DNA of 47,564 bases from assembly GCA_938082375.1 (NCBI GenBank), contig CALKCJ010000014.1, forward strand, positions 1 to 47,564, written 5' to 3'. Below are positions 1 through 47,564 of the stretch, piece by piece. A program made the translations under genes and the position numbers. The stretch's first letter is position 1, and each line of letters starts with the position of its first letter. The stretch is from an uncultured Thermomicrobiaceae bacterium. GTDB taxonomy: Bacteria; Chloroflexota; Chloroflexia; Thermomicrobiales; Thermomicrobiaceae. The notes under the pieces were generated by a model. It was not told the origin of the DNA. It did not search any database and saw only the letters and a list, made by a program, of their open reading frames with translations.

Positions 1-2021
1 GGGGTAAACTCACAAAACTCACGAAACTCACTCCCCCCGAGGGGTCTGTTGGACGGATTCGGGGTGGGTGGCTCCGGCCTGGGTTGGAGGCGGCGGAGTC
101 GCCAGCGTACCGCCCGTTGCGCCGTGCCGGCCTGCTCGATCCGGTAGTCGCCGATCACCCGATCGCGCATCTTCTCGAGCTGCTTCCCGAGACTCCGGGC
201 GTGCGCCGCCTCGTCCTTGCCGCGAATATCCAGTTCGGCATCGAGCGCGAGCTGCACCAGCTCCCGTGCCAGCACCGGGTCGCTCCCGTGCATCGCCCAC
301 CAGCCTTCGACGAAGCCGCGCCACCGCGCGGCGTCGGTCACCACCGTCTGGTAAAACTCATCCACGTTCCCGAGAAAGCCGGGGATCCCGGCGGACTCGA
401 GGATCCCACCGATCACCTCTGTCCAGGCCTCGTAGGATCCGAGGGGCCGCGCCTCCGGTACTGGCCGGCCGCAGGCGAGCCAATGCCGCACCAGCACCAG
501 CGCCGCCCAGACGAGCTCGCCTCGGTGTTGCCGCGCCCAAGCCTTCAATGGGTAGTGTTTGAATCTGGTGCGCGTCCACGGCATGTCCATTTTGGGATCG
601 ATCCGGATGCGGATCGTTCGCCGTGCCACTTCCCGTGAGAAGACCGGGTTGTTGGCGGTTGCAATCCAGACACAGCGGACCGGCAGCCGGAGCAACTCCG
701 ATCGGCCGAGCAGGCGGTCCTCCCACGTCGAGGCGGTCAGCGCGGCAGCCAGCTCGGCAGAGTCGAGCGGGCGGGTGACGTTGTCGATCCAGATCGCTTG
801 ATGCCCGGCGCGCAGGGCGCTGGTGATCGATTTGCGCCACTCCTCGGCGTCGCGGCCTGGTGCCATCGTGCCAACATGGCTGCCGACCGCCGGCAACAGG
901 CTTACCTCGGCAAGCAGGCCTTTGCCGGAGCCTTCGGTTGGCGCCTCAATCATGTGGAGTGGCGTGGGGCCGTCGATCATGTCGCGCACAAACGGTAACA
1001 ACAGCAGTGCCACCGCGTGTGCGCGGTCGGCCTCCGACACGAACGGGAAGTCGACCAGCAGGTCGTCGAGCAGGAGTGAGCGGGCGCGCGCCACGTCGGC
1101 GCTGGTGGGTCGGTCGGACACTGCGGGCAGCTCCAGTCCCAGCGCTGGGTCGTAGTAGAGCGCGCTACGCGGGTGGTAGCCTGGGACGGTCTGGAGTGAG
1201 CCGTCGGGTCCGAAGACCGGGACGTCAACGACCCGCCGTAAGACGGGCAACGGTGGGTCGGGGCTGGCCAGCACGTCGCTCACCACGTAGCTGGGCGGGC
1301 GGACGATGACCCGCTGGCGCCGTTCCCCCTGCTCGTCGCGGACGACGTACTCTTTGTAGAAATTGGCTACCCGCGCCAGGATGTGGCGTAACCGGTCGTT
1401 GGTCAGCTCGGCAGGCAGGAGGTGGTCGTCAGCGTCGCGCTCTAGCCGCACCAGCTGCCCCCCAAAGCGGAAGAGGTACGGCGCGGGATCGTTGGCCTGC
1501 CGGAGCGCGTCCCAGGCCTCGCTGGTGATGACCCGTAGGTCCTGGATCGACGCGTCGATCCAGGGTAAGCGGTTGTAGTCGGTGGGAGCCGGGCCGAAGC
1601 GCGCCTCGAGCCAGCGGCAGGCCTCGGCGTAGGAGAGCCCTTCGTGGTCGGCCACCAGCGCGGCGGCATCCCCACCGGCGCCGCAGCTCATGCACTTCCA
1701 AAAACCCTTCACCGGCCAACAGACGAGACACTCCCCGGACTTCGAACTATGCCGCCAGGGGTGGTTGCCGACGTGCTTGCCGTCCGCCTTCTCGCGTGTG
1801 GTGGCGCCGAACTCGTGCAAGAGCTCGAGCAGCGGGACGTGCGGCCAGCGGTTACCGCGGTGCTGCTCTGCGACTCGGCCGTTCCGGCGCGCGAGCTCCG
1901 CCTCGATCTCGCGGAGTCGCGCCTCGGCTACTCGCCGGGCCTCAGGGTCACTGCCGTTGGCCAGGATCTCCTGGTGGCGCGCCTGCTCGGCTAACAGTTG
2001 TTCGGTCGTCAGCCGATGCAT
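1..2021 (-). CDS. Primase/helicase-like protein of a mobile element (partial, runs off the left end)
   Basis: The frame is open from an ATG at 2021 to the window edge (over 670 codons). It has a Cys4 zinc finger at about residues 98-113 (C-x2-C-x8-C-x2-C), resembling the CHC2 finger of DNA primases, and a P-loop at about 360-367 (APTEGSGK). A Walker B-like strand ends in WID near residue 413, and TANNP followed by Arg-rich sequence suggests sensor and arginine-finger elements. This layout fits phage or plasmid primase-helicases that start DNA replication; I see no clear Toprim or polymerase domain. The start overlaps the upstream zinc-ribbon gene by 13 nt, so translation is probably coupled. 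The visible C-terminus reads SEFREFCEF, which is the translation of a dispersed 9-bp DNA repeat. Helicase-type P-loop: fairly sure. Primase role: inference from the zinc finger. Confidence 0.7.
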   Translation of the reverse strand, partial: MHRLTTEQLLAEQARHQEILANGSDPEARRVAEARLREIEAELARRNGRVAEQHRGNRWPHVPLLELLHEFGATTREKADGKHVGNHPWRHSSKSGECLVCWPVKGFWKCMSCGAGGDAAALVADHEGLSYAEACRWLEARFGPAPTDYNRLPWIDASIQDLRVITSEAWDALRQANDPAPYLFRFGGQLVRLERDADDHLLPAELTNDRLRHILARVANFYKEYVVRDEQGERRQRVIVRPPSYVVSDVLASPDPPLPVLRRVVDVPVFGPDGSLQTVPGYHPRSALYYDPALGLELPAVSDRPTSADVARARSLLLDDLLVDFPFVSEADRAHAVALLLLPFVRDMIDGPTPLHMIEAPTEGSGKGLLAEVSLLPAVGSHVGTMAPGRDAEEWRKSITSALRAGHQAIWIDNVTRPLDSAELAAALTASTWEDRLLGRSELLRLPVRCVWIATANNPVFSREVARRTIRIRIDPKMDMPWTRTRFKHYPLKAWARQHRGELVWAALVLVRHWLACGRPVPEARPLGSYEAWTEVIGGILESAGIPGFLGNVDEFYQTVVTDAARWRGFVEGWWAMHGSDPVLARELVQLALDAELDIRGKDEAAHARSLGKQLEKMRDRVIGDYRIEQAGTAQRAVRWRLRRLQPRPEPPTPNPSNRPLGGSEFREFCEFT
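6..71 (+). repeat. Repeat cluster R1 (3 x AAAACTCAC type plus GC-rich tail)
   Basis: Three 9-bp units close to AAAACTCAC lie at 6-31. A short GC palindrome (CCCCCCGAGGGG) follows, then GGACGGATTCGGGG. The same order of parts recurs at 3889 and 4266. This copy lies inside the 3' part of the leftward primase-like gene and is translated there. Confidence 0.85.
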
Positions 2022-2224
2022 GGCACCCCCCAGTCGTAACCGCAGGTGGGGCACCGGTCGCCCGGCGCGGCGGCGTCTTCGGGATCGACCGGGTACGGGA
2101 CCGGCGCGACCAGGCCGCAGTGCGGACAGAGCATTTTTTCGTCAGTAGGTCGCCGCGTCGCTCGAGGATCTAAGCTGCTCTTTGCCCCAGTTTTTTTAAC
2201 TCGTGCACCTGGAATTTTCGTCAT
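2009..2224 (-). CDS. Small zinc-ribbon protein (71 aa)
   Basis: The protein has a basic N-terminus and then two Cys knuckles, CPHC and CPTC, separated by an acidic Pro-rich stretch, so it should bind one zinc ion. I chose the ATG at 2224 because AGAGGG lies 6 nt upstream; a TTG seven codons earlier is possible. The gene overlaps the end of the HTH gene by 29 nt, and its own stop overlaps the primase-like start by 13 nt, so the three form one translationally coupled leftward operon. The family is not recognised. A nucleic-acid-binding accessory role in the element is plausible but is inference. Confidence 0.6.
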   Translation of the reverse strand: MTKIPGARVKKTGAKSSLDPRATRRPTDEKMLCPHCGLVAPVPYPVDPEDAAAPGDRCPTCGYDWGVPCIG

Positions 2225-2435
2225 TTTTACCCTCTTGTAAATCAACTTCGAATTCGCCTGCGAGCACCCGCTCCAGCGCCGCCCTAGGGATTAACAACCG
2301 CCGCCCGAAGCGCAACACGGGAACTGGGCCAATGCGTCCGTTTTTGGCGAGGTGGTAAGCCGTGGCGCGGCCGATGCCCAGCAGCGCCGCCGCTTCCTCG
2401 ACCGTCAACGTCTCTCGTCTTCGCTCTTCGCTCAT
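2196..2435 (-). CDS. AlpA/excisionase-type helix-turn-helix protein (79 aa)
   Basis: Residues 10-60 match the winged HTH of AlpA/Xis proteins: LTVEEAAALLGIGRATAYHL is followed by a basic wing ending in RRLLIPRAALE. Such proteins act as excision directionality factors or as small transcription regulators in integrative elements. The ATG at 2435 is preferred because AGGAG lies 6 nt upstream; an ATG at 2462 has only a weak site. It is the first gene of the leftward operon with the zinc-ribbon and primase-like genes. No integrase is visible in the window, so excisionase versus regulator cannot be settled. Confidence 0.8.
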   Translation of the reverse strand: MSEERRRETLTVEEAAALLGIGRATAYHLAKNGRIGPVPVLRFGRRLLIPRAALERVLAGEFEVDLQEGKNDENSRCTS

Positions 2436-2533
2436 GTGCAACTCCTGTACCGACACGCTCATCTTCGTCGATTGAGTTATATGTAATCATTGTGTGAGCT
2501 ACGCTCGATGATCATGTCTACAGGAGGATCAAG
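2436..2533. promoter_or_regulatory. Divergent control region with CTCGATGATCA box
   Basis: This 98-bp AT-richer gap separates the leftward HTH operon from the rightward 347-aa gene and must carry both promoters. It contains CTCGATGATCA at 2504-2514, with the inner palindrome ATGATCAT; the first ten bases (CTCGATGATC) recur twice in the 46-bp tandem repeats near 4430 and 4480. A strong ribosome site, AGGAGG, lies at 2522-2527. The box is a candidate operator; that role is inference. Confidence 0.5.
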
Positions 2534-3577
2534 ATGGACTGGTGGCGTTCAGCCGTGGAGCGGCGGAAGCGGGTCGAGGCACGACTCGGCTATGCCCTCC
2601 GCGATCAAGCCTGGAAATATCTCCGTCAGCTCTACGACAAGACACCACGCGATGCTGTTGAGGCGGAGGAGCTCATCGAGTATCTGGCTGAGAAAGCCCG
2701 TGACGCGTTCACGCTTGCAGCGCTCCAAGGGATCGCAACAACTCCACGCGAGCCGGCACCGTCATTTCTCCCAACCCGCCAACGCAACAACGACCGACTG
2801 GTCGCGCTCAGCCGCGTGCTCGCCGCACTAGCAGGACGTGACAAAACCGTACTCCGCTTCCGCCAGCAAGTTCTCGGTGGCCGGTTGCTCGCTCCAGAGG
2901 AGACCGAGCACTGGATCACTGGGCAAGCGGCATGTGATGGCGAACCAACCGTGTGGCTCTCCCTCCCACTGCCGCCCGGAGTGCATCCTAAGCCCGGGGA
3001 GACACTCTCGCTCACCGTCCCCCTCGAGCGTTACCGCGTCGACGTCCCGATACTCTCATACGTGGTGCCAGGCGATCGTTGGGTGCGTAGGAAACCGATA
3101 GCCATTGACGGTGTGCTCGGTCAGCTTCATCAACTCAGTAAATCCCTGAGCCGGCGCTATGGTTGGCACGAGGCCGCCGCAACCACCTTCGTCCTGACCG
3201 GCCTGGTCCCACGGATTACTGCCATGCAAAGTAGTGTGTATGCGCATGTTGCCTATCCGGCGCTCCAACGGATCACGCTCCAGCTCGATCCTGTCTTGAC
3301 GCCAGCGGAGGTGGCGGTGGCGTATCGCACCCTACGCACACGCATCGTAGGAAAACAACAGATCCGAACACAGTCGCCGAAGCATTTGGCCTTAGCAGTC
3401 TTCGCGGTCGAGTACCCCGACGGCTCGCTCCGTGAGCGGATGGCGGAGTGGAACCGGCGTTATCCGAAGTGGCGCTACAACCAGGTGACCAATTTTGGCC
3501 GTGATCTTAGGACAGCGCTTCGCCGTCTCCTCGGTACACCAACAAAGCACTGGGAGACGTTCTTTGGTAAGCCGTGA
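2534..3577 (+). CDS. Unrecognised 347-aa protein of the mobile region
   Basis: The start is well supported by AGGAGG 6 nt upstream of the ATG. The protein has no signal peptide or membrane segment. The N-terminal third is charged and helical (from MDWWRSAVERRKRVEARLGY). The middle contains a Pro-rich beta segment (LPLPPGVHPKPGETLSLTVP). The C-terminus is basic and Trp/Tyr-rich (WNRRYPKWRYNQVTNFGRDL). I do not recognise a family. Its codons are less GC-biased than those of the genes after 6.7 kb, and it stands divergent to the HTH operon and between repeat clusters. These points suggest that it belongs to the same mobile or plasmid-derived element. Confidence 0.75.
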   Translation: MDWWRSAVERRKRVEARLGYALRDQAWKYLRQLYDKTPRDAVEAEELIEYLAEKARDAFTLAALQGIATTPREPAPSFLPTRQRNNDRLVALSRVLAALAGRDKTVLRFRQQVLGGRLLAPEETEHWITGQAACDGEPTVWLSLPLPPGVHPKPGETLSLTVPLERYRVDVPILSYVVPGDRWVRRKPIAIDGVLGQLHQLSKSLSRRYGWHEAAATTFVLTGLVPRITAMQSSVYAHVAYPALQRITLQLDPVLTPAEVAVAYRTLRTRIVGKQQIRTQSPKHLALAVFAVEYPDGSLRERMAEWNRRYPKWRYNQVTNFGRDLRTALRRLLGTPTKHWETFFGKP

Positions 3578-3703
3578 GCTCCTGTGGTTCTGCTCTTCCT
3601 TTTTCTACCCATCTACTCGCTCACGGGTGGGCCGTCAGAACCGACGTTGGTCAGATCAGCCGTGTGGCTGGTGCGCCACAACCACGGCCTGGTGGTGTGC
3701 CGT

Positions 3704-3730
3704 GTGAGTTTTGTGAGTTTCGTGAGTTTT
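3704..3730 (-). repeat. Repeat cluster R2 (inverted orientation)
   Basis: Three 9-bp units are read here as GTGAGTTTT on the plus strand, so the cluster is in reverse orientation to R1. The GC-rich tail seen after other copies is only weakly kept on the left side. Confidence 0.85.
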
Positions 3731-3801
3731 CTTCCCTCACCTCGAATTTATGGGGATGCCTCATCCCATGGCCGGTACACGACAAGGCCTGGCGGACGCC
3801 A

Positions 3802-3828
3802 GTGAGTTTCGTGAGTTTTGTGAGTTTT
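3802..3828 (-). repeat. Repeat cluster R3 (inverted orientation)
   Basis: Three 9-bp units in reverse orientation, facing R4 across a 60-bp spacer, so that R3 and R4 could pair as a large hairpin. The spacer carries GGAAAACGAGGG; its reverse complement CCCTCGTTTTCC closely matches sequence just before R7 (CCCTCGTTTTCGG). Confidence 0.85.
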
Positions 3829-3888
3829 CCTCATCCGGTCGGAAAACGAGGGCCGGGGCGTCCCCCACAAATTTGCGACGAGGGGACG

Positions 3889-3947
3889 AAACTCACAAAA
3901 CTCACAAAACTCACCTCCCCTCGAGGGTGGTTGGTGGACGGGTTGGG
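3889..3947 (+). repeat. Repeat cluster R4
   Basis: Three AAAACTCAC-type units at 3889-3914, followed by the palindrome CCCTCGAGGG and GGTGGACGGGTTGGG. This is the clearest full-length copy of the compound repeat. Confidence 0.85.
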
Positions 3948-4070
3948 ATAACCAGTCTAGTGGTGTGGACGTGATAATCATCACTCACACTGCACCTCGC
4001 TTATATCGGAACTGTACGAACATCACCCCACAACTGTCATAGTCACACCACGTCTTTTAGCTGAGCAGGG

Positions 4071-4097
4071 AAAACTCACAAGACTCACAAAACTCAC
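4071..4097 (+). repeat. Repeat cluster R5
   Basis: Three units with one A-to-G change in the middle, preceded by GAGCAGGG as in R7. The tail (ACGGCCCGTGGGTG) is diverged. Confidence 0.8.
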
Positions 4098-4162
4098 ACG
4101 GCCCGTGGGTGTGGTGGACCTACCATAGGCCAGGGCGTCTTGCAATGTTCTAACGAGCGACG

Positions 4163-4189
4163 AAAACTCACAAAACTCACAAAACTCAC
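4163..4189 (+). repeat. Repeat cluster R6
   Basis: Three perfect AAAACTCAC units, preceded by GAGCGACG and followed by CCCCCGACGAGG and GGATGGGGG. Confidence 0.85.
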
Positions 4190-4265
4190 ATCCCCCGACG
4201 AGGCTGGTGAGTGGATGGGGGACGGGACGTCATCAACCCCACCCTCGTTTTCGGACCGAGCAGGG

Positions 4266-4325
4266 AAAACTCACAAAACGCACGAAACTCACCTCTCCCG
4301 AGGGGACTGGTAGACGGGTTAGGGC
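4266..4325 (+). repeat. Repeat cluster R7
   Basis: Three units with two substitutions at 4266-4292, then the palindrome TCCCGAGGGGA and GGTAGACGGGTTAGGG, matching the tails of R1 and R4. Confidence 0.85.
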
Positions 4326-4407
4326 TAGGTGGTGCTGGTTGGGGGTTGGAGGCTGGTTGTGTTGGTGGTGCGTACCGTCAGGGATGGGATGGCTGAGATA
4401 CCCGTTA

Positions 4408-4499
4408 TCCTGATCACTGAGAAAACATAGCTCGATGATCAGCTTTGGTCGAATCCTGATCACTGAGCGAACACAACTCGATGATCCGTTTTCATGGTC
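4408..4499 (+). repeat. Two 46-bp direct repeats
   Basis: TCCTGATCACTGAG starts at 4408 and again at 4454. Each copy continues through a variable stretch into CTCGATGATC at 4431 and 4477. CTCGATGATC also occurs in the divergent promoter at 2504. The phase of 46 bp is close to four or five helical turns. The repeats may be binding sites for a regulator or recombinase of the neighbouring element. Confidence 0.75.
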
Positions 4500-4664
4500 A
4501 CATTTTGGTCACACACTGCCCAGCACAGGCCAGCACCAGACCGTACGGACACCCTCGCACATATGTTCTTCTGGCGCATACGAACGCACTCTTTGGCACT
4601 GCCTGAGATACGATAGAACAGCGGCCGTCTGAGAACCCTTATGCGCAGATCAGCCGATTCCCCG

Positions 4665-5688
4665 TCACGGCGAGAGCATTCGCGCGAGCAGGCCGCTCAC
4701 TCCGCCCCCGAGTACCAACCACACCGAGTTTACTCTGAACCTCAGCAGCAGCACGAGCGACGCTAGCGCCAGCCCGGCCGTCAGCGGGTCGACGATCGCC
4801 TCCGGCCGAGCTGCCAGCAGACAGCCGCCATTAGCGCCACCGCGACCACGCTCACGCCGTCCAGTAATGGCGCTGCTCATGGCGAACCCCGCAGGCGCGG
4901 CACGAAGGGCTCGATCGCTGCCACGAAGAGGAACGACGGCAAAAAGATCCCGATCGTCGCCAGGGCCGCGCCGGGGAGGCCGGCTACCATGTAGCCGACG
5001 AACGTCGCGGTCGTGAAGACCGGTCCTGGGGTGAACTGGCCGACAGCTACGGCATCGAGGAGCTGTCGATCGGTGAGCCAGCCGAGCCGCTCGACGAAGT
5101 CGCGCCGCAGGAAGGCCAGGAGCACGTACCCACTGCCGTAGAGCACTGCGCCGATCTTGAGACGCGTGAGGAAGAGCTGGAGCAGGCTCACCGGTACCGC
5201 CGCAGGCGCGGCAAGCGACAGGGCCGGCAGCGGCAGGCCACCGAGCGGCAACAGTATCGCAGCCGAGCCGGCGCTCCACCGCTGCCCGATGCGCACCAGC
5301 GACACGACGATCGCCCCACCGAACAGGATCAGGATCTCGTTGACCCCGAGGAAGTACAACCCTAGTGCGGCCAGGCCCACCGCCGCCAGGAAAGCGCTCC
5401 GCACGGCCGTGCGCGCCAGGCCCCAGAGCGCCTGGCCGACAAATGGATAACCCTTTCTGTCGAGTTCGGGCCGGGGATGAGATTGGTGGCGCCGATCAGA
5501 TCGAGGAAGTGCTGATCGCTCAGCCAGCGCCGGCGGACGACCACCTCCTCGCGGAGCATGGCGCTGTGCCCCGCCGGGCCGCCGAAGGCGGTGAATCCCA
5601 GCTTGAGTGCGACCCACGCCACTTCCCCCAGCGGCCCCCGCTCGACAGCTGGCACTGCGCGCTCTGTTGCCAGCTCCCGATCGGGCAT
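4665..5688 (-). pseudogene. chrA: Broken chromate transporter (ChrA family)
   Basis: The start at 5688 has GGGGAGG just upstream. The N-terminus is a normal ChrA domain (LKLGFTAFGGPAGH, then ATNLIPGPNSTE). Near 5450 the frame jumps from NSTERVIHL straight to GQALWGLARTA; about 60 residues of the first domain are missing, so this is a frame-shifting deletion. The second domain (VGQFTPGPVFTTATFVGY) then runs to a TGA at about 4880, where the family has a Trp codon (after PRLRGSP). The rest (LLDGVSVVAVALMAAVCWQLG) shifts frame once more before the normal end LLLRFRVNSVWLVLGG. Three separate lesions make it a clear pseudogene. An intact relative would carry chromate across the membrane. Confidence 0.85.
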
Positions 5689-5749
5689 CCGCCTCCCCTT
5701 CGCGCGATGTCGCATCGATACCTGCCGGCCACCAGGCTGCGCCGGGCAG

Positions 5750-5755
5750 TATACT
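5750..5755 (+). promoter_or_regulatory. Candidate -10 box TATACT for a leaderless transcript
   Basis: TATACT ends 9 nt before the GTG at 5765, so a transcript from here would begin at or next to the start codon. No convincing -35 box is seen. Confidence 0.4.
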
Positions 5756-5764
5756 ATCGGTCGC

Positions 5765-6624
5765 GTGAGCGGGCGCGCGCGGACGCAGGTCGCCGTCCCA
5801 GTGGAGAGGTTCCTGGCTTTCGTCGAGGTCGCGGCACTCTGGGCCTCCAGCCTCGCGCTCTTCAGGGCGTTGCGCCGCGGGGTGTCTGCGATCGATGGCT
5901 GGCAGCGCGACGTCTTCGGCCAACCTTTCCTGACGGCGCTTCTCGCCTTCATCGCGCTGCCGCTCCTCGTGTTGCTGGCCACACGGCGGAGCTGCACCAA
6001 CTACGGCCTGGCCTTCGTCCCCCTCACGCGGCTGCTGGAGACTGGCTGCCTGGCGCTGGCGGGCTTGTGTTTCCGCTGTTGATCGCGCTCGATCTCTCAC
6101 CGACCGGCTGGCCAGGGGCGGCGATCCTGGCCACCTGCTACGCTGCCTCCCTGCCGGTCATCGCCTACGTTGTCCGCAACACGCGACCGATCGAGCGAGG
6201 CACACCACAGGTTCGCGCAGTCATCGGCCTGGTGCTCGCGCTCGGGCTCGCGCTCGCGCTGGCAGCGCTCGCTCGGCCGCACACCTCAGTGGTCCCGGCA
6301 GTCCTCTACCGGCTCTTCTACGCCGCGCTCGGCGAGGAGGTGTTCTTTCGCGGCTACGTGCAGTCGCGGCTCAATGAGTCGTTCGGGCGTCCCTATCGCC
6401 TGCTCGGTGTACCCTGCGGCTGGGGGTTGACCATCGCCGTGCTGCTCTTCGGGCTGGCCCACGTGCTCGGCCCGGCTGGGTCCTTCCAGTGGGGATGGGG
6501 CCTGTGGACGGCGGTTCTCGGGGTGATCTTGGGATACCTGCGCCAGAAGAGCAGCAGCGTCCTGGCACCGGCGGTCGCACACGGCGCCCTCATCGCGGTC
6601 GTCGCCATCGTCGGCGCCGACTAG
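5765..6624 (+). pseudogene. CPBP-family intramembrane protease with one frameshift
   Basis: The first part (from GTG 5765) encodes hydrophobic helices up to LALAG near 6060. The continuing homologous sequence (LVFPLLIALDLS) is in another frame, so a single-base shift lies at about 6055-6070. The second part has the CPBP/Rce1-like signature: the EExxxR motif in GEEVFFRGYVQSRL, a conserved His in FGLAHVLG, and a late AHGAL motif. Members are membrane metalloproteases or bacteriocin-immunity-like proteins. With one lesion only, it could be a recent pseudogene or a sequence error. It stands divergent from the chrA pseudogene. Confidence 0.65.
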
Positions 6625-6647
6625 CGAGGCAGCTCCAGGCCGCCTCG
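6625..6647. terminator. Weak inverted repeat between convergent genes
   Basis: CGAGGC (6625-6630) pairs with GCCTCG (6642-6647), directly after the protease stop and before the end of the convergent thiI. No T-tract follows, so termination here is only a possibility. Confidence 0.25.
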
Positions 6648-6782
6648 GACCCCACTCACGATCCTTCTCGACGACCCCGAGGAACCAGCATCCCCATCAG
6701 GTGAGCGCAGCAATCAATCCGCCGTTCCATCCCCAGCTTGTCCCTCTGGCGAGGGTTTCTCGATGAGTACGAGCGAGAAGCG

Positions 6783-8021
6783 TCAACGCGCGGCGGCGGC
6801 CAGCGCGAGCGTGACGTCCCAGGTCGCTGGGTCGCCCTCGTAGTCGGTGCGCTGGGCCAGGCACGAGGCCACGAGCGCCTGCGAGTCGAAGGCTTGCTCA
6901 GCCTCCTCCGCCTGGGCGAGTGTGGCATGGGTGGCCGGGTGGAGCGGGATGAAGACGGTACAGCAGTCGTCGTCGGGCACGCGGGAGATCGGCTCGGTGC
7001 CGATCTGAACTGCCTCGGCGAGGATTTCGTCCTTGTTGAAGCCCACGAGCGGGCGCAGCAGGGGCAGGTCGGTCACCGCTCCGATCACTCGCATGTTTTC
7101 GAGCGTCTGCGAGCTGACCTGTCCCAGGCTCTCCCCAGTCACCACCGCGCCAGCGCCCTGCTCGTTGGCGAGCGCGGTGGCGATCCGCATCATCAGGCGC
7201 CGGTAAAGCACCACACGCAGGGCCGGCTCGCTAGCCAGCGCGATCTCACGCTGCGCGTCGCCGATCGGCACGATGCTCAGCCGCACTCTTGGTTGATAGC
7301 GCCCGAGGTGCCTGGCGATCTCGACCACCTTCTCGATCGAGATCGGGCGGACGTACGGGTAGGCATGGCAGTGTACCAGCGTCACGAAGCAGCCGCGCTT
7401 CATCATCCGGTAGGCCGCCACTGGCGAGTCGAACCCGCCGGAAAGCAGGACGACGACACGGCCGCTGACACCGACCGGTAGCCCACCCGGCCCCTTCATC
7501 GCCTCGCCGCTCACCAGCGCACGGTCATAGAGGATCTCCACCTGGTAGGTGACATCGGGCGTAGTCAGATTGACCGGCGCACCAGTGCGATCCTTGACGA
7601 GCTGGCCAAGCACACGCTCGAGTTCCGGTGAGGTTAGCGGATAGCTCTTGTTCGTCCGCTTGGCGCGCACGCGATAGCTGCCGGCTGGCGGCCCGAGGAG
7701 ATCGAGGAGCCGGGCCAGCCCATCCTGCAGTTCTTCTATCCGCAACCCGGTCTCAAAAGCGAGCGAGAAGTTTGCGACCCCGAAGACCCAGGCCAGCCGC
7801 TCCCGCACCGCTGGCCACACCTCGAGACCCGGGATCGGGATCACCACCCGAGTATTCCGCACTCGGGCACGCTCATGAGGCACGTCCCGCAGCGCGTGCT
7901 CGATGTTCTGTACCAGCGCGTGCATGAACCAGGGGCGATTCGCCCCCTTTAGCGCAATCTCATGCACCCGGGCCACGACGATCGGCCTATATGTGCGCTC
8001 TACTCGCCCGCCTACGACCAT
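6783..8021 (-). CDS. thiI: tRNA 4-thiouridine sulfurtransferase ThiI
   Basis: A THUMP-containing N-terminal half (EIALKGANRPWF) is followed by an ATP-pyrophosphatase domain with the PP-loop LLSGGFDSPVA near residue 200. GESLGQVSSQTLENM and a Cys pair in PDDDCCTVFIP come later. ThiI adenylates U8 of tRNA and inserts sulfur from a persulfide; in some bacteria it also supplies sulfur for thiazole. At 412 aa it lacks the C-terminal rhodanese domain of the E. coli enzyme, which is usual outside enterobacteria. The ATG at 8021 is preferred; a GTG at 8036 is also in frame. The Rdx/SelW-like gene lies 110 nt upstream on the same strand, and the two may be co-transcribed. Confidence 0.92.
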   Translation of the reverse strand: MVVGGRVERTYRPIVVARVHEIALKGANRPWFMHALVQNIEHALRDVPHERARVRNTRVVIPIPGLEVWPAVRERLAWVFGVANFSLAFETGLRIEELQDGLARLLDLLGPPAGSYRVRAKRTNKSYPLTSPELERVLGQLVKDRTGAPVNLTTPDVTYQVEILYDRALVSGEAMKGPGGLPVGVSGRVVVLLSGGFDSPVAAYRMMKRGCFVTLVHCHAYPYVRPISIEKVVEIARHLGRYQPRVRLSIVPIGDAQREIALASEPALRVVLYRRLMMRIATALANEQGAGAVVTGESLGQVSSQTLENMRVIGAVTDLPLLRPLVGFNKDEILAEAVQIGTEPISRVPDDDCCTVFIPLHPATHATLAQAEEAEQAFDSQALVASCLAQRTDYEGDPATWDVTLALAAAAR

Positions 8022-8131
8022 GCCGTTCGGTATCACCGCCCCTACTCTGAGCCGGAGGAGGGCCCCTCGACTCCTTGCCGCGCCTCGTGCCGGTCACCAG
8101 GGCAGGGCGAGCTGCCAAGCCGCGCAGGTGC

Positions 8132-8377
8132 CTAGGCTCCCAACCGTTCGCCGACCAACCGGATCAGCTCTTCCTCCTCGGGAAAGCGACCGGTCGCGTG
8201 CTTAGAGAAGACCAGCTCCCCGTCCACCGTGACCTCGAATCGTCCACCATCAGACGGCTTCAACGCGATTTCGCCGATATACTCTTCGAACCGATCCAGC
8301 AGCAACTCCACCGCACGGGTGGCACGCTTCTGGTAGCCTCAGCTCGTGCAATATTCGATCCGAATTCGATGCTCCAC
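8132..8377 (-). CDS. Rdx/SelW-like selenoprotein with in-frame TGA (Sec) at codon 13
   Basis: A GTG start at 8377, with GGAGAT 4 nt upstream, opens an 81-codon frame that ends with TAG at 8132. Codons 10-13 read C-T-S-TGA, the CxxU redox motif of the SelW/SelT/SelH (Rdx) family. After the TGA (8339-8341) the homology continues without a break: helix RATRAVELLLDRFEE, then GGRFEVTVDGELVFSK and the family signature TGRFPEEEEL. The length is normal for bacterial Rdx proteins. Family proteins have a thioredoxin-like fold and are thought to be thiol oxidoreductases. A hairpin with bacterial SECIS geometry starts 16 nt after the TGA. A chance nonsense mutation exactly at the Sec position, in an otherwise intact gene, is much less likely. 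Sec insertion requires selABCD elsewhere in the genome. Confidence 0.88.
8308..8322 (-). promoter_or_regulatory. Candidate bacterial SECIS hairpin
   Basis: On the minus strand CCACC pairs perfectly with GGTGG around the 5-nt loop CGTGC; AGC/GCT can add an outer stem. The stem starts 16 nt after the TGA, and the loop starts 21 nt after it. A G is the second loop base. These values fall in the range described for bacterial SECIS elements (loop 16-37 nt downstream, G among the first two loop bases). Confidence 0.65.
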
Positions 8378-8410
8378 GCTGATCTCCTTCCTTGAGCCTC
8401 CAAGCGAGAG

Positions 8411-8416
8411 AGTATA
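8411..8416 (-). promoter_or_regulatory. Candidate -10 box for the selenoprotein gene
   Basis: TATACT on the minus strand, 33 nt before the GTG start, would give a leader of about 27 nt. The -35 region is weak. Confidence 0.4.
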
Positions 8417-8520
8417 CTCACTCGTGCGGCCAAGTCCCACAGCAACCCGGTGAATCCCTGGGATCGGTCACCTCCGCCCAACGTGTGGTCGCTGCCGCAC
8501 AGGTCATCTCTCCCACGCAA

Positions 8521-9375
8521 TCACTGGACTGTGTGACACCAGGTGTTATTGCTCGGGTTCACGTCGGCCCCGGACGGAACCATAGCTTGCGCACAATTGG
8601 TGGCCGGGACTTGCGTGACCGCCGCAGTGAAGCTAAAGAAGGCCGAAGAGTTGGGCGGAAGTGGATTGACCGCCGTGCAGGTCACGCCGGAGCCCGCACC
8701 CGTGATTGAGCAGCTCCAGCCTGGTGCACTGGTCACCGGGCCACTGAACGTCATCGCCCCCTGGCTGACCCAATCGGTGAGTTGCACACCAGGCGGGCAC
8801 GCGCCCGTTCCGATATTCGTGACCCCGATACTGACCGTATAGACACCGTTTTGTGTCGTTGGGGCCATACCTTTGTCAACCAAGAGATCACAGGTGATGG
8901 AACTGGTCGGCGTCGGCGTGGGAGCGGGTGTCGGTGTCGCAGTCGGCACGGGCGTTGGCGTGGGCGTCGGGGTCGTCGTCGGCGCCGCTGTTGGCGTGGC
9001 CGTGGGGAGCGGCGTGGGCGTGGCCGTAGGTACCGGCGTCGGGGTGGGCGTGGGAAGCGGCGTTGGCGTGGCTGTGGGCAGTGGTGTCGGTGTCGCAGTC
9101 GGCACCGGCGTCGGTGTGGCTGTGGGCGTGGGGGTAGGGCGTGGTGGTGTGGCTGTGGGTGTGGGCCCTGCCTCTCCATCCAGCAGCGTCGCTGGTCCGT
9201 GTGGCGTCGCGATCCCGACGGTGGGGATCGGCGGCTTCGTCGGTACCGGGGTTTTGGGAAGAGGAGTCTCAGCCGGGATGGGACTTCCCTTCTCCTTCAG
9301 CGTACCACCGCATGCGCCGAGGATCAGCGCGCCGACGGTGACCATCACGAGTATCCACCAGGAACAGCGCTGCAT
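8521..9375 (-). CDS. Lipoprotein with long Pro/Thr-repeat linker and C-terminal beta domain
   Basis: The ATG at 9375 follows a very good site (GAGGAGGAAG). The signal peptide ends in the lipobox LGAC at residues 18-21, so the protein should be acylated and held on the cell surface. Residues of about 65-165 are a low-complexity PTPTPTATPTPVP linker, typical of Chloroflexi surface proteins. The C-terminal 120 residues (from CDLLVDKG to the end) resemble DUF11-type repeats of cell-surface proteins, with paired Cys, VTNIGTGACP and DVNPSNNTW. The linker probably lifts this domain from the membrane. The partner is unknown. A longer reading frame from GTG 9525 would contain two signal peptides and is not preferred. 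Confidence 0.75.
   Translation of the reverse strand: MQRCSWWILVMVTVGALILGACGGTLKEKGSPIPAETPLPKTPVPTKPPIPTVGIATPHGPATLLDGEAGPTPTATPPRPTPTPTATPTPVPTATPTPLPTATPTPLPTPTPTPVPTATPTPLPTATPTAAPTTTPTPTPTPVPTATPTPAPTPTPTSSITCDLLVDKGMAPTTQNGVYTVSIGVTNIGTGACPPGVQLTDWVSQGAMTFSGPVTSAPGWSCSITGAGSGVTCTAVNPLPPNSSAFFSFTAAVTQVPATNCAQAMVPSGADVNPSNNTWCHTVQ
8900..9170 (-). repeat. Low-complexity repeat coding for the Pro/Thr linker
   Basis: Imperfect short repeats of the GGCGTGGGC/GTCGGCGTG type on the plus strand, read on the minus strand as PTPTPTATP units. Such tracts change length easily by slippage. Confidence 0.8.
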
Positions 9376-9525
9376 CCGCTTCCTCCTCTCTGTCGTGGTC
9401 TGCGGCCCGGTTCCGCTCGGGCAGGGCGGAACGTTCCCCACTACCGGTATGGTCAGGGTCGGAGTCGAGCTCGCCACGAGTACGCCCGAACAAGCTCCGA
9501 GGATCAGTGCGGCGACCATTACCAC
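9376..9525 (-). other. Remnant second lipoprotein signal peptide
   Basis: In the same frame as the lipoprotein gene just downstream, this stretch encodes MVAALILGACSG, a second lipobox signal very close to VGALILGACGG of the gene. It continues with TPTLTIPVVGNVPPCPSG up to the ribosome site of the real gene. It has no good ribosome site, and a TGA stands three codons upstream of its GTG. It looks like a tandem duplication of the gene's 5' end that has decayed. Confidence 0.5.
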
Positions 9526-9899
9526 GGCACTTCACCACCACTGTCTCATGCCGGAACCCGCAACAGGTCACGGCCCCTCCCAGCCGGCGCCACCCTCGGT
9601 CGACACGTCCTGATCGCCGCACGCGGTCGGCGTCACCACTTGGGCAATCCTGCGAGAGCCTCGGCCCGCAGGCTGCAGTTCCTGAACTACCTCAATACAC
9701 CTCCTACCTGGCTCTGGGTAGGGTGACGCAGTCGAGCCTCCCGCGACGCTCCGTCCGTCTCGGCTGTCGGCCCTCGCTCTTCCGTTGCGTCAGGCCCGCG
9801 GCCTTCGGGGCGCCGGCGAGCGGATCGTTGGGGGAACACCGGTGAGCGCCCTCTGCCCGTTCCAACGCAGAAGGAGATCCAACGCATACAGGCGGCTGG
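9526..9899. other. Intergenic, nothing recognised
   Basis: About 370 bp between the lipoprotein remnant and the end of the sigma-factor gene. No gene, RNA or clear terminator is seen. A promoter for the leftward lipoprotein gene should lie in this stretch or in the remnant. Confidence 0.5.
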
Positions 9900-11201
9900 T
9901 TAGCTACAGGTGAGCTCAATAGTATGGGAAGAACCGCGTGGGGCGCGCAGTTCCTGCAGCCCTCTCCCCAGTAGCGCTTGCCCGTCCCAGGTCACCTCGG
10001 CGAGCGGTACAGCGAGCTGAATCTCGACCGGCACACCGGCGAGCCTGATTTCCGCCACCTCGCGCGCCACCCTCACCGTCAGCATCCCGGCCGGTACACG
10101 GAAGTTCCTCACCTCTCCGGGCCGGAACTCCGACGGCACACCGAGCAGCCATGCCGTCGCACGTGCTGACCTGCCGAACTCGAGCTCGAGCGGCGGGCAG
10201 TGGCTCGTCGTGACCGCGACCGTCGCCGTGCCGAAGGTCAGCCAACCCCCCACGACTCCCACCACCACGACAACGGCCCCAATCGTCCCGAGCACCGCCT
10301 TCCCTGGGGCAGTGCCCGTGAGCCAGCCGCGAAGCTGCCCGATGACCGAGCTCAGACCACCCGGGGCCGGTGCTGCGAGTGCCTGCTGCACAGTCGCATC
10401 CAGTACGGTTCGGAGTTCGGGCGTCGGGAGGATCGGTGCCACCGCTGGCAGGAGTTCGGCGGCAGTAGCCACCGTGCTCCGGGTGCGTCGGCAGAGCTCG
10501 CACTGCTCGACATGTCGCGCGACCGTCCGTCGGAGCTGCGGTGTGAGCCCGCTCGGCAGTTCCACCCCGTCCAGTAGACGATCGAGCTGGGCACAGTCGT
10601 GCCGGCCCCAGCGTGCTAGAAGCAGCACCGTCAGGCTTTCCTCCAGCGCATCGCGCAGCCGGCTCAACCGCGTGTTGATCGTGCCGCGCCGGGCGCCGAC
10701 GACCTGCGCCAGTTCGGCCGGCGAGAAATCGTGCCGGAGCGAAAGGTCAAGCAGCGCGTAATCGCTGGGGTTGAGGCCGCGCGCTGCCTGCCAGACCAGC
10801 TCCGCGAGCTCGCCTCGTTGCGCCACCTCCTCGGGCTTGTCCTCCAGTCCGCTCGCGGGAATCTCCGGCTCCCACTCCTCGCCCTCCGACGTCGCGAGAC
10901 GCGAGAACGTCGTTGTGCGCTGTCGACGCAGGCTGTCAATCGCCGTGTTGCGGGCGATCGTGAAGAGCCAGGCACGCACCGAGCCCTGGACACGGCGAGC
11001 GCGCAGTCCAGTGAGCGCCTTGACGAATGTCTCCTGGGTGACGTCGGCTGCTACTTCGCGGTCACCGACGAGGCGCGCGACGAGGTCGTACACGCGGTCA
11101 ACGTAGCGCTCATAGAGCGTCGCGAACGCCTGCGCGTTCCCGGCGCGGAAACGGTCGACGAGTTGATCGTCGGTGACTGCACGGAGGTCGAACTCGGGCA
11201 T
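9900..11201 (-). CDS. ECF sigma factor fused to a zinc-finger, membrane-anchored tail
   Basis: Residues 10-95 form sigma region 2 (LYERYVDRVYDL, DVTQETFVKAL, RAWLFTIARNTAID). Residues 125-195 form region 4 (LSLRHDFSPAELAQVVGARRGTI in two parts). The chain then continues into a zf-HC2-like motif (C203, H230-x3-C234-x2-C237), the hallmark of zinc-binding anti-sigma domains. A membrane helix follows at about 303-323, with an outer beta-rich domain after it. Sigma and anti-sigma-like functions therefore seem to sit in one protein, tethering the sigma factor to the membrane. An outside signal could free or activate it, perhaps by proteolysis; that is inference. No separate anti-sigma gene is next to it. 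Confidence 0.85.
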   Translation of the reverse strand: MPEFDLRAVTDDQLVDRFRAGNAQAFATLYERYVDRVYDLVARLVGDREVAADVTQETFVKALTGLRARRVQGSVRAWLFTIARNTAIDSLRRQRTTTFSRLATSEGEEWEPEIPASGLEDKPEEVAQRGELAELVWQAARGLNPSDYALLDLSLRHDFSPAELAQVVGARRGTINTRLSRLRDALEESLTVLLLARWGRHDCAQLDRLLDGVELPSGLTPQLRRTVARHVEQCELCRRTRSTVATAAELLPAVAPILPTPELRTVLDATVQQALAAPAPGGLSSVIGQLRGWLTGTAPGKAVLGTIGAVVVVVGVVGGWLTFGTATVAVTTSHCPPLELEFGRSARATAWLLGVPSEFRPGEVRNFRVPAGMLTVRVAREVAEIRLAGVPVEIQLAVPLAEVTWDGQALLGRGLQELRAPRGSSHTIELTCS

Positions 11202-11500
11202 GGCTGCAGCGCGCTTCTCCTAGATCGTCTTTCGCGTTTCGCGAGGCTCGACGACTTTCGCGCTGACAATCCTACTACTGCTCCCCGAACGTGTTTCCCC
11301 TCGCATTGTGTCCCACGGCTGCGCAGCCGGCAGTGCATGCCTCGGGAACGCGCAGCGACACTGGCGCACAGTGTCCGGTGGACGACCAGCGTAGCAGCGA
11401 CATTGGGCGCAGGACTGCCGACTCGTCGCACCGTCCTTACCGCGGTATCCTTGCCCACTCGGGAACGGCGCATGAGTGTCCTTCGGCAGGAGGGCAGGTG

Positions 11501-12916
11501 ATGCGGGTAATGAAGTTCGGCGGGACGTCGGTCGGCAACGCGGAGGCCATCGCCCAGACGGCCCGGATTCTGACTGAAGCCTACCGGTCGGGTGGCCCGG
11601 TCGTCGCGGTTGTCTCGGCGATGAGCGGCGTGACCAATCAGCTCCTGGCTTCCGCCGCGGCCGCCGCAGCCGGCGAGAGCGACGCCAGCGGCGAGCTGAA
11701 GCAGGAACTGCTCGACCGTCACCTCGCCGTCGTCGCCGAGCTGGTACACGACCCGGAGCGCCGATTGCACGTCTCCGCGACTCTCGAAGCTCTGGCAGCC
11801 CGCTGTGCTCGACTGGTGGAGTCGGTGCACATCCTGGGCGACCTCTCACCGAGGGCGCAGGACTGGATCGTCTCCTTCGGCGAGCGGATGAGTTGTGCCG
11901 TCGTTGCCAGTGTGCTCGAGGATCGCGGTATTCCAGCAGTTGCCGTCGAGAGCGACCGGGTGATCGTCACCGACGATGCCTTCGGCAACGCTTCCCCGCT
12001 GCTCGACCAGACGCGCGCCCGGGCGCGAGAGCAGCTGGGACCGCTTCTCGCTGAGCAGAAGCTGCCGGTCGTCACCGGCTACTTCGGGGCGACGGCGAGC
12101 GGGGCGGTGACGACGTTGGGCCGGGGCGGATCCGACTATTCGGCATCGATCCTCGGCTACGCGCTCGACGCCGACGAAGTCTGGATCTGGACGGACGTGG
12201 ACGGCGTGATGACCGCTGACCCGCGCCTGGTACCTGAGGCGCGGACGCTACCGGCCATCTCGTTCGCCGAGGCGACTGAGCTCGCCTACTTCGGTGCCAA
12301 GGTGATCCACCCGCGTACGATGCAACCGGCCGCGGAGCGCGGCATCCCGATCTGGATCAAGAACACCTTCCGGCCAGAGCACCCGGGCACGCGCATCGGC
12401 CCTGACACGACGCTAGACGGCTCCGTCGTCAAGGCGATCACCGCCATCCCCGGCGTCAGCGTGATCACGGTCGAGGGCAGCGGGTTCCTCAGCGTCGCCG
12501 ACGTGACCGCGCGGGTCTTCGACACGGTTGGCCAGACCGGTGTCAACGTCTACATGATCTTTCAGGCATCCTCGCAGCATTCGCTGGGCTTCGTTGTCCG
12601 CCAGGCCGATGCGGGGAAGGTGCTGAGTGCGCTGGAGCGGGAGTTCGAGCTGGATCTGCTCAAGGGCCGAGTGCTGCGTATCTGGGAGGATCCGAAGCTG
12701 GCAGTGGTGGCGGTCGTCGGCGCTGGCATGCGGGGCACGCCCGGCGTGGCCGGGCGCGTGTTCCAGACCCTGGGCCAGAACCGGATCAACATCGTCGCCA
12801 TCGCCCAAGGCTCGTCGGAGCTGAACATCTCCTTCGTCATCGCCGAGCACGAGGTGAGCCGCGCTGTGCCGATCATCCACACCGCGTTCGGCCTCAACAA
12901 CGCGCGCAACGCGTAG
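11501..12916 (+). CDS. lysC: Aspartate kinase
   Basis: The start at 11501 follows AGGAGG and gives the standard N-terminus with KFGGTSVG. The kinase domain (1-300) has GRGGSDYSA and WTDVDGVMTADPR, which bind ATP and aspartate. Two ACT domains follow (about 315-465; VITVEGSGFLS and VAVVGAGMRG). The enzyme phosphorylates aspartate, the first step to lysine, threonine and methionine, and the ACT domains normally mediate feedback inhibition. At 471 aa it is of the single-chain, monofunctional type, without homoserine dehydrogenase. Some 300 bp lie between it and the divergent sigma-factor gene. I saw no lysine riboswitch or T-box there. Confidence 0.95.
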   Translation: MRVMKFGGTSVGNAEAIAQTARILTEAYRSGGPVVAVVSAMSGVTNQLLASAAAAAAGESDASGELKQELLDRHLAVVAELVHDPERRLHVSATLEALAARCARLVESVHILGDLSPRAQDWIVSFGERMSCAVVASVLEDRGIPAVAVESDRVIVTDDAFGNASPLLDQTRARAREQLGPLLAEQKLPVVTGYFGATASGAVTTLGRGGSDYSASILGYALDADEVWIWTDVDGVMTADPRLVPEARTLPAISFAEATELAYFGAKVIHPRTMQPAAERGIPIWIKNTFRPEHPGTRIGPDTTLDGSVVKAITAIPGVSVITVEGSGFLSVADVTARVFDTVGQTGVNVYMIFQASSQHSLGFVVRQADAGKVLSALEREFELDLLKGRVLRIWEDPKLAVVAVVGAGMRGTPGVAGRVFQTLGQNRINIVAIAQGSSELNISFVIAEHEVSRAVPIIHTAFGLNNARNA

Positions 12917-12924
12917 CCTGGGAA

Positions 12925-13296
12925 CTACCGGGGACGCTTCTTGCGGAGGCGAAGCACCCTCCTCGCCGCTCTGATTGGCCTCGATCCGCGCTTGCGGCGG
13001 ATGAACACGCCGTCCCACCTGCGGCGAACCGGCACGCGGGCAGCGGACGGCGACAGTCCAGCCGTATCCGGTGTGTCCGGCGCCGTCTCATCTGGCACCG
13101 GGGGCTCCGGGTCAGCCGCGGGCGAGGCTGACTCTGCCACCGCCTCGTGCTGATGGGACCGAGCAGAGCGGCGCTGCCGGCGCAAGGATAGCACGCTCGT
13201 GAGGATGATCAGCACCGGCAAGATCAGGAAACCACCGATGAAGAGGAGGTCACCCCAACCAACCGGCCACACGAGCGCCTTCCCCTTCGAACTCAT
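12925..13296 (-). CDS. Small membrane protein with one helix and a basic tail (123 aa)
   Basis: One hydrophobic helix (GDLLFIGGFLILPVLIILT) lies near the N-terminus, then an acidic Pro-rich stretch (30-75) and an Arg-rich C-terminus (RRKRGSRPIRAARRVLRLR). GAGGG lies 9 nt before the ATG. It is convergent to aspartate kinase. The family is not recognised; the layout suggests an inner-membrane protein with a basic cytoplasmic tail. Confidence 0.5.
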   Translation of the reverse strand: MSSKGKALVWPVGWGDLLFIGGFLILPVLIILTSVLSLRRQRRSARSHQHEAVAESASPAADPEPPVPDETAPDTPDTAGLSPSAARVPVRRRWDGVFIRRKRGSRPIRAARRVLRLRKKRPR

Positions 13297-13370
13297 CCGC
13301 GATTCCCTCGAACCTGAAACACTCGGCGAGCTCCTCTGGTTCCCGTGTCCCGACAGTGCGAGGTGAGGCG

Positions 13371-13547
13371 ATGCTGGTCTGGATTATGCTCACACTGCTG
13401 GCCGCGGTCGTGCTGCACCTGGGGATAGTCTGGCTGCTGCGACGCCTCGGGGTCGAGCCAGCGGTGCCAGAGCAACTCGCGGGCGGGTTCCGCGATGTGC
13501 TGGCGTCCGTGCGACACTGGACAACTGGTCACCTCAGGCGCGGCTGA
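13371..13547 (+). CDS. Small single-helix membrane protein (58 aa)
   Basis: The ATG at 13371 follows GAGGTGAGG. The peptide is one strong hydrophobic helix (VWIMLTLLAAVVLHLGIVWLL) plus a short amphipathic tail. A GTG five codons earlier is also possible. It overlaps the end of the convergent Lon-like gene by 19 nt. Function unknown. Confidence 0.45.
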   Translation: MLVWIMLTLLAAVVLHLGIVWLLRRLGVEPAVPEQLAGGFRDVLASVRHWTTGHLRRG

Positions 13548-16066
13548 TCTTCTTGCAGGGCTCCTCGGCCTTGGTCTGACGATTCACAACCCGCATCGCC
13601 CTGCTGGCCGTCGGCCGGTTGAGTATGCCCATCCCGCTCGTCTTTTCGAGCGCCGAAGTCACGTAGGCGCTCGGCGTAGGCCCGGAGGCGGTCTGACACC
13701 AGGCGATGCACCGTGCCTTCAGGGTACTGGCCGTCCGGCCCGCGCTGGCCGGCCGGCACGCCGGTCAGAATCTCGATCCCCTCGTCGACGGTGTGCACGG
13801 CCCAGATATGAAACCGCCCTTGCCTGACCGCCTCGACGACCTCGTCCTTCAGCATCAGGTGCTGGACATTGGCCGCCGGGATGATCACGCCCTGCTCGCC
13901 GGTCAACCCTTTGACTTTGCAGACCGCATAGAAGCCCTCGATCTTCTCGTTGACGCCGCCGACCGCCTGGATCTCCCCGTGCTGGTTGACCGAGCCAGTG
14001 ACCGCGATCCCCTGCTTGAGCTCCAGCCCGGAGAGCGCGGAGAGCAGGGCGTACAGTTCCGTTGAAGACGCTGAGTCGCCTTCGACCTCCTCGTAGGCCT
14101 GTTCGAACGTGATCGAGGCGCTGACGGACAGGGGGAAGTCCTGGGCGTAGGCTCCGGCGAGATAGTTCGAAAGGATGAGAAACCCCTTCGAGTGGATCGG
14201 CCCCGAGAGCGCAATCTCTCGCTCGATACTGATCAAGGCGCCACGGCCGAGCGAGGCGCGCGCGGTCACCCGCGTTGGTCGGCCAAAGGCGTAGTCGCCG
14301 AGCTGGATGTACGACAGGCCGTTGATCTGCCCGACTCGTTTCCCCTCGGTTTGGATCTGGAGCGTCCCCTCGGCGATCAGCTCGCGGATGCGTTCTTCGA
14401 CAAGGTTGGAGCGGTACTCCTTTTGCTCGATGGCGTGCTCGACGTCCTCGGCGATGACCACATCGCGGTTCGCCTTTCCAGCCCAGTAACTGGCCTCCGC
14501 CACCAGGTTGCCGATCTCCAGGAGCTGGAGCGAGAGCTTGCGCTGATGCTCGACAATTCGAGCGCCGTACTCGATCACGCGCGCGACCGCTCCCCGATCG
14601 AAGTGTCGCAGCCCACTGTCCCGAACACACCGGCTGATGAACGCCGCGTAGTCCAGCGCGTGCTGCTCGTCCCAGTCCATATCCGGAGAGAAGTCGGCCC
14701 GCACGCGGAACAGCTCTTTGAAGTCTTCGTCCAGTGCGGAGATCAGATAGTAGAGGAGCGGTGTACCGATCAGCACCACCTTGACATCGAGCGTGATGGG
14801 CTGCGGGCGCAGCGCTGCGGTCGGCACCGGGCTCAACAACTGGGCACCAAGATTGTCGATGACAATCTCCCGAGTGAGCAGTACTCGCTTAAGCCCGTCC
14901 CAGGAGAAGGGGTTCCGCAGCACATCGGAGAGGTTAAGGACGAGGAATCCACCATTTGCCCGGTGCAGGGCGCCGGGGCGGATCTGGCTGAAGTCGGTGA
15001 CCATCGCGCCGAAGGCGGCACGGTAATCGATGCGGCCCAACAAGTTATAGTACGTGGGGTTGCGCTCGAAGATCACCGGCGCGCCCTCGCGCTTACTGTT
15101 GTCGACGAGCACGTTCACACGGTAGCGCGCCAGGTGCTCCTGCTGTTGCAGCACCTGGAGCTGCGCGATCGGGGCGGGAACGTTGACCACCTGAGGCGGG
15201 AAGAAGTCGTGGAGGTGGTCTGGGAGATCCTCACGGACTTCCTCCAGGTACGCGAGGACTCCCGGCAAGTTGGCATAGCGCTCGCGAAGGTCGTCGAAGA
15301 GTGAGCCGACGGCAAACAGTGCCACCTCGCGGTCGAGCTGGCGCAGCCGCTCAGCAGTCTGTTTCTCCAGTCGCCGCACTTCACGCAGGGTATCGCCGAT
15401 CCGCTCCTGGATCTCCTGGCTCTTGCGCTCCAGATCCTCGCGCACCGGCTCCGGAAGGAGCTCGAACGCCTCCGGCGCGATCGGCCGTCCTTGCACGAGC
15501 GGTACACTGATCACGCCGGCCGGGGTGGCCTGGAGCGCGAACCCGCGCTGCTGCGCGAACTCCTGAACCGCCGACCAGAGTTCTTCGCGTTGCCGTTCGA
15601 GCATCTCCAGGATCTCCCGGCGACGGCGATCATACTCCTCGCTCTCGAAGGCGCGGGGGATCGCCTGCTGAGCCGCCCGGACAAACTCGTCCATATCTCT
15701 CGCGAGCTGCGCCCCCTGACCGGCCGGCAGCGCGATCGCGACGGGCTGCTCGGGATCCTTGAAGTTATGAACGTAGACCCAATCGGACGGGGTCGGCCGC
15801 TGCCGGGCATAGCGCTCCAGATATCGCCGAACGGTGCTCTCGCGACCCGATCCCGGCCGCCCGGCAACGTAGAGGTTGTAGCCGTCGGTCGGGATCTCCA
15901 GCCCGAACTCGAGCGCGCTCAGCGCCCGTGGCTGCCCGATGGTGCCCTCCAGCGGCTCGACCTCTGCTGTCGTCCGGAAGGGCAAGCGCTCTGGGTCGAG
16001 CTGGCGGCGCAATTGCTCCGGCGCCAGCTCCAGGTGCGTTATCGCACGCTCGACTGTCTCCGACAT
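13529..16066 (-). CDS. Lon-like ATP-dependent protease (LonB/YcbZ type)
   Basis: GGGGG lies 5 nt before the ATG. The N-terminal part has an AAA-type P-loop region in which Arg takes the place of the usual Lys (AGRPGSGRES, about residue 70). A long helical insert follows (150-310), then the second AAA part (HRANGGFLVLNLSD, DVKVVLIG). The C-terminal S16 protease domain carries the catalytic Ser in EGDSASSTELYALLSAL and the catalytic Lys in GGVNEKIEGFY. Proteases of this group lack the classical Lon N-terminal domain and degrade misfolded or regulatory proteins in the cytoplasm. The tail after GVPAGQRG is polar and probably disordered. The domain order matches PF13654-type proteins. Confidence 0.9.
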   Translation of the reverse strand: MSETVERAITHLELAPEQLRRQLDPERLPFRTTAEVEPLEGTIGQPRALSALEFGLEIPTDGYNLYVAGRPGSGRESTVRRYLERYARQRPTPSDWVYVHNFKDPEQPVAIALPAGQGAQLARDMDEFVRAAQQAIPRAFESEEYDRRRREILEMLERQREELWSAVQEFAQQRGFALQATPAGVISVPLVQGRPIAPEAFELLPEPVREDLERKSQEIQERIGDTLREVRRLEKQTAERLRQLDREVALFAVGSLFDDLRERYANLPGVLAYLEEVREDLPDHLHDFFPPQVVNVPAPIAQLQVLQQQEHLARYRVNVLVDNSKREGAPVIFERNPTYYNLLGRIDYRAAFGAMVTDFSQIRPGALHRANGGFLVLNLSDVLRNPFSWDGLKRVLLTREIVIDNLGAQLLSPVPTAALRPQPITLDVKVVLIGTPLLYYLISALDEDFKELFRVRADFSPDMDWDEQHALDYAAFISRCVRDSGLRHFDRGAVARVIEYGARIVEHQRKLSLQLLEIGNLVAEASYWAGKANRDVVIAEDVEHAIEQKEYRSNLVEERIRELIAEGTLQIQTEGKRVGQINGLSYIQLGDYAFGRPTRVTARASLGRGALISIEREIALSGPIHSKGFLILSNYLAGAYAQDFPLSVSASITFEQAYEEVEGDSASSTELYALLSALSGLELKQGIAVTGSVNQHGEIQAVGGVNEKIEGFYAVCKVKGLTGEQGVIIPAANVQHLMLKDEVVEAVRQGRFHIWAVHTVDEGIEILTGVPAGQRGPDGQYPEGTVHRLVSDRLRAYAERLRDFGARKDERDGHTQPADGQQGDAGCESSDQGRGALQEDQPRLR

Positions 16067-16085
16067 ACATCCCCCTTTGGCATAC

Positions 16086-16592
16086 TCAACCCAGAACCGG
16101 CGCGAGCATGAGGTTCACCAGGATGAAGCCACCCCAGGAGATCGCGGCGACCACCAGCGTGCGGGCCGTGGTCAGGTCGAGTGCTGCGCGCAAGGCAATG
16201 ACCGTGGCCAGCACCACCCAAACGAAGACTAGCGGCCCCAGCACGAGAAGCACCGGAGGGAAAACTCCGCCCAGCGCTAGCAAGAGCACAGGGGTCTGCG
16301 CGAAGCCGAGCGTGCGCACGAGCTCGCCGATGGTGGCCGAGGTCTCGGGGCCGGGCAAGGCTTTCGTCCCTATTGAATAGGCGATGACCACAAAGAGCGT
16401 CCATGAGATGAACGCTGTCGCTGCTTGGGTGTACACACCGGCCAGCCCGATAGCGGGCAGAACCGCGACGCCGCTCGCCAGCGACACCAGCACGACGACG
16501 AGCAACGCCGGTACTGTCGCGCCGTACTCGTGCTCCAGTTCCTCGTAGATCGCCGGGTCGAGCCTGGCCGCCCCGATCATCCAGCGCAGCAC
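16086..16592 (-). CDS. Yip1-family integral membrane protein
   Basis: A GTG start at 16592 follows GGAGGGAG. The 168-aa protein has a short polar N-terminus and about five hydrophobic helices (for example VPALLVVVLVSLASGVAVLP and PPVLLVLGPLVFVWVVLATV), the pattern of bacterial Yip1/DUF1282 proteins. The role of bacterial members is unknown. It lies between the Lon-like and resolvase-fold genes on the same strand, 19 nt before the Lon start. Confidence 0.7.
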   Translation of the reverse strand: MLRWMIGAARLDPAIYEELEHEYGATVPALLVVVLVSLASGVAVLPAIGLAGVYTQAATAFISWTLFVVIAYSIGTKALPGPETSATIGELVRTLGFAQTPVLLLALGGVFPPVLLVLGPLVFVWVVLATVIALRAALDLTTARTLVVAAISWGGFILVNLMLAPVLG

Positions 16593-16619
16593 ACCTGCTC
16601 CCTCCCCAGTGGGCCGCTC

Positions 16620-16997
16620 TCAGTCCTGGCGCGGCCAACCGTACTCCTTGACGACCCACACGTACGGCTCCGGAACCTCGAGGAACTCGACCCGGAGCCC
16701 GAGTACCCGTGCCTCCCAGAGAAACCGTGCCAGCCGGTCGGGATCCACGTAGAGCCGGTCCGGTGAAGCGGCGACGACCACGTCGAACTCTTTGTGCCAC
16801 ATCGCGGTCCGCAGCCGCTTCAGCTCGGGCCGGCTTTCCGGCAGCTCTGGCAACACCTCGCGAAAGACTGCAGTCACCTGGTAGCTGGTGGCAGCGGCGT
16901 AGTCGCGACAGCGCTGCTCCTGCTGTGCGAGTTCGGTCTGAGGGTCGCTCTTCTTCTGCAGCCGGGTGCCGAGGAAGAGCGCTGCGCGTTCGGGCAT
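16620..16997 (-). CDS. Resolvase-fold protein lacking the catalytic serine
   Basis: The 125-aa chain follows the serine-recombinase N-terminal domain: ELAQQEQRCRDYAAATSYQV matches the Q-x3-C-x2-YA pattern. Next come RPELKRLRTAMWHKEFDVVV, ASPDRLYVDPDRLARFL and VEFLEVPEP. Where the family has R-V-S with the nucleophilic Ser, this protein has TRLQKK, so the nucleophile seems absent. The C-terminal DNA-binding domain is also missing. The ATG at 16997 is chosen because GGAGG lies 8 nt upstream. It may have become a non-catalytic protein, perhaps a regulator; that is inference. Confidence 0.65.
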   Translation of the reverse strand: MPERAALFLGTRLQKKSDPQTELAQQEQRCRDYAAATSYQVTAVFREVLPELPESRPELKRLRTAMWHKEFDVVVAASPDRLYVDPDRLARFLWEARVLGLRVEFLEVPEPYVWVVKEYGWPRQD

Positions 16998-17209
16998 GGC
17001 GAAACCCTCCGCTCTCCAGCTCCGCCGACGCCATTCTGCCACGACGGTGACTGTTCGGCGATTCCGTTTCCGCACGAAGCGAGAGACTGGCTCCACCCTC
17101 ACTGTTTGCGGTGTGGATCTTGAGCGGGAGGTCACGCCACCGTATCATAGCCCGGCAATTCAACCGAGCTGGATCAGGGTGACGTTCAGCCAGAACCAGA
17201 GGAGGCTCC

Positions 17210-17602
17210 ATGAAAGTCGTTCGACGCGGCGAGCAGCCGGTCCAGCGCGGCACGACGTTCACTGGCGAGGTCACGCTCGAGCGGATGCTCGAGGCGCAGC
17301 AGCCCGGCGGCGTCACCGTGGCGCGGGTCACTTTCCGCGACGGCGCTCGCACCCACTGGCACACCCACCCGGGCGAGCAGGTGCTGGTGATCCTCCAAGG
17401 GCGCGGGATCGTCGGCAACGAGACCGAGCAGGCCGAGGTGGAGCCAGGTGACCTGGTCTATACCCCGCCGGGCGAGAAGCACTGGCACGGTGCAGCGCCC
17501 GGCCAGACGATGGTGCACCTGAGCATCACTACCGCCGGCCCGGCCGAGTGGTACGGGCCGGTGGAGCGGCCACCAGTCGGCACGGCTCCGGATCAGGACT
17601 GA
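17210..17602 (+). CDS. Cupin-domain protein
   Basis: AGAGGAGG precedes the ATG. The 130-aa chain is a single cupin barrel. Motif 1 is THWHTHPGEQVLVILQGRG, with the metal-binding His and Glu; motif 2 is PGDLVYTPPGEKHWHGAAPG, with the third His. Small cupins of this type are often annotated as carboxymuconolactone-associated or quercetinase-like proteins, but the substrate cannot be read from sequence. The SnoaL-like gene begins 22 nt later, so the two probably form an operon. Confidence 0.85.
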   Translation: MKVVRRGEQPVQRGTTFTGEVTLERMLEAQQPGGVTVARVTFRDGARTHWHTHPGEQVLVILQGRGIVGNETEQAEVEPGDLVYTPPGEKHWHGAAPGQTMVHLSITTAGPAEWYGPVERPPVGTAPDQD

Positions 17603-17624
17603 GCAGAACCGAGGGGAGCGAGCG

Positions 17625-18017
17625 ATGCACGAGATGGCGTACCGAGACCCATTGACAGGCTCCACCCTGGAGGCGGTCGAGCGCTTCAACCAGGCCTTCA
17701 ACCGCCACGATGTCGATGCGGTGATGGCCACCATGACCGAGGACTGCGTCTTCGAGAACACCTTCCCGCTACCGGACGGCGAGCGGTACGAGGGCCAGGC
17801 CGCCGTCCGCGCCTTCTGGGAGGCGTTCTTCGGCTCCTCTCCGAACGCGGTCTTCGAAATCGAGGAGGTGTTCGCTGCCGGCGACCGCTGTGTCGTTCGC
17901 TGGCTGTACCGCTGGGCCACGGACGCCGAGGGCAAGCCCGGGCACGTCCGCGGCATCGACGTCTTCCGCGTCCGTAATGGCAAAGTCGCTGAGAAGCTCT
18001 CGTACGTAAAGGGCTAG
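17625..18017 (+). CDS. SnoaL-like (NTF2-fold) protein
   Basis: The 130-aa protein fits the NTF2/SnoaL polyketide-cyclase-like fold: AVERFNQAFNRHDVDAVMAT, DCVFENTFP, YEGQAAVRAFWEAFF, and RGIDVFRVRNGKVAEKLSY at the end. Members are small enzymes or binding proteins with a deep pocket; this one has no assigned substrate. GGGGAG precedes the start. It shares an operon with the cupin gene. Confidence 0.85.
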   Translation: MHEMAYRDPLTGSTLEAVERFNQAFNRHDVDAVMATMTEDCVFENTFPLPDGERYEGQAAVRAFWEAFFGSSPNAVFEIEEVFAAGDRCVVRWLYRWATDAEGKPGHVRGIDVFRVRNGKVAEKLSYVKG

Positions 18018-18022
18018 AAAGT

Positions 18023-18050
18023 TTCATAAATGACCGGCTTGTGCTACAAT
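18023..18050 (+). promoter_or_regulatory. Candidate promoter with TACAAT box
   Basis: TTCATA (18023-18028), a 16-bp spacer and TACAAT (18045-18050), with TGTGC just before the -10 acting as an extended -10. It stands in AT-rich DNA directly upstream of the ACR3-like pseudogene. Predicted transcription would start at about 18057, on or next to the first ATG. Confidence 0.55.
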
Positions 18051-18056
18051 GTCTGA

Positions 18057-19121
18057 ATGGGGAGTAGAAGATATGGCCCGACGGGAAGAACTTGCCTAGC
18101 TTCAGTGCTATTTATGAGACTACTTCGAGTAGTAATGCCAAGAGAATGGCTAGAAAAATATCAAGTATGGGCATACGCCGTGGCCATGGTTGTCGGGGCG
18201 GGGCTCGGATTGTACTACCCAACCTTAGGTGAAAACCTTGAGTCTTTGGCCTCTTTCGTACTTGCACTCTTGCTTTACAGCATGTTTTCTCAGATCCCAT
18301 TCCCCCATCTACGCAAAGCGTTTGCGAACCGGCGTTTTGCTGCCGCTTTGCTGACGGCAAATTTCATCGTTGTTCCACTACTTGTCCGGTGGTTGTCGCG
18401 CTTGTTGCCGGAGCAACCGCCTTTGTTACTTGGAGTGTACTTCGTTCTGCTTACGCCCTGCATTGACTACGTTATCGTCCTTACCCACCTCGGGCGTGGA
18501 AACGCAGGGCTTCTTCTTGCCTCCACGCCTTTGCTGCTTCTCGCTTAGATGCTTCTTCTGCCCGTGTATCTGTGGCTTTTCTTGGGGGCAGGCCGCACAG
18601 ATCATGAGCGCAGGTCCGTTCTTAGAAGTATTTCTCCTGCTCATCGTCTTGCCTCTGGGGCTGGCTTTGGCAACCGAGTGCTGGGCTAAGCGCCAACGCA
18701 GCGGCGCGGTCTGGCTTGAAGCAACGGCATGGCTCCCCGTCCGTTGATGGCGCTCACCTCGCTTCTCGTCGTGGCCTCCCAAATCGGCAGAATCGAGCAG
18801 TACGTCCCAGTGGTGATCCGAGCCGTGCCAATCTATGTGACCTTTATGATCCTCACGCCCCTCCTCGCCCGCCTGACCGTCTGCGCGTTTCGCTTGGACA
18901 CACAGACTGGGAGGGCATTGATTTTTAGTGCGGGGACGCGCAATTCGTTGGTCGTACTTCCCCTTGCACTGGCCTTGCCCGCCGATTGGATTGTGGTTCC
19001 TGCGGTCATTGTGGCCCAAACCCTGGTGGAACTGATCGGCGAGTTGTTTTACATACGGCTGGTGCCATCGGTGATTTTCCGAGAGGATAGACACTGTGAC
19101 GCAGCTTTGGCGGAACGCTGA
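18057..19121 (+). pseudogene. Broken ACR3/arsenite-permease-like transporter (copy 1)
   Basis: The first frame (18057-18548) aligns with the N-terminal part of the intact paralogue at 21678: EKYQVWAYAVAMVVGAG, then TPCIDYVIVLTHLGRGNAG. It stops at a TAG (18546-18548), while homology continues in the same frame (LLLPVYLWLFLGAG), shifts near 18590 (MSAGPFLEVFLLLIVLPLG) and shifts again near 18745 (ALTSLLVVASQIG to RNSLVVLPLALALP). One nonsense codon and two frameshifts make it a pseudogene. Intact members belong to the bile-acid/arsenite permease superfamily and would export arsenite or a similar ion. Base composition is clearly lower in GC than the neighbours, which suggests acquisition by transfer. 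The start among the ATGs at 18057, 18114 and 18135 is uncertain. Confidence 0.85.
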
Positions 19122-19129
19122 TGGTCAAC

Positions 19130-19189
19130 GCATAACAACGGGTTGTGGCCGACACGCTTCGCTGCGCTCCGCGTGCGGCTGAAGTGCAT
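19130..19189 (+). repeat. attC-like hairpin (degenerate integron recombination site?)
   Basis: Eight nt after the pseudogene stop lies ATAACAAC. A hairpin follows, of GCCGACACGC (19148-19157) and GCGTGCGGC (19171-19179), with one unpaired A and a 13-nt loop starting TTCGC. Extrahelical bases and the TAACAA/GCCGAC/CTTCGC order are seen in attC sites of integron cassettes. The matching right-hand simple site (GTTRRRY) is not found, so the site is incomplete or the resemblance is partial. Confidence 0.4.
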
Positions 19190-19225
19190 CTCGTCGGACA
19201 GACCGCTGTAGAAATCGCAGCTTCC

Positions 19226-19304
19226 GGCTCATGTCAACGTGAGGGTGAAAATCCCTTCTCGCTTGGGATTGGGAGCCATTTTCACCTCGCAACCTACATG
19301 AGCC
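19226..19304. repeat. 79-bp imperfect palindrome
   Basis: GGCTCATGT (19226-19234) and ACATGAGCC (19296-19304) are perfect complements. Inside them GGTGAAAAT pairs with ATTTTCACC, and AATCCC pairs with GGGATT at the tip. The shape suggests a small non-autonomous mobile element or a structured RNA. No coding frame runs through it. Confidence 0.65.
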
Positions 19305-19399
19305 TCTCAGCCATATGTTGAGTGCTCTGCCGCATTGGAAACCTGGGGTTGTCGAAGCGATCTCATCAATTCGATGTAACTGGTCTCTTACTTTCGATT

Positions 19400-19468
19400 C
19401 CCCTCCCCCAGTGGGACAGGGGGGTTAGGGGCGAGGGCTCCATCCAGCCCTCTCCCATAGGGAGAGGG
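19400..19468. repeat. REP-like GC-rich intergenic repeat
   Basis: CCCCTCCCCC and AGGGGGGTTAGGGG are followed by the inverted repeat CCCTCTCCC-ATA-GGGAGAGGG (19448-19468). Sequence of this kind is a common dispersed intergenic element in high-GC bacteria. It may act as a terminator or be a passive repeat. Confidence 0.55.
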
Positions 19469-19652
19469 ATTTATGAGGCCGCTTCTCGTACCTGGAGCTG
19501 ACCATGCGGACAGCAGGTCGACCGTGCATGATACGAGAACAGGCAGCTCGGGCCCGGGAGCGTGAGGCCAGCATGCTTGCCTCCAGCGCCTGCATGGTGT
19601 TCACTTCGGACAATACGGCCAACGGCCAGGAGTCACGCACGCGAGGTCAGGG

Positions 19653-20255
19653 ATGAGCGCAGCCAGGCAAGAGGCGCTTTCGACGCCCACAGCCCGTCAA
19701 CCGGCACGACTGATGACCGCCGAGGAGTTCTGGGAGCTGCCCGAGCAGCCGGGCGTGCGCTACGAGCTGGTGAAAGGAGTGCCGGTCGAGGTGCCGGGTG
19801 CGGGGGCGTTGCATAACCTGATCGCGGCGCTGGTCTATCGGCTGATCCACGAATTCGCGAGAACGCGGAATCTCGGCCTAGTGTTCACCGATGGACTAGC
19901 CTACATCCTTGGCCGTAATCCCGATACCGTGCGCATCCCCGACGCATCATTCGTCTCGCGCGAGCGCATCCCCGAGAGCGGCATTCCTGAGGGCTTCTGG
20001 CCAGGCGCTCCTGACCTAGCGGTGGAAATCGTCTCGCCGAACGACCGGGCCGAGGACGTGCACGACAAAGTGCGCGACTACCTGGCCGCTGGCGCCCGGC
20101 TGGTCTGGGTGCTCTGGCCCAAGAGCCGCTCGCTCACCGTCTACACCCCTGATGGCCAGGCGCGCGAGCTCGGTCCCGAGCAGGAGCTGGACGGGGGCGA
20201 CGTGCTCCCCGGTTTCCGCGTACCGGTGGCGTCGCTCTTCGCGGTCGAGCCCTGA
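19653..20255 (+). CDS. Uma2-family putative endonuclease (copy 1)
   Basis: The 200-aa protein has the Uma2/DUF820 layout: MTAEEFWELPEQPGVRYELV at the N-terminus, GALHNLIAALVYRLIHEF, the PD motif in RIPDASFVS, then PDLAVEIVSPNDRAEDVHDK with the PD-(D/E)xK-type Glu and the Lys further on. The end is the usual YTPDG...LPGFRVPVASLF. The fold is that of restriction-type nucleases, but function in these expanded families is unproven. GAGG lies 6 nt before the ATG; an ATG at 19713 is an alternative start. It differs clearly from the two tandem Uma2 genes at 40.4-41.7 kb. Confidence 0.85.
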   Translation: MSAARQEALSTPTARQPARLMTAEEFWELPEQPGVRYELVKGVPVEVPGAGALHNLIAALVYRLIHEFARTRNLGLVFTDGLAYILGRNPDTVRIPDASFVSRERIPESGIPEGFWPGAPDLAVEIVSPNDRAEDVHDKVRDYLAAGARLVWVLWPKSRSLTVYTPDGQARELGPEQELDGGDVLPGFRVPVASLFAVEP

Positions 20256-20258
20256 ACC

Positions 20259-20875
20259 TCATCCCAGGCTGATCGCACTTACGCCGGCCAGCACCGTCCC
20301 CACACCGGCGAGCTGCACCGGCCGTAGCCGCTCCCCGAGCACGAAGCGGGCCAGCAGTACCGTGCTTACCGGGTAGAGCGAGCCCGGCAACCCGATGACA
20401 CCCAGCGCGCCGAAGCCCGAGGCGATGCCGAAGAGGAGATTCGACCCGGCATCCAGCGTCCCTGCGGTGACGATCAACATGGTCGTGACCCGCCACGGAA
20501 CCAGTTGAGGGCTCTTATCCCCAGTCCCCGGCTCCACGGCAGCCGGCTCCGGTAGCTCGAGAGGCCGCCGAGCACCGGGAGCGCGACAGAGCAGCTGGCG
20601 GAGCGCCAGCCCGCTGGCCAGCGCTGTAACGACGGACAGGCGCAGCACGAGCACCGCCCAGCCTGGATGAACCGCGCTGGCCGCGTGCAGTCCGACCAGC
20701 GCGCTCCCGATCCCTGCCGCGGCCAGCAGCCCGAGCCCAGCAGCCACCCATCTGGGCTGCCCGCCCGATGGTTCCGAGGGCGCCGACGCCGCCGCTGCTA
20801 CGCCGAGCAGGCTCAGCGCCATCCCGATGAGCTGCAGCCAGGACAGCCGGTCACCTAGTGCGAGGCCGACGAGGT
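20259..20875 (-). pseudogene. 5'-truncated EamA/DMT-family transporter
   Basis: From the C-terminus back, the sequence is a normal second EamA domain (AGTLDAGSNLLFGIASGFG, LYPVSTVLLARFVLGERL). It joins the last helix of the first domain (LGDRLSWLQLIGMALSLLGV). Upstream of about 20875 homology stops abruptly and the frame runs into unrelated sequence, so the first three or four helices are gone and no start codon is evident. An intact protein would be a ten-helix metabolite exporter. The break marks the edge of the unassigned stretch 20876-21660. Confidence 0.75.
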
Positions 20876-21660
20876 TCCTATGACTGCGCTGATGTCGAAT
20901 CGATACCGGGGAACCTGCCTCGTGTCGAGTTGGTGTGGAACGTGAGCATGGGAAAAGTTGTGGAGAGACATTGCCTCCCCCACGCGTGATCGCCTGGAAC
21001 TGGTGGGCGCGGTCTCTCTTTGGCGCCGTCGACCAACGACCTGGGAAGCTTTGCCCAGCGTGGAGGTCACTCGTCACCGAAGCAATGCCGTCCGCCCTCG
21101 TTGGCCGCATCGATGAGTCTGACCATACCAAGCCCACACCTTAGCTGGCTCGGTAGATTGATGAATAGTTCGCGATTGGAGTCTACTCTGGTCACCTTGC
21201 GAGCCGGCCACAGCTGGGTTTGCAGCGCGGAGCTGAAGAGCGTAGCCAGTGGATCACCAGAAGGTCGGCGGGTGAACGCAGCCGGTGCCCTGATACTGGA
21301 TCCCGATAATCCCAACTTGGTCTTTGCGGCACGCTGCCACGCGGGGACGGGTATGGCGCCGGGGACTCCTTCACTTCGTTCCTTGAGGACGTCGACTGTC
21401 CAGCTCAGGATGCGCCGCATCCTGAGCTGGGCAGCCTAGGGCGAGACTTCGTGGTACCCTGCCCGAAGGCACGGCTGCAGCTCCTACGAGTTCTTCGGGC
21501 AGTGCCGGCGCCGGATGGCCTGGATCGTGGCCTTCTACCAGCCAATGAGCGTTACCTGTGGTCAAGCCCAGCACCTCAAGTCCAAGATGAAACCCGTGAT
21601 TCGGATTCGAGGACAGCGGGGCTGCCCCCATCGATCCTCTTCACTGAGCGGACAGTGCGC
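20876..21660. other. Unassigned stretch between two transporter genes
   Basis: About 0.8 kb without a recognisable gene. Several short frames are open on both strands, but none has a good ribosome site or familiar motifs. The left edge coincides with the truncation of the EamA gene. A perfect 31-bp palindrome lies near 21400. The stretch may be a decayed insertion; I could not identify transposase motifs. Confidence 0.5.
21400..21430. terminator. 31-bp perfect palindrome
   Basis: CCAGCTCAGGATGCG is followed, after a single central base, by its exact reverse complement. A 15-bp GC-rich stem like this could terminate transcription in either direction, but there is no T-tract. It could also be a relic of an insertion or a protein-binding site. 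Confidence 0.5.
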
Positions 21661-21677
21661 GGAAGGTGGAGTGCGCC

Positions 21678-22688
21678 ATGCGGATCTCACGGGAAGCGCT
21701 GGAACGGTACCAGGTGCTGATGTACGCCTCAGCGCTACTCGGAGGAGCAGCCTGCGGGCTGCTTGCGCCCGACCCTGCGGGGTGGCTAGAGCGGCTCGTC
21801 TGGCCGGTTCTGGCCGCGCTTCTGTACGCCACGTTTTGTCACGTGCGGGCGTCGGATGCACTGCAAGCCTTCCGGCACTGGCGATTCTTCGCCGCTTCGC
21901 TGGTCGCTAACTTCGGCCTTGTTCCCATCCTGGTCTGGGTGCTGGCCTCGCTCCTTCCGCCAGACCCAGCACTCCGACTCGGTGTGTTCATGGTTCTGCT
22001 CGTGCCGTGCACTGATTGGTTCGTGACCTTCACACACCTGGGACAGGGAAGCACTCGCCTCGCGGTGGCGGTAGTCCCTGCCCAGCTCTTGGTTCAACTC
22101 GCACTCCTCCCGGTGTATCTCTGGCTGTTCCTGGGGCCGGGCCTCATCGCGGTCGCTACCGAACCGTTTCTCCAAGCGTTCGTGGGACTGATCGCTGTGC
22201 CGTTTGGCCTGGCAGCTCTTACTCGCCGGTGGGCTGGATCTTCGGCGCTCGGTGCTCACTGGCTGGCCCTGAGCGTGTCTTCGCCGGTGCTCTTGCTAGC
22301 CATCACCATCTTCCTGATTGCGGCTTCGCAGGCTTGGGCTTTTGTTCAGGCTCTGTCCGGCCTGGGCTGGGCGGCGCTGGTGTTCCTCCTGTACGTGCTG
22401 GTCGCTGCCCCGCTCGCGCGGCTGCTGGCACTCGCGTTTCGCCTGGATCTCTATGCCGGGCGGACACTCGCCTTCAACCTCGGCAGCCGCAACTCCTTTG
22501 TGGTGCTTCCCTTGGCCCTTGCACTCCCTCCCGGGTGGGATGCAGCGGTCGCCTCCATCGTGCTTCAGGGCGCGCTGGAGCTGGCGGGGCTCCTGTGCTA
22601 CCTCCGGTGGGTACCTGGGGTACTCTTCCGCGGAGAGCAACTGCAGCAGCCGGGCGAACGCGTGCAGCGTGTGCCAGGTGCAGAGTGA
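21678..22688 (+). CDS. ACR3/arsenite-permease-like transporter (copy 2, intact)
   Basis: The ATG at 21678 has GGTGGAG 6 nt upstream. The 336-aa protein has about ten membrane helices and belongs to the bile-acid/sodium symporter and arsenic-resistance (ACR3) superfamily. VPCTDWFVTFTHLGQGSTRL holds the conserved CTDW/THL site of the fourth helix, and LGSRNSFVVLPLALALPPGW is the ninth-helix signature. Proteins of this type export arsenite or a similar small anion. Copy 1 at 18057 is a broken, more AT-rich relative. No arsR or arsC is adjacent, so the substrate is not supported by context. Confidence 0.85.
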   Translation: MRISREALERYQVLMYASALLGGAACGLLAPDPAGWLERLVWPVLAALLYATFCHVRASDALQAFRHWRFFAASLVANFGLVPILVWVLASLLPPDPALRLGVFMVLLVPCTDWFVTFTHLGQGSTRLAVAVVPAQLLVQLALLPVYLWLFLGPGLIAVATEPFLQAFVGLIAVPFGLAALTRRWAGSSALGAHWLALSVSSPVLLLAITIFLIAASQAWAFVQALSGLGWAALVFLLYVLVAAPLARLLALAFRLDLYAGRTLAFNLGSRNSFVVLPLALALPPGWDAAVASIVLQGALELAGLLCYLRWVPGVLFRGEQLQQPGERVQRVPGAE

Positions 22689-23107
22689 AATGGCCAGGCA
22701 AGATAGCCACCCTACAGCGCGATCACTGTGATCCTCGCCACCTTGGCCACGAGCACATTTGGGAGCCGCAGCCGATTTCGGCGTCGTGGTCATTTGGCTG
22801 CCGGTTCTCAGTTCGGCCTTCAGGATCCGCACTGCCTCGCGGATATGCACTGTGTATCGTAGGTGAGCGATCCTCTCACACATATGGACTGCAACTGGCC
22901 CCTAACGATATCCCCCGTCGTCGACCGGTTCACCTTGGAGGTGGTGTCAGCAACAGCGAGCGGACCCTGTCCACGAGCTGGGGCCTAGAACCCATCGTGC
23001 GACTAAGCCGAGAGCTTCTCCTTGACGCGTCAGAACTCGCCGCGGTCGCTCATCGTGGCTGAGTGGGAGGCTCGAGGCCAGCGCCAGCCCGATGCCGACC
23101 ACACGCG
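22689..23107. other. Intergenic, nothing recognised
   Basis: Some 420 bp between convergent genes (the ACR3-like transporter and hyuB). No gene, RNA or strong hairpin was seen. The long plus-strand frame that crosses it is out of phase with the transporter and has no family features. Confidence 0.5.
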
Positions 23108-24850
23108 CTACCTCGGCGTCTCTGTCACAGCCACGCCGGTCTGTGCTTCCAGGAGCCGCTCGACAGCCCAGCGCAGCGACTCCGGCAGGCGCTCCGGGCT
23201 GACCAGACCCGACCGTAGATCGGCGGCCACCAGTTCTGGGTCGCGCCGCTCCAGTGGCCCGTAGCCGGCTCCGCCAGGCAGGTGCAGCTCAAGTCGGTCA
23301 TCCGGCCTCTCCAGAGTGATCTGCCCGGAACGCAGCTCCTCCGGGTCAAGCCTGCGGCCGTTGACGATCACCTGGGTGCAGGGCCCGTCCTGCCCTCCGG
23401 CGAGGCCCTTCGGCGGGAAGCGCAGGCGGTCAGGGTCGATGAAGACGTTCACCGGGAGCGGGTAGCCTGGCAGCGGGCTGAACTCGAGCTGGTGGCCGAA
23501 GGCGCCGCGCCATTGCCCCAGCCCCGCCGAATCTGGCCGCAGCGAGCGCCTGCGTACCAGCACCGGCGTGCGGCTCTCGAAGATCTCGACCGGCACGTTA
23601 CGGGCGCTGGAGGGGAAGCAGTTCCGCCCGATCCCGTCCCGCCCCAGGCTCGCGCCTCGCCCACCGGCAGTGAAGAAATGCGCGTTATAGAAGCGCCCGT
23701 CCGGCTCCTGGCCGTAGACGTGGATCGAGTGCATGAGGCCGTTACCGGCCTGCACCCGGTCGGGCAGGGCGGATGCGAGCGCGCCGAAGATCAGCGCGTG
23801 CAGGTGCCAGCCGGTGCGGGTACGGGAGCCGACCGAGGCGGGCATCGTGCAGTTGAGGATCGAGCCTTCCGGCGCGATTACCTGGATCGGCCGGAAGGTG
23901 CCCTCGTTGGCGGGCACCGTCGGGGAGAGCAGGCACTTGAGCGGATACGCCGTGTGGGCCCTGGTATAAGTCAGCGTGCAGTTGATCCCGCCGCGCGGGC
24001 GCTGCCGGTCGGAACCAGTGTAGTCGACCAGAATCTCATCGCCCCGCACGGTGATCCGGCAGCGCAGGTAGACCGGCTCGTCCAGGCCGTCGGCCCAGAC
24101 CTCGTGCTCGTAGATGCCGTCCGGCACTGCGGCGATCGCCTCGCGCATCGCTCGCTCGGAGTATCGCTGGATGACCTCGGAGACGGCCTTGAGATCCGGC
24201 AGGTCATACTCGTCGAGGAAGGCGAGCACCCGCTCGGCACCGAGCCCGTTCGCGGTGAGCTGCGCCTCGATGTCGGTCAATACCAGGTCGGGCGTGCGCA
24301 CGTTCTCGCGGATGAAGGCGAAGGCAGTCTCGTTTGGTCGGCCGGCGTCGTAGAGCTTGAGGATCGGGATACGCAGGCCGTCCTCATAGATATCGCGCAC
24401 GGTACGGCGGTCGAGCGAGCCGCCGATGCTGGTGGTATGGGCGACGCTGACGGTAAAGGCCACGACCCGGTCGTTGCGGAACACCGGCGTGATCAGGGCG
24501 ATATCGTCCAGGTGACCGGCGCAGAGCCAGGGGTCGTTGGTAATGTAGACATCGCCGGGGCGCATCTGCTCGACCGGATAGCGCGCTATCACCCCGTGCG
24601 TGACAGTCGGCATCACCAGGTTGAACACAGGCATGCTGCGGTTGGAATGGGCCACCGAGCTAGCGTCGGCATCCAGGATCTCGCAGCCGAAATCCTGGGC
24701 CGCGCCGATGATCGTCGAGACTGCGGTGCGCAGGATCGCCACCCACATCTCGTCGGCGATGCCGATGAGCCGGCTCCACATGATCTCCAGGCTGACCGGA
24801 TCGAACGACGGCATGGCCATACCCTGACCAGCGACTCGTGCCTCACCCAT
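23108..24850 (-). CDS. hyuB: Hydantoinase B/oxoprolinase-family subunit
   Basis: The 580-aa protein shows the HyuB pattern throughout: FDPVSLEIMWSRL at the start, then MPVFNLVMPTVTHGVIARYP, RPGDVYITNDPW and HLDDIALITPVF, with SVAHTTSIGG and DYTGSDRQRPRGGINC later. The end is PGGAGYGPLERRDPELV. HyuB works with HyuA in ATP-dependent opening of hydantoin, 5-oxoproline or related cyclic amides. The ATG at 24850 gives a clean N-terminus; a GTG at 24874 is also in frame. It follows hyuA with a 45-nt gap and the two should be co-transcribed. The exact substrate is not readable. Confidence 0.9.
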   Translation of the reverse strand: MGEARVAGQGMAMPSFDPVSLEIMWSRLIGIADEMWVAILRTAVSTIIGAAQDFGCEILDADASSVAHSNRSMPVFNLVMPTVTHGVIARYPVEQMRPGDVYITNDPWLCAGHLDDIALITPVFRNDRVVAFTVSVAHTTSIGGSLDRRTVRDIYEDGLRIPILKLYDAGRPNETAFAFIRENVRTPDLVLTDIEAQLTANGLGAERVLAFLDEYDLPDLKAVSEVIQRYSERAMREAIAAVPDGIYEHEVWADGLDEPVYLRCRITVRGDEILVDYTGSDRQRPRGGINCTLTYTRAHTAYPLKCLLSPTVPANEGTFRPIQVIAPEGSILNCTMPASVGSRTRTGWHLHALIFGALASALPDRVQAGNGLMHSIHVYGQEPDGRFYNAHFFTAGGRGASLGRDGIGRNCFPSSARNVPVEIFESRTPVLVRRRSLRPDSAGLGQWRGAFGHQLEFSPLPGYPLPVNVFIDPDRLRFPPKGLAGGQDGPCTQVIVNGRRLDPEELRSGQITLERPDDRLELHLPGGAGYGPLERRDPELVAADLRSGLVSPERLPESLRWAVERLLEAQTGVAVTETPR

Positions 24851-24895
24851 CAATCGAGTACCTTCCCAGTCCACGTGTGATCGTCCGACTCCGTC

Positions 24896-27010
24896 TCATT
24901 CGACCGCTTCACCGTCGGCACGCTCGAGGATCAGGGTACGATAGGTATCCACCTCCGCGCACCAGCCGGGTGGCACCACAACGGTGGTCTCTCGCTCCTC
25001 GACGATCGCTGGGCCGGCCAGCCGCATGCCGGGCGCCAGCCGGTAGCGGTCGTAAACCGTACACCGCCGCTCGCCGGGCTCCGGCTCGTCGAAGTAGACG
25101 GATCGCTCGCCCCGGAGCGCGGGCGCCGGGTCGGGCGGCCCGACCGGCTCAGGCGCCAGCCGAAAGCTCGGACGGGGCACCGAGACCGTCAGGTGCCAGT
25201 TGAGGGCCTCCACCGCGAGCCCTGAGGGCACCCGGCCGTAGACCTCGCGGTAGCGCCGGGCGAAGGCCGCCTCGAGCGCGTCCTTCGACCCGGCCGAAAG
25301 CTCCAGCTCCTCGGGGATCGTGACGCGCAGCTCATGGTACTGCCCAGTGAAGCGCAGGTCGACCGCCCGCGTCTCGACCAGCGCCGCCTCACCGGCTACC
25401 GGGGCCAGGGCGCGGGCCGCAGCAGCTCGCATTTCCTGGTAGAGGTCACGCACCGCCGACCAGTCGCAGTCCTCGAGGGTCGTGAGGTAGGTGCGCGTGA
25501 ATGGCATGGCCAGCGGCGCCGTCAGCGCGCCGATCGCCGAGGCTACTCCGGCGCCGAGCGGCACGATGACCCTGCGGATACCGAGGATGCGCGCCACTGA
25601 GGCCGCATGGGCCGGCCCGGCCCCCCCGAAGGCGACCATCGCCAGGGAACGCGGGTCGCGGTTGCGTTCGATGATATGCGTCCGCGCGGCCTGGGCCATG
25701 TTCTCGTTGACGATCGCATGCACGCCGCGGGCGGCCGCGTCGAGTTCTAGCCCGAGCGGCTCCGCGATGCAGCGAGCGACCGCCCGGCGCGCCTGCTCCG
25801 GCCGCAGCGCCATCCGCCCGCCGAGGAAGTTCGCTGGGTCGAGGTAGCCGAGCAGCAGGTTGGCGTCGGTCACTGTCGGCTGATCGCCGCCGAGCCCGTA
25901 GCAGGCCGGCCCGGGATCGGCTCCGGCGCTCTGCGGCCCTACTTTGAGCAGCCCCAGCCGGTCGATCGAGGCGATACTCCCGCCGCCGGCCCCGATCTCG
26001 ATCAGGTCGACCGTCGGCGTCATCACCGGCAGCCCGCTGCCAGGCTTGAAGCGGTGCACCCGGTCGACTTCGAGCATGCGCACGACTGCGGGCGTACCGC
26101 GCTCGATGAGGCAGGCCTTGGCAGTGGTGCCACCCATGTCGAGCGAGAGCACGTCCTCGTGCCCGGCCAGCCGGCCGTAGAAGCTCGCGGCAAAGGCGCC
26201 GGCTGCTGGGCCGGACTCAAGCAACCGGACGGGGAAGTCCATAGCCGCTTCCAGCGTCGTGACCCCACCGGAGGAGAGGACGAGGAAAAGCTGGCCGGTG
26301 AAGCCCTCGGCCTGGAGCGCGTCGCGCAGGTCGGCGAGGTAGCGTCGGAGCAAGGGCTTCACGTAGGCGTCAGCGACGACCGTCGAAGTGCGCTCGTACT
26401 CGCCGATGAGCGGGGCCACCTGCGACGAGAGCGAGACCGTGACCTCTGGGTAGCGCGCGGCGATGAGCTGGGCAATACGCCGCTCGTGCGCCGGGTTCCG
26501 GTAGGCGTGGAGCAGTGAGACGGCGATCGACTCCACCCCCTCGGCGACCAGCTCATCCACCTGCGCCAGCACACCGCTCTCGTCGAGAGGCTCCAGTACT
26601 GTGCCGTCACGGCTCACGCGCTCGCGCACCTCGCGCCGCCAGTGGCGGGGTACCAGTGGCTCCGGGTACGGGGCGAAGAGATCGTAGATGTCGTAGAGCT
26701 GCTCGATGCCGATCTCGAGGACATCGCGGAAGCCCGGTGTCGTGAGGAGCGCCGTGCGCGCACCTCGGCGCTCGACCAGCGCGTTGGTCACCAGCGTGGT
26801 GCTGTGGACGACCTCGGCCACTTGACATGGCTCGATGCCGGCCAGCTCCAGCAGCTCGCGCCAGCCCTGGAGCACCGCGCGCGCCGGCCGCTGGGGATCG
26901 GTGAGCACCTTATGCAATTCCGCGACGGTTCCCGCCTCGATGTCGAAGAGCACCAGGTCGGTGAAGGTGCCTCCCACATCGATGCTGACGGCGTACCTTG
27001 GCGCGGACAC
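24896..27010 (-). CDS. hyuA: Hydantoinase A/oxoprolinase-family subunit
   Basis: A GTG at 27010 with GAGGGAGGAAAC upstream gives the typical start YAVSIDVGGTFTDLVLFD, an actin-like ATPase phosphate loop. Other HyuA marks are VVHSTTLVTNALVERRGART, LSLDMGGTTAKACLI and VDLIEIGAGGGSIA, with FGGAGPAHAASVA further on. The 704-aa length is normal. It uses ATP to activate the ring amide that HyuA-HyuB hydrolyse. It is the first gene of the leftward hyuA-hyuB pair and is divergent from the BNR-repeat gene at 27363, which shares the 352-bp upstream region. Confidence 0.92.
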   Translation of the reverse strand: MSAPRYAVSIDVGGTFTDLVLFDIEAGTVAELHKVLTDPQRPARAVLQGWRELLELAGIEPCQVAEVVHSTTLVTNALVERRGARTALLTTPGFRDVLEIGIEQLYDIYDLFAPYPEPLVPRHWRREVRERVSRDGTVLEPLDESGVLAQVDELVAEGVESIAVSLLHAYRNPAHERRIAQLIAARYPEVTVSLSSQVAPLIGEYERTSTVVADAYVKPLLRRYLADLRDALQAEGFTGQLFLVLSSGGVTTLEAAMDFPVRLLESGPAAGAFAASFYGRLAGHEDVLSLDMGGTTAKACLIERGTPAVVRMLEVDRVHRFKPGSGLPVMTPTVDLIEIGAGGGSIASIDRLGLLKVGPQSAGADPGPACYGLGGDQPTVTDANLLLGYLDPANFLGGRMALRPEQARRAVARCIAEPLGLELDAAARGVHAIVNENMAQAARTHIIERNRDPRSLAMVAFGGAGPAHAASVARILGIRRVIVPLGAGVASAIGALTAPLAMPFTRTYLTTLEDCDWSAVRDLYQEMRAAAARALAPVAGEAALVETRAVDLRFTGQYHELRVTIPEELELSAGSKDALEAAFARRYREVYGRVPSGLAVEALNWHLTVSVPRPSFRLAPEPVGPPDPAPALRGERSVYFDEPEPGERRCTVYDRYRLAPGMRLAGPAIVEERETTVVVPPGWCAEVDTYRTLILERADGEAVE

Positions 27011-27362
27011 GTTTCCTCCCTCCTCAGCCCATGCCGGCCGGCTGTGGCCCCCGCGGATTACCTGGCGGGGCCGCTCTCCGCCGCCCGTTTCTACCACCGA
27101 GTGCCGCTTTCGCCAACGGCTGCACGCGAGGAGAACGCTGACTCCGGCCCCGTGACTCGCCCACTGGTTGAGCTCCGCAGGCTGCTGTGCGAGGAGGAAT
27201 CCCACCTGACGAAGCACGTCCGAGAACCAGGTTCGTGGCTAGGAGACAGGTGGAACCAGCACGCTTGACAACGCTTCTCCCCTGCGCGACAACAGGTGCT
27301 GCGCGTCATCGACGCCGGATAGATGCGGGCACGGCGACAAGGCGGACGGGAGGAGTAGGACG
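27011..27362. promoter_or_regulatory. Divergent region between hyuA and the BNR-repeat gene
   Basis: 352 bp with no gene. It must hold the leftward hyuA promoter and the rightward promoter. TTGACA at 27265-27270 is a candidate -35 for the rightward gene, but the -10 at the right distance (GACAAC) is weak. Confidence 0.35.
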
Positions 27363-30300
27363 ATGGCTGAAGGTGGACGGCGGCGTCTCGATCAGGCACT
27401 CGAGTTCCGGCTGATCGGGCCGTTCCGGGGTGGGCGCGTGGTGGCGGTCGCGGGGCACCCGACTGACCCGCTCACCTTCTACTTCGGCTCCACCGGGGGT
27501 GGCGTTTGGAAGACGACCGACGGCGGCCGCTACTGGAAGAATATCTCCGACGGCTACTTCAAGCGCGCCTCGGTCGGGGCCATCGCGGTCAGCGAGGCCG
27601 ATCCCAACGTGATCTACGTCGGCATGGGCGAGGCCTGCATCCGCGGCAACGTCTCCCACGGCGACGGCGTCTACAAGTCGACCAATGGCGGCCGTACCTG
27701 GGTGCACTGTGGCCTGGCCGATACGCGCCACATCGGTGAGATTGTGATCCACCCACACGATCCAGGCCTGGTCTACGTCGCCGCGCTCGGCCACGCCCAC
27801 GGTCCCAACCAGGAGCGCGGCGTCTTCCGCTCCCGGGACGGCGGCAAGACGTGGGAGAGGGTGCTCTACCGCGACGAGCACACCGGCGCTATCGACCTGG
27901 TGCTCGACCCGAACAACCCCCGCATCCTCTACGCTGCCCTGTGGCAGGCGATCCGCCGGCCATGGGAGCTGGTCAGCGGCGGGCCGGGGAGCGGGCTCTT
28001 CCGCTCCTTCGACGGCGGCGACACCTGGGAAGAGATCACCCGCCACAAGGGCTTGCCCAAGGGCGAGGTCATCGGCAAGATCGGGGTGACCGTCTCGCCG
28101 GCCAAGCCTGGGCGCGTCTGGGCCATCGTCGAGGCTGAGGACGGCGCCGTCTTTCGCTCCGACGACTCCGGCGACACCTGGGAACGCTGCTCCGAAGACC
28201 GCAACCTGCGACAGCGTGCCTGGTACTACCACCATATCTACGCCGATCCGCAGGATCCCGAGACAGTGTGGGCTTTGAACGTCGAACTCTGGAAGTCGAA
28301 CGACGGCGGCAAGACCTTCTTCCAGGTTCCCATCCCGCACGGCGACAACCATGCGCTCTGGATCGACCCGAAGAATCCTCGTCGGATGATCAACGGCAAC
28401 GACGGTGGCGCTTGCGTCAGCTTCGACGGCGGGCAGACCTGGTCAAGTCTCTACAACCAGCCGACGGCCGAGATGTACCATGTCACCGTCGATACCCGCT
28501 TCCCCTACCGGGTCTACGGCGCCCAACAGGACAACACCACCATCTCCGGCCCCAGCCGCTCACACCTGGCCGCGATCAGTCAGGGCGAGTGGCATGAGGT
28601 GGGTGGCGGCGAGAGCGGCTACATCGCCGTCCACCCGAAGAACCCTGATATCGTCTACGCCGGCAGCTACCTGGGCTATCTTACTCGCTACGACCGCAAG
28701 AGCAGTCAGATCCAGAACATCCAGGTCTGGCCCGAGAGTACGCTCGGCGCTGGCGCGAGCGAAGCGAAGTATCGCTTCCAGTGGACCTACCCGATCGTCA
28801 TCTCACCCCACGACCCGGATACGCTCTACGTCACCTCGAACGTCGTCCACCGCTCGCGCGACGGCGGCATGAGCTGGGAAGTGATCAGCCCCGACCTCAC
28901 GCGCAACGACCCCGAGAAGCTCCAGCCCTCCGGTGGGCCGATCACCAAGGACAACACCGGCGCCGAGTACTACTGCACCATCTTCGCCTTCGCCGAGTCG
29001 CCCGCGGCCCCAGGTATCCTCTGGGCCGGCTCCGACGACGGGCTGGTCCACCTCTCCCGCGACGGCGGCCAGACCTGGCAGAACGTCACCCCGCCCGACC
29101 TTCCCGAGTGGGCGCTGATCAGCATTATCGAGCCCTCGCCGCACGACGCAGCCGCCTGCTACCTGGCTGCCACTCGCTACAAGCTCGATGACTTCCGCCC
29201 CTACCTGTTCAAGACCAGCGACTACGGCCAGAGCTGGACCAAGATCACCAGCGGCATCCCTGAGGATGACTTCACGCGCGTGATCCGCGAGGATCCAGTG
29301 CGGCGCGGGCTCTTGTACGCCGGGACGGAGACCGGCCTCTACCTGTCGTTTGACGACGGGGTAAGCTGGCAGCGCTTCCAGAGCAACCTGCCCGTCGTGC
29401 CCATCCACGACCTGGTGGTGAAGGACAACGACCTGGTGCTGGCGACGCACGGGCGGAGCTTCTGGATCCTGGACGACCTGACCCCACTGCGGCAGTTCCT
29501 GCCCTCCCAGCTCGAGCAGCCGGCGCACCTGTTCCCGCCCCGTACCACTGTGCGCTTCCGCACCTACCGAGGATTCGGCCACCCACCGACGCCCGGCAAG
29601 AACTACCGCATGACCGGCGCGACGATGGCCACCTTCGAGACCCGCGAGACCGAGACAGGAGAAAAGGTCGAAGTCTACGTCGACGCTGGGCAGAACCCGC
29701 CGGACGGCGTGATCATCACCTACTACCTGCGCGAGCAGCCTGAGGGTGAGGTCAGGTTGACCATCCTCGATGCCGAGGGGAACGAAGTCCGCTCCTACTC
29801 CAGCGAGAAGAAGGAGCCACAGCCCGGTGAGGAGGAGTCGAAGGAACCGCTGGTTCCAAAAACGCCCGGCTTCCATCGCTTCGTCTGGAACCTGCGCTAT
29901 CCCGACGCTGTGAAAGTGCCGGACGACAAGTCGCTCGAGTTCTCTGGCGGCGTGCTGGGCCCGCTTGTCCCACCAGGGCGCTACCAAGTGCGGCTCACCA
30001 TCGGTGAGCAGTCCTGGAGCGAGTCGTTTGAGGTCGTGCGCGATCCGCGGATCGAGGCGACCGATGCCGAGCTCCGCGAGCAGTTCGAGCTGGCACTTCG
30101 GGTCTGGCGGAAGCTCTCCGAGACACACGAGGCGGTCAACCGGATCCGGAAGCTGCGCCGCCAGCTCGAGGTGTGGGAGACGCGAGAAGATCTCGCCGAG
30201 ATCCGCGAGAAGGCCAAGGAGCTGCGCGAGAAGCTCCTCGAGGTCGAGGGCGAGCTGATCCAGTACCGAGCGCAGGGTCGGCAGGACGTGCTGAACTACC

Positions 30301-30506
30301 CGCTCAAGCTGAACGCCAAGCTGGCCGGCCTGGCCACGGCCATCGGCTCGGCCGACAGCCGACCCACCCGGCAGGCGTACGAGGTCTTCGCCGACCTCAG
30401 CGGGCGCGTCGATGCTCAGCTCGCCCGGCTCGAGGAGCTGATCGAGCGCGACCTGGCCGCGTTCAACCGCATAGTGGCCGAGACCGCGGCAGTGGTCGCG
30501 GCCTGA
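27363..30506 (+). CDS. BNR/VPS10-like repeat beta-propeller protein (1047 aa, paralogue 1)
   Basis: GGGAGGAGTAGGACG precedes the ATG. The first 700 residues are a series of sialidase/BNR-type beta-propeller repeats with the Asp-box pattern SxDGGxTW, for example KSTNGGRTW, RSRDGGKTWE, RSFDGGDTWEE and LSRDGGQTWQ. A beta domain follows (about 750-890), then a charged helical C-terminal part (about 900-1040; RKLRRQLEVWETREDLAEI). Relatives are annotated as glycosyl hydrolases or sortilin-like proteins without a proven substrate. I see no signal peptide or membrane helix, which is unusual for a propeller of this class. A second copy starts at 45823. Confidence 0.85.
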   Translation: MAEGGRRRLDQALEFRLIGPFRGGRVVAVAGHPTDPLTFYFGSTGGGVWKTTDGGRYWKNISDGYFKRASVGAIAVSEADPNVIYVGMGEACIRGNVSHGDGVYKSTNGGRTWVHCGLADTRHIGEIVIHPHDPGLVYVAALGHAHGPNQERGVFRSRDGGKTWERVLYRDEHTGAIDLVLDPNNPRILYAALWQAIRRPWELVSGGPGSGLFRSFDGGDTWEEITRHKGLPKGEVIGKIGVTVSPAKPGRVWAIVEAEDGAVFRSDDSGDTWERCSEDRNLRQRAWYYHHIYADPQDPETVWALNVELWKSNDGGKTFFQVPIPHGDNHALWIDPKNPRRMINGNDGGACVSFDGGQTWSSLYNQPTAEMYHVTVDTRFPYRVYGAQQDNTTISGPSRSHLAAISQGEWHEVGGGESGYIAVHPKNPDIVYAGSYLGYLTRYDRKSSQIQNIQVWPESTLGAGASEAKYRFQWTYPIVISPHDPDTLYVTSNVVHRSRDGGMSWEVISPDLTRNDPEKLQPSGGPITKDNTGAEYYCTIFAFAESPAAPGILWAGSDDGLVHLSRDGGQTWQNVTPPDLPEWALISIIEPSPHDAAACYLAATRYKLDDFRPYLFKTSDYGQSWTKITSGIPEDDFTRVIREDPVRRGLLYAGTETGLYLSFDDGVSWQRFQSNLPVVPIHDLVVKDNDLVLATHGRSFWILDDLTPLRQFLPSQLEQPAHLFPPRTTVRFRTYRGFGHPPTPGKNYRMTGATMATFETRETETGEKVEVYVDAGQNPPDGVIITYYLREQPEGEVRLTILDAEGNEVRSYSSEKKEPQPGEEESKEPLVPKTPGFHRFVWNLRYPDAVKVPDDKSLEFSGGVLGPLVPPGRYQVRLTIGEQSWSESFEVVRDPRIEATDAELREQFELALRVWRKLSETHEAVNRIRKLRRQLEVWETREDLAEIREKAKELREKLLEVEGELIQYRAQGRQDVLNYPLKLNAKLAGLATAIGSADSRPTRQAYEVFADLSGRVDAQLARLEELIERDLAAFNRIVAETAAVVAA

Positions 30507-30649
30507 GTCGCGAATGGCTAAGCACCAGCGTGGCAACCGCGGCATCCGCGGCTCGGAGCGCGGCACGGCCTGAGTGGTGGCTTGCTCGCCTGCCGCGGTT
30601 GCCGCGGGCGGCTCGCTTGCACGGGCTGACCAGCTCATCCTGGAGGCGG

Positions 30650-30970
30650 CTACCGGAGCACGACAGCTATCCCCAGCAGGGCTCCAGGAAGTGCTCGAGC
30701 ACGTGGCGCAGGCAGGGTTCGACTCGCGGCCTGACCGGGGGACTGCAGCCGAACGGGAGCCCGCCCGGCGAGGGCCCGCAGCGCCAGCGCCTCGTGCCAC
30801 GGGGTACTCGCCTGCTCCGGGCGGAACAGCCGCAGCGCGCTCGACCTGCCGCCTCGATCGACCCGCCAGAGGGCCGTCTCCCAGCCGCCCGCGACCGGCT
30901 CCACCGCCCTGGCGTCCTCCACGCCGAGCACCCGCAAGATCGCAGACAGATCGAGGTCGTCGCCAGGGGG
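30650..30970 (-). pseudogene. Remnant phosphotransferase (APH-like) N-terminus
   Basis: The minus-strand frame reads DLSAILRVLGVEDARAVEPV, then AGGWETALWRVD and SSALRLFRPEQ, ending with ALALRALAGR. This is the N-lobe pattern of aminoglycoside/choline-phosphotransferase-like kinases. After that homology ends; a shift brings GLPFGCSPP in another frame and then a stop. There is no ATG, and the catalytic lobe is absent. It is best read as a decayed 5' fragment wedged between the BNR gene and the amidohydrolase gene. The rest of 30507-31000 holds nothing recognised. Confidence 0.45.
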
Positions 30971-31000
30971 TTGCGCGGGGGCCGGCTACCTTAGAGGCAT

Positions 31001-32212
31001 CTACCAACGGTGCTGGAGGATCGGCCGTTGGTGCTCGGGCAGCACCGCCCAGACCGGACGCTCGCTCTCCGGGATCGCTGGCAATGGCTCACCGCCGACC
31101 AGCGTCAACGTGTTCACCAGCCGCTTGGTGCCCCGGCAGGCCGTCATGTCCACGTCGTAGAAGGTAAAGTCGCCCTCCTCCAGGCGGAAGACGGCGACAT
31201 CGGCCAGGCTGCCCGGCTTGAGCGTCCCCAGATCCTGCCGGCCGATCACCCGAGCCGGCGCGGCGGTGGCGCGCTCGATCACCTCCGGCAAGCTCATCCC
31301 CAGGGCCAGGAACTTAGACAGCGTGGTCGGCAGGTCGAACATCGGCCCCTGGATGGCGAGCTGGTGGATGTCGCTGCTGATCACGTCGGGTAGCAGGCCC
31401 TGCTCGAGCAGGGCTTTGGCCACCGGAAAGCTGAACGAGCCCGTTCCATGCCCGATGTCGAGCACCAGCCCACGCTCGTGCAGCTCGCGGATGACCGGGT
31501 GCACCTTGCCATCCTCGGTCAGGATGCGCATCGTGCCGCCGGTGAAGCAGTGCGTCAGGATATCGCCGGGCCGCAGGAGTTCCGCCACCTCGTCGATCGA
31601 TGGCGGGCCGAAGCCGATGTGCACCATCAAGGGCAGGCCGAGCCGGTCGGCCAGCTCGCGGGCCAGCTCCAGTGGCCGGATGCCCACGCCGCGGGTCGTA
31701 TTGCGGTCGATCCGGGCCTTGATACCCAGGATCAGGTCGCGGTTGCGCTCGGCGATCTGCGCCGCCAGCTCCAGGTCGCAGTAGTCGAGGTTGGTGAACT
31801 CCCAGGTGGGCGCCACTAGCCCGATCGACGAGAGGTTAAGCAGGGCATAGATCCGCACCCGGCTCGGCTCGACGATGTAGCGCCGGAAGCCAGGGAAGGT
31901 GTACGAGCCAGCACTACCGACGTCCAGCCAGGTAGTCACGCCGCTGCGCGCGGCGACCGGGTCAGCCTCGATACCCCAGTAGGTCACACCCCAGTAGACG
32001 TGCGTGTGTAGGTCGATCAGACCGGGTGTCACGATTTGGCCACGGGCATCAATTACCCGCTCGGCCCGCGCACCGGCCAGTGAGGGCTCCACCGCCGCGA
32101 CCCGCCCCTCGCGGATGCCGACATCGTAGCGCCCGATCAGCCCCGCGCCGGGATCGATGATCTCTCCACCCAGGATCACGGTATCGAACTGCTGTGCCAC
32201 TCCCGCTGTCAT
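31001..32212 (-). CDS. Amidohydrolase/deacetylase-family metalloenzyme
   Basis: The 403-aa chain has the amidohydrolase barrel signature: the first metal-binding pair in GLIDLHTHVYWG, a Lys that may be carbamylated in LGIKARIDRN, His in LPLMVHIGFG and LTHCFTGG, and the final Asp in VISSDIHQLA. The N- and C-terminal beta parts (VILGGEIIDPGAG, LGTLKPGSLADVAVF) complete the fold. It matches the group annotated as amidohydrolase/deacetylase, which acts on N-acyl or cyclic amides. Two starts are plausible: the ATG at 32212 (AGGGAGG upstream) and the ATG at 32233 (AAGGAG upstream). With hyuAB and the peptide transporter nearby, an amide-degrading role is reasonable inference. Confidence 0.85.
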   Translation of the reverse strand: MTAGVAQQFDTVILGGEIIDPGAGLIGRYDVGIREGRVAAVEPSLAGARAERVIDARGQIVTPGLIDLHTHVYWGVTYWGIEADPVAARSGVTTWLDVGSAGSYTFPGFRRYIVEPSRVRIYALLNLSSIGLVAPTWEFTNLDYCDLELAAQIAERNRDLILGIKARIDRNTTRGVGIRPLELARELADRLGLPLMVHIGFGPPSIDEVAELLRPGDILTHCFTGGTMRILTEDGKVHPVIRELHERGLVLDIGHGTGSFSFPVAKALLEQGLLPDVISSDIHQLAIQGPMFDLPTTLSKFLALGMSLPEVIERATAAPARVIGRQDLGTLKPGSLADVAVFRLEEGDFTFYDVDMTACRGTKRLVNTLTLVGGEPLPAIPESERPVWAVLPEHQRPILQHRW

Positions 32213-32391
32213 TGTTGTATCCTCCCTGACCATCGGACTCTCCTTGCCTCCCGGCCGATCGACTCTCCGCGACACTTTACCGCCTCGAGCGTCGTCCGCA
32301 AGTCTTGGCATGGCGCTGATCTCTGCCTGGGAATACGCGTATTCAGTCCACGCCTACTGGCCGACGCTGGTTCAAGCAGGTGGTCACGTCG

Positions 32392-33147
32392 TTACTGGCT
32401 CGTGCGCAGCTGGTGGATGAACTGCTGCATGCGGAGAAAGTGGGATCCCTTCCAGTAGACGCGGTTGCATTCGCGGCAGCGATAGAACTCATTATAGGAG
32501 CGTCGGGTTCGGGGTAGAAGCTGGTCGATCACGTCCTGCTTTGCGACGGGGGCCAGGAGCCCATTGCACCGCATGCAGCGACGGAACGGGGCGATCGAGC
32601 CCAGGAGGTCGAAACGGCGGAGGACTTCGACGAGCTGTTGCCGGGGTACCGTCGCTCGGACGAAGTAACCGTGGGTGACCACGCTGCGCCTGAGCAGGCC
32701 CCGATCACGCGTCAACAGGATGCGGCGTTGGTCAGCCGCCAGGTGGGCCAGGGTCGCGTCGTCGTAGTCGTTTCCGTACACTGTGTCGAACCCCAGCATC
32801 CGGAGGTATACTGCGAGCTTGCCGAGGTGGACATCGAGCACAAAGCGCGGCATCCGCAGCGGGCGCGGCCGCAGCCGCGTCAGCGGCGAGATATCGATCG
32901 ACTCGAACACCGGGTAGACACTGATGCGGTCGCCGTCCTGGACGATGTAGGTAAAGTCGACTGGCTCGCCGTTGACCAGGATGAGGTCGACCTCAGTGTG
33001 CGGGACGCCGAGGCCCTCGACGAGGTCTTTGACCGAGGTGCGGCCGCTGAGCGGCTGGACGAACGCCACCTGCCGTCGATACGGTGGCAGGAAGTCGTTC
33101 AGTTCCGCGTAGAAGCGGAGCGTCACCTGACCCAGCAGGGCACGCAT
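32392..33147 (-). CDS. Mut7-C RNase-domain protein with N-terminal ubiquitin-like domain
   Basis: Residues 1-85 are a beta-grasp Mut7-C ubiquitin-like domain (LRFYAELNDFLPPYRR, VNGEPVDFTYIVQDGDRISVYP). Residues 95-250 are the Mut7-C PIN-like RNase domain: FVLDVHLGKLAVYLRMLGFD with the first Asp, DDATLAHLAADQRRILLTRD with the later acidic residues, and a zinc ribbon C-x2-C...C-x2-C in RRCMRCNG and YRCRECNR. The family is widespread and poorly characterised; ribonuclease activity is predicted from the fold. It starts 460 nt from the divergent transporter operon. Confidence 0.88.
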   Translation of the reverse strand: MRALLGQVTLRFYAELNDFLPPYRRQVAFVQPLSGRTSVKDLVEGLGVPHTEVDLILVNGEPVDFTYIVQDGDRISVYPVFESIDISPLTRLRPRPLRMPRFVLDVHLGKLAVYLRMLGFDTVYGNDYDDATLAHLAADQRRILLTRDRGLLRRSVVTHGYFVRATVPRQQLVEVLRRFDLLGSIAPFRRCMRCNGLLAPVAKQDVIDQLLPRTRRSYNEFYRCRECNRVYWKGSHFLRMQQFIHQLRTSQ

Positions 33148-33381
33148 TGGGCTCGCCTCGACCGGATCATCGACCCTCTTCGTCCTCTCATTGTCGCGTA
33201 CAGCCAGCCTCGTGACCAGCCTGGTCTGCTGTCGGCGCTTCTGCTCACGAGGCGAGCATCCGCCCAGACACTCCTTGGCTGTGGCCGTTGCACGCGTACC
33301 GCTCGGGATCCGGACAGAACCGACGAGGTTGTTGCCGTAACGGAGACAAAAGGGGTGTTACCTCGCCGGAAGCGGTTCATC

Positions 33382-33411
33382 TTGACGGTCAGAAGAACGC
33401 TCGCCTACAAT
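33382..33411 (+). promoter_or_regulatory. Candidate sigma-70-type promoter of the peptide transporter operon
   Basis: TTGACG (33382-33387), an 18-bp spacer and TACAAT (33406-33411). It lies about 195 nt before the binding-protein gene in an otherwise gene-free 460-bp divergent region (33148-33607), so the leader would be long. It is the best promoter match in this stretch. Confidence 0.55.
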
Positions 33412-33607
33412 ACGCGTGACCTCATCGATGCGCTGCGCGCGGAGAGGACAGCGCCGGAGGAGGAGCGAGCGGCGAGTTGTATGGTCTGGGGGATCTTCCG
33501 CCCGGTGCTGCTTGCTGCGGGCTGTTCTGGTATGGTATGGCATCGAGTGATGCAGCGATCTCTGAAGGCCTGATGCGTCGAGCCGAGAGAGACGAGGAGG
33601 AGCTGAG

Positions 33608-35389
33608 ATGAAATACGACCCACGCGTGGAGGCGCTCATCCGCGAGGCAACTGTTCGGCGCTACGACAGGCGGACGATCCTCAGGCGTGCCGCGCTGCTC
33701 GGCCTCTCGGCGCCAGCGGTGGCCATGGTGCTCGCTGCCTGTCGCCGGGAGGAGGCCGCCCCTGCCCAGACACCTGTGCCGGCTCAAACGCCAGCACCGG
33801 GGCAGACTCCCGCTCCGGCAGCGAGCCCAACTCCCGCTGCGGAGGTGACCGGCGGCATCGTCAATGTGATCAATACCCTCGGCGACAAGCAGATCAGTAA
33901 CCCGATCTTGACCGGTAACGATTACTGGTGCTTCTGGCTGACCTTCAGTCGTCTCGTTAAGTACGATGACCACGGGAACCTTATCCCGGAGTTGGCAGAG
34001 AGCTGGGACTACAGCCCCGACGGGCTGACCCTCACGTTCCATCTCGTTGAGGCCACCTGGCACGACGGCACGCCCTTTACCGCCGACGACGTGATCTTTA
34101 CCTTCGAGAAGATCAAGGACGAGAAGACGCAGACTACCCTCGGCTCTCGCCTGCAAGTCGGCGGCGAGTGGGTCACCTGGTCAGCGCCGGATCCACGCAC
34201 CGTGGTGATTACCACCAAAGAGCCGTTCGCGCCCTTCCTCTTCTCGATCTCCCAGATCGGGATCATTCCCAAGCACCTGCTCGAGAATTCGAGCGACATT
34301 AACACCGACCCGTTCAACACCAAACCGATCGGCACCGGCCCGTTCAAGGTCGTCGAGTGGAATCCCGACCAGTGGATCCGCTTCGAGCGCTTCGACAACT
34401 ATTTCAAGGGCCGCCCGGCAGCCGACGGCTGGACAGCCTTCTTTATGGCCGACACCAACGCCGGTGCTGCCGCGCTCGAGCGCGGCGAGGTCGACATGAT
34501 GTTCGTCCCGCCCGAGATGCAGCCACGCTACGAGAACGATCCCAACGTGATGCTACTCAATTACGTCTACTACACGCCGATTACGCTCGCCTTCAACCAC
34601 AAGCACCCGATCCTCAAGGATCTCAACGTCCGCAAGGCGATTGCCCATGCGATCGACAAGAAGTCGCTCACCGATACGGTGACCAAAGGACGGGGCTTGC
34701 TGGCTGAAAACCAGTATGCGGTCACCGGGCCGCTCGACAAGTACAACGACTACGACAACGTCAACTACTCCAAGGAGTATCCGTACAACCCCGAGCTGGC
34801 GAAGAAGATCCTCGACGACGCCGGCTGGACACCTGGCCCCGACGGCATTCGACGGAAGGACGGCCAGCGGATGTCCTTCACCCTGCTCACCTACTCCGGG
34901 TTCGACGAGTACAAGAACGACCAGGTCATTCTCCAGCAGATGCTCGGGGCGGTCGGCATCGAGATCGTGCCGCAGGTGCTCGAGTACACCACGCTCGAGA
35001 GCATGTGGTACAACCCCAACGACGACCCGATGGGGCGCGCGATGGAAGTGCAGGAGTGGCCGCACCCCTTCGAACAGGATCCCGATGTCTACAACGAGCT
35101 CCACTCGGCCAGTCATCCGCCCAACGGCGACAACTATATGTACTTCAAGGACGACGAGGTCGACCGGCTGATCGCCCTGGGGCGAACCACTGTCGACGAG
35201 CAGGAGCGCATCAAGGTCTATCACCAGCTCGATCAGGCCCGACTCAAGACCCTGCCAGCGCTGCCGCTCTACTGCGCCGTGGACGGTTGGATCGTCCGCC
35301 GGGTCATCGGTGGTGTGCCGGAGGACACGCCCAGCATCCGCTGGTACCATCGTGCCTTCCCGGAAAAGATCTACAAGAAGCAGCAGTAA
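33608..35389 (+). CDS. Peptide-type ABC transporter substrate-binding lipoprotein
   Basis: GAGGAGGAG precedes the ATG. The N-terminus has a Tat-like twin-Arg region (RRTILRRAALLGLS) and a lipobox (LAAC, Cys 45). A Pro-rich linker of PAQTP/PAPGQTP repeats follows, then the SBP_bac_5 domain (LAESWDYSPDGLTLTFHL, WHDGTPFTADDVIFTFEKIK, LNVRKAIAHAIDKKSL). At 593 aa it is of normal size for DppA/OppA proteins. It should be anchored outside the membrane and deliver peptides or related solutes to the permeases encoded next. A perfect palindrome follows the stop. Confidence 0.93.
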   Translation: MKYDPRVEALIREATVRRYDRRTILRRAALLGLSAPAVAMVLAACRREEAAPAQTPVPAQTPAPGQTPAPAASPTPAAEVTGGIVNVINTLGDKQISNPILTGNDYWCFWLTFSRLVKYDDHGNLIPELAESWDYSPDGLTLTFHLVEATWHDGTPFTADDVIFTFEKIKDEKTQTTLGSRLQVGGEWVTWSAPDPRTVVITTKEPFAPFLFSISQIGIIPKHLLENSSDINTDPFNTKPIGTGPFKVVEWNPDQWIRFERFDNYFKGRPAADGWTAFFMADTNAGAAALERGEVDMMFVPPEMQPRYENDPNVMLLNYVYYTPITLAFNHKHPILKDLNVRKAIAHAIDKKSLTDTVTKGRGLLAENQYAVTGPLDKYNDYDNVNYSKEYPYNPELAKKILDDAGWTPGPDGIRRKDGQRMSFTLLTYSGFDEYKNDQVILQQMLGAVGIEIVPQVLEYTTLESMWYNPNDDPMGRAMEVQEWPHPFEQDPDVYNELHSASHPPNGDNYMYFKDDEVDRLIALGRTTVDEQERIKVYHQLDQARLKTLPALPLYCAVDGWIVRRVIGGVPEDTPSIRWYHRAFPEKIYKKQQ

Positions 35390-35396
35390 CGCCATC

Positions 35397-35428
35397 CCCG
35401 CTCAGGCCGCGCGCGCGGCCTGAGCGGG
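35397..35428. promoter_or_regulatory. Perfect 32-bp palindrome after the binding-protein gene
   Basis: CCCGCTCAGGCCGCGC is followed directly by its exact reverse complement. In RNA this forms a very strong stem between the binding-protein stop and the first permease. Such intercistronic hairpins usually protect the upstream mRNA and lower transcription of the permease genes, matching the excess of binding protein needed. That role here is inference. Confidence 0.7.
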
Positions 35429-35450
35429 AAGCGCTGGCGAGGGACAGGAG

Positions 35451-36431
35451 ATGACCGCGTACATCGTGCGGCGACTGCTCTGGATGCTCCCCCTGCTGGT
35501 GGGGGTGTCGGTCGTTACCTTTGCCATGCTGAAGCGCGCGCCGGGAGATCCAGTGACCGTCCTGCTCCTGGAGGCCCGCGGTGCGGGCACGGTCATCACC
35601 GACGCCGACCGCGAGCGCCTGCGCAAGCAGTACGGGCTGGACAAGCCTGTCGTCCTCCAGTACTTCGACTGGCTGGGGCAGGTGCTGCGCGGCAACCTGG
35701 GAACCTCGATCCGTACCAAGAAGCCAGTGACAGAAGTGATCCTGCAGCGGTTGCCCAACACGATGAAGTTGGCCGGGGTCGCGCTGGTCATCACGCTCGC
35801 CATTGCCCTACCCTTAGGGATCCTCTCGGCCGTGCGGCAGTACTCCTGGCTCGACTACCTGTTGACCACGTTCAACTTCGTCGGCATCTCGATCCCGCAG
35901 TTCTGGCTCGCGCTGATGCTCCTTTATCTCTTTGCGGTGAAGATCCAGCTCCTGCCGGTCCGCGGCATGAGTAGCCCGTATGTCGAGCCCGGCTTCTGGA
36001 ACCACTTCGTCGACACGGTCACCCACTATATTTTGCCGGTCGCGTCGGTAACTCTGGCGAGCCTGGCCGGCTACATGCGCTACCAGCGCGCCGCGATGCT
36101 CGAGGTGATCCGGCAGGACTACATCCGGACGGCACGAGCCAAGGGCCTCCCCGAGCACGTGGTCATCCTCAAACATGCCTGGCGCAACGCGCTCATCCCG
36201 ATCATCACGCTGCTCGGCTACGTGCTGGTGATCCTGGTCGAGGGCTCGATCGTGGTCGAGACGATCTTCTCCTGGCCAGGCATGGGCCAGCTTGCCGTGC
36301 ACTCGCTGAGCCAGCGCGACTACCCGGTCGTGATGGCGATCGTCCTGCTCTCGGCGACTCTGATCATGCTCGGCACGCTGCTCTCGGACATCTTGTACGC
36401 TGTAGTCGACCCGAGGGTGCGCTATGACTGA
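35451..36431 (+). CDS. Peptide-type ABC transporter permease (DppB-like)
   Basis: The 326-aa protein starts MTAYIVRRLLWMLPLLVGVS, the usual first helix of DppB/OppB. It carries KRAPGDPV and the permease EAA-type loop (MLEVIRQDYIRTARAKGLPE), and ends in [11 protein letters not shown]. It should form half of the membrane channel with the next gene. Six helices are predicted from hydrophobicity. The stop overlaps the next start in ATGACTGA, a sign of translational coupling. GAGGGACAGGAG precedes the ATG. Confidence 0.94.
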   Translation: MTAYIVRRLLWMLPLLVGVSVVTFAMLKRAPGDPVTVLLLEARGAGTVITDADRERLRKQYGLDKPVVLQYFDWLGQVLRGNLGTSIRTKKPVTEVILQRLPNTMKLAGVALVITLAIALPLGILSAVRQYSWLDYLLTTFNFVGISIPQFWLALMLLYLFAVKIQLLPVRGMSSPYVEPGFWNHFVDTVTHYILPVASVTLASLAGYMRYQRAAMLEVIRQDYIRTARAKGLPEHVVILKHAWRNALIPIITLLGYVLVILVEGSIVVETIFSWPGMGQLAVHSLSQRDYPVVMAIVLLSATLIMLGTLLSDILYAVVDPRVRYD

Positions 36432-37377
36432 CCGTGACGCCGCCATCGAGCGAGCTGAGCTGACCACTGGCGTGAGCCCGGCTGTCGCGATCGAGGAGCT
36501 GGTGAGCGAGCGGCCGGAGAGCCCCTGGCGGCTCACCTGGCGCCGCTTTTTGCGTCATCGCCTGGCAGTGGTGAGCGCCGTGTTCCTCCTCGCGCTCTTC
36601 GTTACCGCGCTCCTGGCTCCCTGGATCGCTCCCTACGACCCGAACGCGATCGACCTGCAACTGGCCCAGTTCGGCCGGCCAGCCTCGCCGAGCCTGGCTC
36701 ACCCAATGGGCAGCGACCAGGTGGGCCGAGATTTGCTCTCACGCGTCATCCACGGCTCCCGCGTCTCGCTCGCCGTCGGGTTCCTGGCGACGGGCTTTGC
36801 CATCGTGGTCGGCACGGTGCTGGGAGCGATCGCCGGTTATGCCGGACGCTGGGTCGATATGGCCATTATGCGGGTGGCTGACATGATGCTGGCTTTCCCA
36901 CCGCTGCTCTTCCTCATGGCCGTGCTTGTCGGAGTCCGCCCCTCCGCGTTGACGATCTCGCTGGCTATCGGCGTCATCAACTGGATGTACGTCGCGCGCC
37001 TGGTGCGTGGCGAGTTTCTGACGCTACGCACCCGCGAGTATGCGGAAGCGGCGCGCGCCATCGGCGTACCAACCTGGGCCATCATCTTCCGCGAGCTGCT
37101 GCCCAACGCGATGGGGCCGATCATCGTGGCGGCGACGCTCAGCATCCCGGCCGCCATCCTGACCGAGTCCACCCTCTCCTTCCTTGGGTTTGGTATCCAG
37201 CCACCGACCGCCTCCTGGGGCAACATGCTCCAGAACGCGTTTACCTATCTGCGCGACTACCGCGCCTGGTGGATGGGTTTCTACCCTGGCCTGATGATTG
37301 CGCTCACGGTGCTGGCGTTCAATTTCGTCGGCGACGGACTGCGCGACGCGCTTGACCCGCGGTCGCGGATCGACTAG
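36424..37377 (+). CDS. Peptide-type ABC transporter permease (DppC-like)
   Basis: The 317-aa protein has a cytoplasmic N-terminus, then [20 protein letters not shown] and [10 protein letters not shown], followed by [20 protein letters not shown]. The coupling loop is [20 protein letters not shown], and the end is [14 protein letters not shown]. These are DppC/OppC hallmarks. It pairs with the upstream permease, with which it overlaps by 8 nt; the ATPase gene follows after 16 nt. Confidence 0.94.
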
Positions 37378-37393
37378 CGAGGAGGGGGAAGAC

Positions 37394-39532
37394 GTGGAGC
37401 CAACAGGCCCCCGCCGCGACCAGCCGCTGAGCGCTCCGGCCGGTGGTGACGAACTGCTGCGTGTCGAGGAACTGCGCACCTACTTCTTCCACCGCGGCAC
37501 GACGGTACGGGCTGTCGACGGGATCAGCTATCAGCTCAACCGGGGTGAAGTACTCGGTGTCGTTGGTGAATCGGGGAGCGGCAAGACGGTCAGCGGCCTC
37601 TCGCTCCTGCGGCTGATCGATAGCCCACCCGGGCGGATTGTCGGGGGTCGCATCTGGTTCGACGGCCAGGAGCTGCTCAGCCTTACCGAGGCCGAGATGC
37701 GCGAGATCCGTGGTAACGAGATCGCCATGATCTTCCAGGAGCCGCTGACCTCGCTCAATCCGGTCTTCACCGTCGGCGACCAGATCGTCGAGGCCCTCGT
37801 CCTCCACCGGGGCATGACCAAGGCGCAGGCGCGAGAGGAGGCGATCAGCTTGCTCGCGCGGGTCGGCATCCCCAATCCGGCCGAGCGCTTCAAGGCGTAT
37901 CCCCATCAGCTCTCCGGCGGGATGCGCCAGCGCGCCATGATCGCCATGGCGCTCTCCTGCCGCCCCAAACTCTTGATCGCCGACGAGCCGACGACGGCGC
38001 TCGATGTCTCGATCCAGGCCCAGATCCTGGAGCTGATGAAGGAGCTCCAGCGTGACTTCCGGATGGCGATGATCTTCATCACGCACGACCTGGGCGTGAT
38101 CTCCGAGGTCTGCGACCGGGTCAACGTGATGTACGCTGGGCGCATCGTCGAGCAGGGCACGACGCCGCAGCTCTTCACGAGTCCCAGGCATCCCTACACT
38201 TGGGGACTACTGGACTGCCTGCCCAAGATCGACGAGCCACGTCGGCAACGGCTGACCCCGATCATCGGCCAGCCGCCCAACCTGGCCCGGCTGCCGAGTG
38301 GCTGCACCTTCCACCCCCGCTGCCCCTACGCTTGGGAGAAATGCCGCGTCGAGGAGCCGCCGCTGTTCCGCCTGCCAGAGGGCCAGACCGTGCGCTGCTG
38401 GCTCTACGAGCCGTCGCGGGCTGAGGCCCCGGTCCGCCTCATCGCCCGTGAGGAGATCGAGGTTCGCCGCGTAGTCGACCATCGCCCGCTCCTCGAAGTC
38501 CAGGGGCTGGTCAAGCACTTCCCGATCACCCGCGGCATCCTGCAGCGCAAGGTGGCCGACGTGGTGGCTGTCGACGGGATCGACTTCACCGTCAACCGCG
38601 GCGAGACGCTCGGCCTGGTCGGTGAGTCCGGCTGCGGCAAGACGACCACCGGACGGCTCGTGCTCAGGCTGCTGGAGCCGACCGCGGGGACGATCCGCTT
38701 CGACGGCGTGGATCTTCGCTCGCTGAAGGGTGACCAGCTCCGCTCCTTCCGCCGGCGAATGCAGATTGTCTTCCAAGATCCTTTCTCCTCCCTCAACCCC
38801 CGCCGAACCGTCGGCAGCATCATCGCCCAGCCGATCGAGGTGCACCGGCTGGCCCAGGGGCGCGAGGTGGAGGAGCGGGTACGTCACATCCTCGAGCGCG
38901 TTGGGCTTAACCCCGTTTACGCCAACCGCTACCCACACGAGTTCTCCGGTGGCCAGCGGCAGCGTATCGGCATCGCCCGCGCTATCGCGGCTAACCCGGA
39001 CTTCATTGTCCTCGATGAACCGGTCTCGGCGCTCGACGTCTCGATCCAGGCACAGATCATCAACCTCCTCCAGGATCTCCAGCTTGAGCTGGGGCTGAGC
39101 TATATCTTCATTGCTCACGACCTGAGCGTCGTCCGAGCCGTCAGCGATCGCGTCGCTGTCATGTACCTGGGCAAGATCGTCGAGCTGGCCGACAACGCTG
39201 AGTTCTACGGTAACCCACTGCACCCCTACACCAAGGCATTGCTCTCGGCTGTGCCGCGCATCGACCCAGCTCGCCGCGGCGCCCGCCAGCGCATTATCCT
39301 GCCAGGGGATGTGCCGAGCCCGATCAACCCGCCATCCGGCTGCCGCTTCCACACCCGCTGCCCGTACCGCTTCACCCCGTGCGACAAGATCGAGCCGCGC
39401 CTGCGCGACATCGGCAGCGGACACTTCGTCGCCTGCCACCTCTATGACCCCGAGTTCGCCGAGCAGGCCGGTCTGGCTGGTAAGGCCGTTCCGGCGACCG
39501 AGGCAGTCGTCGGGTCTCCCGGCCAGGGATGA
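37394..39532 (+). CDS. Fused double-ATPase subunit of the peptide-type ABC transporter (DppD-DppF fusion)
   Basis: A GTG at 37394 follows GGAGGGGGAAGAC. The 712-aa chain contains two complete nucleotide-binding domains. The first has Walker A GESGSGKT, the signature LSGGMRQR and [11 protein letters not shown]; the second has [23 protein letters not shown] and LDEPVSALD. Each ends with the oligopeptide-transporter tail rich in Cys ([34 protein letters not shown]). Most dipeptide transporters have two separate ATPase genes; a fusion is known in GsiA-like systems. It completes a four-gene operon. Confidence 0.94.
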
Positions 39533-39686
39533 GGCGAGTGGCCACGATCCGCCGCTCGAGGGCTCGACCGCCGATCCATCCAATTCGGATCGTCCGCGCG
39601 GGCACTTGGCTGTTTGCACAGCCGGCGCGCGCGGCTATCCTCCCCCGTGGAGTGCGCTGCGCTCCAGGTGCTGAAGGGCGCTGTCG

Positions 39687-40445
39687 ATGCCACAGGGAGC
39701 GACCGCAACGCGCGAGCTGATCCTGGCGAACCTCGAGGCGGTACGCGGCCGCATCCGGGAGGCATGTCGTCGGGCTGGCCGCTCGCCGGACGAGGTCGAG
39801 CTGCTGCTGGTCACTAAGACCGTGCCTGCGGAGCGGATCCGGGTCGCCGTCGAGGCCGGCGAGCGCCTGATCGGCGAGAACAAGGTACAGGAGGCGCTGG
39901 CCAAGTACCAGGAGCTGAAGGATTTACCAGTCGAGTGGCACTTCATCGGCCATGTGCAGACGAACAAGGTCAAGGACGTGCTCACTTTCGCTAGCCTGGT
40001 GCAGTCGGTCGATCGGATCCGGCTGGTAGAGAAACTCGACCAGCACTTGCAGCGGCTCGGGCGCAGCCTCGATATCCTGATCCAGGTCAACACGTCGTAC
40101 GAGGAGAGCAAGTTCGGCGTGGCGCCAGAGGAGACGCTCGCGTTCGTCCGGCAGGTAGCGCGCTACGACACGCTCAACATCAAGGGACTGATGACCATCG
40201 GCAAACTCTCGGCCGACCCCGAGGACGCGCGCCGCTGCTTCCGGCTGCTGCGGCAGCTCCGCGACCAGATCGCTGGAGAGGGCATCCCGCGCGTGCGTAT
40301 GGACATCCTCTCGATGGGCATGTCGGGCGACCTGGAGATCGCGATCGAAGAGGGCTCGACTATGGTACGGGTGGGCACGGCTGTCTTCGGCCCGCGGCCG
40401 CAGCCGGATAGCCACTACTGGAGCGAGCAGGAAAAGACGCGTTGA
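39687..40445 (+). CDS. YggS-family pyridoxal-phosphate homeostasis protein
   Basis: The 252-aa alanine-racemase-like barrel has the PLP-binding Lys in LLVTKTVPAE, then GENKVQEALAKYQEL, WHFIGHVQTNKVKDVL, IQVNTSYEESKFGV, GLMTIGKLSADPEDARRCF and LSMGMSGDLEIAIEEGSTMVR near the end. These are clear markers of the YggS/PLPBP family, which binds PLP and controls vitamin B6 and amino-acid balance without known enzyme activity. The ribosome site is weak. It stands 154 nt after the transporter operon. Confidence 0.93.
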   Translation: MPQGATATRELILANLEAVRGRIREACRRAGRSPDEVELLLVTKTVPAERIRVAVEAGERLIGENKVQEALAKYQELKDLPVEWHFIGHVQTNKVKDVLTFASLVQSVDRIRLVEKLDQHLQRLGRSLDILIQVNTSYEESKFGVAPEETLAFVRQVARYDTLNIKGLMTIGKLSADPEDARRCFRLLRQLRDQIAGEGIPRVRMDILSMGMSGDLEIAIEEGSTMVRVGTAVFGPRPQPDSHYWSEQEKTR

Positions 40446-40454
40446 CTGATCCCC

Positions 40455-41024
40455 TCACGCCAGGAGCTCATCGACGGTTAGCTCGAGATCGGGGAAAGCC
40501 TGGGGAGCCAGGCGAGCACCACGGCCGAGCACCTGGGCCGAGCGGTAGCCTCCGCCCGGGCGCGGGTCACGGTAGACGAAGACCTGCTCTCCAGCCAGAT
40601 CGACCACCCAGACCTCCGGGATCCCGTACCGGCCGTACAGCGGCACCTTGACGTCCCGGTCGTAGCGCAGCGAGGTGTCGCTGACCTCGATCAGCCAGAA
40701 CATGTCCTCGGGGCCAGGGCCGCCCTCCGCGTAGAAGTCTGCCCGCGGCCGCAGCACCACCAGGTCTGGCTGCGGCTCGGAGTCCTCGCTGAGCCGAATC
40801 GGCCCCTGGGGTTGAACGATCGCCCGACCTCGGAGGGCTGGGACCAAGCGCTGGTTCAGCCGGTTTACGCACGCCTGGTGCCGCCAGCCCATCGGGCTCA
40901 TCTCGACGATCTCCCCCTCGATCAGCTCCACCCGGTCGTCCTCGTGCAAGATGCCGGCTTCGGCCATCCGGTGGTACTCGTCTACGGTGAACCGGCGACG
41001 GGTGATCAGCTCAGTGACAGCCAT
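40455..41024 (-). CDS. Uma2-family putative endonuclease (copy 2)
   Basis: The start at 41024 follows GAGGAAG. The 189-aa protein has TRRRFTVDEYHRMAEAGILH, the Glu in DDRVELIEGEIVEMSP, the PD in QPDLVVLRPR, the later acidic site in LIEVSDTSLRYDRDVK, and the end LPDLELTV-like (FPDLELTVDELL). The fold is PD-(D/E)xK nuclease; the biological role is unproven. It is a near duplicate of the gene just upstream at 41096-41665, sharing almost the whole N-terminal third, which points to a recent tandem duplication. Confidence 0.85.
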   Translation of the reverse strand: MAVTELITRRRFTVDEYHRMAEAGILHEDDRVELIEGEIVEMSPMGWRHQACVNRLNQRLVPALRGRAIVQPQGPIRLSEDSEPQPDLVVLRPRADFYAEGGPGPEDMFWLIEVSDTSLRYDRDVKVPLYGRYGIPEVWVVDLAGEQVFVYRDPRPGGGYRSAQVLGRGARLAPQAFPDLELTVDELLA

Positions 41025-41095
41025 GGCGTCTTCCTCGACCTCAGATATACGGTGCGTTCGGCTCGGATCGGCCGCAGTCCTCCTCGACACGCCGC

Positions 41096-41665
41096 TCACG
41101 CGAGCAGCTCGTCGACAGCCAGCTCCAGGTCGGGGAACGCGCGCGGCGCCAGCCGATCTCCACGCCCCAGCACCTCCACCGCGCGATACCCCATCCCAGG
41201 ATCCGGATTCCGGTAGACCAGGATCCGCTCCTCAGCCAGATCGACCACCCACACCTCGGGTATCCCGTGCCGAGCATAGAGCGGCACCTTGATCCCCTGG
41301 TCGTAGCGCAGCGAGGTGTCTGCCACCTCGATAGCCAGAACGACGTCGTCCGGTCCGGGATCGGCCGTCGCATAGAAGTCCTGGCGTGGCCGCAGGAGCA
41401 GCACGTCCGGCTGAGGCGCGCTGATGTCGCTCAATTTCACCGATCCCTGTACCCGCACGATTGCCCGCCCTTGAAGCGCCGGCACCAGCCAGTGAGTCAA
41501 CCGATCCACGCATGCCTGGTGCCGGCGTCCGATCGGGCTCATCTCGACGATCTCCCCCTCGATCAGCTCCACCCGGTCGTCCTCGTGCAAGATGCCGGTC
41601 TCAGCCATCCGGTGGTATTCATCCACGGTGAACCGGCGGCGGGTGATCAGCTCAGTGACAGCCAT
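41096..41665 (-). CDS. Uma2-family putative endonuclease (copy 3, tandem partner)
   Basis: The ATG at 41665 follows GGAGAGG. It opens with the same MAVTELITRRRFTVDEY as copy 2 and keeps the same order of motifs (QPDVLLLRPR, LAIEVADTSLRYDQGIKV, FPDLELAVDELL). Differences are spread along the chain, so both copies look functional rather than one decaying. The two genes are separated by 71 nt on the same strand. Confidence 0.85.
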   Translation of the reverse strand: MAVTELITRRRFTVDEYHRMAETGILHEDDRVELIEGEIVEMSPIGRRHQACVDRLTHWLVPALQGRAIVRVQGSVKLSDISAPQPDVLLLRPRQDFYATADPGPDDVVLAIEVADTSLRYDQGIKVPLYARHGIPEVWVVDLAEERILVYRNPDPGMGYRAVEVLGRGDRLAPRAFPDLELAVDELLA

Positions 41666-41848
41666 CGTGCTCTGCCTCTCCACGACGAGATCCGTCTTTC
41701 GAGCACCGTGGCCTAGAGATACCACAGTGCAGGCCTATCTGCCATACGACGCGTTGCGGCCTCGCCTACCCAAGATGCCCGCAGAGGATACTAGTGCTAC
41801 ACTCGTACACATGTTCCGCACTCCTCTTCTGTCGCGTGCAGGTGTCCG

Positions 41849-44785
41849 ATGGCGACCGGTAGAGTGGCACAGTATCGCAACGAGCCTGGCCCGGTCCTGG
41901 TCGGCAGGGCCCGCGAGCTGGCAATGCTCCGGGAATGCCTCGCCGAAACCCTCGCGGGGCACTGCCGCCTCGTCCTCATCGGCGGGGAAGCCGGGATCGG
42001 TAAGACCGCCCTGGCCAGCACGCTCGCTCAGGAGGCCCGGGTGCAGGGTGTGCTGGTGCTGGCTGGTTACTGCTATGACCTGACGGAGACGCCCGCCTAT
42101 GGGCCGTGGATCGAAGTGCTCTCCCAGGCGCCGCCGCCTGACCACCCGACGTTGCCACCGCTGGGCGACGCCGCCGGGCGAGCGACCAACCAGGCGGCGC
42201 TCTTCGCTCACGTGCGGGAATTCTTCCGGGCTATTGCCCAGGAGCAGCCGCTCATGCTGCTGCTCGAAGATCTGCACTGGGCCGACCCTGGTAGCCTCGG
42301 CCTGCTGCGCTTCCTGGCTCGCAGCGCCGTGATGCTGCCGCTCCTGCTCGTCGTCACCTACCGGGCGGACGAGCTGACGCACCGCCATCCGCTCTTCGCC
42401 CTCTTCCCATTGCTCGTCCGCGAGACGGGCGCGATCCGCCTCGACCTGCGCCGGCTCGAGCTCGACCATGTGCGCGAGCTCGTCGCCACGCGCTACCGCC
42501 TGCCGAGAGGCGACGAGGATCGCCTCGTGGGCTACTTGGGCGACCGTGCCGAGGGCAACCCGCTCTACATCGTCGAGCTGCTGCGCACGCTCGAGGAGGA
42601 GCGGCTGCTCCAGTCGCAGGGCGACGTCTGGCTCCTCGGCGACCTGACCCAGGCCCGCGTGCCCTTGCTCCTGCGACAGGTGATCGAGGCCCGTGTGCTT
42701 CGCCTCGGCACGAAGGCTCATAGCCTCCTGTCGGTCGCGGCTGTCGTCGGCGAGGAGGTGCCGCTCAGCCTGTGGAGCGCGGTCAGCGAGCTCTCCGAAG
42801 AGTCCGTGCTCGAGGTCGTGGAGGCCGCGGTGGAGGCTCGCCTGCTGGATGCCCCAAGCAGCGGCGAAGCTGTGCGGTTTGCCCACGCGCTGATCCGTGA
42901 GACGCTCTACGAGGGCCTGCTCCCTCCACGGCGGCGGGCCTGGCACCGCCGCGTTGCCGAAGCGCTGCTCGCCCTCCCGGCTCCCAACCCCGACACGGTC
43001 GCCCACCACTTGCAGCGGGCCGGCGACCCGCGCGCCGCCGAGTGGCTGATCCGGGCCGGCGAGCGCGCCCAGCGCGCCTACGCGCTGCTGACTGCCGCCG
43101 AGCGCTACGAGGCCGCCCTGCAACTGCTGGAAGCGCAGGGCGCCCCGGCGGGCGAGCGGGCCAGACTCCTCTATCGCCTGGCCCGGATGCGCCGCTACGC
43201 CGATCCTCGCCAGGCGCTCGGCTATCTCGACGATGCGCTCGCGCTCGCGGAGGAGGCCAGCGATCACGTTCTGGCCGCATACATCGGCTGCTTCCGCGGT
43301 GGCCTTCGCTGCACCAGCGGCGAGATCCGGGGCGGGCTGGCCGACCTGGAAGCCAATGTCGCGGTCATCGACGCGCTCAGCCCTGAGGAACGCGCCCGGC
43401 TGCGCGCGCTCCAGGAGCAGCTTGGCGATCCGCCCGACGAGTACCACTACCGTGGGGCATTGGTGACCTGGCTGGCCATTGCCGGGCGCGGCACCGAGGC
43501 GCTGACACTGGGGGCACAGCTCGATACTCACCCGCCAGCACCCGCTTACGGCACCTCAGGATACGCGAATGCCTGGCGCGGCATAGCGAGCGCACTCGCT
43601 ATGCTGGGGCGGCCAGAGGAGGCACGGCAGGTCTATGCGCGAGCATCGGCGGCCTATCGCGCTGTCGAGCACCACTACCAGGTCGGCAACGCGCTGCTGC
43701 TGGAGCTGTTTGAGGTGGTGCTGCCCTACCGCGCTGACGACCTCGCGGAGCGCCGTCGCCTGGCACACGCCGCTGAGCAGGCATGGGCGCGGGCCAGCGG
43801 CGCCCTCTCCGATCTTCCCCCGCGCTTCGCCTGGCTGCCGCTCTTGCTCATCGAAGGCGGCTGGGCTGAGGCGTGTGAGCTGGCGCTGGCGGTCTCGGCA
43901 CCTGGCGAGCGGACCAACTGGCGACCCTTCGCCCGGATGATGCTCGCGTTGCTCGCGCGCGAGCAGGGGCAGCCTGAGCTCGCCTGGCGGCTGATCCGGG
44001 AGCATCTGCCGGCAGGGCCGGCCGACGAGCCGGGCAATGCCATCCTGCTCGACACCCTCCCGCTCCAGCGCTTGGCCGCCGCGCTCGCGCTCGACGCTGG
44101 GGACCTAGAGCTGGCCAGGGCCTGGCTCGAGGCGCACGAGCGCTGGCTGGCCTGGAGCGGCGCGGTGCTCGGGCGCGCCGAGGGGCACCTCGGTTGGGCC
44201 GCCTATCACCGCGCGGCCAGTAAGCCGGCCCTGGCGCGACGTCATGTCGAGCAGGCGCTGGCCTGCGCCGAGCAGCCGCGCCAGCCGCTGGCCCTCCTTG
44301 CCGCGTACCGGCTGATGGGCGAGTTCGAGACTCTGGCGCGGCACTACGGCGAAGCAGCGGCTTACCTCGACACCGCCCTCGCTCTGGCCGACGCCTGCGA
44401 CGCACCCTTCGAGCGGGCGCTCACCCTGCTGGCGCTCGCCGAGTTGCGTCGGGTGACCGGGCAACGTGACAGCGCCCGGTCACTCATCGACGAGGCCTGT
44501 GCGACCTGCGGCTCACTTGGCGCAATCCGAGCGCTGGCGCTGGCCGATGCGCTCGCCGGCCAAGTCGGCAACCGAACAGTGGCCGGCGCCCCTGCCGGTC
44601 TCACCCCGCGAGAGGTCGAGGTACTCCGCCTGGTGGCGGAAGGACTGACTGACGCCCAGGTCGCCGAGCGTCTCTTCCTCAGCCCGCGCACCGTCAGCCA
44701 GCACCTCCGCTCCATCTACACCAAGCTGGGCGTCTCCTCGCGCGCCGCGGCTACTCGCTACGCCATCGAGCATGGGCTGCTGTAA
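41849..44785 (+). CDS. LAL-type LuxR-family regulator with N-terminal AAA ATPase (978 aa)
   Basis: Residues 15-300 form an AAA/STAND-like ATPase (VGRARELAMLRECLAE, P-loop IGGEAGIGKTALA, Walker B LMLLLEDLHWADPGSL). The middle 550 residues are Ala/Leu-rich helices in TPR-like repeats. The last 65 are a LuxR HTH (LTPREVEVLRLVAEGLTDAQ, then FLSPRTVSQHLRSIYTKLGV). This is the large ATP-binding LuxR (MalT-like) class, which binds a ligand and ATP and then activates promoters. No sensor ligand can be inferred. AGGTG lies 6 nt before the ATG. It is followed by short direct repeats and two small genes that could be its targets. Confidence 0.93.
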   Translation: MATGRVAQYRNEPGPVLVGRARELAMLRECLAETLAGHCRLVLIGGEAGIGKTALASTLAQEARVQGVLVLAGYCYDLTETPAYGPWIEVLSQAPPPDHPTLPPLGDAAGRATNQAALFAHVREFFRAIAQEQPLMLLLEDLHWADPGSLGLLRFLARSAVMLPLLLVVTYRADELTHRHPLFALFPLLVRETGAIRLDLRRLELDHVRELVATRYRLPRGDEDRLVGYLGDRAEGNPLYIVELLRTLEEERLLQSQGDVWLLGDLTQARVPLLLRQVIEARVLRLGTKAHSLLSVAAVVGEEVPLSLWSAVSELSEESVLEVVEAAVEARLLDAPSSGEAVRFAHALIRETLYEGLLPPRRRAWHRRVAEALLALPAPNPDTVAHHLQRAGDPRAAEWLIRAGERAQRAYALLTAAERYEAALQLLEAQGAPAGERARLLYRLARMRRYADPRQALGYLDDALALAEEASDHVLAAYIGCFRGGLRCTSGEIRGGLADLEANVAVIDALSPEERARLRALQEQLGDPPDEYHYRGALVTWLAIAGRGTEALTLGAQLDTHPPAPAYGTSGYANAWRGIASALAMLGRPEEARQVYARASAAYRAVEHHYQVGNALLLELFEVVLPYRADDLAERRRLAHAAEQAWARASGALSDLPPRFAWLPLLLIEGGWAEACELALAVSAPGERTNWRPFARMMLALLAREQGQPELAWRLIREHLPAGPADEPGNAILLDTLPLQRLAAALALDAGDLELARAWLEAHERWLAWSGAVLGRAEGHLGWAAYHRAASKPALARRHVEQALACAEQPRQPLALLAAYRLMGEFETLARHYGEAAAYLDTALALADACDAPFERALTLLALAELRRVTGQRDSARSLIDEACATCGSLGAIRALALADALAGQVGNRTVAGAPAGLTPREVEVLRLVAEGLTDAQVAERLFLSPRTVSQHLRSIYTKLGVSSRAAATRYAIEHGLL

Positions 44786-44799
44786 GCCCGGATGTTCAT

Positions 44800-44880
44800 C
44801 GTACGTACGCACTATCCGCTTTCTTCCAGGTTACGTCCATTCACAAGTGGTCGTAGCACTCGATACAGCGTACGTACGCA
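44800..44880 (+). repeat. Two 12-bp direct repeats CGTACGTACGCA
   Basis: CGTACGTACGCA occurs at 44800-44811 and 44869-44880, 69 bp apart. Each contains the palindrome CGTACG, and the pair lies upstream of the small gene at 45005. They may be operator sites for the preceding LAL-type regulator or another factor. Confidence 0.6.
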
Positions 44881-45004
44881 AGCCTTTGTCTGCGTAATCC
44901 TACGCATCGGTCGCAGCGCCGAGTGCTTCGAACACCTGTTCCAAATTGCGCAGATCTGACGATGTGCAGGGGCAGCCAGCCACCTAAGCTAGAGGTGTGA
45001 CGAC

Positions 45005-45217
45005 GTGGACAGCGACGACGTTCAGGAAGGAATGCTCCTGATGGAGGATTGGAGCCCGATTGCAGTGTACGAGGTCGTGCGGGTGATGCAGCGGGAACGG
45101 GCCAAGCGGTACGAGACTGCGGTCACCGTGCAGGAAGTGACTCCCCAGCGGTATCGACTGCGCCCCGCGCTGGCGACGCTGGTGAGCTGGCTGCTGCAGA
45201 TCGGTCGCGCGATCTGA
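45005..45217 (+). CDS. Small hypothetical protein (70 aa)
   Basis: A GTG at 45005, with GAGGTG upstream, starts a 70-aa polar protein with a hydrophobic C-terminal stretch (LATLVSWLLQIGRAI). An internal ATG at 45032 with AGGAAGG nearby is another possible start. No family is recognised. It stands between the direct repeats and another small gene on the same strand, suggesting a two-gene unit. Confidence 0.5.
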   Translation: MDSDDVQEGMLLMEDWSPIAVYEVVRVMQRERAKRYETAVTVQEVTPQRYRLRPALATLVSWLLQIGRAI

Positions 45218-45321
45218 TGGTGAAGACACGCAGCTCTTGCCTGGCCGAACGGACAGGGGCAGCCACAACGGTAACGACGCAGACTCTTATGAGGCAAGCG
45301 ACCGGGAGAGGTGCAACCGTG

Positions 45322-45543
45322 ATGAACTACTACGAGATCGAGAAACTGAGCGAGTACCGGCGCAGTGAGCTGGAGCGTCGGCTGACCGAGAAGGTCAAGC
45401 TGCGGGAAGCTGGTGTGGCTACCGGCCTGTCTATCAGAACAACAGCGGCGCGTGCCCTGCTGGCCCTCGCCCATCGCCTCGACCCGCACCTCGTTGCGCT
45501 GCAGGTGCGGCAGGGTGAGTTCGCTCACCGGCCCGGCTGCTGA
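45322..45543 (+). CDS. Small hypothetical protein (73 aa)
   Basis: The ATG at 45322 follows GGGAGAGGTG. The peptide MNYYEIEKLSEYRRSELERR is charged and helical, followed by a short hydrophobic amphipathic part (ARALLALAHRLDPHLVAL). A frame from 45049 is longer, but its upstream part overlaps the 45005 gene and looks non-coding. Function unknown. Confidence 0.5.
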   Translation: MNYYEIEKLSEYRRSELERRLTEKVKLREAGVATGLSIRTTAARALLALAHRLDPHLVALQVRQGEFAHRPGC

Positions 45544-45757
45544 GCCCCACTCCCATACCCCCTCCCTCAACCACGCGCCGCCCCACCGCCAAGGTCGGGC
45601 GGCGCTTCCCGCTCATACCCGTGCTCACGTCCTGCCCGTTCTCCACCGCTGGCCGGCGAGCCGCGCGGTACCTCGACCGACGAGTGCGCCAGAACGCTGG
45701 CGCTCATCGACGTCCCGCCCGCGCGCCGAAGTCCGGGAAAGACACGGCTACCGCGCG

Positions 45758-45786
45758 TTGACAGCCCGCATTTTGGCGGTCAGAAT
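45758..45786 (+). promoter_or_regulatory. Candidate promoter of the second BNR-repeat gene
   Basis: A perfect TTGACA (45758-45763), a 17-bp spacer and CAGAAT (45781-45786). The BNR start is 37 nt further on, with GGAGGG as ribosome site. Confidence 0.55.
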
Positions 45787-45822
45787 CCGGTGAGACCGCG
45801 TGGAAGGGAAGGAGGGCACGCG

Positions 45823-47564
45823 ATGGGTCCTGAGGTCTTCCGCTCGCTGGAGTTCCGGCTGATCGGCCCGCACCGCGGGGGACGGGTGGTAGCAGTGGCC
45901 GGGCACCCCACCGAGCCGGGTACGTTCTACTTCGGCGCCTGCGCTGGCGGCGTCTGGAAGACGACCAACGGCGGCTCCCATTGGGAGAACATCTCCGATG
46001 GCTTCTTCGGTACCGCAGCTATCGGCGCGATCGCCGTCAGCGAGGCTGACCCCAACGTCATCTACGTGGGCACCGGCGAGGCCTGCATCCGCGGCAACGT
46101 CTCCCACGGCGACGGCGTCTACAAGTCCACCGATGGTGGCCGCACCTGGAAGAACACTGGGCTGCGCGACACCCGCCACATCGGCAAGATCGTGATCCAC
46201 CCCCACGATCCAGACCTCGTCTACGTGGCCGCGCTGGGCCACGCCTTCGGCCCCAACGAGGAGCGTGGCGTCTTCCGCTCCCGGGACGGCGGCAAGACCT
46301 GGGAGAAGGTACTCTACAAGAGCGAGCGGGCCGGCGCCATCGACGTGACGATCGACGCGCAGAACCCTCGGATCCTCTACGCCGCTCTCTGGCAGACCCG
46401 ACGCTACCCCTGGGCACTGGTCAGCGGCGGCGAGGAGTCCGGCATCTGGCGCTCGTTCGACGGCGGCGATACCTGGGAGGAGATCACCCGCAACAAGGGC
46501 CTGCCCAAAGCTGCAGTACTCGGCCGGATCGGCCTGGCCGCCTCGCCGCCGCGCTCCGGCCGCGTCTGGGCCCTGATCGAGGCCGACGACGGTGGCCTCT
46601 TTCGCTCCGACGACTACGGCGAGACCTGGGAGCGCTGCTCGGAAGACCTCGAGCTACGTCGCCGCCCCTGGTACTACATGCACGTGATCGCCGATCCGGC
46701 CGATGCCGATACGGTCTGGGTCATGAACCTCCAGGCCTGGAAGTCAGTGGACGGCGGCAACACGTTCGAGAATATCCCGACACCGCACGGCGATAACCAC
46801 GCGCTCTGGATCGACCCGAAGAATCCTCGCCGCATGATCAACGGCAACGACGGCGGCGCCTGCGTCAGCTTCGACGGCGGCCAGACCTGGACGTTGCCGC
46901 TCAACCAGCCGACGGCGCAGTTCTATCACGTCACCGTCGATAACCAGGTGCCCTATAACGTCTACGGCTCCCAGCAGGACAACTGGGCCATGCGCCTGCC
47001 GAGCATCGGCTTCGAGGGCGCGATTAGCTGGATCAATTACGTCGAGCCGGGCGGCGGCGAGAGCGGCTACATGGCTGTGAGCCCCACGCCGCCCCACCGG
47101 GTCTTCGGCGGCGGCATCGGCACCGGGATGGGCCATGGGCGGCTGATCGCCTGGGATCCCCGCACCGGCCAGAAGCGCAATGTGACCGTCTGGCCAGAGG
47201 TACACGGCTTCGGAGTCGGCGCCGACTACCACAAGTACCGCTTCCAGTGGACGTTCCCGATCGAGTTCTCCCCCCACGACCCGGATGCCCTCTACGTTAC
47301 CTCCAACGTCGTCCACCGCTCGCGCGACCAGGGCGAGTCGTGGGAAGTCATCAGCCCCGACCTCACCCGCAACGATCCGGAGAAGCTGAAGGCGTCGGGT
47401 GGCCCGATCACGGCCGATAACAGCGGCGCCGAGGTCTACTGCACCATCTTCGCCTTCCGCGAGTCCCCCCACCAGCCCGGCGTCTTCTGGGCCGGCTCCG
47501 ACGACGGCCTGGTCCACCTCTCCCGCGACGGCGGCCAGACCTGGCAGGACGTCACGCCCCCCGA
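45823..47564 (+). CDS. BNR/VPS10-like repeat beta-propeller protein (paralogue 2, partial at the right end)
   Basis: GGAAGGAGGG precedes the ATG, and the frame is open to the window edge (580 codons). It is colinear with the protein at 27363: LEFRLIGPHRGGRVVAVAGH at the start, then GEACIRGNVSHGDGVYKSTD, RSRDGGKTWEKV and RSFDGGDTWEE, NHALWIDPKNPRRMINGNDG, and LSRDGGQTWQ near the edge. Asp-box BNR repeats imply a beta-propeller. Like its relative it lacks a signal peptide. Insertions in the middle (the GGGIGTGMGHGR segment) show that it is diverged, not a recent copy. The C-terminal part is outside the window. Confidence 0.85.
   Translation, partial: MGPEVFRSLEFRLIGPHRGGRVVAVAGHPTEPGTFYFGACAGGVWKTTNGGSHWENISDGFFGTAAIGAIAVSEADPNVIYVGTGEACIRGNVSHGDGVYKSTDGGRTWKNTGLRDTRHIGKIVIHPHDPDLVYVAALGHAFGPNEERGVFRSRDGGKTWEKVLYKSERAGAIDVTIDAQNPRILYAALWQTRRYPWALVSGGEESGIWRSFDGGDTWEEITRNKGLPKAAVLGRIGLAASPPRSGRVWALIEADDGGLFRSDDYGETWERCSEDLELRRRPWYYMHVIADPADADTVWVMNLQAWKSVDGGNTFENIPTPHGDNHALWIDPKNPRRMINGNDGGACVSFDGGQTWTLPLNQPTAQFYHVTVDNQVPYNVYGSQQDNWAMRLPSIGFEGAISWINYVEPGGGESGYMAVSPTPPHRVFGGGIGTGMGHGRLIAWDPRTGQKRNVTVWPEVHGFGVGADYHKYRFQWTFPIEFSPHDPDALYVTSNVVHRSRDQGESWEVISPDLTRNDPEKLKASGGPITADNSGAEVYCTIFAFRESPHQPGVFWAGSDDGLVHLSRDGGQTWQDVTPP

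Follow-up and report, generated by a model that had tools for sequence, protein, structure and literature searches.

The window, a stretch of 47,564 nucleotides that corresponds to contig C14 of a draft genome (3.36 Mb, 99.97% complete), carries on its minus strand a selW-like gene followed by thiI (Table 1). With its TGA read through, the frame from 8377 to 8132 is translated as VEHRIRIEYCTSUGYQKRATRAVELLLDRFEEYIGEIALKPSDGGRFEVTVDGELVFSKHATGRFPEEEELIRLVGERLGA*. The initial annotation had described here an 81-codon minus-strand frame with a TGA and a strong ribosome site, and all of this was recovered: 81 sense codons and a TAG, one TGA at codon 13, and the ribosome-binding site AAGGAGAT, whose AGGAG is separated from the GTG start by 6 bases. 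Under the ordinary code, two ORFs lie over the locus, 8075-8395 on the plus strand and 8260-8520 on the minus strand; a Pfam search with the plus-strand ORF gave no match. That such a gene stays hidden is usual for selenoproteins.

Table 1. Features of the selW-like locus in the window
Feature	Position	Strand	Description or basis
selW-like gene, Rdx family	8132..8377	minus	GTG start, TAG stop, 81 codons
In-frame TGA, codon 13, putative U of CxxU (C10-T-S-U13)	8339..8341	minus	Sole TGA in the frame; TGA aligned in relatives
Bacterial SECIS hairpin: stem of 5 bp (CCACC/GGUGG) and loop CGUGC, in which a G and a U are conserved	8308..8322	minus	Covariation and codon constraint
Ribosome-binding site AAGGAGAT	8382..8389	minus	Sequence
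thiI (tRNA 4-thiouridine synthase), next gene downstream of selW	6783..8036	minus	TIGR00342, E = 3.2e-102; Pfam ThiI

The upstream neighbour (8521-9525, minus strand) has a DUF11 domain and long Pro/Thr repeats (PTPTPT) in its product, which is probably secreted or surface-bound. In several g6 genomes, selW is likewise preceded by a similar gene.

The product matched Pfam Rdx (PF10262) with 92.8 bits (cut-off 22.6, E = 1.6e-26, profile positions 1-72 of 74) and TIGR02174 (SelT/SelW/SelH) with 75.7 bits (cut-off 34.2, E = 2.5e-21), scores that chance could not plausibly produce. Its score for the equivalog NF041051 (SelT/SelW/SelH Campylobacter-type), 81.8 bits, is under the curated cut-off of 88, and the product was therefore not filed in that narrow group. 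Solved CxxC Rdx proteins align over residues 3-79, nearly the full length, with a Cys opposite the TGA, so that C10-T-S-U13, near the N-terminus and following the first strand, falls on the CxxC of 3dex and others; the match to these structures suggests a thioredoxin-like fold. The nearest named records were a Thermomicrobiaceae MAG (98% protein identity), bacterium HR26 (91%), and Thermalbibacter longus (86%). The description of the source as a Thermomicrobiaceae-like member of the Chloroflexota is based on these records rather than a genome tree. Apart from the selW-like gene, the source genome has no Rdx gene. The placement in the Rdx family with a CxxU site, made in the initial annotation, agrees with both profiles and with the Cys opposite the TGA in the PDB proteins; its wider label, SelW/SelT/SelH, holds for the family and can be narrowed to SelW-like.

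The search of neighbouring genes revealed that thiI, in which no rhodanese domain was matched and whose stop codon is TGA, lies downstream of selW on the same strand in 18 of 18 family loci. In 11 loci the two genes are about 55-200 bp apart, and in the other seven about 740-850 bp; in two of these seven an intervening ORF was read, with a response-regulator-like sequence (similarity by eye). This constant arrangement could reflect function, with SelW reducing or supplying ThiI in 4-thiouridine synthesis. Outside the family, however, no locus had a thiI match beside selW (flanks of 1.5-3 kb), and shared descent alone can hold neighbours together, so we consider a functional basis for the adjacency unlikely. 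The narrower proposal drawn from it, that the SelW of this family uses its selenium to handle sulfur or act as a reductase for ThiI in tRNA 4-thiouridine synthesis, is a little more doubtful still; if true, a bacterial SelW would gain a defined substrate, and the conserved neighbour offers a testable lead to function. Adjoining thiI, a chromate-transporter gene (PF02417; 4665-6100, minus strand) appears to be split across different reading frames, with one in-frame TGA. The same gene is one open frame in three sister genomes of the genus (G001:C8, G002:C85, and G003:C6), and the broken copy appears to be a recent pseudogene or an assembly error.

The source genome encodes the selenocysteine machinery, which the initial annotation had proposed to look for. 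The tRNA-Sec scored 73.5 bits (cut-off 47) and was called by ARAGORN as tRNA-SeC with anticodon TCA; SelA (532 bits) and SelD were both over their cut-offs, and so was SelB, C-terminal part included. SelD, whose gene opens contig C39 (L014:18-1010), itself has an in-frame TGA within LASCAGUAGKLG, which we take to be the known Sec site of this protein. Two formate-dehydrogenase-like genes, L115 (G000:C19) and L116 (G000:C7), have one TGA each, in ENQARIUHSSTVPGLG, with a strong GGUCU-loop hairpin just after it. They are probable further selenoproteins of this genome, and the TGA in all three genes is presumably read as selenocysteine. Elsewhere in the genome TGA is an ordinary stop, as in thiI and other neighbouring genes, and none occurs inside the SelA and SelB frames; the genetic code is thus not reassigned.

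It could be supposed that UGA is decoded here as Cys or Trp, through reassignment or unspecific readthrough, and other Rdx proteins do have Cys at the corresponding position. Against this stand the long SelA and SelB frames free of TGA, the neighbouring genes that end in TGA, the restriction of in-frame TGA, among the proteins examined, to the known Sec sites of SelD and the FdhA-like proteins, and the presence of tRNA-Sec together with a specific hairpin after the codon. We regard this decoding as hardly credible.

The occurrence of the gene was surveyed in 61 genomes, made up of the source genome and 60 relatives. A match was present in 46 of them, and 42 had the TGA form, in which the frame contains just one TGA; gene absences in this survey are soft because the genomes are mostly MAGs. 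All 42 genomes with the TGA form had SelA or SelB over cut-off (33 had both), and the TGA form was found in none of the 10 genomes without SelA and SelB matches over cut-off (Fisher p = 1.0e-6, a value that overstates independence because the genomes are related). A contig scan for relatives returned 47 loci from Chloroflexota, Gemmatimonadota, Planctomycetota, Myxococcota, and others, all with U at the CxxU place once translated; this is no survey of Cys versus Sec, since the query had C for U and the scan can find a relative only through short peptides shared with that query. Every translated relative having the TGA frame had its TGA at the CxxU place. One relative (L101, G050:C364:10000-12900) has a pair of neighbouring selW-like frames, each with a TGA and separated by 63 bases, possibly a tandem duplication.

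Downstream of the hairpin, dN/dS was 0.087/1.56 against L020 and 0.26/1.70 against L021. With dN far below dS after the TGA, a decaying frame is excluded, and the decay in close relatives that the initial annotation named as a refutation was not seen.

The hairpin begins 19 bases past the first base of the UGA, the position expected of a bacterial SECIS. According to excerpts of PMC1088965, bacterial SECIS elements feature a guanosine in a small apical loop. Among 81 distinct sequences, 63 had a perfect 5-bp stem at +19 and 78 had G as the second loop base; in a few relatives the hairpin is placed elsewhere or is imperfect, and another set of sequences, chiefly from Anaerolineales, is instead compatible with a stem at +15. 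Covariation was scored in 46 distinct sequences, comprising the Thermomicrobiales set and seven far relatives picked for their divergent stems. All 230 cells of the stem were paired in this set, a figure that does not extend to all 81 sequences, as the 46 were hand-picked among sequences whose hairpin is at +19. Double-sided changes occurred in four of the five stem pairs, in 31 cells versus 8.7 +/- 2.6 in shuffles and a maximum of 4 with slid partners. The covarying pairs at A1 columns 21-33 and 24-30 join third codon positions, and amino-acid selection is therefore no explanation for them. In 18 family genomes, the four-fold third bases of codons +6 to +10 showed zero variation, and the other 34 scorable codons of the gene had a mean of 1.28 bits, none of them invariant.

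The stem at +19 was found in none of six Cys-type relatives, a control that is indicative only because most of these belong to a side branch (several have ...ECGYE...PWH) and are not strict orthologues. Folding energy was unremarkable (z = -0.54); minimum free energy is not significant as SECIS evidence here, so the covariation and synonymous-site tests were used instead. An Rfam scan of the window gave no match, which is neutral toward the SECIS. Our results showed that RNA-level selection acts on this hairpin, which was absent from the initial annotation and adds independent support to the selenocysteine reading.

By computation we established the homology, the conservation of the TGA, the presence of the Sec genes, and the selection on the hairpin RNA. 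From these sequences we estimate a probability of about 0.97 that the gene product is an Rdx-family selenoprotein of the SelW-like type, with selenocysteine inserted through the SECIS and SelB at UGA codon 13; that this codon encodes selenocysteine is almost certain. The proposal in the initial annotation that the TGA is read as selenocysteine is supported by the Sec machinery, by purifying selection after the TGA, and by the covarying SECIS. A true stop, which would leave a decayed Rdx pseudogene or a 12-residue peptide as sole product, would fit the ordinary use of TGA in this genome, but the frame, the TGA, and the protein sequence are kept across 42 genomes belonging to one order as well as in far relatives, dN/dS is low past the TGA, and the hairpin covaries, so this extremely improbable alternative is in effect already refuted.

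For the selenoprotein, ribosomes would initiate at the GTG at 8377, and the SECIS hairpin in the mRNA would recruit SelB with Sec-tRNA-Sec at codon 13, where selenocysteine would go in instead of termination. The result would be a thioredoxin-like protein of 81 residues whose Cys-Thr-Ser-Sec site most likely alternates between the selenol and the selenenylsulfide state. Its role is most likely that of a thiol-disulfide or peroxide reductase acting on a presumed cellular substrate.

In the literature on Thermomicrobium or Sphaerobacter selenoproteins, subscription papers lying outside the scope, we found no report of the selW-like gene. What is new here is the codon-level evidence for the SECIS and the family-wide downstream thiI. 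The gene is a well-supported selenoprotein conserved throughout one Chloroflexota family, and a clear case of an in-frame SECIS in which the RNA and protein constraints are separable.

Two kinds of known Rdx proteins can be compared with it. The Cys-type structures 3dex (SAV_2001), 2fa8 (Atu0228), and 2obk belong to the same fold family and carry CxxC, whereas the selW-like product would have Sec in place of the second Cys. Eukaryotic Selenoprotein W (2npb) has in common with it the Rdx family and the CxxU idea, although the sequence similarity is weak (E = 0.0028), and its SECIS lies in the 3' UTR (excerpts of PMC1088965), whereas here it is within the coding sequence.

Bacterial SelW-like selenoproteins are described in parts of PMC1088965 (2005) and PMC1794560 (2006), are listed as CxxU PF10262 in an excerpt of PMC13188914 (2026), and were counted as 35 in PMC5029168. 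As far as the excerpts of the first three sources go, the known proteins and the one predicted here have in common the family, the CxxU site, and one Sec, as well as a SECIS directly after the UGA with a G in its small apical loop. The lineage differs, being Thermomicrobiaceae-like Chloroflexota here and Geobacter, Desulfotalea, Alkaliphilus, Symbiobacterium, and Desulfotomaculum in those excerpts. SelW-like CxxU selenoproteins have thus been known in bacteria since 2005-2006, and the selW-like gene is a well-supported further example.
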